DNA of 36,122 nt from Candidatus Staskawiczbacteria bacterium RIFOXYC1_FULL_38_18. GTDB lineage: Bacteria > Patescibacteriota > Minisyncoccia > Minisyncoccales > Staskawiczbacteraceae. The notes beneath the pieces are model-generated. The model saw nothing but the letters and a program-made list of their open reading frames with translations, had not been told where the DNA came from and did not search any database. Both the position numbers and the translations under genes were made by a program. The stretch lies in NCBI GenBank assembly GCA_001822095.1, contig MHPP01000014.1:75654-111775 (forward strand). Direction: 5' to 3'. Below are positions 1-36,122 of this stretch, piece by piece. Positions within the stretch are counted from its first letter, which is position 1. Each line of letters starts with the position of its first letter.

Positions 1-100
1 CAACCAAATCAGACCCCGAAACCTCGTGCCCCTTTGAAAGATAATACTGCGCCAAGGCCGACACTCCAATTCCACCAATACCAATTAAATGTATCTTCAT
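1..100 (-). CDS. murC: UDP-N-acetylmuramate--L-alanine ligase, N-terminus (partial)
   Basis: Reading minus from the ATG at 100 gives [20 protein letters not shown] and continues off the left edge, 33 codons visible. The GxGGxGxSxLA loop followed by a KGHEVSGSD segment is the N-terminal nucleotide-binding signature of MurC, the cytoplasmic ligase that adds L-Ala to UDP-MurNAc. Mpl, the murein-peptide ligase, shares this loop and cannot be excluded from 33 residues. The ATG lies one base beyond the stop of the membrane-protein gene upstream, so the two are probably co-transcribed. The ORF track misses it because of its length. Confidence 0.85.
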
Positions 101-101
101 A

Positions 102-644
102 CTATGTTGGAACAAAAAATTTTAATATCACATTATAGATAAAGCCTCTCGAAAGTTCAGAATTAAAAATAAATAATGAACCGATAAGAGCCGTACTTAA
201 AATTAGAATGATATAAATACTATAAATTGCGATAGACTTTCCCTCCCATGCTATTGGCCCACTCTGATGTTCCTCAGGATTAAATGATAACTTTCTCAAC
301 GTTTTAATTACCAAATAACCAGTTATGAGTAAATGCTGTTTAAAAATAAATAAAAAAGCAAAAAACAAAACTTCTAAAAAATCTGCGACAATTTGAATCA
401 AAGAAGGATACATAAATTCTTTAAGACCGTTTATTTTGTAAAGAACTTGTATTAAGGGATTAATAAGGAGAGAAGAGACAATAATAATTGAAAGACCTAA
501 ACCAAAATTGAACCAAAGGGGTAAATTAATTGAAAGATAGATCAATAGCCATACGGAAAACAAGGAAATAACACAAGGCAAAAATAAAAATTTAATTCCC
601 AAATCAATAATTTTAGATATTTTTTCTTTGTTTTTAAAATTCAT
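102..644 (-). CDS. hypothetical multi-pass membrane protein
   Basis: A 180-residue protein with about four hydrophobic helices (roughly residues 17-37, 44-65, 85-110 and 138-162) and a short basic N-terminus. I recognise no family. Its ATG is three bases beyond the stop of thpR and its stop is one base before murC, so it sits inside a tight thpR-orf-murC run. The location before murC hints at an envelope role, but that is context only. There is no SD before the ATG. Codon use is strongly AT-biased, like its neighbours. Confidence 0.7.
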
Positions 645-647
645 ATT

Positions 648-1238
648 TCATTCTTTTAAATTATGCGACTCAATAATATTATATCTTGGGCCCAATCTTG
701 TTAATTCTGATTCCATAACTTCAATTGACTCCACAGAAAAAGTTAAATCAATATGTTCATCAACTTCCGGCCTTTCCTCGGGCTCAATTTTTCTGAATTC
801 CCATTCAGAAATTCTTGCCAAAGTAATGTGCGGAGTGAATCCCCTTCCTTCCGGCCTGAAGCTTATTTTTTCAAGCAATAATTCTTCCAAATCATTTTTT
901 AAATCAGATAATTCTTCTGACTTTTCGCCGGTTGCCCAGACAAATCTTGGAGACATTTTGGCCTGCCCTGAGCCGGATCGAAGGGGTGGACCATAAGCTA
1001 CTTTATTCAAAACTATATTAAAAGACTTGTGAATTTCGGCAATTTTTTTTACGGCCTCGCAGGCATCAGCCAGTTCAACGTCGGTCAGGTCGCCAAGAAA
1101 AACAAACGTAATATGCAGTCCCTCCTTATTTACCCATTTTGCGGGCAATTCCGCATATTTTTCAGCATAAAATCCCAACTCTTTTTTTATTTCAGCCGGT
1201 AAGTTTATGGCAATGAATATTTTGTGTCTTTTTTCCAT
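648..1238 (-). CDS. thpR: RNA 2',3'-cyclic phosphodiesterase (2'-5' RNA ligase family)
   Basis: A 196-residue protein of the 2H phosphoesterase superfamily. Both HxTx catalytic motifs are present, HITF at residues 42-45 and HITL at 137-140, at the spacing usual for ThpR/LigT. The family opens 2',3'-cyclic phosphates on RNA and can ligate tRNA half-molecules in vitro; length is normal. Residues 84-92 carry one copy of the dispersed PSTxSGQ-type repeat in the degenerate form LRSGSGQA, between a beta strand and the following loop. The start is an ATG with no SD. It is the first gene of the run leading to murC and diverges from the plus-strand gene at 1362. Confidence 0.93.
   Translation of the reverse strand: MEKRHKIFIAINLPAEIKKELGFYAEKYAELPAKWVNKEGLHITFVFLGDLTDVELADACEAVKKIAEIHKSFNIVLNKVAYGPPLRSGSGQAKMSPRFVWATGEKSEELSDLKNDLEELLLEKISFRPEGRGFTPHITLARISEWEFRKIEPEERPEVDEHIDLTFSVESIEVMESELTRLGPRYNIIESHNLKE
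964..986 (-). repeat. PSTxSGQ repeat copy 1 (in thpR)
   Basis: Coding strand CCCCTTCGATCCGGCTCAGG followed by GCA; encodes PLRSGSGQA. Two changes in the central part separate it from the other copies. Confidence 0.75.
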
Positions 1239-1282
1239 ATACTTATAAATTATATTAACAAATTTTTAGTCCAAATTCACTA

Positions 1283-1311
1283 TTGACATAAGATTAATTA
1301 TATGCTACTCT
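1283..1311 (+). promoter_or_regulatory. candidate sigma-70 promoter for the 310-aa gene
   Basis: A perfect TTGACA at 1283-1288 is followed 17 bp later by TACTCT (1306-1311), preceded by an extended -10 TG at 1303-1304. The -10 is only a 3/6 match, so the exact box is uncertain. It lies about 50 bp upstream of the GTG start. Confidence 0.5.
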
Positions 1312-1361
1312 AAATGAGTTAATTTGCTTTTTTGACAATCGTATTTATTGGAGGATAAAAC

Positions 1362-2294
1362 GTGAAAATCAGCAAGCACATGAGAACGCGCCAAAGATAC
1401 GGCGCCCACCCCCGTCTGGCTGGGATTGTCGAACGCTTTGAGCGAAAGTTCTTTGCATCCGACCCTGAAGGATTCAGACTTCACTGGTCGCCACCAAGCA
1501 AGGTGGCGCACAGCGACAACTTCAATCTGTGGCATGTTCGAGAAAACGGCTGGAAAATAATACTTAAGGTCCCGGGCGCAGCGAAATGCACGATTAGTTT
1601 TCCTCATCTAACGCCCGAGGAAGAGGCTATGATGGACTCGTTCTTTCGGAGCGAATTGAATCTCAAACTCAAACCCAAACCCAGCAAACCTCAAGGAAAC
1701 GAAAGCATGGACACAGCTACAATTGCACAACTGGTTACCGCGCCAAAAAACGGACATACTGAACACAATGACCAGAAAGCCTCGCCCACGCCACCGGAGA
1801 TGGACACAGGCGAAAAATCGGAGGGTTCGCGAATCTCACCGACCGGCGAGAATATAGAACTGATTCTTTTGGCAATGCGTGAGATTGCCGAAGAAGACAA
1901 AATCGTCCCGGAAGACGGGTGGTACCTCTTAAAGAGCCTAAATTCGCGACTACTCGCGACCTTTGATTCGTCGTGGCCGAAGAGCCCCAACGCGTATGCT
2001 TCGATCAGAGCAATTTTGGAGAGGTTGGTCGCTATGAGAGCGATTCAAATTGAGCGTGTCGGCAAACGCGAGGTCAAGGTTCGTTTTCTCATTAAGGGAC
2101 ACGCGCCCGCCATGAATGCGCCAAAACCACAACCTGTCCCGCCAGCCGACCTCGATGTTCCTACCACGGTCGCGCCGATTGGGACAATGGCGCAGGCGCT
2201 ACTCAACCTGACGGTTCAGCAAAGCTATGAACTGAAGCAGGCCGTGAAAGGAAGTCCTGCGTTGCAAGACTTCCTGCGCGCCCTACTCCAATAA
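1362..2294 (+). CDS. orphan protein with a possible central winged helix
   Basis: A 310-residue protein I do not recognise. The GTG start is set by GGAGG seven bases upstream. Four parts can be seen: a basic N-terminal region (about 1-105), a low-complexity linker rich in K, P and T (about 106-160), a central helical segment (about 165-245) ending in a basic strand (IERVGKREVKVRF) that could be a winged helix, and a Pro/Ala linker leading to a C-terminal helix. Codon use is GC-richer than in the flanking genes, with many CGN arginines and C/G third positions. It has its own promoter and terminator. A DNA-binding role is possible but unproven. Confidence 0.8.
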   Translation: MKISKHMRTRQRYGAHPRLAGIVERFERKFFASDPEGFRLHWSPPSKVAHSDNFNLWHVRENGWKIILKVPGAAKCTISFPHLTPEEEAMMDSFFRSELNLKLKPKPSKPQGNESMDTATIAQLVTAPKNGHTEHNDQKASPTPPEMDTGEKSEGSRISPTGENIELILLAMREIAEEDKIVPEDGWYLLKSLNSRLLATFDSSWPKSPNAYASIRAILERLVAMRAIQIERVGKREVKVRFLIKGHAPAMNAPKPQPVPPADLDVPTTVAPIGTMAQALLNLTVQQSYELKQAVKGSPALQDFLRALLQ

Positions 2295-2301
2295 CTATCA
2301 A

Positions 2302-2343
2302 AGCCCGAAGGCGCTCGATAAGAACGTCGTCGGGCTATTTTTT
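2302..2343 (+). terminator. intrinsic terminator of the 310-aa gene
   Basis: AGCCCGA (2302-2308) pairs with TCGGGCT (2330-2336), followed by a T-rich run to 2343. It starts 8 nt after the stop codon and closes the transcription unit. Confidence 0.85.
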
Positions 2344-2370
2344 CACACAAAAAATGGTAAGATAAAATCG

Positions 2371-3066
2371 ATGGAAGAAATAAATAAAAAAATTGCGGAA
2401 ATTTTTAGGGAGATGGCCGAGCTTCTAGATATTAATGGGGAAAAAATTCCCCAGAGGATTAATGCTTACAAAAAAGCTGCTGTATATTTAGAAAATTTAA
2501 AAACAGATGTTTCGGAAATTTATTCCTCGGCAGACTCAGGGCAGGTAAAAAAATGGCAAGTATTTTTGGTGCCCAAAGTCATAGGAGAAAAAAATGCTAA
2601 AAAAATAGAAGAATATATAAGACACGGAAAAATTAAAGAATATGAGGAATTAAAAGAAGAAACCGCCATAAAACAAATAGTCACCCACTATTTTCAGTCT
2701 AAGGGCTTAGGGTTGCAAGAATTGAAAGAAAATGCTAAAAAGAGAAAAATAGTATATTCTCGGTTTACAAAACCGGCAAAACAATTGCTGGATTTAGCCG
2801 GTTCAATTAAGAATGCGAAGCAAGCCATTGATACGGTTTCAAAATGGGCAACCTCCAGAAAACTGGATTATGCCATTGAAACAGTTTTTAAAAAATGGCT
2901 TGAGTTGGACCAACTAAAGCCAAAAGAAATTGTAAAAAAACCATTTTATAAAGGATACCCGATGTTTTGGGTTGAAACCAAAAAAAAATGGTTTGTTGTT
3001 AAAGACAACGAATGGCTGGAATTTGCGGACAATGAAAATACTATTGAGTGGCGAATAATCCAGTAA
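2371..3066 (+). CDS. protein with PolX-type N-terminal helix-hairpin-helix domain
   Basis: A 231-residue protein. Residues 1-95 match the 8-kDa N-terminal domain of family X DNA polymerases: a start like NKKIAEIFREMAELLDI, then INAYKKAA, and a helix-hairpin-helix-like segment ending KIEEYIRHGKIKEYEELK. No nucleotidyltransferase domain or PHP phosphoesterase follows. Instead there is a Lys-rich helical region and a C-terminal strand-rich stretch with FYKGYPMFWVETKKKWFVV. DNA or nucleotide-end binding is likely for the first domain; the rest is unknown. A degenerate PSTxSGQ repeat (SSADSGQV) lies in the first domain. No SD before the ATG. It precedes efp on the same strand. Confidence 0.75.
   Translation: MEEINKKIAEIFREMAELLDINGEKIPQRINAYKKAAVYLENLKTDVSEIYSSADSGQVKKWQVFLVPKVIGEKNAKKIEEYIRHGKIKEYEELKEETAIKQIVTHYFQSKGLGLQELKENAKKRKIVYSRFTKPAKQLLDLAGSIKNAKQAIDTVSKWATSRKLDYAIETVFKKWLELDQLKPKEIVKKPFYKGYPMFWVETKKKWFVVKDNEWLEFADNENTIEWRIIQ
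2525..2545 (+). repeat. PSTxSGQ repeat copy 2 (in PolX-like gene)
   Basis: CCTCGGCAGACTCAGGGCAG followed by G; encodes SSADSGQV. It is the only copy on the plus strand and lies in a plus-strand gene, so orientation relative to coding is kept. Confidence 0.7.
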
Positions 3067-3102
3067 TTTAAAATTATAAATTTAAAATTTAAAATTCTTA
3101 GC

Positions 3103-3663
3103 ATGCTTACACATACAGATTTAAAGCCGGGGGTACAATTTATTTACGAAGGCCAGCCATGGGAGGTGCTTACGGCCGATATGATGAAAATGGCCCAGAG
3201 AAGGCCTGTTATTCAAAGCAAAATAAGAAATTTGATAGACGGCAGAGTGCAGGAAAAAAACTTTCAGCAAGGCGATGTTTTTGACGAGGCTGATTTGGAA
3301 AAAAAAGACATAAAATTTTTGTACCAAAGCAAGGGGCAATATTTCTTCTGCGAGCCGAATGACCCGTCCAAAAGATTTTTTTTCACAGAGGCTCAAATTG
3401 GTAGCCAGGCAAAATATTTAAGGCCAAACGAAATTGTGGTTGGAATTATTTTTGAGGAAAAAATTATAAACTTCAAGTTGCCCATAAAGGTACAACTAAA
3501 AGTTAAAGAATCCGCGCCCGGAGTCAAGGGCGACCGAGCCCAGGGCGGAACAAAAGAAGCAATTTTAGAATCAGGCGCGGTTATACAGGTTCCCCTGTTT
3601 GTTGAAGAGGGCGATGTCATTGAAATCAACACCGAAACCGGTACATACGTAAAACGCGTGTAA
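3103..3663 (+). CDS. efp: translation elongation factor P
   Basis: A 186-residue protein with the full three-domain EF-P layout: LKPGVQFIYEGQPWEV at the N-terminus, a domain II start (FDEADLEKKDIKFLYQ) and the C-terminal signature GAVIQVPLFVEEGDVIEINTETGTYVKRV. EF-P sits between the ribosomal P and E sites and relieves polyproline stalling. The domain I tip, normally PGKGQ with a modified lysine, reads MAQRRPV at residues 30-36, so the usual Lys34 position is a glutamine flanked by two arginines. No SD precedes the ATG; the leader is an AT-rich run of AAATTT-like units. Confidence 0.96.
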   Translation: MLTHTDLKPGVQFIYEGQPWEVLTADMMKMAQRRPVIQSKIRNLIDGRVQEKNFQQGDVFDEADLEKKDIKFLYQSKGQYFFCEPNDPSKRFFFTEAQIGSQAKYLRPNEIVVGIIFEEKIINFKLPIKVQLKVKESAPGVKGDRAQGGTKEAILESGAVIQVPLFVEEGDVIEINTETGTYVKRV

Positions 3664-3680
3664 TTTATAAAACTTGTTTT

Positions 3681-6137
3681 TTATTTTACAGGAGAAGATG
3701 GAGGAATAGGAGGAGGTTCCACAAATGACCTCTGCATTATTTCCTGTTCCACAATTGCTTTTGGCCTTGAGTATTTCAGTTTTGATATTTTTTTTATTGG
3801 TTCAACAATTTCGGGCCTGCCCTTGTCGGCTCGAGTAATGACTTTCATTTTAAATGGCGTAGAAATCTTTCCGCCAATCAACATTTTTAAAATTAAATAA
3901 CTGTTATCTAAATTAACTAGGTCAAATCTTGAGAATCCCGGCTCAAATTGTTTTTCAAGTTTTTCAGCGTCTTCGGCGCCGATTCTTAAGGCGCCCATCA
4001 TTCCAACGTTTCCCAAAACAGCTTCCCTAATCTGATCTGTAAGCTGGGGCATATACTGGTGAGCCATGGTTAGGTTAAGCTTGTATTTTCTGGCCTCAGA
4101 CAAAATTGTGGCAATAGAGTCCGTTGTAAAATTTTGAAATTCGTCAATGTACAAATAAAAATCTTTTCTTTCGGCTTCCGCAATTCTGGCTCTTCTCATT
4201 GCGGCCATTTGCATTTTTGAAACCAAAATCATTCCAAGCAAACTGCTATTTACTTCGCCAGTTAAACCCTTTGATAAATTCGCCAAAAATATTTTTTTCT
4301 CATCCATAATTTTTGACAAATCAAAACCAGACCGAGATTGGCCCATTATGTTTCGCATCATTTCGTTTTCAATGAACCTGCCCAATTTTGAAACCACATA
4401 TCCTAACATATCAGACCTTGTGGAGCCGGTTGTTTGCGCCCATTCTTTTGTCCAAAAAGAACGGACAATCGGGTCGGTAACCTTTGTCAATCTTTGCTGT
4501 AAAAACGCAGGGTCTGTAAACATTTTTGGAATTTCAACAAGCGTTCCGGGGTTGTCTTTGTCGGCCATTAATGCCAACATTGCGTTTCTCATATAATGCT
4601 CAAACATTGGACCAATAATTTCGGGCGGAAAAAGTTTCATAAAAATAGAAATCATTTCCTGCACGGCAAAATCTTTTTGCTCGGGACTGTCATACTCAAG
4701 CATATTTAAACCGCACGGTCTTTCAATATCAAACGGTTCAAATATAACCACGTCGTCAACTCTTTCCTTGGGGATGTGTGCCATTATATGCTCCACCGTT
4801 TCGCCGTGCGGATCAATTACAGCAACTCCCTCGCCTTTCAGAATATCCTGGATAATTAGGCCTTCCATAAAGTATGATTTTCCAGTACCGGTTTGCCCAA
4901 TATAATAAAAATGCCTACGCCGATCGTCCCTGGAAAAATAAACTTTTTTTACTTCATTACGGTAGTCCACCTCACCAACAAGTAGGTCTCCTTTTTCCGG
5001 CAAATCAGCAGGCGGGGGCGTAGCGACTGATTTTGCTGCTTTAATATAGGGCGTTTCTATATAGTGCGAAGGGAAATGATAAACGCTTGCCAGTTCCTCC
5101 AAATTTAAAATGCTTATTTGCTTTTCGTTAAAATTTCTGAAGCTATAATCATAAATAAGTTTTTTTAATTCTTTTTTAAAAACCTCCTTGGGTTCTAAGC
5201 TATTAATCGCAGACATAGAAAACTGACTAAAGGCCGAGGTTAAGTGATTTAAAATTTCTTCCGCTCTGCCTTCTGACTGCGCCGATGTTAAAATTCTTAT
5301 GTTTGTTTCAAACGGCTGTTTTTGAATTTTGCTTTGTATGGCGTCGTAGCCTTTTTGGTCAATCCCCTGCTCCTTTTCCTTGCCAAAATCCTGCGAATTT
5401 TTAGGGTCCTTTGCGGGTTTGCCTAATTCTTCTATCATATCCATAACCGGATTTTGAAATGCTTGCAAAACAGCGCTTCTCACGGACTTTCCTTCCCGAA
5501 TTTTTTTTAATGCTTTTTCGCCTTTTTTTCTTAAATTTAATTTTGACAACGGCCGTATTACAACCTGAACTGCCGCGCCTTCGTTTGGAGTAATTTTGCT
5601 CAAAGTGTTTGTTATTAAGGACAATGGATCCTTTTCTAAAATTTGGTAAGTGCTTATTGGAAAAAGAGGATTCTCCAATAATTTTAAATAAGCGCCAGCG
5701 TTCGCTCCCTGAGGCTCAAAAATTGTATAGTCTTGCGGAACTTTGTCAACAACCGCGTTTGGATAAACCCCTTGCACATATTTTTCAAAAACAGATTCCA
5801 AATATCTTGGAACAGCCACATAAAAAGAAATGTCGGAGTTTCCAATTTGCGAAGCAATTTCAAAGGAACAGCTTGGCGGTTCTTGAAACATTTTAGGCTT
5901 TTTTAGATATAAAAAATTGGAAAAAACCTGCTCCATTTGGGCAATTGTCAGCTTTTCCTCCTTTTGCGCCTCTCCCTCTTTTTTGGGCGGGTTTTTGGGC
6001 ATCATTACTAAAAACAGTGTCATTTCAAGACCTCCAAAAACAGAGTTTTTTTCATTTGTTTCGGTATTTAAAACAATAATAAAGGCCAAAACAATTAAAA
6101 GAAAAAGTAAAATTAACCCCGGAATTAAAATAATCAT
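3681..6137 (-). CDS. VirB4/VirD4-like (T4SS / HerA-FtsK superfamily) ATPase
   Basis: An 818-residue P-loop ATPase. Residues 1-22 form one N-terminal membrane helix, followed by a mixed region and the motor domain. Walker A is GQTGTGKS with Lys420 and Walker B is FYLYIDEFQNF with Asp665-Glu666. Around these are VIDPHGE and the sensor-like MAHQYMPQL, typical of type IV coupling proteins and VirB4-like ATPases. The C-terminal tail is proline-rich. The family energises DNA or protein transfer, or pilus assembly, at the inner membrane. It is followed upstream by two small genes with 4-7 nt gaps, which look like partners. It converges with efp with only 17 bp between stops. No relaxase or mating-channel gene is visible, so the transported substrate is unknown. 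Confidence 0.88.
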   Translation of the reverse strand: MIILIPGLILLFLLIVLAFIIVLNTETNEKNSVFGGLEMTLFLVMMPKNPPKKEGEAQKEEKLTIAQMEQVFSNFLYLKKPKMFQEPPSCSFEIASQIGNSDISFYVAVPRYLESVFEKYVQGVYPNAVVDKVPQDYTIFEPQGANAGAYLKLLENPLFPISTYQILEKDPLSLITNTLSKITPNEGAAVQVVIRPLSKLNLRKKGEKALKKIREGKSVRSAVLQAFQNPVMDMIEELGKPAKDPKNSQDFGKEKEQGIDQKGYDAIQSKIQKQPFETNIRILTSAQSEGRAEEILNHLTSAFSQFSMSAINSLEPKEVFKKELKKLIYDYSFRNFNEKQISILNLEELASVYHFPSHYIETPYIKAAKSVATPPPADLPEKGDLLVGEVDYRNEVKKVYFSRDDRRRHFYYIGQTGTGKSYFMEGLIIQDILKGEGVAVIDPHGETVEHIMAHIPKERVDDVVIFEPFDIERPCGLNMLEYDSPEQKDFAVQEMISIFMKLFPPEIIGPMFEHYMRNAMLALMADKDNPGTLVEIPKMFTDPAFLQQRLTKVTDPIVRSFWTKEWAQTTGSTRSDMLGYVVSKLGRFIENEMMRNIMGQSRSGFDLSKIMDEKKIFLANLSKGLTGEVNSSLLGMILVSKMQMAAMRRARIAEAERKDFYLYIDEFQNFTTDSIATILSEARKYKLNLTMAHQYMPQLTDQIREAVLGNVGMMGALRIGAEDAEKLEKQFEPGFSRFDLVNLDNSYLILKMLIGGKISTPFKMKVITRADKGRPEIVEPIKKISKLKYSRPKAIVEQEIMQRSFVEPPPIPPSSPVK

Positions 6138-6141
6138 TATT

Positions 6142-6537
6142 TTATTTTCTAATAAAATTCTTGTAGTACCCTTCTTTAGCCAGAATGTCGTGCAAAGTAT
6201 CCAACAAAAACGGGTCGTTCATTGATTTTGCCACCTTAACCGCAAAAACAACGCCCTTTTCCTTGGCAATATCCAAAAGTTTTTTTAATTTATCGTCATC
6301 GGCCAAAACTTGGATTTTAAGCGTTGTCTGTTCGGCCTGCGCTCTCAAGCTCTCGTCAACCTGCATTAGTTCAATTTCTCTTTTGAGCTCGTCGGAAATA
6401 TTTTTTTCGTCAGCAGAAATTTCTTTGCTTTCCTTTGTCGGCTCTTTTTCCATCCATCTTTGAGCCCGCTCCCCAGAAGTAATTTTTTTTTCAAGATCGC
6501 TTAATTTCTCGGATTTTTTATTTGGTTGATCGGCCAT
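6142..6537 (-). CDS. small charged cytoplasmic protein next to the T4SS-like ATPase
   Basis: A 131-residue highly charged protein: a Lys/Glu-rich disordered N-terminal half (1-50) and a helical second half with no membrane segment or Cys. I recognise no family. It stops 4 nt before the ATPase start and begins 7 nt after the 204-aa gene, so the three form one operon. A soluble adaptor for the ATPase is a guess from position only. Confidence 0.7.
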   Translation of the reverse strand: MADQPNKKSEKLSDLEKKITSGERAQRWMEKEPTKESKEISADEKNISDELKREIELMQVDESLRAQAEQTTLKIQVLADDDKLKKLLDIAKEKGVVFAVKVAKSMNDPFLLDTLHDILAKEGYYKNFIRK

Positions 6538-6544
6538 ATATTAT

Positions 6545-7159
6545 CTATTTTATTATTAAATCCAGTAAATATTTTTGCCTCCTTCCGGCCGAAAAGTCAT
6601 TTGCGCTGTTATTACCTGCGCCGGTTTGCACCTCAATTTTTAGTCCGGTGGATTCTTTTGCAACCTCATAAATTTTTACGCATAAGGTTGGATTGAACGC
6701 CGGCTTCAGTAACGCCCCGCATCCGGTTTGCGCGGGCAGCCAGGCGTTAACAGAATAATTTTCAACAGGAATAAAATTTCTCCCGTCAGAATCAACTATA
6801 TTTCCAATGTCCCATGCGCCTTGCTCGGTGTTAACTGTTCCCATATTTTGCGCTCCAATAATAACCTCAATAAACTTTTCTCGCGTAGTTAAATCCTTCT
6901 GGACGGTGTACGAGCTGTTTGTTGCCTCGGAGGCTCTCAGTGTGCTGCCCAGGTCTGTTGCGGATTGGAATACAAACCTTATATTACCAAGTTTCTGCTC
7001 ATAAACCGGCAAAGGAATTTCAGGTCCGGTTGAAACAGGCGGTTTTGGCGGACGTTCAGCCATTTTTACTACTAAAAAGGTAATAATAATGGCGACAAAA
7101 ACAATTATCGCCAAAACTAAAAGCAACCGCGCAACTTGACCATTTGAATTAAATTCCAT
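6545..7159 (-). CDS. membrane-anchored extracytoplasmic protein, Ig-like fold
   Basis: A 204-residue protein with a single N-terminal membrane helix (about residues 12-31), a short proline-rich stalk, then a beta-rich outer domain. The pattern KFIEVIIGAQNMG...WDIGNIVDSDGRNFIPV resembles the DUF4352-type immunoglobulin-like domains on bacterial surface lipoproteins: a conserved-strand N, then D-x-x-G-x-x-F. Two cysteines (in TGCGALL and PTLCVKI) could form a disulfide outside the cell. It is first in the three-gene unit with the VirB4/VirD4-like ATPase and may be its surface component. Confidence 0.7.
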   Translation of the reverse strand: MEFNSNGQVARLLLVLAIIVFVAIIITFLVVKMAERPPKPPVSTGPEIPLPVYEQKLGNIRFVFQSATDLGSTLRASEATNSSYTVQKDLTTREKFIEVIIGAQNMGTVNTEQGAWDIGNIVDSDGRNFIPVENYSVNAWLPAQTGCGALLKPAFNPTLCVKIYEVAKESTGLKIEVQTGAGNNSANDFSAGRRQKYLLDLIIK

Positions 7160-7195
7160 ATTTTTTTATAAAATAAAATATATTACCTAATTTTA

Positions 7196-8455
7196 CTACT
7201 CGTATCGCATCGCGTCAACCGGGTCAAGTTTTGCCGCAGCCCGTGCGGGCAAAACCCCAAAAGAAATTCCAATTGTTGCCGAAACTCCAACAGCAATAAT
7301 TATTGCGTAAAATGGTACACTAAATGCCCATGATAAGCCCGCAAAAGACGCTACTATTGCAACCATCCATCCCAAAAAGGCGCCCAAAATAATTCCTATA
7401 ATTCCGCCGAGCACAGTAACCAAAACCGATTCTATTAAAAATTCGCTTAAAATATCAGAGCCTTTTGCTCCAAGAGCTTTTTTTAGGCCTATTTCGGGCG
7501 TCCTTTCAGTAACAATAACATACATAATATTCATAATGCCTACTCCGCCAACAACCAACGATATGCCAGCAATCCCAATAAGTAAAATTGTAATTCCAAA
7601 AAAGATTGCATCAAATATTTCCAGCGCCTGCTCTTTTGTTGTTACCGTAAAATCGTCTTTTTGAGGGTCTAAGATATTATGATTGCTTCGCATTGTTTGC
7701 CGGATTAATTCTGCTGTTGCGTCGCTAAGGTTTCCGTCATTCAACTGGACAACGCCAACCACAAGGTAATCTACGCCCAAAATCTTTTTTTGGGCGGTCT
7801 TTAAGGGCATATAGAGAATATCGTCGGGGCTTTGCCCCCCCATTGAACCCTGCGGGCCATATACACCTATTACCTGAAAATTCAGGTTTCCAACGTGGAC
7901 TAATTTTTCCAGGGGGTCATCCTGGCCAAAAAGGTCCTTTGCCAGATTGCTTCCCAAAACTGCTACCTGCGAGGCGCCCACATCTTCTGATTCCGTAAAA
8001 AATCTGCCATATTTTAACGCGTGTTTATCTATTACAAACCGTTCCGCTGATGTGCCGTAGAAAATAATACTTTTTGCATTATCCCGATAGGTTGCCACAG
8101 AAAGGCCCGTAACAATTCCATAAACTCCGCCCACATTTCCAAGCTTTTTGATGAAGTCTAAATCTTCTTGCTTAAAACTGGTGACTGCAACCGCGCTCCC
8201 CGCCCGGCTAAAATCCGCGGACGCAGGATTGTTGTTCGCCCTGTTCTTTGTTGTAGGCGGAACCCTTGTTTCAATAAAAACAGTGTCAGTTCCCCAATTT
8301 TGGAGCTCAACATTAATCAAGCTTCTAAACCCCGCTCCTGCTGAAAAAACCATTATGACTGTTGCTATCCCAATAACAATTCCCAGGGTTGTCAAAACCG
8401 TCCGCACCGGATTAGATTTTAATGCCTTTAATGATTGCTCAAACGCCTTAAACAT
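7196..8455 (-). CDS. MacB-type ABC transporter permease (second copy)
   Basis: A 419-residue permease of the MacB/FtsX class: a first membrane helix at about 20-42 (TVLTTLGIVIGIATVIMVFSA), a large extracytoplasmic domain (about 45-280), then three membrane helices ending in the conserved cytoplasmic PARAAAKLDPVDAMRYE tail. The motif ERTPEIGLKKALGAK after helix 2 is the cytoplasmic loop that contacts the ATPase. It is the last gene of the MacAB-like operon. Its ATG overlaps the stop of a 52-aa micro-ORF by 8 nt. With the first permease it could make a heterodimer; MacB itself is usually a homodimer fused to its ATPase. Confidence 0.92.
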   Translation of the reverse strand: MFKAFEQSLKALKSNPVRTVLTTLGIVIGIATVIMVFSAGAGFRSLINVELQNWGTDTVFIETRVPPTTKNRANNNPASADFSRAGSAVAVTSFKQEDLDFIKKLGNVGGVYGIVTGLSVATYRDNAKSIIFYGTSAERFVIDKHALKYGRFFTESEDVGASQVAVLGSNLAKDLFGQDDPLEKLVHVGNLNFQVIGVYGPQGSMGGQSPDDILYMPLKTAQKKILGVDYLVVGVVQLNDGNLSDATAELIRQTMRSNHNILDPQKDDFTVTTKEQALEIFDAIFFGITILLIGIAGISLVVGGVGIMNIMYVIVTERTPEIGLKKALGAKGSDILSEFLIESVLVTVLGGIIGIILGAFLGWMVAIVASFAGLSWAFSVPFYAIIIAVGVSATIGISFGVLPARAAAKLDPVDAMRYE

Positions 8456-8606
8456 TTTTTACTTTTATATAATTTTTACGTTTTAAATAATCAATAAATT
8501 TTACAAAATTTCCCTTATTTTTATTTTTCCAGGGACGATCGGCGTAGGCATCATTTGTTGCGTTAAAGATATCCCATAAGAATTGATCTGTAACCGGTAG
8601 CTTCAT
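8448..8606 (-). CDS. 52-aa micro-ORF inside the MacAB-like operon
   Basis: Absent from the ORF track because of length. The minus-strand ATG at 8606 opens a 52-codon frame, MKLPVTDQFLWDIFNATNDA onward, ending in a Lys-rich tail (YLKRKNYIKVKN) with TAA at 8448-8450. The stop overlaps the ATG of the second permease by 8 nt, which favours translational coupling and a real gene. It has aromatic and charged residues, no membrane helix, and AT-biased codons like the operon. No SD. I do not recognise it; it could be a fragment of a longer winged-helix-type protein. Confidence 0.55.
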   Translation of the reverse strand: MKLPVTDQFLWDIFNATNDAYADRPWKNKNKGNFVKFIDYLKRKNYIKVKNV

Positions 8607-8669
8607 AATTTATTTGTCTAATAATTTTAATACGTGTTAGAATTACGAGACAGTATGTTTATGTTTATT

Positions 8670-9941
8670 TTATTCGTATCGCAGTGCGTCAATTGGGTTT
8701 AACTTCGATGCCTTGAACGCGGGGTACAGACCAAAAACAACTCCAGTTAACACTGAAACCCCAATGGCCAAAAGAATTGACCACCACGAAACAACAAACG
8801 CCCAATCGTATCCTAAATATTTCATCAACAAACTTATTAAATATGAAAGTATGGAGCCGGCAATAATTCCGACAACTCCCCCTAAGAAAGTAAGTGTTCC
8901 GGCCTCAAAAAGAAATTGCCCCATTATCGCCGCATTTGAGGCTCCCACCGCTTTTCTTAAACCGATTTCCCGCGTCCTTTCGGCCACCGTTGCCAGCATA
9001 ATGTTCAAAATCCCAATTCCGCCCACAATCAAGGCAATTGCCGCCATAGCGGTAAGAAAAATCCGGAGAGCGTTTGTAATCGTATTCAGAATATCAACAG
9101 CGTCTGCGATATTCCTAACAGTATAATCCGCATCAACTTCTTTTTGTATACGATGACGCTGATTCATAACATTTTTTATATCAGAAATTGTCTGGCCAAT
9201 ATTTTCCGATGAATCAACTTTTACATGTATCATTTGCAAATAACGTATTCCCAAAAGCTGTTGCTGGCCAATTGCGAGCGGGACAAAAACTTGATCATCC
9301 ATATCTTGGAAAAATGCTGTGCCTGTTTCTGCGACAACTCCAATTACTCGCAAGGGAATCCCTCCAGCTTTTTCCTGGGAAGAGCTTCTAATTTTTATAA
9401 CCTGGCCAATAGGGTTTACGCCAGCCTTGTCAAATAATTCCCTGCTAACGCTATAGCCAAGCACAGCCACATTTGCGTTTCCCCGCTCCTGTTGCTGGTC
9501 AAGAAACTGGCCTTCCTGCATTTTTAAATTAAAAACATCGCCGTATCGATAATCTGTACCCACAACATTTGTGTCAATTGCCCTGCCCTGCCAGCTCACT
9601 GTGCCCAAGCCCCGCACCATAGAGTTTATGACTTTTGCATGCGGAACGCGGGAAGAGTCCGCAAGGGCATCCGCGTCTTCTTTAACAAGAGTTGTTATGA
9701 CTATGCCAAATAACTGCGCCGGTGGGCCTTTTTCGTTGCTTTTACCGGGTTCAACCGCTAAAAAATCCGACCCCAGCTTAGTCACCTGCCCTAAAATTAA
9801 GCTTTGCGCGCCCGCCCCCAAGGCAATAATTATAATAACTCCGGCAACCCCGATAACAATGCCCAAAATAGTCAAAAACGACCTGCCTTTTCTGGCAAGC
9901 AAGGTGCGGAACACCAGTTTTATTGTGCCTAAAATGTCCAC
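8670..9941 (-). CDS. MacB-type ABC transporter permease (first copy)
   Basis: A 423-residue permease with the same plan as its partner: N-terminal helix (FLTILGIVIGVAGVIIIIALG), extracytoplasmic domain of about 230 residues, three C-terminal helices, and the loop ERTREIGLRKAVGAS. It ends in PAFKASKLNPIDALRYE. The start is GTG with no SD, six bases after the stop of the ATPase. The two permeases are clearly paralogous, sharing the tail and loop motifs, but diverge in the outer domain. Substrate is unknown; the family exports peptides, siderophores or lipoproteins, or acts as a mechanotransmitting pump. Confidence 0.93.
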   Translation of the reverse strand: MDILGTIKLVFRTLLARKGRSFLTILGIVIGVAGVIIIIALGAGAQSLILGQVTKLGSDFLAVEPGKSNEKGPPAQLFGIVITTLVKEDADALADSSRVPHAKVINSMVRGLGTVSWQGRAIDTNVVGTDYRYGDVFNLKMQEGQFLDQQQERGNANVAVLGYSVSRELFDKAGVNPIGQVIKIRSSSQEKAGGIPLRVIGVVAETGTAFFQDMDDQVFVPLAIGQQQLLGIRYLQMIHVKVDSSENIGQTISDIKNVMNQRHRIQKEVDADYTVRNIADAVDILNTITNALRIFLTAMAAIALIVGGIGILNIMLATVAERTREIGLRKAVGASNAAIMGQFLFEAGTLTFLGGVVGIIAGSILSYLISLLMKYLGYDWAFVVSWWSILLAIGVSVLTGVVFGLYPAFKASKLNPIDALRYE

Positions 9942-9947
9942 TTTTGT

Positions 9948-10664
9948 TTATTTTACAAGCCCCTTGTCCTCGGTTGCAATTGTCCTGTTTATCACCGTTT
10001 CATCAGAAACAATATTCCCGTCTTTAATGCGTATAATTCTTTTTGCGTGGTTGGCGGTGTCAGTTTCATGGGTGACTAAGATAATTGTGTGCCCATTGCT
10101 GTTTAATTTCTGCAAAATATTCATTACTAAATTTCCGGATTTTGAATCCAGGTTTCCTGTGGGCTCATCTGCAAAAATTACAGCCGGGTTATTTACCAAG
10201 GCCCTGGCAATTGCCACCCTTTGCTTTTCTCCGCCAGAAATTTGGTTTGTAAAATAATTTAATCTATGCGAAAGCCCCACAGATTCAAGCGCTTTCTCCG
10301 CCAGCCCAGCGTAATTTTTTTTTACGCTGTAAACCAAAGGCAATTTTACGTTGTCTAAAACCGAGGTTCTTGCAAGCAGGTTAAAGGATTGAAAAACAAA
10401 TCCTACTTTCTCGTTTCTTAAACGGGCCAAATAATTATCGTCGAAATTTTTTGTATCCTTGCCCTCAAATTCGTAAAGTCCGGAAGTCGGTCTATCTAAA
10501 AAACTCAAAATATGCATTAGCGTTGATTTTCCCGAACCAGAAGGGCCCATAATTGCCACAAACTCTTCCTCGTCTATTTTAAAACTTATATTATGTAAAA
10601 CTGGCGTGACAACCTCGTCGTTTACATAATTTTTTTTTAAATTTTGTACCTCAATTAGGCCCAT
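9948..10664 (-). CDS. ABC transporter ATP-binding protein (MacB/LolD type)
   Basis: A stand-alone ABC ATPase of about 238 residues. Walker A GPSGSGKST, Q-loop FVFQSFNLL, signature SGGEKQRVAIARALV, Walker B VIFADEPTGNLD and H-loop THE are all intact, and the -SGLYEFEGKD- insert is typical of the MacB/LolD/FtsE group. The track starts at a TTG (10673), but the ATG three codons in gives the standard MGLIEVQNLKKNYV start, so I use 10664. It lies between the adaptor gene (9 nt from the tracked start) and the first permease. Confidence 0.95.
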   Translation of the reverse strand: MGLIEVQNLKKNYVNDEVVTPVLHNISFKIDEEEFVAIMGPSGSGKSTLMHILSFLDRPTSGLYEFEGKDTKNFDDNYLARLRNEKVGFVFQSFNLLARTSVLDNVKLPLVYSVKKNYAGLAEKALESVGLSHRLNYFTNQISGGEKQRVAIARALVNNPAVIFADEPTGNLDSKSGNLVMNILQKLNSNGHTIILVTHETDTANHAKRIIRIKDGNIVSDETVINRTIATEDKGLVK

Positions 10665-10681
10665 TTCCCGCAAAATTATAT

Positions 10682-12220
10682 TTATTTTATATAGGTAACA
10701 ATTTCCTGCCCTTCATTCAGTCCAGAAATAATTTCCACCAACCCGCCATCCCCCCGAAGTCCTGTTTGCACCTCAATCTCACGAAAATTTTTTTTCTTTT
10801 TATCTTCAATCACCCGAACATAGTTTTTATCGTTTTTATTTATTACAGATGTTGACGGCACAGCTAAAACATTGTCTTTTTTTGCCACCAAAATTGTCAT
10901 GTTTGCGGTCATTCCCGGTTTTATCTTCTCTATGTTATCAAGGCTGCCCTTTACCTTATAATTTACTACGCCCGACACTATTGTTGACGAAGGATTTATT
11001 GTTAAAACTTTTCCTAAAAAATGTTTGTCCGGACCAAGAGCATCAAGGGTATAGTCAATAGTCTGGCCAATTTCCAAAGAAGCTATATTTGCTTCGCTGA
11101 CATCTGCTTCGGCATGCATATTGCCAATGTCCTGCAGAACCATAATTCTCGCCAGGGCTGTTGCGTGCTCCCCTGCCTTAATGTCTATTTGCGTAATAGT
11201 TCCGGAGGTTGGCGCAATTATGAGTGTATTGCTTAAAATCGCCTGCGCCGAATCAACCTGCCCTTGGGCCGAAAGAATTTGCGCTTTTTGAAAGTCTATG
11301 TCCGGCTGTCTGGGCAAAGCAGTTTTTTGGGCTAGAGAGTTTTCCGCCTTTTGCAAGGCAACTTTGCCTGAAGCTATGCTGTTCTGCGAGGTTGTTATAT
11401 CTGACAAGGCTGAGTTTATATTTGCCCTAAAGGTATCTATTGAACTCTTGTCGGCAATTAAAACTTTTGAATAATAGCCTGCGTCGTCAACAGTGTCCCT
11501 TATTATTTTTAGGGCAGAGGAAACGTTGTTTAAATGTGTTATGGCGTAGAAAATTGCATTTTCAATATTTTCTTTATCTGCCCCAGATTTGATTGCATCA
11601 ATTCCGCCCTTAATGCTCGTGTCGCCTTTTCCGATTACGTCCCTGTTTTCACTCACCTTTATCCCCTGCTGGTCTGAGGCTGTAAAATAATCTTGCTGCA
11701 ATTTTGTAATAAAAGTGTGCGCGTTATAAATTTTTATATAAGCATTGTTTAGCGTATTTACTGCTTCGTTATATTCATTATTCAGGTCCTGTTCTGCCGA
11801 ATCCACAGAATTCTGCGCTATTCTAATGTCTTCTGAGGCTGTTCCAGCCAGTAATTTGTCGTAATTTGCCTGCGCCTGCGCCAAGGCGCCTTTGGCCGTT
11901 ACTAAAGAAGCTATTCCGGCTGATTGATCTAAATAGGCTATGGTCTGCCCGGCGTTCACCTTATCCCCCTCTTTAACCAAAACCCGCCTTACAATGCCGC
12001 TTGCTTGAAAACTCAAATCAAGGTCTGTTCCGCTCACAACCTGCCCTGTTGCCAAGACAGTCTCTTTTAGGTCTTGTTTTGTTGCAAAACCGGTTTGAAT
12101 GGGCGAACTGCCTTTTGACCAGCCAAAGATGAGCCAGCTAAGAAAAATAAGCGTGGCCAAAATGCAGATAAACCAAATATTTCTCTTTCTTTTTAAAAAC
12201 CTAAAAAATTTGTTTGCCAT
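10682..12220 (-). CDS. MacA/HlyD-type membrane-fusion (adaptor) protein
   Basis: A 512-residue adaptor: one membrane helix near the N-terminus (about 15-33), the lipoyl first half GIVRRVLVKEGDKVNAGQTI, a long alpha-helical hairpin (about 105-310), the lipoyl second half IIAPTSGTITQIDIKAGEH, then beta-barrel and membrane-proximal domains (KPGMTANMTILV, LAVPSTSVI). It is longer than usual in the helical hairpin region. First gene of the operon, feeding substrate to the ATPase and permeases downstream. No TolC homologue is visible, consistent with a cell lacking a standard outer membrane. No SD before the ATG. Confidence 0.92.
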   Translation of the reverse strand: MANKFFRFLKRKRNIWFICILATLIFLSWLIFGWSKGSSPIQTGFATKQDLKETVLATGQVVSGTDLDLSFQASGIVRRVLVKEGDKVNAGQTIAYLDQSAGIASLVTAKGALAQAQANYDKLLAGTASEDIRIAQNSVDSAEQDLNNEYNEAVNTLNNAYIKIYNAHTFITKLQQDYFTASDQQGIKVSENRDVIGKGDTSIKGGIDAIKSGADKENIENAIFYAITHLNNVSSALKIIRDTVDDAGYYSKVLIADKSSIDTFRANINSALSDITTSQNSIASGKVALQKAENSLAQKTALPRQPDIDFQKAQILSAQGQVDSAQAILSNTLIIAPTSGTITQIDIKAGEHATALARIMVLQDIGNMHAEADVSEANIASLEIGQTIDYTLDALGPDKHFLGKVLTINPSSTIVSGVVNYKVKGSLDNIEKIKPGMTANMTILVAKKDNVLAVPSTSVINKNDKNYVRVIEDKKKKNFREIEVQTGLRGDGGLVEIISGLNEGQEIVTYIK

Positions 12221-12228
12221 AAATTAAA

Positions 12229-12900
12229 TTATACTTTTTTAAGCCATTTGCCAAACTGGCAATCTGAGCCATGAGATGGAGGCGCTGCGCTTCTTAGCGC
12301 CAAAACTGCATCCTTAAAAATTAAACTAATATCGGCCGGGCTTGTTTCAACCTCGACAAGCTCTTTACGGAAAGGCAGGCGGTCAATAAATCCCTTGCTC
12401 TTGTCCACGATATAAAATGCCAGATATCCTCTCCCCGGCGTTCTGTAACCATTTTTTTCCATTAAATATGCGTATGTATCAAGCTGGAGCTGGAATCTGT
12501 CATAAACATTTGCCGCGGCGCTTCCTGTAGATTTGTAATCAAGCGGAGCAATTTTGCCGTCATCAAATTCCAAAACATCGTCTAAAGCTCCAAATAAGGT
12601 TGCCTGCAATTCATTGTCAAAATACCTGATTCCGGCTAAATTATTGCGCCACTGGTTTAATAATTTTTGGTTTGGAAATAAGCGCGCTTTTATATTATTC
12701 TCCCTTAACAACGGATGCGGGATTTCCCGTTTTCTGTATGCGTCAAACTCCTCCCTTAACAATTCATCCACCGCAGAATTTAGAGCATAAGGATATGGCG
12801 GAGGTCGCTTAACTCCTAAATTTTTATCCAGCCAAAAGCAGTGCGGACACTCCAAAAATAAGTTTAAGGAATTGGGTGATAATTGTATTGCTTTTGCCAT
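12229..12900 (-). CDS. PD-(D/E)XK nuclease superfamily protein
   Basis: A 223-residue protein of the RecB/Cas4-like nuclease superfamily. The core is readable: FGALDDVLEFDDGKIAPLDYKSTG supplies the D...(x)n-D-x-K pair, followed by the RecB-type QLDTYAYLM helix. Cysteines occur in ECPHCFWLDK near residues 18-21 and one in SDCQFGKW near the C-terminus, possible Fe-S ligands, though Cas4 has one N-terminal and three C-terminal cysteines. Its start is 10 nt after the stop of prmC and it ends 8 nt before the adaptor gene. No cas1/cas2 nearby, so a general DNA-repair nuclease is more likely than a CRISPR role. Confidence 0.8.
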   Translation of the reverse strand: MAKAIQLSPNSLNLFLECPHCFWLDKNLGVKRPPPYPYALNSAVDELLREEFDAYRKREIPHPLLRENNIKARLFPNQKLLNQWRNNLAGIRYFDNELQATLFGALDDVLEFDDGKIAPLDYKSTGSAAANVYDRFQLQLDTYAYLMEKNGYRTPGRGYLAFYIVDKSKGFIDRLPFRKELVEVETSPADISLIFKDAVLALRSAAPPSHGSDCQFGKWLKKV

Positions 12901-12910
12901 AACTTATTAG

Positions 12911-13663
12911 TTATTCTATCATAACCCATCGCCATTTTCCATATTGGTCTTTGTTAAATTCCCAGCTTTTATATTTATATTTTTTAAGCAATCTTTCTAT
13001 TTTATCTTTCTGCTCGGGGCTGAACTCCATGAAAATTTTTCCTTGCCCGTCCGAAGCCTTAGCGAAGGAGGGCGCGTCCTTCAAAAATTTATTTATATAA
13101 AAAAGTCCGTCTTTTCCGCCAAATAACGCTTTTTTAGGCTCGAACTTTAAAACCGACTTTTGAATTCGATTCAGTAAAATCGCCCTGAGTCGCTCCGAAA
13201 GGTTTTTCCTGTAATCTGGAATATACGGCGGGTTGGCAAAAATATAGTCGTATTTACTTTTTATGTTTGAAAACACGTCTGACTTTATTACTCGATGTCC
13301 AACCATGCGGTTTTCAATATCGGCAAAATCAACTTCTGAATTTTTTATGTTCTTCAAAACTGCCAAACCAATGCACCCTGAACCAGAAAACATATCCAAA
13401 ATCCGCAGATTTTGTCCTGAGCTTGTCGAAGGATAAAACTTGTTAATTTCTTTTATTACCTGTCCCACCCAAAATTCTGTTTCCGGCCTGGGAATTAACG
13501 GTTTTTTTGACAAATCTATTTTACAGCCCAAAAAATCGGTAAATCCAATTACATAATCCAGCGGCTCCCCCTTTTCGAGCCGCTTAATATCTTTTTTAAA
13601 ATTTATATTCGGCTTATTTAAATATTTTTCTTTCAACAGCCAGTTAATTTCTTTTTTAAGCAT
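12911..13663 (-). CDS. prmC: peptide chain release factor N5-glutamine methyltransferase
   Basis: A 250-residue PrmC/HemK homologue that would methylate the GGQ glutamine of release factors. LIPRPETE (57-63), the SAM loop ILDMFSGSGCIG (88-99) and the active-site NPPY (144-147) are present. The N-terminal domain is short, and the segment between the SAM loop and NPPY is about 18 residues shorter than in E. coli PrmC, apparently missing most of the DiSxxAlxxAxxN helix. Two repeat-derived inserts are present, PSTSSGQ at 78-84 and PSFAKASDGQG near residue 200. Start is an ATG without SD. Followed 10 nt downstream by the nuclease gene. Confidence 0.9.
   Translation of the reverse strand: MLKKEINWLLKEKYLNKPNINFKKDIKRLEKGEPLDYVIGFTDFLGCKIDLSKKPLIPRPETEFWVGQVIKEINKFYPSTSSGQNLRILDMFSGSGCIGLAVLKNIKNSEVDFADIENRMVGHRVIKSDVFSNIKSKYDYIFANPPYIPDYRKNLSERLRAILLNRIQKSVLKFEPKKALFGGKDGLFYINKFLKDAPSFAKASDGQGKIFMEFSPEQKDKIERLLKKYKYKSWEFNKDQYGKWRWVMIE
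13044..13071 (-). repeat. related repeat encoding PSFAKASDGQ (in prmC)
   Basis: Coding-strand CCTCCTTCGCTAAGGCTTCG then GACGGGCA; encodes PSFAKASDGQ. A longer relative of the PSTxSGQ element with the same CCTTCG...GGGCA ends. Confidence 0.65.
13413..13433 (-). repeat. PSTxSGQ repeat copy 3 (in prmC)
   Basis: Coding-strand TCCTTCGACAAGCTCAGGAC then A; encodes PSTSSGQ just before the SAM-binding beta strand. Confidence 0.85.
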
Positions 13664-13700
13664 TACTTATTATTATCTTAAAATTTATTAAAAAGCAAAA

Positions 13701-13724
13701 AAAAGACCCAAATCTGTTTGGGCC
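13701..13724 (-). terminator. intrinsic terminator of the OMPDC-like gene
   Basis: On the minus strand GGCCCAAA-CAGA-TTTGGGTC (one G-U pair) is followed by a long T-rich run. It starts 6 nt after the stop codon. Confidence 0.9.
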
Positions 13725-13730
13725 TGCAAA

Positions 13731-14621
13731 CTAGGCAATGCGACTAGCCTGCATTTTGCGACTGCTTAAAATGGCTGTGTTGATTTTCTGCGCGACAGCC
13801 TTGGCAGCCGTAAAGCAATTTGTTCCCTGCGATGCGTAAAGCACGGTGCGGGAGGTCACAACGGAAAACCCCATACCCCGATCATCTTGGCCGTTTGCCA
13901 CCGATTCCTTCACTGTTTCCTCAATGCGGGCCGGTCCATTGGAGCTTATTCCATAAATGAAAAACGGAGTTACCCTTGGTCGATTACATTGTGTTATCAC
14001 ATTCCTGATTTCCTTTAACTCATGAGAGTGTTTGGCGCCAATTGCAAGGGCGCAGTTATGGTTTTCATCCCAGTATTGCGACGCCCGCCAGGCCACGCGC
14101 CGATAAAGAGGCATCAACGGATCACTGTCGTCCTTAATTATGGCGTCCTGAAACTCGCTGGCTTCCGGGTCTGTTGTGCGGCAGTTTACAATGACTCCCT
14201 TCTCCTGCTGTTCAAGAACCGGGAGAAAGGCAAACCTTCCGTGATAAGCGCAAACCGTTATGGCATCCGCACCCATTTCCCCAAACCACAGCTTACCCGC
14301 CCGCTCCACCGTGTGCTTGGCTCCGGCCTCATTGATGTCGGCTATTACAGGCACCAGGGGCGCGACTTCGTGAATGTGCCTTATGAGATCCTTTGCCACA
14401 TTCAACGAATTAGAGCCATACACTGGGTAGAGAAATGCAGGATCAATTTGGTAGCAACAAATCGTTTCTCCAGTTACAGCGATTATACCATCCAAAAAAG
14501 TTAGCGCATCGCCGCAACCCTTTGGCATTCTATCCGGTCTTGGGTTTAAGCTCACGGTTAGAAACTTTCCACGGGCCCACTGGTCATTCAGCATGTGCAT
14601 AAAATGACGTTTCTCGCTCAT
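13731..14621 (-). CDS. OMP-decarboxylase-like protein, predicted pseudoenzyme
   Basis: A 296-residue protein with the layout of type 2 orotidine-5'-phosphate decarboxylase. VSLNPRPD stands for the GLDP strand, CCYQIDPAFLYPVYG for cayKPnxAFyealG, VIADINEAGAKHTVERAG for the DxKxxDIxxT strand, and VVTSRTVLYAS for the C-terminal VGRxI phosphate site. Key residues differ: GLDP Asp is Asn26, the first catalytic Lys is Gln58, and the second Lys and Asp of DxKxxD are Asn97 and Gly100; only Asp95 and the phosphate-site Arg remain. Decarboxylation is therefore unlikely. ATG start with GGAGG seven bases upstream. GC-richer codons than neighbours, with own promoter and terminator. No other pyr gene in view. 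Confidence 0.75.
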   Translation of the reverse strand: MSEKRHFMHMLNDQWARGKFLTVSLNPRPDRMPKGCGDALTFLDGIIAVTGETICCYQIDPAFLYPVYGSNSLNVAKDLIRHIHEVAPLVPVIADINEAGAKHTVERAGKLWFGEMGADAITVCAYHGRFAFLPVLEQQEKGVIVNCRTTDPEASEFQDAIIKDDSDPLMPLYRRVAWRASQYWDENHNCALAIGAKHSHELKEIRNVITQCNRPRVTPFFIYGISSNGPARIEETVKESVANGQDDRGMGFSVVTSRTVLYASQGTNCFTAAKAVAQKINTAILSSRKMQASRIA

Positions 14622-14681
14622 CTTCCAGCCTCCTTTGCGTCTGCTTGTTGATAAATTGGAAACGTACGGACATTTTTTCTA

Positions 14682-14709
14682 ATTCTACTCTTGTCAAAAA
14701 CCTTGTCAA
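14682..14709 (-). promoter_or_regulatory. sigma-70 promoter for the OMPDC-like gene
   Basis: On the minus strand TTGACA (14704-14709), 16 bp, TAGAAT (14682-14687). Both boxes are strong; the SD and ATG follow about 50 nt downstream. Confidence 0.75.
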
Positions 14710-14721
14710 TGGCGTGGCAAC

Positions 14722-14743
14722 AAAAAACCGCGATTAGCGGTTT
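14722..14743 (-). terminator. intrinsic terminator of rplU
   Basis: Minus strand AAACCGC-TAATC-GCGGTTT followed by TTTG; 7 bp stem, starts a few bases after the rplU stop. It separates rplU from the OMPDC-like unit, whose promoter starts directly beyond it. Confidence 0.88.
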
Positions 14744-14749
14744 CCAAAT

Positions 14750-15055
14750 TTATTTAATACCGGTAATTTCTATTTCAGTATACGGCTGTCTGTGCCCGAT
14801 TTTTTTGGCCTCTCTTTTTTTTGATTTATATTTAAAAACAATTACTTTATCCCCTTTTCCATGGCTTAAAATTTTTGCTGAAACTTCGGCTTTTACCAAC
14901 GGAGTTCCAATTTCAATCTTCCCGCTTTTTTCAACAAGCAAAACGTCAGAAAATTTGATTTCCTTGCCTTCTTTTTCCTCCAGCTTCTCAATTTTTAATT
15001 TGTCTCCGGGCTGGACAAGATACTGCTTTCCGCCGGTTTTTATAATGGCTATCAT
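14750..15055 (-). CDS. rplU: 50S ribosomal protein L21
   Basis: A 101-residue L21: MIAIIKTGGKQYLVQPGDKL at the start, and the C-terminal KKREAKKIGHRQPYTEIEITGI, which contains the L21 signature. It binds 23S rRNA domains in the large subunit. ATG start without SD. The usual partner rpmA (L27) does not follow; a terminator lies directly downstream, so the L21-L27 operon is split here. RmuC is the upstream neighbour, 24 nt away. Confidence 0.97.
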   Translation of the reverse strand: MIAIIKTGGKQYLVQPGDKLKIEKLEEKEGKEIKFSDVLLVEKSGKIEIGTPLVKAEVSAKILSHGKGDKVIVFKYKSKKREAKKIGHRQPYTEIEITGIK

Positions 15056-15079
15056 GCTATAAGTTTAGCAAAAAAATCT

Positions 15080-16123
15080 TTACTCGTCAAGCTCCGGACG
15101 ACCAACCTCGTCAATTTCAATTCTTGCCTCTCCCGCGGTTAGTTTAACCACGTCTTTATCAATTTTTTGCAATTCTTTCCCGGCCTTGTTGTAGCTGGAA
15201 ACCGTTGTATCTAAATGTTGGCCCATTCTTTTCATATATTCCGAATAGGTAAACAAATGCTTTCCCAGTCTTTCAACTTCTTTAATAATTTGCTGGGCCT
15301 GTTCAGAAATTTTCTGGTTTCTTAATCCCTGCAAAACCGTTTGCAAATATGCTAAAAACGAGGTTGGTGAAACAACAATAACTTTTTTCTTTCCGGCATA
15401 ATAAATTAAATTATTTGTGTCCTCGGCAACAACCCCAACCTTATTTATCAGCAAGTCGTAATAAACGGCCTCAGAAGGAATAAACATAAATGCAAAATCC
15501 ATTGTTTTTTCTTCCGGCCTTACATACTTTGAGGTTTCGTCAATTCTTAGTTTTAGGTCATTAACAAAAGCCGTTTCCAATCTTTTTTTCTCAACCGTGT
15601 CGTTTGTTTGCAACATTCTGTTGTAATTATCCAAAGAAAATTTTGAGTCAATTGGAATTATGCGCTTATCCACAAAAACAACTGCGTCAACAATTTCACC
15701 GCTTGAAAACCCGTACTGCATTTGATAGGAGGATGGTGGTAAAACATTTTTTAAAACAGTTTCCAAATAATATTCCCCCAAAATCCCCCGCTGTTTTGGA
15801 TTTTTTAAAATATCCTGAAGTGATTTTAACTGGTCTACTCCTAAAATCACCTGTTTGTTTGTCTCGTCAAGTTTCGCCAACCGCTCCCGCACATCTCCAA
15901 TTATTTTTGCCGACTGGTCAAACTGAAACTGCGTATTTTTGTTTGTCTCGGACAATTTAGAGTCTAGAACCTGCGAAATATTATTTAATTGTTGCTGTAA
16001 CATCAGCAGAGGCCCGTCCTCTGTTTTTTGGAGCCCTTTTATATTATTATTCTTCAGCAATAAAAAAACCGCGGCCACAACCCCCACTGCAATTATTATT
16101 AAAAGTAATGTTGCAAAATCCAT
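15080..16123 (-). CDS. rmuC: DNA recombination protein RmuC homologue
   Basis: A 347-residue protein with an N-terminal membrane helix (residues 4-22), a coiled coil (about 40-115) and the RmuC nuclease-like domain: QRGILGEYYLETVLKNVLP, VDAVVFVDKRIIPIDSKFSLDNY with the conserved DSK, then FMFIPSEAVYYDLL and VVSPTSFLAYLQTV. The family restrains inversions at short inverted repeats and is a PD-(D/E)XK relative. Length is shorter than E. coli RmuC (about 475) but normal for compact homologues. It starts 2 nt after the exchanger gene stop, forming an operon with the transporters upstream. Confidence 0.93.
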   Translation of the reverse strand: MDFATLLLIIIAVGVVAAVFLLLKNNNIKGLQKTEDGPLLMLQQQLNNISQVLDSKLSETNKNTQFQFDQSAKIIGDVRERLAKLDETNKQVILGVDQLKSLQDILKNPKQRGILGEYYLETVLKNVLPPSSYQMQYGFSSGEIVDAVVFVDKRIIPIDSKFSLDNYNRMLQTNDTVEKKRLETAFVNDLKLRIDETSKYVRPEEKTMDFAFMFIPSEAVYYDLLINKVGVVAEDTNNLIYYAGKKKVIVVSPTSFLAYLQTVLQGLRNQKISEQAQQIIKEVERLGKHLFTYSEYMKRMGQHLDTTVSSYNKAGKELQKIDKDVVKLTAGEARIEIDEVGRPELDE

Positions 16124-16124
16124 T

Positions 16125-17087
16125 TTATTTGGGCAAAAATATTTCTGTCAATAAAAATGCAATATATGTAAAAAGCAAAAGCAAGGCTTCTTTTTTTGTA
16201 ATTTTTTTGTCGCTTTTTATGGCAAAAAGGTAAAAAATTGCCGCAACAAAAACAAAAATCCTTGCAATTATAAATGGTGAGAAGTCAACAATTTGAAATG
16301 GAGAAATTAGGGCAACAATTCCCAAGACCAGCGTTGCGCACACAATTACCGAACCCATTAAATCTCCCAAAACCATCCATCCCTCTCCTTTTTTTGCCGA
16401 AATTATTGAAAAATACGCCTCGGGGAAGCAATTTCCAAGACCAACAATTAAAATTCCCACAAGGGCAAGAGAGGCACCCAAAGTATTGGCAAAAAACTGA
16501 GCTGTATCAACAACCACAAAAGATGTCGCCACCAGCAAGGCAAGCAAAAAAACCAGCTTTGCAACGTTTTTTAGGAACCAGAATGGATTCATCGCATTTT
16601 TTTCTTTTTTGGTTTCATTGTAAATTTTTTGATAATTTTCCTGTTTTGAAAAAATCCAAAAGGCATAAAGAAAAAATGCCAGCAGTAAAATTACCCCGTC
16701 TGTTCTGCTCAAATTTCCGTCTAAAATTAAAAGAAGTGGCAAGAAGGCAATAATAGCGGTAAAAATTGCGCTTGTTTGCACCATGCTACTTTTGGTTGAT
16801 ATGCCTTTTTTGCTAAAAAGCACCGCCAAAGCCATAACCAGCGTCAAGTCAACCAGGTTTCCACCCACAATATCTCCAAAAGCCAGCTGGGGAAATCCGT
16901 GCAAAGCCGCGTTTACGTCCACAAAAAGATTGGGTAGAGATGTTGCGAATGCCATAACAAAGAATCCAACCATAAATTCCCGCCAGTTCAAATATCTGGC
17001 AACCTGGACCAATGTTTTTACCAGGCTTTTGCTGAGCAGGGCAAGAACAAAACACGAAATTGCAAACGATAAGATTTGAAAAATCAT
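16125..17087 (-). CDS. CaCA-family Na+/Ca2+ exchanger-like membrane protein
   Basis: A 320-residue protein with about ten membrane helices and the two inverted alpha repeats of the calcium/cation antiporter superfamily (YrbG type). Alpha-1 reads FATSLPNLFVDVNAA...GDIVGGNLVDL and alpha-2 IVGLGNCFPEAYFSII...GDLMGSVIVC. In most members both repeats carry SLPE, the ion-binding glutamate. Here alpha-1 has Asn53 instead, while alpha-2 keeps Glu223, so ion selectivity or stoichiometry may differ. It sits between an APC-type permease (5 nt) and rmuC (2 nt). Confidence 0.88.
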   Translation of the reverse strand: MIFQILSFAISCFVLALLSKSLVKTLVQVARYLNWREFMVGFFVMAFATSLPNLFVDVNAALHGFPQLAFGDIVGGNLVDLTLVMALAVLFSKKGISTKSSMVQTSAIFTAIIAFLPLLLILDGNLSRTDGVILLLAFFLYAFWIFSKQENYQKIYNETKKEKNAMNPFWFLKNVAKLVFLLALLVATSFVVVDTAQFFANTLGASLALVGILIVGLGNCFPEAYFSIISAKKGEGWMVLGDLMGSVIVCATLVLGIVALISPFQIVDFSPFIIARIFVFVAAIFYLFAIKSDKKITKKEALLLLFTYIAFLLTEIFLPK

Positions 17088-17091
17088 ATAT

Positions 17092-18216
17092 TTATTTTAT
17101 GGAATAAAAAATTTCATAAATTATTCCAAATAGAAAAACTAGCGATAACGGATAAACAATTATATTTTTTCCTCCAATTTTTTTATACATAAGTAAAATG
17201 AGAATTCCGTCTATCCCCAGTAAAACTCCTCCCACAAATGAGATAATAGGCAAAAAAGCCTTTAATCCCAGCAAAAGAAGTATTAATGGCGTAAAGCAGG
17301 TCATGATAAATGCCTGCCAATGCTTTATTTTCAAATCATACGCTAAAACCTTTTTTAAAATTGTTCCTTGCGCAATAAACGCAGTGAGGGTTGCCAAAGT
17401 TCCCGCCAAAAGAGCTACAGCCACAACCCCTCTCCCAAAAAAATTTGCCAGCCCGTCTATTGCTGTTTGCGTTGTGGCGGTTCCGCTTATTCCCAGGATT
17501 AAAAAAATGAATAAAAGATAAAAAGCCGAAACCGATATTGTTGAGAAAATAATTATTTTTTTTAGATTATGTTTTCTGCCCAGAAGCATCTCTTCGGCCT
17601 GCGGTATGAGCCCTATTCCCCAAAGCGAAAATAATAATGCGCCATAAGGAAGGAACAAATTTGAAATTTGAAATTTGAAATTTGAAAAAAATATGTGACT
17701 CATCTTAAATTGCGGGATTCCCTGTAGAAGTATAAAAAACAATAAAAAAACAAGCAAAATTAAAACCCAGAATTCAACTTTTGCAATAACCTTAATATCA
17801 AAATATACCACTGAACTGGCTATTAAAAAATAAATAATTGTATATGCTAAGATATTCCCGCCTAAAAACGGGCTAAGAGCGGAGGTCAAAAAATTTCCGC
17901 CGACAATTAAATAAACCAGAAGGACGCCCAACAAAGCAAAAATTGTGGAAAGCATGGCAAAGGTTTGCGCGTACCTCCCTAAATAATGCCCCACAAATCC
18001 GGGGAACCTTTTAAAATCAGGTGTTTTTAGGCTTATTTCCGCAAATATTAAATCAATCGTCACAACTAGTGCGGTTATGACTAAAAAATACGTGAGCATT
18101 ACCCAAATACCGGCCTTAGATGCAATATATGGCAAGGATAAAAACCCCACGCCAATCATTCCCCCGCCGAACACCGCAATTGGATAAATATAATTTTTAA
18201 ATAAACCTTTAACCAT
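17092..18216 (-). CDS. APC-superfamily amino acid permease (aromatic amino acid permease type)
   Basis: A 374-residue transporter with about eleven membrane helices. The N-terminal GGGMIGVGFLSLPYIASKAG is the helix-1 break motif of the tryptophan/tyrosine permease and related amino-acid/auxin permease families. The substrate cannot be told from sequence. The stretch SNFKFQISNLF in the loop before helix 6 is encoded by a four-unit heptamer repeat (AAATTTG) and looks inserted. First gene of the permease-exchanger-rmuC run, downstream of tRNA-Glu. No SD. Confidence 0.85.
   Translation of the reverse strand: MVKGLFKNYIYPIAVFGGGMIGVGFLSLPYIASKAGIWVMLTYFLVITALVVTIDLIFAEISLKTPDFKRFPGFVGHYLGRYAQTFAMLSTIFALLGVLLVYLIVGGNFLTSALSPFLGGNILAYTIIYFLIASSVVYFDIKVIAKVEFWVLILLVFLLFFILLQGIPQFKMSHIFFSNFKFQISNLFLPYGALLFSLWGIGLIPQAEEMLLGRKHNLKKIIIFSTISVSAFYLLFIFLILGISGTATTQTAIDGLANFFGRGVVAVALLAGTLATLTAFIAQGTILKKVLAYDLKIKHWQAFIMTCFTPLILLLLGLKAFLPIISFVGGVLLGIDGILILLMYKKIGGKNIIVYPLSLVFLFGIIYEIFYSIK
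17657..17684 (-). repeat. four tandem AAATTTG heptamers in the permease gene
   Basis: AAATTTG occurs four times head to tail, followed by an A run. Inside the permease reading frame; a change of one unit would shift the frame. Confidence 0.9.
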
Positions 18217-18246
18217 TTGTTCATTATACCATTAAAATAAAAAAAG

Positions 18247-18321
18247 TGCTCCCAGCCGGATTTGAACCGGCGTTTCGTCCGTGAGAGGGACGCGTCCTGG
18301 ACCGGGCTAGACGATGGGAGC
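18247..18321 (-). tRNA. tRNA-Glu (CTC)
   Basis: Minus-strand cloverleaf: acceptor GCTCCCA/TGGGAGC, D-arm start TCGTCTAGCCCGG, anticodon loop CTCTCAC with anticodon CTC, T-loop TTCAAAT, discriminator A. CCA is not encoded (CTT follows). Lies between ftsI and the permease gene. Confidence 0.96.
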
Positions 18322-18356
18322 AACGTATTATTTTTACTACAAAAAAAACTTTTTGT

Positions 18357-20090
18357 CTATTTTACCGGGTTAGTGGTAACATCGTAGTCGGGAGGAATTT
18401 GCCAGTAATTTATTATATATTGCGCAAGCTCTTTAAAAACAGGCACAGCGGAAAGCGATGACTTTGAAACTTTTGGGCTGTCCAATTTTACCATTATCAA
18501 AAATTGCGGATTATATGCCGGGCCAAAACCCACGAAACTTTGGATTGTTTTGTCGTCGGATTCGTATCCCCTGCCGTTTTTTAACGGAATTTGGGCAGTG
18601 CCTGTTTTTCCCGCCATATAATATCCCGGAATTTTTGCCACGCCATTAAACCCTTTATCCACCACATTTACAAGCATGCTGGTTAGTTGCGAAGCGGTTT
18701 GCTGGGAAATTATGGGCGAGGAAATTTCCGGATTTATTTTTTGTTCATCTCCTCCGCTTATAATTTTTTCCACAATATATGGCCTTACCAGCCGGCCCCC
18801 GTTTGCTATAGCGCAAAATCCCCGGGCAATCTGAAGGGGCGTTAATTCAATTCCCTGTCCAAAAGAAGCTGTGGCAAAATTCATTTCTGGCCCGTTATTT
18901 CGCAGGGTGCTATTGCTTGAATAAACCTCTCCCTGCAAATCAATTCCAGTTTTTCCGCCAAAACCAAATTTATCCATATAATCTAAAAATGTTTTGTGGG
19001 AAATTTGCTGCGAAGCAAAAACCGCTCCGGTGTTAATTGAATTTTCCAAAACCTCGGTCATTGTTTTTGTTCCGTAAACTTCGTTGGCAAAGTTATGGAT
19101 TGTTTTTGAACCAAATTTTACAAACCCCGTGTCAACATATGTGGTGTCTGGCGTTATTTTGCCCTCGTTTAAGGCCGCGGCCATTGTGAAGGGCTTCATA
19201 ATTGAACCGGGCTCAAAAAGCTTCTGTGTTATTGTGTTTTGAAAAATTTCCAGGTCGCTTTCTTGCGAATATTGGTTTGGATTAAAAGACGGATAATTTG
19301 CCAAGGCCAGAATTCTGCCGGTATCCGGCCTCATGACTATTATTTGACCAGAGGAAATATCCAACTTTTCTTTTGTTTTTTTTAACAGATTTTCCGCCTG
19401 GAACTGTATGTTGTAATCAATCGTTAAATATAAATCCGAGCCATCTAGGGATATCTCGCTATTTTTGGAAAAAATTGAATCTATTCCTATCTTTTCCTGT
19501 TGCATCCCAGTTTTTCCCTTTAAAATATCGTCATAATGCCCCTCTATCCCGTATTGCCCCAACCCTTCCCCGCCCAAAAAACCGATAACCTGGCTTGCCA
19601 TGCCCTCCTGCGGATAAAATCTTTGCGAATTTTCTTGCCACGAAATACCGTCCAAGCCAAGCCGTTTTATTTTATCCAGCTCCTCTGGCGTTATGCCTTT
19701 TTTAATAACAATGTATGAATTCTGCGAGGCCAGGCTTTCTATTATTTTTTCTTTTGCAAGCCCAATGAGCTTGCCTAGAGACTCCGCAAAAAAAAGCTTG
19801 TCGGTTATTTTTTTAGGGTTTGCGGAAATCGTCCAGCTGGTTTTATTGATGGCCAAGCTCTTAATTTCTCCCGACAAGTTTTGCCCTTTTGTCTGCTGGC
19901 TATTTTCACAAAAAATCCGGCCTCTTGGGCCCGATTCGCTGTTAAACGTGATTTGCTGCCCCAATGCCTGGGCCTGGTAAAATTTGTGTTTTAAAACCTG
20001 CAGAAAAAACAAGCGGCTTATAATGGCTGCCCAAAGAATCAAAATAAAAATTAAAACTACATATGCCCGCCAATTGCTATTTTTTTTCAT
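18357..20090 (-). CDS. ftsI: peptidoglycan D,D-transpeptidase FtsI (class B PBP)
   Basis: A 577-residue class B penicillin-binding protein. One N-terminal membrane helix (about 9-28), the pedestal domain (RGRIFCEN, YGIEGHYDDILKGKTG), then the transpeptidase domain with S296xxK (PGSIMKPFT), the SxN box ENSINTGAVFA and K495TGTAQ. It crosslinks septal peptidoglycan. Its place directly after mraZ-rsmH-ftsL identifies it as the division PBP rather than an elongation PBP2. ATG start with no SD, 4 nt after ftsL. No PASTA domains. The cluster stops here; murE and later dcw genes do not follow, tRNA-Glu does. Confidence 0.95.
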   Translation of the reverse strand: MKKNSNWRAYVVLIFILILWAAIISRLFFLQVLKHKFYQAQALGQQITFNSESGPRGRIFCENSQQTKGQNLSGEIKSLAINKTSWTISANPKKITDKLFFAESLGKLIGLAKEKIIESLASQNSYIVIKKGITPEELDKIKRLGLDGISWQENSQRFYPQEGMASQVIGFLGGEGLGQYGIEGHYDDILKGKTGMQQEKIGIDSIFSKNSEISLDGSDLYLTIDYNIQFQAENLLKKTKEKLDISSGQIIVMRPDTGRILALANYPSFNPNQYSQESDLEIFQNTITQKLFEPGSIMKPFTMAAALNEGKITPDTTYVDTGFVKFGSKTIHNFANEVYGTKTMTEVLENSINTGAVFASQQISHKTFLDYMDKFGFGGKTGIDLQGEVYSSNSTLRNNGPEMNFATASFGQGIELTPLQIARGFCAIANGGRLVRPYIVEKIISGGDEQKINPEISSPIISQQTASQLTSMLVNVVDKGFNGVAKIPGYYMAGKTGTAQIPLKNGRGYESDDKTIQSFVGFGPAYNPQFLIMVKLDSPKVSKSSLSAVPVFKELAQYIINYWQIPPDYDVTTNPVK

Positions 20091-20094
20091 TGGC

Positions 20095-20457
20095 TTATCT
20101 TGCCGTGGCGACGAAGTTATCCATAATTTTTATATATTTTACGGATGTTGTTTTTTCAAAACTCATGCCTTCGACTTGAGCCAAAGCGTGCCCCAAAAAA
20201 CTGCTTTCTGCAAAAGAGGCCTGCAAGTTTTTATTATCGTCCGTTAGCTTGGCTATCTCGTTTTGATAGCTGTTAATAAGATACGCCCCTTTTGTAAGGC
20301 TGTTTATCTGCCATGCGTAAAAAGACAAGGAAATAAACACCCCTAAAAGCGCTACAAAAAGAATTGCCTTCCAATTTGCGGTCGGCAGAGCAACAGATTC
20401 AACCTTTGCCTTTACGTTTTTTTGCAGCCTTGAATAATTAAGCGCTAATGTTGTCAT
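20095..20457 (-). CDS. ftsL: FtsL-like division protein
   Basis: A 120-residue bitopic protein: basic cytoplasmic N-terminus, a single membrane helix (about 31-48), then a short coiled coil (INSYQNEIAKLTDDNKNLQ) and a small tail. Sequence alone is weak, but position between rsmH and ftsI, size and topology fit FtsL, which recruits FtsB/FtsQ and activates FtsWI at the septum. Its ATG overlaps the rsmH stop (ATGA), implying translational coupling. Confidence 0.8.
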   Translation of the reverse strand: MTTLALNYSRLQKNVKAKVESVALPTANWKAILFVALLGVFISLSFYAWQINSLTKGAYLINSYQNEIAKLTDDNKNLQASFAESSFLGHALAQVEGMSFEKTTSVKYIKIMDNFVATAR

Positions 20458-21356
20458 AACTTGATGGCTACCCTTAGCTTTGCGGAACGAGCTCGAGGAT
20501 TATCCCTATGCTCATTATCCAAAGCGATTACGGGCTTTTTTGTTAATATTTTTAATAAACCTTCTTTTTCTTTGTTCCTTAAAAATTGTTTGGCGATCCT
20601 GTCTTCTAACGAATGAAACGAAATAACTGCTATTCTTCCGCCAGGCCTTAAAATTGAAATAATTTGCGGCAAAGCTTTTTGCAAACTGTCCAGTTCTCCA
20701 TTTACCGCTATCCTCAACGCCTGAAATGTTCTTGTCGCATAATGAATTTTAGAATGCCAATAGAATGATGGCGTGGCGTCTTTTATTATCTCAACAAGTT
20801 CAAATGTTGTTTTAATTCTTTGCCCTGAGCCTGTCGAAGGGTTTCTCTGGTCTATAATTTTTTTTGCAATTTTTCTTGAAAATTTTTCTTCGCCGTATTC
20901 TGAAATAATTTTTTCAATTTTTTCTTCCAACCACTCGTTTACAATTATTTCCGCGGTTAAATCGTTTCTTTTTTGGTCATACCTCATATCAAGTGGCTGG
21001 TCTGCCTGGAAAGAAAACCCCTTTCCGGATTCTTCCAACTGCCAGGAAGACATTCCCAGGTCCAGCAATACCCCTGAAATTTTTTCAAAATTGTTATTTT
21101 TTAAAATATCTTCCAGATTAGCGTAAGAATCATTTACAAGGAATAGTCTGTTTTCAAAAACTTTTAATAACTCTTTGCAGTTCTTGATTTGTTCGGGGTC
21201 TAAGTCAATTCCCAAAAGTTTTCCGTTTGGCCCGGTTTTCTCCAAAATCAACTTTGCATGCCCTCCCTGCCCCACCGTGCAATCAATAAAATTTTCGTTA
21301 GGTTTAGGGTTTAATGCCTCCAAAACTTCTTTTGTAAGAACAGGTATGTGCTTCAT
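20454..21356 (-). CDS. rsmH: 16S rRNA (cytosine1402-N4)-methyltransferase
   Basis: A 300-residue RsmH/MraW: HIPVLTKEVLEAL at the N-terminus, SAM site FIDCTVGQGGHAKLIL, GVLLDLGMSSWQLE, the central RTFQALRIAVNGEL helix and VISFHSLEDRIAKQFLR. It methylates C1402 in the ribosomal decoding centre. A PSTGSGQ repeat-derived insert lies before the KTTFELVEII segment where family members have a loop. Two bases after the mraZ stop it begins at ATG; it overlaps ftsL by 4 nt. Confidence 0.96.
   Translation of the reverse strand: MKHIPVLTKEVLEALNPKPNENFIDCTVGQGGHAKLILEKTGPNGKLLGIDLDPEQIKNCKELLKVFENRLFLVNDSYANLEDILKNNNFEKISGVLLDLGMSSWQLEESGKGFSFQADQPLDMRYDQKRNDLTAEIIVNEWLEEKIEKIISEYGEEKFSRKIAKKIIDQRNPSTGSGQRIKTTFELVEIIKDATPSFYWHSKIHYATRTFQALRIAVNGELDSLQKALPQIISILRPGGRIAVISFHSLEDRIAKQFLRNKEKEGLLKILTKKPVIALDNEHRDNPRARSAKLRVAIKL
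20821..20841 (-). repeat. PSTxSGQ repeat copy 4 (in rsmH)
   Basis: Coding-strand ACCCTTCGACAGGCTCAGGG then CA; encodes PSTGSGQ. Closest to the consensus. Confidence 0.9.
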
Positions 21357-21788
21357 TTAGATTCCAAACGGCCCTAATTTTGAAACTATGTCCTCAACTC
21401 CTTTTTCAGCATTTTTGCTGTAAGCGCCCCACTTCTCAGAATCCCAAATTTCAACTCTTGTAGACAGCCCGCAAATTGTAACATTTTTTTTAAATTCGGC
21501 AAATTCTTTTAAATAATCCGGCAAAAGTATTCTTCCAAGCTTGTCCAAAGTAACCTCCGTAGCGCTTGCAAGCTGAAACCTTGCAAAAGCCCTTGCCTCA
21601 ACCTGTGAAGCGGGCAAATTTGCTAATTTACCAGCCGAAATCTCCCACTCTTTTTCCGTGTAAACAACCAGGCATCCTTCAAGCCCTTTTGTGATTATCA
21701 CTTTCTCGCCCAATTCCCCTCTAAATTTTGAGGGCAAAGCCAAGCGTTTTTTGATATCAATTGTGTGTTGGTATTGGCCAATAAGCAT
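21357..21788 (-). CDS. mraZ: transcriptional regulator MraZ
   Basis: A 143-residue MraZ with two SpoVT/AbrB-like halves: GQYQHTIDIKKRLALPSKFR and ATEVTLDKLGRILLPDYLKE, each with the DxxxR/GR element of this DNA-binding fold. MraZ forms a ring that binds direct repeats upstream of its own operon and represses the dcw cluster. The ORF track starts at 21845, but that extension is translated from the promoter and operator repeats; family members begin M(F/L)IGxYxHxID, so the ATG at 21788 is right. First gene of mraZ-rsmH-ftsL-ftsI. Confidence 0.93.
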   Translation of the reverse strand: MLIGQYQHTIDIKKRLALPSKFRGELGEKVIITKGLEGCLVVYTEKEWEISAGKLANLPASQVEARAFARFQLASATEVTLDKLGRILLPDYLKEFAEFKKNVTICGLSTRVEIWDSEKWGAYSKNAEKGVEDIVSKLGPFGI

Positions 21789-21794
21789 AAATTT

Positions 21795-21840
21795 TCCACA
21801 TTTATCCACATTTATCCACTTATACTTATTTATACTCCAC
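21795..21840 (-). promoter_or_regulatory. MraZ operator: three GTGGA decamers plus a fourth copy
   Basis: On the minus strand GTGGA occurs at 21819-21815, 21809-21805 and 21799-21795, exactly 10 bp apart, and again at 21840-21836, 21 bp upstream. This matches the known MraZ site plan (direct repeats, one per helical turn). The three tandem units lie between the predicted transcription start and the mraZ ATG; the fourth is in the promoter spacer. The unit TGTGGATAAA also contains a DnaA-box sequence. Confidence 0.75.
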
Positions 21841-21858
21841 AGCAAGCCACTTCGTCAA
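21829..21858 (-). promoter_or_regulatory. promoter of the mraZ-rsmH-ftsL-ftsI operon
   Basis: Minus strand TTGACG (21853-21858), 18 bp, TATAAA (21829-21834). A TGTGGATAA (DnaA-box orientation opposite to the decamers) lies directly upstream at 21861-21869. Confidence 0.72.
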
Positions 21859-21952
21859 CCTGTGGATAACTTTATTCCCCCACCTGTATTTATAAATTAA
21901 TAATTAATGAAATTGACTTTTTAAGGATGGATGTGATAAGCTTTAATTAGCA

Positions 21953-21995
21953 CCTGAAAAATTTACTTCCCGAATTCTCTTTCGGATTTTTCAGG
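21953..21995 (+). repeat. hairpin upstream of the 211-aa orphan gene
   Basis: CCTGAAAAAT (21953-21962) pairs perfectly with ATTTTTCAGG (21986-21995), and inside it CCGAA pairs with TTCGG across a TTCTCT loop, with a 7-nt bulge. No T-run follows on either strand, so a structured leader is more likely than a terminator. Confidence 0.7.
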
Positions 21996-22049
21996 CGATT
22001 GGCGGGCTCAATAAGGATTCGTCCCGAGAGCCAGAAAGCGAGGTTGGAA

Positions 22050-22685
22050 ATGGGTTTGCCCAACAACATTAATGTGGTTACGGGAGACGCGAAAATCGCG
22101 ATTAAGGAAATCTCCATCGCGGAATGGTGCGGCATCATCAAGGCTACACTACTCAGAATCAAGCCGTGCTTGAAGTACGTGTCGGGCTTCCAAACGCTTT
22201 CCAAGCTACTCAACAGTGCGCCCATGACAGGCTATGGACGGTTTGCCACGCCACCTAAAGCCATGCCAAAGCTCGAAGGCACGGACAAAAACCAAAAGAC
22301 AAGATTCGTTGCCGTGGATACGTGGAAACTGGAGAAGATCAACGTCGAGCCCAGCCACGAAATCAAGCAAGGCTTTTTGCTCCTGACCGACGATGGAAAT
22401 TTTGCAATCCTCACGCTATCCTGTTTCAGGCAAGAGGACCACTACGCTGTATGCGCGTCCTCTTTAATCGCCAACAGCTCAATTGGTGGGCTCAAATGCG
22501 TGATGGACGTGAACGCGCATGAGATACGCACCCGCATTGAGGACGGGTCTATTAGCCCGTACAACTTGCTGGACAGGCTATATCTCCTTTTTCACGGTAC
22601 CGTAGCGGACAGAGAACAGCGCATGGAGTCATTGCGCAAAGCGTGCGACTGGTTGCAAGGAATATGTGGCAGAATTGCAATTTGA
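22050..22685 (+). CDS. orphan soluble protein, GC-rich
   Basis: I do not recognise this protein. The ORF track starts at a TTG (21999), but the in-frame ATG at 22050 has GAGG six bases upstream and gives 211 residues, so I choose it. It is soluble, with no signal or membrane helix. Features are a Lys-containing N-terminal helix, a central beta-rich part (FVAVDTWKLEKINVEPS, GFLLLTDDGNFAILTLSCF) and a C-terminal helical region with ISPYNLLDRLYLLFHG. Five cysteines are scattered. Codon use is GC-richer than mraZ beside it. A weak promoter (TTGACT near 21913, GATAAG near 21935) and a hairpin precede it; an intrinsic terminator follows. Confidence 0.72.
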   Translation: MGLPNNINVVTGDAKIAIKEISIAEWCGIIKATLLRIKPCLKYVSGFQTLSKLLNSAPMTGYGRFATPPKAMPKLEGTDKNQKTRFVAVDTWKLEKINVEPSHEIKQGFLLLTDDGNFAILTLSCFRQEDHYAVCASSLIANSSIGGLKCVMDVNAHEIRTRIEDGSISPYNLLDRLYLLFHGTVADREQRMESLRKACDWLQGICGRIAI

Positions 22686-22725
22686 AACAGGCTTAGTTGC
22701 ATGCCTGACGCGCAAGCATATGCAG

Positions 22726-22762
22726 GGCTTTGGAAACTTCAGTTTCCACGGCCATTTTTTTT
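22726..22762 (+). terminator. intrinsic terminator of the 211-aa gene
   Basis: TGGAAAC-TTCA-GTTTCCA stem (22731-22748) with an outer GGC/GCC pair, then a run of eight T. Confidence 0.88.
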
Positions 22763-22799
22763 ACAAAAAAATAAAATGTAAAAACATACCACAATACAC

Positions 22800-22839
22800 C
22801 GATGCCATAATTTATAAAGCTTTACATTTTATGGCATCG
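22800..22839. repeat. 11-bp perfect inverted repeat between two terminators
   Basis: CGATGCCATAA (22800-22810) and TTATGGCATCG (22829-22839) flank an 18-nt AT-rich spacer. The stretch 22686-22986 holds the terminator of the 211-aa gene, this repeat, and the facing terminator of the 73-aa gene. No ORF is supported there. Confidence 0.8.
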
Positions 22840-22916
22840 TTTATGTTTGTGTTTTGCTTTGTCGCACAATAAAATTAGCGCACCCCATACACCTTGTGCA
22901 CGTATGTAAAAATAAC

Positions 22917-22945
22917 AAAAAAAAGAGCCTCACAAATTGTGAGGC
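22917..22945 (-). terminator. intrinsic terminator of the 73-aa gene / Clp operon
   Basis: Minus strand GCCTCACAA-T-TTGTGAGGC with eight T after TC. A near-perfect stem; strong terminator closing the operon from the 134-aa gene to the 73-aa gene. Confidence 0.93.
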
Positions 22946-22986
22946 GTCGCCAAAAATAACTTCTGGCGCATGCCTTGGGAAAAAAC

Positions 22987-23208
22987 TTAACCTACGGTGG
23001 CCAAGACGCCCCTTGATTTTAGATACTCCAACGCTTCGGGCGGACTGTCAAACTCCTTAATGTGGCTGGTTGTTGAACCAATGGTGTTGTTCCCGGAATA
23101 TTCGGGAACCTCAACCCACAGCAAGCTTATCTCGCAAAACTTGCCTTGCATTCTTACAACCTGACCGATCCACCACCCCATTCTGGCCGACGGCCTCACG
23201 GAGTCCAA
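22987..23208 (-). CDS. 73-aa orphan downstream of the Clp-type ATPase
   Basis: A 73-residue soluble protein, unrecognised. It has aromatic-rich strands (MGWWIGQVVRMQGKFCEISLLWVEV) and an acidic helix at the end (SPPEALEYLKSRG). The track start is TTG at 23208 with a weak GGA eight bases before; the ATG at residue 10 lacks a well-placed SD, so the start is uncertain. It begins about 38 nt after the Clp ATPase stop and ends before a strong terminator, consistent with being the last gene of that transcript. GC-richer codons than the ATPase gene. Confidence 0.6.
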   Translation of the reverse strand: MDSVRPSARMGWWIGQVVRMQGKFCEISLLWVEVPEYSGNNTIGSTTSHIKEFDSPPEALEYLKSRGVLATVG

Positions 23209-23246
23209 TGTGTATCCAGCTTTATGCAGTGGTAGCCACTTTTAAT

Positions 23247-25820
23247 TTATGCTGGCGCGGGATTATTAATAATAAGCTCAAGCGTTTCGGGATTAATTTC
23301 TATTCTGTCCCCCTTTTTAATTTGGTCGGAAATTAAACCTTGCGCTATCACATTTTCTATTTTATCCTGCACCACCCTTCTCATTTCTCTGGCGCCAAAT
23401 TCCGGCTTATAGGACAGCTCAACAATTTTTTCTTCTAATGGTTCGTAAAATTCAAAATCGATTTCTTTTTCTTTAAGGCTTTTTTGCAGGCTTTGCAGGG
23501 TCAGCTGGGCAATTTTCATTAAATTATCTTTTGTTAACGGATGAAAAACCACCACAGCGTCAAAGCGGTTTATAAATTCCGGCCTGAATGTATTTTTTTC
23601 AAATAAAAAGCCCAGTAACTTGTCCTTATCTATTTTCTCCCCCGCCTCAACCTGTTTAAAGATAACACTTGCAGCGGCATTGGATGTGCATATAATTATT
23701 GTATTTGTGAAAACAATTTTCCTGCCCTGCCCGTCTGTTATATGCCCCTCGTCTAAAACCTGTAAAAATAAATTTAAAATATCAGGATGCGCCTTTTCAA
23801 TTTCATCAAGCAAAACCAAGGAAAATGGCGTTTCTCTTACCGGGGTTGTCAGAAGTCCCTGCATTTCAACCGGAGACGAGGCCCCAATTAATCTTGGAAT
23901 ATCCGAAATTGCTTGGAATTCAGACATGTCAATTCTTATCATTTTTTCGGCTTGCCCTGAGCCCGTCGAAGGGCCAAAATAAATTTGCGCCAAGGCTTTT
24001 GCTGTTTCTGTTTTTCCAACGCCAGTGGGCCCCATAAATAAAAATGTTCCCATTGGCCTTGTCTTTGATCCTATGCCCGCCCTTGCCCTTCTCATGGCTA
24101 CAGCAATGCCCGTAACCGCCTCTTCCTGGTTTACAATTCTTTGATGGATTAAATTTTCAAGATTCATTAAAACCTCTTTTTCCTTGACTTCCATTTTCCC
24201 CACGGGAATTTCTGTTTTTTTAGACATTATTTCAGCAATATGATGGGGTAAAACAATTTTTTCTTTTAGCGACTGCACATAAACAACCGCCTCGTTTAAA
24301 ATATCAAGGGCCTTTTTAGGAAAAGGCAGGCTTGGCATATACCTGCCTGTTAGATTAACAATTTCCCTTATGGACGGATATAAAATAAATATTTTATTTT
24401 TGTATTCTAAATCTAGCGAAGTATTTTGTAAAATTTTTATTGCCTCTATTTCGTTAACCGCGCTTACTTCTATTTTCCTGAAAAATTCAACAAAGGACGG
24501 GTTTTGCTCCAAATTTTTGTGCAGGCCATCTTGCGAGGTTATGCCAACAAACTGAAATTCGGGGATTGCAAGGTATTTTGTCAAAATCGCCGATATGTCA
24601 ACCTGCCCTGGTTTGTGATCTTTTAGTCCTACAAAATTCTCCAGCTGGTCAATAACTAAAATCACATTCCCCGACAAAATAACTTCCGAAAAAATCCTGT
24701 CCAATACTGCCTCCAGCCTTTCAGGATCCTGTATTGTTGCTGATAGGGCAACAACATCAAGTTCAACCACTCTCTTTCCATTTAACTCTAGCAGTGTTTG
24801 CCCCAAATAACACTTTTGGGCAAGCGCCTGTATTATCCCTTTTCTGCCCGTGCCCGATTCGCCAACTAATAATGCGTTGGCCAAATCAGACTTTGCCAAC
24901 GTAACCTGCAATTCTTCTATTTCCTTTTCGTGGCCAACAATTTCCTTAAAAGCCCATTTGCTTACAACTCTTCTCCAGTCAATTGAAAATTTGTCCAAAG
25001 TAACAGTATACCCCGAAGCCAAGTCCCTTCCAAAGGCGCCCCGCCTGGCTAGGTTTTCTGGAGTCCAAAATTCCTTGCTTCTCCTAAAAGAGTCTTCCGC
25101 AGAATTCAACCACGAAGCAAGATTTTCCACGTCCTCTTTTTTCAGGTCATAATCCATTAGAACTTTTTTAAAAAATTCATCGGATTTTGCCAGCCCAACG
25201 AGCAGTTCTTTTTCTCCAATTGTCCTGTGTTTTTGCCCTGCAGAAAAAAACAGCGCTTCTTTTATTGTTTTTTCCCAGCCCTCCAAGAAATAAGCCTCCG
25301 AACTGTTTTCCTTCGGGATTTTTTCTAAATAATTTTTAATATCATCCTGGAGTTTTTTGATATTTATGCCCAGCCGGCAACATAAAATTGGAGTTTCTTT
25401 GCCATGCCTCACGGCCGAATATAAAAGCGCGGTTGAATTATTTCTTATTTTCTTCTTCCTGCACAACGCCGCGGAATGTTGGGCAATTTTGGCAGCCTCA
25501 AAGTTTAGCAATTCCGCCAGATTATATTTTTCCGGGTCTAAAATTGCGTCACTTAATTTTATACTAAGCTCAGGTTTTTTTATTTTTAAATTTAAAAATA
25601 AATCAAAATTATAAAAAAGAAAATAAAAACTCAAAGAAAAAACGATCACGCGCGTCGCCGTGCCACTGTTTACTGCCCCCCATAAGGAAAAAATAATTAA
25701 ACAAAGCGATATTATAAATAAAATCCAGGACAAAACGCTTAGAATTTTAGCAAACCTGAAAAAAAAGATTTTTTCTCTTTTTAATGCGCGGTAAATTGCT
25801 GTTTCTGCCAAATTAAACAT
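23247..25820 (-). CDS. membrane-anchored ClpC-like AAA+ ATPase with degenerate D1
   Basis: An 857-residue Clp/Hsp100-type protein. The N-terminus has two membrane helices (about 20-45 and 55-72, ATG numbering), then Clp-N-like helical repeats (about 115-230) and two AAA+ modules. D1 is degenerate: Walker A is GESGTGRKG, with Arg326-Lys327 replacing KT, and Walker B is VIDQ with Gln392 replacing Glu. D2 is intact: GPTGVGKTE (Lys603), LLDEIEKAH, and FRPEFINRFD with sensor residues. A PSTGSGQ insert follows D2 Walker A. The ATG at 25820 overlaps the upstream membrane-protein gene by 8 nt; the track's TTG (25841) is less likely. Probably unfolds membrane-proximal substrates, possibly with ClpP; not shown here. 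Confidence 0.88.
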   Translation of the reverse strand: MFNLAETAIYRALKREKIFFFRFAKILSVLSWILFIISLCLIIFSLWGAVNSGTATRVIVFSLSFYFLFYNFDLFLNLKIKKPELSIKLSDAILDPEKYNLAELLNFEAAKIAQHSAALCRKKKIRNNSTALLYSAVRHGKETPILCCRLGINIKKLQDDIKNYLEKIPKENSSEAYFLEGWEKTIKEALFFSAGQKHRTIGEKELLVGLAKSDEFFKKVLMDYDLKKEDVENLASWLNSAEDSFRRSKEFWTPENLARRGAFGRDLASGYTVTLDKFSIDWRRVVSKWAFKEIVGHEKEIEELQVTLAKSDLANALLVGESGTGRKGIIQALAQKCYLGQTLLELNGKRVVELDVVALSATIQDPERLEAVLDRIFSEVILSGNVILVIDQLENFVGLKDHKPGQVDISAILTKYLAIPEFQFVGITSQDGLHKNLEQNPSFVEFFRKIEVSAVNEIEAIKILQNTSLDLEYKNKIFILYPSIREIVNLTGRYMPSLPFPKKALDILNEAVVYVQSLKEKIVLPHHIAEIMSKKTEIPVGKMEVKEKEVLMNLENLIHQRIVNQEEAVTGIAVAMRRARAGIGSKTRPMGTFLFMGPTGVGKTETAKALAQIYFGPSTGSGQAEKMIRIDMSEFQAISDIPRLIGASSPVEMQGLLTTPVRETPFSLVLLDEIEKAHPDILNLFLQVLDEGHITDGQGRKIVFTNTIIICTSNAAASVIFKQVEAGEKIDKDKLLGFLFEKNTFRPEFINRFDAVVVFHPLTKDNLMKIAQLTLQSLQKSLKEKEIDFEFYEPLEEKIVELSYKPEFGAREMRRVVQDKIENVIAQGLISDQIKKGDRIEINPETLELIINNPAPA
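23953..23973 (-). repeat. PSTxSGQ repeat copy 5 (in Clp-type ATPase)
   Basis: Coding-strand CCCTTCGACGGGCTCAGGGC then A; encodes PSTGSGQA between IYFG and KMIRIDMSEF, where ClpC proteins have a shorter acidic loop. Confidence 0.9.
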
Positions 25821-26199
25821 ATAGGGTAAATATAAGCCCAATGATTACTAAAAACGGCATAAAAATCCAGCCCAATAAGATCACTGCTCCGGCAGTTAAA
25901 ACAAAAATTTGAAAAACAAATCCAAATATTATTAAAAAAATCCTTATTACCGATCCCAAGAATCTGGAAAAAATATTTGAGATAAACGTGTTTAAAATTT
26001 CAACAACGTCAAACCCTTTGGGGTATCTCCAATTATACCTTCGCCATGGCGCAAAAAAGGTTTTCAGCAATAAAATAAACGAGAAATAATTTGTCGCAAA
26101 CATCAAATAATTTTTCCAAACTAAAATCAAAAACTTTGGCATTTCAAAAAAATGCCAAAAAATCCATAGGGAAATAATATTTTGGTTATTGCTTACCAT
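25813..26199 (-). CDS. small membrane protein of the Clp operon
   Basis: A 128-residue protein with about four hydrophobic segments and the motif KTFFAPWRRYNWRYPKGFD in a cytoplasmic or external loop. I do not recognise a named family. It overlaps the next gene upstream by 14 nt and the Clp ATPase by 8 nt, so the three are surely co-transcribed and likely coupled. A membrane partner of the ATPase is a reasonable inference from this. Confidence 0.75.
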   Translation of the reverse strand: MVSNNQNIISLWIFWHFFEMPKFLILVWKNYLMFATNYFSFILLLKTFFAPWRRYNWRYPKGFDVVEILNTFISNIFSRFLGSVIRIFLIIFGFVFQIFVLTAGAVILLGWIFMPFLVIIGLIFTLYV

Positions 26200-26524
26200 T
26201 TACTAATTTTACACCAATTCCCGATATTACGCCACCGCCCAAAATTAAAATGCCGGCAAATATTGACCATGCTCCCAAATTTAAAATCTTGGTTATTGAT
26301 TCTGGCGATATAATTTGGTTAAGCTGCGTTTTCACGGCTTCATTAATCATTGCCTGCGAGTCTTGAGCGCCTCCACTTTTCTGCTGAATCGGAGCTGGAA
26401 CAATAAAAACCAGCGGAACCGAATCCTTGGCTGTAAAAATACTATAGCTTTGCCACATCGCCCCAAAAATAATTATAAGCCCTATTATCAGCAAAGCATA
26501 ACCTAAAATTTTATTTGCAATCAT
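26186..26524 (-). CDS. two-helix membrane protein of the Clp operon
   Basis: A 112-residue protein with a membrane helix at each end (about 5-25 and 84-106) and a soluble loop of about 55 residues between. No named family. No SD. It begins 5 nt after the 134-aa gene and overlaps the next gene by 14 nt. Confidence 0.72.
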   Translation of the reverse strand: MIANKILGYALLIIGLIIIFGAMWQSYSIFTAKDSVPLVFIVPAPIQQKSGGAQDSQAMINEAVKTQLNQIISPESITKILNLGAWSIFAGILILGGGVISGIGVKLVNGKQ

Positions 26525-26529
26525 ATTTT

Positions 26530-26934
26530 TTAAATATAAATATTATTTTCCAATTCCTGACGGATATCTTCTGGAATTGGAGTTTCTTCCCCAGGCTTTG
26601 TAACGCCCGGATACCGCCAAGCTGAAATTATTTTTCTTGCCTGCCCTGAGTCCGTCGAAGGGTGTTCTCCCTGTCTTTTTATATCTTTATACATTATCCA
26701 AATTTCCCCCGGGGCGGGCGCAGGTTTTTGCCAAACGCCCTTTATTAGGGGTTTAGTCTTATTTACAAATTTTTTATTAGTGCGCATCACGGCTATCAGC
26801 CCGGGCACGATTGCTTTTTCTTTTCTTTCCGGCTTCCGTAAAATTTGTAAAAGTTTTGACACAGACAAACCATACTGCTTCATTTTTATTTTAGAGTGAT
26901 CTGTCCAAACAATTTTTCTAAAAACTGGCGCCAT
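26530..26934 (-). CDS. small soluble protein, possibly RelE/DUF4258-like
   Basis: A 134-residue protein. WTDHSKIKMKQYGLSVSKLL followed by GLIAVMRTNKKF, IWIMYKD and RKIISAWRYPG is the pattern of small DUF4258/RelE-like folds (helix with H-x-x-x-x-M, then sheet), but the match is by eye only. No antitoxin gene is paired with it, so a toxin role is not supported. It carries a PSTDSGQ insert. It is the first gene of the Clp operon; a possible TATAAA lies in the short gap before it. Confidence 0.6.
   Translation of the reverse strand: MAPVFRKIVWTDHSKIKMKQYGLSVSKLLQILRKPERKEKAIVPGLIAVMRTNKKFVNKTKPLIKGVWQKPAPAPGEIWIMYKDIKRQGEHPSTDSGQARKIISAWRYPGVTKPGEETPIPEDIRQELENNIYI
26642..26662 (-). repeat. PSTxSGQ repeat copy 6 (in 134-aa gene)
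   Basis: Coding-strand CACCCTTCGACGGACTCAGG then G; encodes PSTDSGQA before the IISAWRYPG strand. Confidence 0.9.
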
Positions 26935-26971
26935 AAATAACTTTATATCATTTTATAACAAACCAGAAAAA

Positions 26972-26994
26972 ATAAAAAGCCCGCTAATGCGAGC
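26972..26994 (-). terminator. terminator overlapping the end of the 103-aa gene
   Basis: Minus strand GCTCGC-ATTA-GCGGGC (one G-U pair) followed by TTTTTATTTTTT. The stop codon TAG (26984-26986) sits inside the loop and 3' arm. Confidence 0.8.
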
Positions 26995-27295
26995 CCCTAA
27001 ACAATTGCCTGGCAAGAAGCGAGACCATTTCTTCTGCGCACTCAATCGCATACCTGCGGAGAGGAAAAAAGATTCCTCGGCGCCTCACTCCGCTCTCAAA
27101 TTTTTGAGGCGGATGCTCAAGGGCAACCCAACCTTCAAAATCATCAACGTCATACATGCATCCTGGCATAACTCTGCTTACCCAAATGGGCTTAGCCTCA
27201 AAAGCAAGAAAAAACACCACTCTCCCGTCATCAAAATCTGTTCTGTCAATTACGGGTTTTGCCAATCCAGGAATCACTATTATGTTTCCTGCCAT
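26984..27295 (-). CDS. 103-aa orphan, GC-rich, downstream of tRNA-Val
   Basis: The track start (27370) lies inside tRNA-Val and is wrong. The ATG at 27295 has AGGAGG five bases upstream and gives 103 residues, MAGNIIVIPGLAKPVIDRTD onward. The protein is soluble, with a beta-rich first half (VVFFLAFEAKPIWVSRVMPG) and a C-terminal helix (YAIECAEEMVSLLARQL). Unrecognised. It starts 39 nt after the tRNA, has no obvious promoter of its own and is probably co-transcribed with the tRNA. Confidence 0.75.
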   Translation of the reverse strand: MAGNIIVIPGLAKPVIDRTDFDDGRVVFFLAFEAKPIWVSRVMPGCMYDVDDFEGWVALEHPPQKFESGVRRRGIFFPLRRYAIECAEEMVSLLARQLFRGSH

Positions 27296-27334
27296 AACAA
27301 CCTCCTTGCCTGTGGTGTAAAAGAACAAAATTTG

Positions 27335-27406
27335 TGGGCGGTACAGGATTCGAACCTGTGGCCACTGCAATGTGAATGCAGTGCTCTACCGCTGAGCTAA
27401 CCGCCC
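27335..27406 (-). tRNA. tRNA-Val (CAC)
   Basis: Minus strand: acceptor GGGCGGT/ACCGCCC, D-arm TAGCTCAGCGGTAGAGC, anticodon loop TTCACAT with CAC, T-loop TTCGAAT, discriminator A. CCA is not encoded (CAA follows). Sits between the rplL terminator and the 103-aa gene. Confidence 0.96.
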
Positions 27407-27441
27407 ATATTTATTTAATAATATTATCATCTTTTGCAACG

Positions 27442-27466
27442 AAAAACAGGGCTTCACCCTGTTTTT
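27442..27466 (-). terminator. intrinsic terminator of rplJ-rplL
   Basis: Minus strand AAAAACAGGG-TGAAG-CCCTGTTTTT; 10-bp stem with its own T-run, just after the rplL stop. Confidence 0.92.
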
Positions 27467-27473
27467 CGGGAAA

Positions 27474-27881
27474 TTATTTTATTTCCACTTTAGCGCCGGC
27501 TGTTGCAAATTTCTTTGCAATTTCATCGGCCTCTTCTTTCTTTACGCCCTCTTTTACCAATTGGGCTGTTCCAGCTGCGGCTGCGTCAACCAAATCTTTT
27601 GATTCTTTCAATCCTTTGGCTGTAACATCCCTCACAACCTTGATAACCTCAATTTTCTGGGTTCCAACCTCCTTTAATTCAACATTAAAGGCTGTTTTTT
27701 CCTCAACCGGTCCGGCTGCAGCTACTGCAACGGCTACCGGAGCTGCTGCAGAAACACCAAATTTGTTTTCCAAAACTTTCACCAATTCCGCCAATTCAAC
27801 AATTGGAAGCGCTTCTATTTCAGAAACTAATTTCTGAAATTTTTCTGGAACCTGTACGTCTGTTTTTGTTTCGTCTGCCAT
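27474..27881 (-). CDS. rplL: 50S ribosomal protein L7/L12
   Basis: A 135-residue L7/L12: N-terminal dimerisation helices ([29 protein letters not shown]), an Ala/Pro/Val hinge and the C-terminal domain [37 protein letters not shown]. It forms the stalk that binds translation GTPases. ATG without SD. Separated from rplJ by 76 bp with tandem repeats; followed by a strong terminator. Confidence 0.98.
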
Positions 27882-27926
27882 TTTATTAGGTATTAGGGTT
27901 TAGGTGCTAGGGTTTAGTAATTTGAC

Positions 27927-27954
27927 TATACCCTATACGCTATACCCTATACGC
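27927..27954. repeat. two tandem 14-bp repeats between rplJ and rplL
   Basis: TATACCCTATACGC occurs twice head to tail. Next to it (27887-27917) TTAGGGTTTAGG-like units occur. The 76-bp gap holds nothing else. Confidence 0.9.
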
Positions 27955-27957
27955 TTT

Positions 27958-28455
27958 TTAAATTTTGCTTTCTCTTATTTTATCCAAAACTCTCACAAAA
28001 CCTGATACCGGGCTGTAAATAGACCCTACCAATCTTCCAAGCAATTCATTTCTTGTTGGTATTGCTGCTAATTCCAGCACTCTCGCCTTCTCAATAAATC
28101 TGTTTTCGAAGATACCTCCTAGAATCTTGAAATTTTCCTGTGTTTTTGCAAATGTGTTTGCAATTCTTGCAGGAGCAATTTCATCTTCAATTCCAAAAAC
28201 CAATGCTAATTGCCCTGGAATTGATGACTTAATTTTGTTCCAAAAAGAAATGTTTGACTGCCCAAAGGCAATTCTTACCAATGTTTTCTTGGCAATTTTT
28301 AAATTACATCCTGCTTCTTTTAAGGATTTTCTCAAGGAAAACATTTCCTTTGAAGGAACTTTTGAGAAATCAACAAAAACCATTGATTTTTGTTGTGCAA
28401 TTTTCTCCTTAACGCTTTCTACTTGCTTTGTTTTTTGCTCTTTTGTAAGTGCCAT
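27958..28455 (-). CDS. rplJ: 50S ribosomal protein L10
   Basis: A 165-residue L10: ALTKEQKTKQVESVKEKIAQ at the start, SMVFVDFSKVPSKEMFSLRKSLKEAGCNLKIAKKTLVRIA, and the helical C-terminus that binds L7/L12 dimers. It anchors the stalk to 23S rRNA. ATG without SD, in an AT-rich tract. It is preceded by an L10-leader structure and attenuator, so it likely controls its own operon. Confidence 0.97.
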   Translation of the reverse strand: MALTKEQKTKQVESVKEKIAQQKSMVFVDFSKVPSKEMFSLRKSLKEAGCNLKIAKKTLVRIAFGQSNISFWNKIKSSIPGQLALVFGIEDEIAPARIANTFAKTQENFKILGGIFENRFIEKARVLELAAIPTRNELLGRLVGSIYSPVSGFVRVLDKIRESKI

Positions 28456-28508
28456 ATACGCGAATTTTTAATTTTTAATTTCCAATTTTAAATAAATAAG
28501 TATATTTA

Positions 28509-28534
28509 TAAAAAAACTGCGGTTTTAGCCACAG
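28509..28534 (-). terminator. attenuator hairpin in the rplJ leader
   Basis: Minus strand CTGTGG-CTAAAA-CCGCAG followed by seven T, between the L10 leader aptamer and rplJ. A premature terminator fits leader-mediated control. Confidence 0.75.
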
Positions 28535-28571
28535 ATTCGACAGAAACAAAAAATACATAAGGATATTCTTC

Positions 28572-28615
28572 GCCTCGATGGGACTTCTTCCTTGCGGACG
28601 CCCATTGTCTGCGGC
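28572..28615 (-). ncRNA. ribosomal protein L10 leader
   Basis: Minus strand begins GCCGCAGACAATGGGCG and ends TCCCATCGAGGC. GCC/GGC, an asymmetric AGACA/CGA internal loop, ATGGG/CCCAT and a TCC-GCAA-GGA tip reproduce the L10 leader plan, the L10(L12)4 binding site with a kink-turn-like loop. Located between a good promoter and rplJ. Confidence 0.82.
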
Positions 28616-28632
28616 TTTTAAATTATATTAAT

Positions 28633-28661
28633 ATCTTAATCTATAAACCCAATCCTGTCAA
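28633..28661 (-). promoter_or_regulatory. promoter of rplJ-rplL
   Basis: Minus strand TTGACA (28656-28661), 17 bp, TAAGAT (28633-28638). It lies just after the mltG stop and about 18 bp before the L10 leader. Confidence 0.82.
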
Positions 28662-28671
28662 TAGTTTGCCA

Positions 28672-29694
28672 TTATTCCAAGTATAATGCTTTGGCGGTTT
28701 GGTGTTCCTCAAAAGTTGCGCTAAAATATGTTTTTCCGTTGGATAAATAATATAAATATGCTGTTTTTGTTGGATAAATAGCAGCCATAATTGAATTCAT
28801 GCCCGGATTTGAAATCGGCCCCTTTGGAAGCCCGTAATATTTATAGGTGTTATAGGGCGAATCTATTTTAGTGTCGCTAATTCGGGCCGCCGGGTCAGAC
28901 TTTCCTGTAATATAGTTTATTGTAGCATCTAATTGCAAGGGCATTCCAATTTCAATTCTTTTCCACAAAATCCCCGAAACAATTTTTTTATCGCTCATTA
29001 TTCTCACTTCTTTTTCAATCATTGAAGCCATAGTCACAATATCAAAAATAGATTTCTTTTGTTTTGCAATTTCAGCCCTAAGTTCGGGCGTTAATTTTTT
29101 TCCAAAATTCGCCAGAATTGCTCCAATAACCTCTTGGCACGCCTCCCCCTCGGCAAATTCATAAGTGTCTGGGAAAAGATAGCCCTCTAAATCCAAATTT
29201 TTGGGTTTATCCTTTAAAAAATCAAATTCAGCACTGTAATCATTTTTTACCAAGGCAAAAAATTCATCTTTTTTGCAGACGCTTTTTTCCTCCAAATATT
29301 TTGCAATATCCTGCTTATCCCAGCCCTCTAAAATTGTAACTTTGTTTTTAACCACGTCCCCTGAAGCCATTTTTTTTACCATTTGGTAAACAGACATTCT
29401 TGGAGAAAGATTATATTTTCCTGCCTGTAAAGAGGAGTGCTGAAAAGACGCAACAACGTAAAACCTGAAAAAGTAATTACTTCTTATCAGCTTTAATTTC
29501 TCCAAATCTTTTGCTATTTCATCGTCCCCAAAACCTTTGGGAGCCGTATATGTTATTGTTTCACGGGAAAAAGGATTTATTGGAACATATATTTCAAAAC
29601 ATAAAAACAAAAACACCGCCAAGGCAATTATGCCCGCTATTGTTGTAAATTTTTTAAAACCTTCCGGGCTTATTTTAGAAAAATCCTTTCTCAT
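28672..29694 (-). CDS. mltG: endolytic transglycosylase MltG (YceG-like)
   Basis: A 340-residue membrane-anchored lytic transglycosylase that cuts nascent glycan strands. N-terminal membrane helix (about 17-37), LysM-like region (YTAPKGFGDDEIAKDLE), then the catalytic domain with LEGYLFPDTYEF, the MASMIEKEV helix carrying the catalytic Glu, LQLDATINYITG and SPYNTYKYYGLPKGPISNPG. Length is normal. Its ATG overlaps the stop of the winged-helix gene (ATGA). Confidence 0.95.
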   Translation of the reverse strand: MRKDFSKISPEGFKKFTTIAGIIALAVFLFLCFEIYVPINPFSRETITYTAPKGFGDDEIAKDLEKLKLIRSNYFFRFYVVASFQHSSLQAGKYNLSPRMSVYQMVKKMASGDVVKNKVTILEGWDKQDIAKYLEEKSVCKKDEFFALVKNDYSAEFDFLKDKPKNLDLEGYLFPDTYEFAEGEACQEVIGAILANFGKKLTPELRAEIAKQKKSIFDIVTMASMIEKEVRIMSDKKIVSGILWKRIEIGMPLQLDATINYITGKSDPAARISDTKIDSPYNTYKYYGLPKGPISNPGMNSIMAAIYPTKTAYLYYLSNGKTYFSATFEEHQTAKALYLE

Positions 29695-30011
29695 AGTAGT
29701 TTTCCTTGTCTTAATGATTTTGCAACCTCAAGGGCTTTTTCCTCACCCGTTTTTGTAAGTATAAAATAATTTTTAGAGTCGCCTATTATCAGTTTTTCAC
29801 TTCTTAATGCCCGCAACGGCCTGTCCAGTTTTCTTGAATCGGGCCAAATGGGATACCTTGAAAATTTTAAAGTGTCGGGAAATAAAGTAAAACACTCCTT
29901 AACCAATCTTTCAAAACTGCACTGCTCTGAATTTAAAACTATTGAGTGTATGCAAAATAAAATCAAATCGTTTACTGAGAAATTCGCAATTTTAGTTGAA
30001 TTTTTCTGCAT
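29691..30011 (-). CDS. winged-helix protein directly after tRNA-Trp
   Basis: A 106-residue protein with a winged-helix look: helix-helix (SFERLVKECFTLFP), then RKLDRPLRALRSEKLI and the wing GDSKNYFILTKTGEEKALEVAKSL. LTxxGxxxA is the usual end of such domains. Function unknown. Its ATG lies 9 nt after the encoded CCA of tRNA-Trp, with no room for a promoter or leader, so it must be made from the tRNA transcript. Overlaps mltG by 4 nt. Confidence 0.75.
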   Translation of the reverse strand: MQKNSTKIANFSVNDLILFCIHSIVLNSEQCSFERLVKECFTLFPDTLKFSRYPIWPDSRKLDRPLRALRSEKLIIGDSKNYFILTKTGEEKALEVAKSLRQGKLL

Positions 30012-30020
30012 CTATTTGCC

Positions 30021-30094
30021 TGGCAGGGGCGCTGGGAATCGAACCCAGACCAAGGGTTTTGGAGACCCTTATGATACCATTTCACCACGCCCCT
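30021..30094 (-). tRNA. tRNA-Trp (CCA)
   Basis: Minus strand: acceptor AGGGGCG/CGCCCCT, anticodon loop CTCCAAA with CCA, T-loop TTCGATT, discriminator G, and CCA encoded at 30023-30021. Heads the winged-helix-mltG transcript. Confidence 0.96.
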
Positions 30095-30152
30095 ATCTTT
30101 TTATAATAATACCATAAAAAAAGCATTTATCAAGAAAAAAATATTTAACATG

Positions 30153-30182
30153 ATATTAAGTCGCTTTAGCTTAACTTAATAT
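30153..30182. repeat. inverted repeat upstream of the polysaccharide deacetylase
   Basis: ATATTAAGT (30153-30161) and ACTTAATAT (30174-30182) around a 12-nt spacer. 34 bp before the ATG; could be an operator. No clear promoter boxes were found beside it. Confidence 0.6.
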
Positions 30183-30215
30183 TACCTAGTAAAAAAGTAA
30201 TAAGAAAATAATTTT

Positions 30216-31970
30216 ATGAAACGCTTTAAGAAAATTTTAATTATAGTTTCTTTAGCAACCTTTTTCTCGGCTATAGCCCCAATCCTTGTTTTGGGAGCAG
30301 GACCGAATTTAATTCAAAACCCAACGCTTCAAGGAACATCCGGCATTCCTGCAGGTTGGTTAAATGCCTCCTGGGGAAATGCTTCAAATGCCGTGTTTTC
30401 ATTTCCTTCAACAACAAGCCCAAAAATAGGTACTGGAAACTCGGCAAAAATTACAATTAACGATTATAGAACAAATCCTGGCGGAGGAGCTGCCGAATGG
30501 TATTTTAATCCGGTTACAATAAACCCGGCTGATTTAACTTTTAATTTTTCCAATGAATATCTTTCAAACGCCCCAACAAGCCTTGTGGCCCAATACGTCG
30601 TCCCCGCAAATACCACCTCTTGCGAAGTGTCCATAGAAGGAAGCTCATCTTTCTGTTATTTTACTCTTCAAGATTTACTGCCAACAAACGGAATTTGGGC
30701 AACAGCCTCAGCAACATTTACCGCCCCGTCTTATGCAACAGCCGTATCGGTTTTACATGTAATATACAGCAATGGGACTTTAAGTGTCGGAAATTATTCG
30801 CTTACGCAAAATAACATAATAAATCCAAGCCAAGGCATGGTTTCTTTGACATTTGACGACGGTTGGAACTCCCAATACACAAACGCTTTTCCCATTTTAG
30901 AAGAAGCAAATATGCCGGCAACTTTTTATGTAATCACAAATCCAATGATTCAGTCGGAATTGGGCGAAGCAAATAATATTTTATGCAACGACCCGGAAAT
31001 TCCCTATTGCGACGGCGCCGTAATTTCATCAACATCCTCTTCTTGGCTCGCGCTAACCCAATACCCCGACCCCGCAGAACGCACTTATGTTTTTAGTCAA
31101 ACATATACGGCAAGTTCAGTTGCCACGCTAACCATAACCTACTTTAATGCCAAAGGACGAGCAATAAACGGGCAATCAAATATTGTTTTAGCCACGCTTC
31201 CCGCAACCGCAACTCCAAAAACAGTGAGTGTAACCTTTCAAATCCCAACTGGCTTAAACCTAAATAAAATATCTTTTGCCTTTAAGGAATCTGTGTCGGG
31301 TAATAATACTCTTTCTGTCCAAAATCCGTCGCTTGTAATTCCCGGTTCAACCCAAGACACATATATGAACGTGCAACAGGTTAAGACGCTCCAATTGGCG
31401 GGACATGAAATAGGTTTGCATACAGCAAACCATTGCGACATGGTAATGCTGGAACAAAATCCGGATTTGGCAACCGAGGCTGGTGGTCCTCCATTTGGGG
31501 CTTGCGCATCTGCTCTCTCCGCACCAACCACGCCAGAGCAAGAAATTCAGGAAGCAATGCAAGATTTTTTAGAAAACGGTATTTTCTCGGTTAATACAAT
31601 GGCCTACCCCTACGGAAGTTTTAACGCAAACATAGAATCGCTTGTGGAAAATAATAATATGATAGCTGGCAGAACTGTTTTGGCCGGATACAACACAAAA
31701 AATACCGACCCTTATGCCCTGTTTAATCAAATTGTTGACCAAAATGTAACAAGCAATGGAATTCAAGCTGTAAAAAATTGGATTGATACGGCAATGGCAA
31801 ACAAGCAATGGCTAATACTAACTTTTCACAATATAGAATCCGCCAGCATATTAACTGCAAATGGAGATATCGACGGCACCACACCAGCATTTCTCCAAAA
31901 AATTGTGGACTATTTAAAAACCAAAAACGTCCCTGTTGTTACGGTACGCCAAGCAATGGAGTCTTTTTAA
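30216..31970 (+). CDS. secreted polysaccharide deacetylase with split NodB domain
   Basis: A 584-residue secreted protein. Signal peptide about 1-28, then a beta-rich carbohydrate-binding-like domain (about 30-200). The NodB deacetylase domain starts at 208 with the zinc-binding TFDDG (212-216). Motif 2, H402TANH406, follows only after a 180-residue insertion that itself looks like a beta-sandwich (TYTASSVATLTITYFNAKG...). Motif 3, AYPYGSFN, begins at 463, and LTFHNIE near the end is motif 4. All metal ligands are kept. It removes N-acetyl (or O-acetyl) groups from an extracellular glycan. The only plus-strand gene in the right half; flanked by tRNA-Trp. No SD. Confidence 0.88.
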   Translation: MKRFKKILIIVSLATFFSAIAPILVLGAGPNLIQNPTLQGTSGIPAGWLNASWGNASNAVFSFPSTTSPKIGTGNSAKITINDYRTNPGGGAAEWYFNPVTINPADLTFNFSNEYLSNAPTSLVAQYVVPANTTSCEVSIEGSSSFCYFTLQDLLPTNGIWATASATFTAPSYATAVSVLHVIYSNGTLSVGNYSLTQNNIINPSQGMVSLTFDDGWNSQYTNAFPILEEANMPATFYVITNPMIQSELGEANNILCNDPEIPYCDGAVISSTSSSWLALTQYPDPAERTYVFSQTYTASSVATLTITYFNAKGRAINGQSNIVLATLPATATPKTVSVTFQIPTGLNLNKISFAFKESVSGNNTLSVQNPSLVIPGSTQDTYMNVQQVKTLQLAGHEIGLHTANHCDMVMLEQNPDLATEAGGPPFGACASALSAPTTPEQEIQEAMQDFLENGIFSVNTMAYPYGSFNANIESLVENNNMIAGRTVLAGYNTKNTDPYALFNQIVDQNVTSNGIQAVKNWIDTAMANKQWLILTFHNIESASILTANGDIDGTTPAFLQKIVDYLKTKNVPVVTVRQAMESF

Positions 31971-31975
31971 AATAT

Positions 31976-32815
31976 CTATTTTTTCTTCTCCACGGGAACC
32001 ACGTGCATTCTACTTTTATCTAATTTTATGCCAAGCCTGTGCCCTGCGTTTTTCTTTAGCCAGAGATAAGCCTCTCTTTCTCCAGGAAGCAAAGGGTGCG
32101 GCTGGCTCAGCAAAAACTCAAGATGCTGGGCATCATTTTTACTAACGCACTGGTCAACTAAATACATATAACTCGCCCAGTCCTGTTTCTTTTCACTTTC
32201 CTCTTTTTTAGATTCCTGCCTCCTCCGATAAACCAAGGTTTTTTCCTTGCCGTCAATAATAAACCTAAAACAATAAATTTCAATATTTTTTGGGTCAAGC
32301 TCGCCCTCAATTGTTATGTCTTTTTCCCGATTGTCCGGCACTAAATGGAATTCTCCACCCTTAGTCAACCTTTCAACCATATTCACGCCGGTGGAACCAA
32401 TTGCAAATCCATTCTGTTTGAATCCGACAGTGGTCAAAAAATTATATTTTTCAGTATCATCGGATCCATGCATAATCGCATTAGAATAATAAAAGGAAGC
32501 ATTCTGCACGTCCTCCTCGGGCGCAGTGTCGGGCGTTACATCCTCAAACCTATATGGTCTAATATTTATTTTTTTGCCATTTATAAGTTTAAAAATATAT
32601 TTCGGTGGCATTCCTCGGTAAATTAAGCGATTGTCGTTTTCATTAAGTTTGTCCACTAATTCCTCATTATGGCCATTTTCCAAATAAAAATTTTGAGCAA
32701 ATGGCTCTTTCATCGATAGAAATCGATCTAATTTATCCGGAGAATTAATATCAAAAGGCCCCTCATCTTCCTGGCCTTGTTCCGGATTTTGTTTTATAGA
32801 TTCTGTAAATGGCAT
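31976..32815 (-). CDS. hypothetical protein directly after tRNA-Ala
   Basis: A 279-residue soluble, charged protein. I recognise no family. It has an acidic N-terminus (QEDEGPFDINSPDKL), a central RLIYRGMPPKYIFKLINGKK segment, HGSDDTEKYNFLTTVGF, and a basic C-terminal third (RRRQESKKEESEKK, then a helix and VVPVEKKK). Its ATG is 6 nt after the encoded CCA of tRNA-Ala, so it probably comes from the tRNA transcript. It converges with the deacetylase gene, whose stop is 5 nt away. Confidence 0.7.
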   Translation of the reverse strand: MPFTESIKQNPEQGQEDEGPFDINSPDKLDRFLSMKEPFAQNFYLENGHNEELVDKLNENDNRLIYRGMPPKYIFKLINGKKINIRPYRFEDVTPDTAPEEDVQNASFYYSNAIMHGSDDTEKYNFLTTVGFKQNGFAIGSTGVNMVERLTKGGEFHLVPDNREKDITIEGELDPKNIEIYCFRFIIDGKEKTLVYRRRQESKKEESEKKQDWASYMYLVDQCVSKNDAQHLEFLLSQPHPLLPGEREAYLWLKKNAGHRLGIKLDKSRMHVVPVEKKK

Positions 32816-32821
32816 ATATTT

Positions 32822-32896
32822 TGGTGGACCTGAGGGGACTCGAACCCCTAACCCCTAAGATGCCATCTTAGTGCGCTACCATTGCGCTACAGGCCC
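32822..32896 (-). tRNA. tRNA-Ala (GGC)
   Basis: Minus strand: acceptor GGGCCTG/CAGGTCC with one G-U pair, D-arm TAGCGCAATGGTAGCGC, anticodon loop ATGGCAT with GGC, T-loop TTCGAGT, discriminator A, CCA encoded at 32824-32822. Its 5' end overlaps the last 10 nt of the LAGLIDADG-like gene. Confidence 0.96.
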
Positions 32897-33576
32897 ATTT
32901 TATAAATTGTTTTTGGTATTTGCATTAAATCTAGAAATATATCAGCAGAGAAATAATCAATAACACAAACGCCCTTATAATCTGATTTTTTTGTCGGCTT
33001 TCCTATAGTTCTCGCATCTATTCTAGTCTTGTAAAACTGAGTTTTAGGTATCTTTGTAATTTTTGCCCAAAATTTTTCCAATTCTTTAGTATTCTGGTCT
33101 GCTCTGCACAAAACAGTACAGCGAAATTTCTTTTCGTCTATTGTATAACATTTTTTTATTAAATTCAAGAAAAGATCTATAACAAAAGGGTCAGAATTGC
33201 CAAAACGTAACGATCCTCTATCCAATCCTTTTGTTCCCTCTCCAAGATATAGCATCGATAAAGCGATTTTTTTAACATCTATATTATTAAATATTTTAGG
33301 TAAATGTTTATTGCGAATAATAATGGATTGTAGATATTTTTCTCTTTTCTCTTTATTGATTATCCTCGCGACCTCCATTCCTCTTTTACTGCTTTCAATA
33401 ATTTTTTCATCGATAATTTTCTTCTCAGATATGTTTAGATAAATTTTTTTAAACCAAGTGGATAAGGTGCTTTTAGGAATGTTTTCTCCGAGCGCGCGAA
33501 CAATCTCTCCGTATGTTTTTCCGGCTTTTCGTAGTTTTATGGCACTTGTTTTAAACTGAATAAATTTTGCTCTCAT
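32887..33576 (-). CDS. HTH-LAGLIDADG-like protein (homing-endonuclease fold)
   Basis: A 229-residue protein. Residues about 10-50 form a helix-turn-helix (AIKLRKAGKTYGEIVRALG...PKSTLSTWFKK). The rest resembles the LAGLIDADG-like proteins common in archaea and candidate phyla: ALSMLYLGEGTKGLDRGSLRFGNSDPFVIDLFLN, then KFRCTVLCRADQNTKELEKFWA and a final VCVIDYFSADIFLDLM. Catalytic acidic residues of true homing enzymes are only partly kept (one Glu in LGEG). The stop TAG lies in the D-stem of tRNA-Ala. A promoter 9 nt upstream of the ATG would give a leaderless message. Confidence 0.75.
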   Translation of the reverse strand: MRAKFIQFKTSAIKLRKAGKTYGEIVRALGENIPKSTLSTWFKKIYLNISEKKIIDEKIIESSKRGMEVARIINKEKREKYLQSIIIRNKHLPKIFNNIDVKKIALSMLYLGEGTKGLDRGSLRFGNSDPFVIDLFLNLIKKCYTIDEKKFRCTVLCRADQNTKELEKFWAKITKIPKTQFYKTRIDARTIGKPTKKSDYKGVCVIDYFSADIFLDLMQIPKTIYKMGL

Positions 33577-33584
33577 TTATATAT

Positions 33585-33613
33585 ATCGTACCACGGAACA
33601 TATCTATGTGCAA
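33585..33613 (-). promoter_or_regulatory. promoter of the LAGLIDADG-like gene (leaderless)
   Basis: Minus strand TTGCAC (33608-33613), 17 bp, TACGAT (33585-33590). The ATG begins 9 nt past the -10 box, about where transcription should start. Confidence 0.7.
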
Positions 33614-33619
33614 TGTAAT

Positions 33620-33656
33620 ATAAAAGGCTTCAGCGTGGGTACGTCGCTGAAGCCTT
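33620..33656 (-). terminator. intrinsic terminator of the 49-aa gene
   Basis: Minus strand AAGGCTTCAGCG and CGCTGAAGCCTT, 12-bp perfect stem, 9-nt loop, then TTTA. Lies directly upstream of the next promoter. Confidence 0.9.
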
Positions 33657-33673
33657 GCTCGGCGATGGTGTTT

Positions 33674-33823
33674 TCAGAGTTTGATTCCGAAAAAGGACAA
33701 AACCCCTTTCCAGAATTGCGTTCTTCCTTCTGCGGGCAAGTCATAATAACCTGTCCAGTAGAGGCAGAACGCCACGACGATTGCATATTTTACAATCGTG
33801 CAAACCGATCTGAAAAGAGCCAT
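33674..33823 (-). CDS. 49-aa single-pass membrane protein
   Basis: A small protein with one membrane helix (VCTIVKYAIVVAFCLYW) and a short polar C-terminus. The track starts at TTG (33889), where the predicted transcript would also begin; the in-frame ATG at 33823 has GGAG seven bases upstream and gives 49 residues, so I prefer it. Strong promoter upstream, strong terminator 17 nt after the stop, so the unit is monocistronic. GC-rich codons. Function unknown. Confidence 0.6.
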   Translation of the reverse strand: MALFRSVCTIVKYAIVVAFCLYWTGYYDLPAEGRTQFWKGVLSFFGIKL

Positions 33824-33895
33824 CTCCCTGCTCCAAAAAAAGAGCTTGCGCAGGGCCGTGCGCGCGTGTTGCCAGGAAAATCCGGGCAATAATTA

Positions 33896-33924
33896 ATCAT
33901 AGCATATATAAAAAAAGAAGTCAA
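33896..33924 (-). promoter_or_regulatory. promoter of the 49-aa gene, embedded in a terminator
   Basis: Minus strand TTGACT (33919-33924), 17 bp, TATGAT (33896-33901). The -35 lies in the 3' arm of the plsC-like terminator and the T-run is its spacer. Confidence 0.75.
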
Positions 33925-33943
33925 GAGCACGTGCTTTTGACTT
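33911..33943 (-). terminator. terminator of the PlsC-like gene
   Basis: A 26-bp near-perfect palindrome, minus AAGTCAAAAGCACGTGCTCT then TGACTT, followed by C and seven T. Begins 7 nt after the gene's stop. Confidence 0.85.
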
Positions 33944-33949
33944 TTGGAT

Positions 33950-34708
33950 TCAATCCGACGCTTCGTCAATCAGCGCAAGGATTTGGAAGGCAATTTCCTG
34001 AGTAATCTGCCCTCTTGGAGTGTCAGAAGGAAAGCTTATGGGCTCACCCACGGAAATTGTTATTCTTTTCCATGGGACAAACTTGGTAAACAGCCGTTCC
34101 TTTGAATTTGGAAAAGCCTCGTCGCTTCCCTTAATTCCAATAGGAATCACCGTTGCTCCGGTTTTGGCAACCAGAAACCCAATGCCCTCCTGCAAAAACC
34201 TGATTCTACTCTTCGCGCCTTTTTTTCCGTACAAAAACTTGCCATTCTCTCCTTTAAAGGTTCTTCCGCCCTCAGGAAAGATAATTATCGGCCGGCCACA
34301 TTCCACAGCCTCCCTAATTCTCAGAAGAGAGAAGGCTTTTTTCCTGTCACTATCTCTGTCAATCGGAACCATCACCGACCTAAATGGCCAGAACCACCAG
34401 CAGTCGTAAAAGTTAAATCTGTCCGCCACAATCAACGGGGCGTGCTTTAGCGGATGCCGGACGTAATGCCATGCAAGCACAAAAGCAACCAGGAACGGGT
34501 CAATCCACGATGGATGAGGAGCAACAACAAATTTCTTATCCAACCAGTCCAAGCAATCCATTCTTTCGTGGTGCAAAACCCGTAAGGCTCCGCACATCTT
34601 CCCAGCCAGGCCGAAAAGCCAAAGAAATACCCCCAACGGGAGCGCAAATAACAGAATGGACAAGGCGCTCAGAATTGAGCCGGCAGTTCTTTTTTTCTTT
34701 TCTCTCAT
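33950..34708 (-). CDS. 1-acyl-sn-glycerol-3-phosphate acyltransferase-like protein
   Basis: About 252 residues of the PlsC family, which acylates lysophosphatidic acid at the membrane. One N-terminal hydrophobic segment, motif I as HPSWID (usual HxxxxD), MVPIDR for motif II, motif III FPEGGRTFKGEN (usual FPEGTRS), and motif IV VIPIGIKGSD. The track starts at TTG (34729); the ATG at 34708 has GGAG seven bases upstream, so I use it. Motif I starts with Pro-His rather than Asn-His. Codon use is GC-leaning. Its own terminator follows; tRNA-Lys and its terminator lie upstream. Confidence 0.88.
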   Translation of the reverse strand: MREKKKRTAGSILSALSILLFALPLGVFLWLFGLAGKMCGALRVLHHERMDCLDWLDKKFVVAPHPSWIDPFLVAFVLAWHYVRHPLKHAPLIVADRFNFYDCWWFWPFRSVMVPIDRDSDRKKAFSLLRIREAVECGRPIIIFPEGGRTFKGENGKFLYGKKGAKSRIRFLQEGIGFLVAKTGATVIPIGIKGSDEAFPNSKERLFTKFVPWKRITISVGEPISFPSDTPRGQITQEIAFQILALIDEASD

Positions 34709-34788
34709 CGCATATCTCCAAAATGTCAACGATCAAATTTTAACCTAATCCCACACTAACCGATTTTTCTGCAATTTTCAATATTTTC

Positions 34789-34822
34789 AAAAAAACAGCC
34801 CGACCGTTAGGCATAGGGCTGT
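34789..34822 (-). terminator. intrinsic terminator after tRNA-Lys
   Basis: Minus strand ACAGCCC and GGGCTGT with a 14-nt loop, then a run of seven T overlapping the stem end. Eight nt after the tRNA CCA. Confidence 0.88.
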
Positions 34823-34829
34823 CTTTATT

Positions 34830-34905
34830 TGGTGCCCTCACTGAGACTCGAACTCAGAACCAATTCCTTAAAAGGGAACTGCTCTACCAATTGAGCTATG
34901 AGGGC
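34830..34905 (-). tRNA. tRNA-Lys (TTT)
   Basis: Minus strand: acceptor GCCCTCA/TGAGGGC, D-arm TAGCTCAATTGGTAGAGC, anticodon loop CTTTTAA with TTT, T-loop TTCGAGT, discriminator A, CCA encoded at 34832-34830. Followed directly by a terminator. Confidence 0.96.
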
Positions 34906-34909
34906 AAGC

Positions 34910-34934
34910 CCAGATCCCGCCTCGGCGGGACTGG
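34910..34934. repeat. hairpin between dnaJ and tRNA-Lys
   Basis: TCCCGCC-TC-GGCGGGA, extended by CCAG/CTGG. GC-rich in an AT-rich gap, with no T-run on the dnaJ side, so it is more an RNA-end or processing element than a terminator. Confidence 0.7.
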
Positions 34935-34963
34935 AATTTTAAATTTTTAATAGGTAGGATATT

Positions 34964-36073
34964 TTATAAACCTTGCTCACGTAAATCATCCAACAACCTT
35001 TTTTGTTCTTTGGTTAATTTCTTTGGGGTTTTAATTCTCAGCACAACATACAAATTTCCCTTTCCGTATCCTCCAAAATGCGGAACTCCTTTTCCTGAAA
35101 TTCTTAAAACTTTTCCCGATTCTGTGCCCTGCGGAACTTGCAGTAAAATATTTGCTTGCCCTGAGCTTGTCGAAGAGTCCAATGTCTTTAATTCTATCTC
35201 ATCTCCCAGCGCAGCCTGCGAAAAACTTATCTCGCTCTCCGCAAACAAGTCATCTCCCCTTCTTTCAAACACCGGATGTTTTTTTATAAATATCCGCACA
35301 AAAAGATTTCCCGCCTTGGCTCCCTTTTTTCCGGCCTCGCCCCTTCCATCTATTCTAATTATTTGATTTGTATCAACTCCTGCCGGAATAATCACTTCAA
35401 TTGTTTCCTGGCCTTTTATTCTGCCCTCGCCTTTGCAAACATTGCATGGCTTTTCGGGAATTGTTCCTTCGCCCTTACATTCAGGACAGGTTGTAAAAAC
35501 CGTGTACGAACCCAAAAATGTTTTTTTAACCTGCTGAACTTGTCCCGAGCCCCTGCACGAAAAACATTCTTTTATTTTTGTTCCGGGCTCCGCCCCGTTT
35601 CCCTGGCATCTCTGGCATAAAATCTGTTTTGTTAAACTTATCTTTTCTGTTGTTTCTTTCAAAACTCTTTCCAGGGGAATTTCTATATCAACCTGTATGT
35701 CTTTTCCCTTTTTTGTATCTCGTTTATTTCCCCTTCTTGCCCCGCCCATTCCCCCACCAAAAAATTCTTCAAAAACATCTCCAATATCTCCCATATCAAA
35801 TTCAACCTCTTCGCCTTGTGGTCTATTGCCCCAGGCCCAGTTAAATCCGGAATCTCCTCCCGGCTGCCCGTTTTCAAAAACTCTGCCAAACTGGTCATAT
35901 TGGGCTCTTTTTTGCTGGTCCGAAAGCACCTGGTATGCCTCGTTTATTTCTTTAAACTTCTTTTCATCTCCTCCCTTGTCGGGATGATATTTATGCGCCA
36001 GTTTGTGAAATGCTTTTTTTATTTCATCTTGAGAAGCGGATTTTTCCACCCCCAAAACTTCATAATAATTCAT
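34964..36073 (-). CDS. dnaJ: molecular chaperone DnaJ
   Basis: A 369-residue full-length DnaJ. J domain 1-64 with HPD at 30-32, a Gly/Phe region ([16 protein letters not shown]), four zinc-binding CxxCxGxG repeats ([32 protein letters not shown]), and the C-terminal substrate domains ending [17 protein letters not shown]. It delivers clients to DnaK and stimulates its ATPase. A repeat-derived SSTSSGQA replaces the usual short DG turn in the second C-terminal domain. Its ATG overlaps the previous stop by one base (TAATG). No SD. Confidence 0.96.
35157..35176 (-). repeat. PSTxSGQ repeat copy 7 (in dnaJ)
   Basis: Coding-strand TCTTCGACAAGCTCAGGGCA; encodes SSTSSGQA in the loop between LKTLD and [10 protein letters not shown]. 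Confidence 0.9.
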
Positions 36074-36122
36074 TATTTTGTTTCTTTATATTTGCCTTCT
36101 TCGGCATTATTTTCGTCTTTCT
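36073..36122 (-). CDS. C-terminal end of upstream gene, probably dnaK (partial)
   Basis: Fifteen codons remain, [15 protein letters not shown], then TAA overlapping the dnaJ ATG. An acidic, Lys-ended tail directly before dnaJ fits DnaK, the usual neighbour, but the tail itself is not diagnostic and GrpE is another possibility. Confidence 0.5.

Follow-up and report, generated by a model that had tools for sequence, protein, structure and literature searches.

A probable pseudoenzyme related to type 2 OMP decarboxylase in the rplU-prmC slot of a Candidatus Staskawiczbacteria genome

The window analysed here is a stretch of 36,122 nucleotides from contig MHPP01000014.1 of Candidatus Staskawiczbacteria bacterium RIFOXYC1_FULL_38_18. 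On its minus strand, a coding sequence with an ATG start (13731..14621) encodes a protein of 296 aa, hereafter P0001, which was assigned by family profiles, active-site columns and a fold model as PyrF-like (type 2 OMP decarboxylase, OMPDC) with replaced catalytic residues. Pfam and locus comparison place the gene between rplU (ribosomal L21; 14750..15055, minus strand) as the upstream border and a gene for a prmC-like methyltransferase (12911..13663, minus strand) as the downstream border of what we refer to as the rplU-prmC slot. The preliminary description of this DNA had credited the gene with its own promoter, Shine-Dalgarno sequence and terminator, and all three were found on the same strand: a promoter of the form TTGACA-16-TAGAAT (11/12; 14682..14709), identified by scan and by conservation in relatives, the Shine-Dalgarno sequence AGGAGG 7 nt before the ATG (14629..14634), read from the sequence, and, by scan, a terminator-like hairpin with a trailing T run (13704..13725). 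While the promoter and hairpin scans each gave counts near the shuffled mean, the slot promoter is independently supported because it is conserved in relatives. The GC content of the gene (51%) exceeds that of most neighbours (35-42%) and is close to that of the canonical PyrF gene of the same genome (54%), which fits a lateral origin. Elsewhere in the window, a 310-aa open reading frame on the plus strand (1362-2294) has a GC content of 53% compared to 40% for the window and no Pfam or NCBIfam match, and may be a recent insert.

Judged by sequence and model together, P0001 is related to type 2 OMPDC (PyrF) along its whole length and has a (beta/alpha)8 barrel, in agreement with the fold assigned to it in the preliminary description. 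The NCBIfam profile TIGR02127 (pyrF_sub2) matched residues 7-271 with an E-value of 1.1e-26, although the score of 93.6 bits lies below the equivalog cut-off of 110.6 bits, and the Pfam profile PF00215 matched with an E-value of 8.7e-4 (19.7 bits, under its 27-bit cut-off). A sequence search of the PDB yielded the OMPDCs 4mjz and 3qw3 (E ~1e-11). An AlphaFold2 model, computed with 68 homologues from the fetched loci as alignment, reached a pLDDT of 94.4 and a pTM of 0.92, and all Foldseek matches listed for it in the PDB are OMPDCs, the best being 3qw3 from Leishmania (E 1.4e-18, TM 0.76/0.89). Since the alignment consisted mostly of canonical PyrF relatives, and single-sequence prediction was uninformative (pLDDT 34), the model indicates compatibility with the fold and is not independent proof of it; the homology to OMPDC is carried by the sequence matches. 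With type 2 PyrF (TIGR02127; PDB 3qw3, 4mjz, 3r89), P0001 shares the barrel fold, a full-length sequence relationship, Asp95, the phosphate-site Arg258 and the motifs CRT...EFQD and W.xN.NC.L..G. It differs from this family in the absence of both active-site lysines and two of the three aspartates, in changes of the ligand-site Ile, Ser, Pro and Gln, and in its score below the equivalog cut-off.

These replacements, which the preliminary description had read from the single sequence, are real. The motif table and column comparison place Asn26 at the Asp of the GLD motif (codon 14544..14546), Gln58 at the Lys of YKPN (14448..14450) and the sequence DINEAG at the position of DxKxxD (codons 95-100, 14322..14339), where Asp95 is kept and the Lys and last Asp are replaced by Asn97 and Gly100; the phosphate-site Arg258 (13848..13850) is retained (all minus strand). 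P0001 thus reads N26, Q58, D95, N97 and G100 at columns which, among 66 canonical homologues of the phylum, are conserved as D (100%), K (100%), D (100%), K (100%) and D (98%). Further changes affect the pocket: A101 stands for the Ile beside the last Asp, T150 for Ser and Y223 for Pro, S226 is also altered, and N228 stands for Gln, while T104, G224 and R258 are kept. A profile built from the homologues aligns to OMPDC structures across the DxKxxD region, and we take the active-site and pocket columns to correspond to D20, K42, D70, K72, D75, I76, S127, P180, Q185 and R203 of the Methanothermobacter thermautotrophicus enzyme. The columns of T150, Y223 and N228 are those of base or phosphate contacts in established OMPDC structures, with the Ser contacting the pyrimidine. 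Among the Ser/Pro/Gln/Arg set of phosphate and base contacts expected of a functioning OMPDC, only R258 is kept, and the GLD Asp, the YKPN Lys and an intact DxKxxD are missing; P0001 is therefore, as far as its residues tell, a member of the OMPDC family by descent that lacks the features of a functioning OMPDC. Continued binding of a phosphorylated ribonucleotide is less well supported than the preliminary description held, because N228, Y223 and T150 replace contact residues and little more than Arg258 and Gly224 is left of the phosphate site.

In established OMPDC enzymology, both lysines and the two aspartates that P0001 has lost are needed for decarboxylation. It is therefore very improbable that P0001 is a divergent OMP decarboxylase kept active by other residues: it retains the fold and Asp95/Arg258, but both Lys and two mechanistic Asp, conserved at 98-100% in the family, are gone. 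Moreover, a canonical copy is present in the genome, which comprises 687 kb at 95% completeness; the preliminary description had raised the question of such a copy, and a PyrF with all motifs is encoded at C1:29894-30763 and has a PyrE-like gene as its neighbour, so that OMPDC activity need not come from P0001. PyrB and PyrD gave no profile match in this genome, while the control profiles matched in all 14 reference genomes.

The presence of a canonical copy would also suit slow decay, in which selection on a redundant PyrF copy has relaxed but no stop or frameshift has yet arisen. The branch of P0001 is long (2-4 substitutions per site in the trees), and at the 78 columns conserved at >=85% in the 66 canonical homologues, P0001 keeps only 41 residues, compared to a minimum of 55 and a median of 75 among the canonical proteins. 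However, its losses take in nearly all active-site columns, while structural residues are preferentially kept, including D119, T122, G128, E156, Q158, W184, N189 and G195, and the promoter, Shine-Dalgarno sequence and terminator are intact. Furthermore, in comparison with canonical relatives (~63-69% protein difference), the fraction of differing sites is 0.34-0.41 at second and 0.65-0.72 at third codon positions, corresponding to a third/second-position divergence ratio of 1.6-2.1, and the reading frame contains no stop. Neutral simulations, in which three canonical genes were evolved to 63% protein difference, gave mean ratios of 0.96-1.02 with a maximum of 1.35, and a mean of 7-9 stops with a minimum of 1 in 600 runs. 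This is a rough null, without indels and with all change placed on one branch, but the gap to P0001 is wide. As no close orthologue of P0001 turned up in the genomes scanned, its constraint was inferred via these canonical relatives, and part of the measured divergence lies on their branches; with this qualification, the codon positions indicate that the gene is protein-constrained for most of its divergence. The view of the preliminary description that the gene is maintained rather than decayed is thereby upheld, and slow decay appears improbable. Catalytic loss and continued protein selection, the two marks of a pseudoenzyme, thus occur together in P0001, the latter as seen in the comparison with canonical relatives and not in population data.

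Searches for homologues covered one collection of named genomes as well as the order (247 genomes), the class (384) and the phylum (380). Among the ~85 distinct PyrF homologues read, only three are devoid of the catalytic lysines: P0001, a protein of the congener G010 and a protein of a genome of the same class, G306. No close orthologue of P0001 was found in 84,980 species genomes (with P0001 alone as query) or in the named-genome collection, and no homologue was found in viral contigs; two unannotated faecal contigs among phage records showed ~24% identity. The degenerate protein of G010 (L038:5216-6085, contig JAPLZD010000050.1, Ca. Staskawiczbacteria) resembles P0001 in its slot directly upstream of prmC, its promoter, its loss of catalytic residues (K to L, D to N, K to S) and the presence of a canonical PyrF on another contig of its genome. 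In contrast to P0001, to which it is only ~30% identical, it has other residues at the dead positions (D26/L58/N95/S97/D100 in P0001 numbering), retains the GLD Asp, the last Asp/Ile and the phosphate-site Gln, and scores above the TIGR02127 cut-off, so that automatic annotation would name it PyrF. The degenerate protein of G306 (L064:1468-2337; D26/E58/D95/G97/A100) lacks, as P0001 does, the Lys and the last Asp and keeps the CRTS...EFQD and NKNC.L..G motifs, but it belongs to another family and gene context and has also lost the phosphate site; no canonical type 2 PyrF was found in the G306 genome. A clade of the three degenerate proteins (support 92/92) is not claimed, since long branches meet there and no degenerate protein is firmly placed in trees from which the other two are left out, and at ~30% identity the grouping of P0001 with the G010 protein is not firm either. 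Separately, the second PyrF copy of genome G037 (L016; G037:C7:15407-16072) reads DAKRAEV, with Glu replacing the last Asp of DxKxxD.

This comparison bears on whether the barrel has acquired a different reaction, again with a phosphorylated substrate, for instance via D95, E98, H103 or D151. Relatives with the OMPDC fold do catalyse other reactions, as in hexulose-phosphate synthase and keto-gulonate-phosphate decarboxylase, and P0001 keeps D95 and R258, many of its pocket residues are now polar (N26, Q58, D60, N97, E98, D151, E153, N228), and Glu98 is common to P0001 and the G010 protein. However, Pfam and NCBIfam profiles of these two and other OMPDC-fold families gave no match to P0001, whose motif DINEAG is not of the DxKxxD type. 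Moreover, Gln58, Asn97 and Gly100, whose conservation the preliminary description had left to be checked, are not conserved, as the sole positional counterpart, the G010 protein, has Leu, Ser and Asp there. As the three degenerate PyrFs differ at the dead positions, no new catalytic set is visible, which favours a pseudoenzyme over a new enzyme, and we consider the latter unlikely, while acknowledging that the long branch of P0001 leaves room for relaxed selection or a new function.

The neighbourhood of PD-DExK nuclease, prmC, rplU and rmuC is shared with G010, and the slot itself (window 13664-14749; loci L069, L080, L082, L094, L146, L078 and others) is variable, with pyrB in many genomes and degenerate pyrF in two. 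In the congeners G001, G003, G004, G005 and G011 as well as in several other genomes of the family, it holds pyrB (aspartate carbamoyltransferase), recognised by its STRTR, HPTQ and HPLPR motifs. The P0001 promoter and the bases after it (TAGAAAAAATGT) closely match the pyrB promoter found at this slot in congeners, and the sequence GTAGAATTAGAAAAAATGT, together with its TTGACA, precedes P0001, the G010 protein and the pyrB genes in almost unchanged form. With at most 1 mismatch, this pattern occurs 8 times over 36 genomes of the family, 7 of the 8 at the rplU-prmC slot. The coding sequence behind one conserved promoter has thus been exchanged, yielding pyrB in some genomes and degenerate pyrF in two; branching in the prmC and PyrF trees is too weak to tell one exchange (G000, the genome of P0001, and G010) from two.

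Several further observations concern the slot region and pyrF genes in general. Other inserts in the region include a 436-aa open reading frame in L070; visual inspection also suggests a purC-like gene on the downstream side of prmC in L075, and guaA/purH-like genes nearby in G010. Within the genus, the five congeners with pyrB in the slot lack a type 2 PyrF match, and the genomes with type 2 PyrF (G000, G002, G006, G007, G008, G010) have no pyrB there; these are draft genomes, and the pattern is a lead only. Canonical pyrF and its leader are nearly the same across classes in L003 (G037), L108 (G915, another class), L045 and L031, the leader in most of them comprising a hairpin AAGC(C/T)CGATTGTCGGGCTT followed by ATCGTACATTCCCAAC, which suggests that canonical pyrF moved recently between classes together with its leader. 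A general leader element for all pyrF genes was poorly supported beyond such close copies (13/81 vs 3 in the control region).

The pseudoenzyme reading includes a narrower variant, in which P0001 joins the cell's canonical PyrF as a subunit and tunes its activity. In the OMPDC dimer, each site takes an Asp and the Ile from the neighbouring subunit; P0001 lacks both (G100, A101), so that one site of a mixed dimer would be impaired. Both genomes of the genus that carry a degenerate copy (G000 and G010) also encode a canonical type 2 PyrF, but the canonical PyrFs of these two fall into different clades of the tree and the degenerate copy of G306 has no such partner, which together makes a fixed partnership unlikely. 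A precedent exists in another enzyme, the dead AdoMetDC paralogue of trypanosomes termed prozyme, whose pairing with the live enzyme is established (PMC6221367). The likeness is one of working principle only, a dead paralogue being kept beside a live enzyme; the proteins are unrelated, and the pairing established for prozyme is hypothetical for P0001. We regard such pairing as rather unlikely, and assign it a minor share of the probability of the pseudoenzyme reading.

Taken together, we favour the interpretation that P0001 is a catalytically dead paralogue, a pseudoenzyme, of type 2 OMPDC, with a probability of roughly 0.6. It would derive from a canonical patescibacterial PyrF, and its gene now occupies the rplU-prmC slot, where it follows the promoter driving pyrB in congeners. 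The barrel would have been kept while most of the Asp/Lys/Asp/Lys decarboxylation network was lost, and with it P0001 should be unable to decarboxylate OMP. The protein may serve in pyrimidine metabolism as a non-catalytic binder, most likely of a phosphorylated ligand or of a partner protein. A broader scenario, which we put forward tentatively and consider doubtful as a whole, is that this genus has put a non-catalytic PyrF to use in regulating or sensing pyrimidine supply, as a regulator or as a ligand sensor under the pyrB promoter of its congeners, and that dead PyrFs arose repeatedly among the Patescibacteria.

Few enzymes have been studied as thoroughly as OMP decarboxylase, and the open-access literature searched, a limited library, yielded nothing relevant on a natural dead OMPDC paralogue, an OMPDC pseudoenzyme or pyrF of the CPR. 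In a genome of 0.69 Mb, in which spare genes are rare, a retained dead PyrF would be a test case for the origin and role of pseudoenzymes. Furthermore, since automatic annotation based on the TIGR02127 cut-off would call at least one such protein PyrF, pathway reconstructions in Patescibacteria should check active-site residues.
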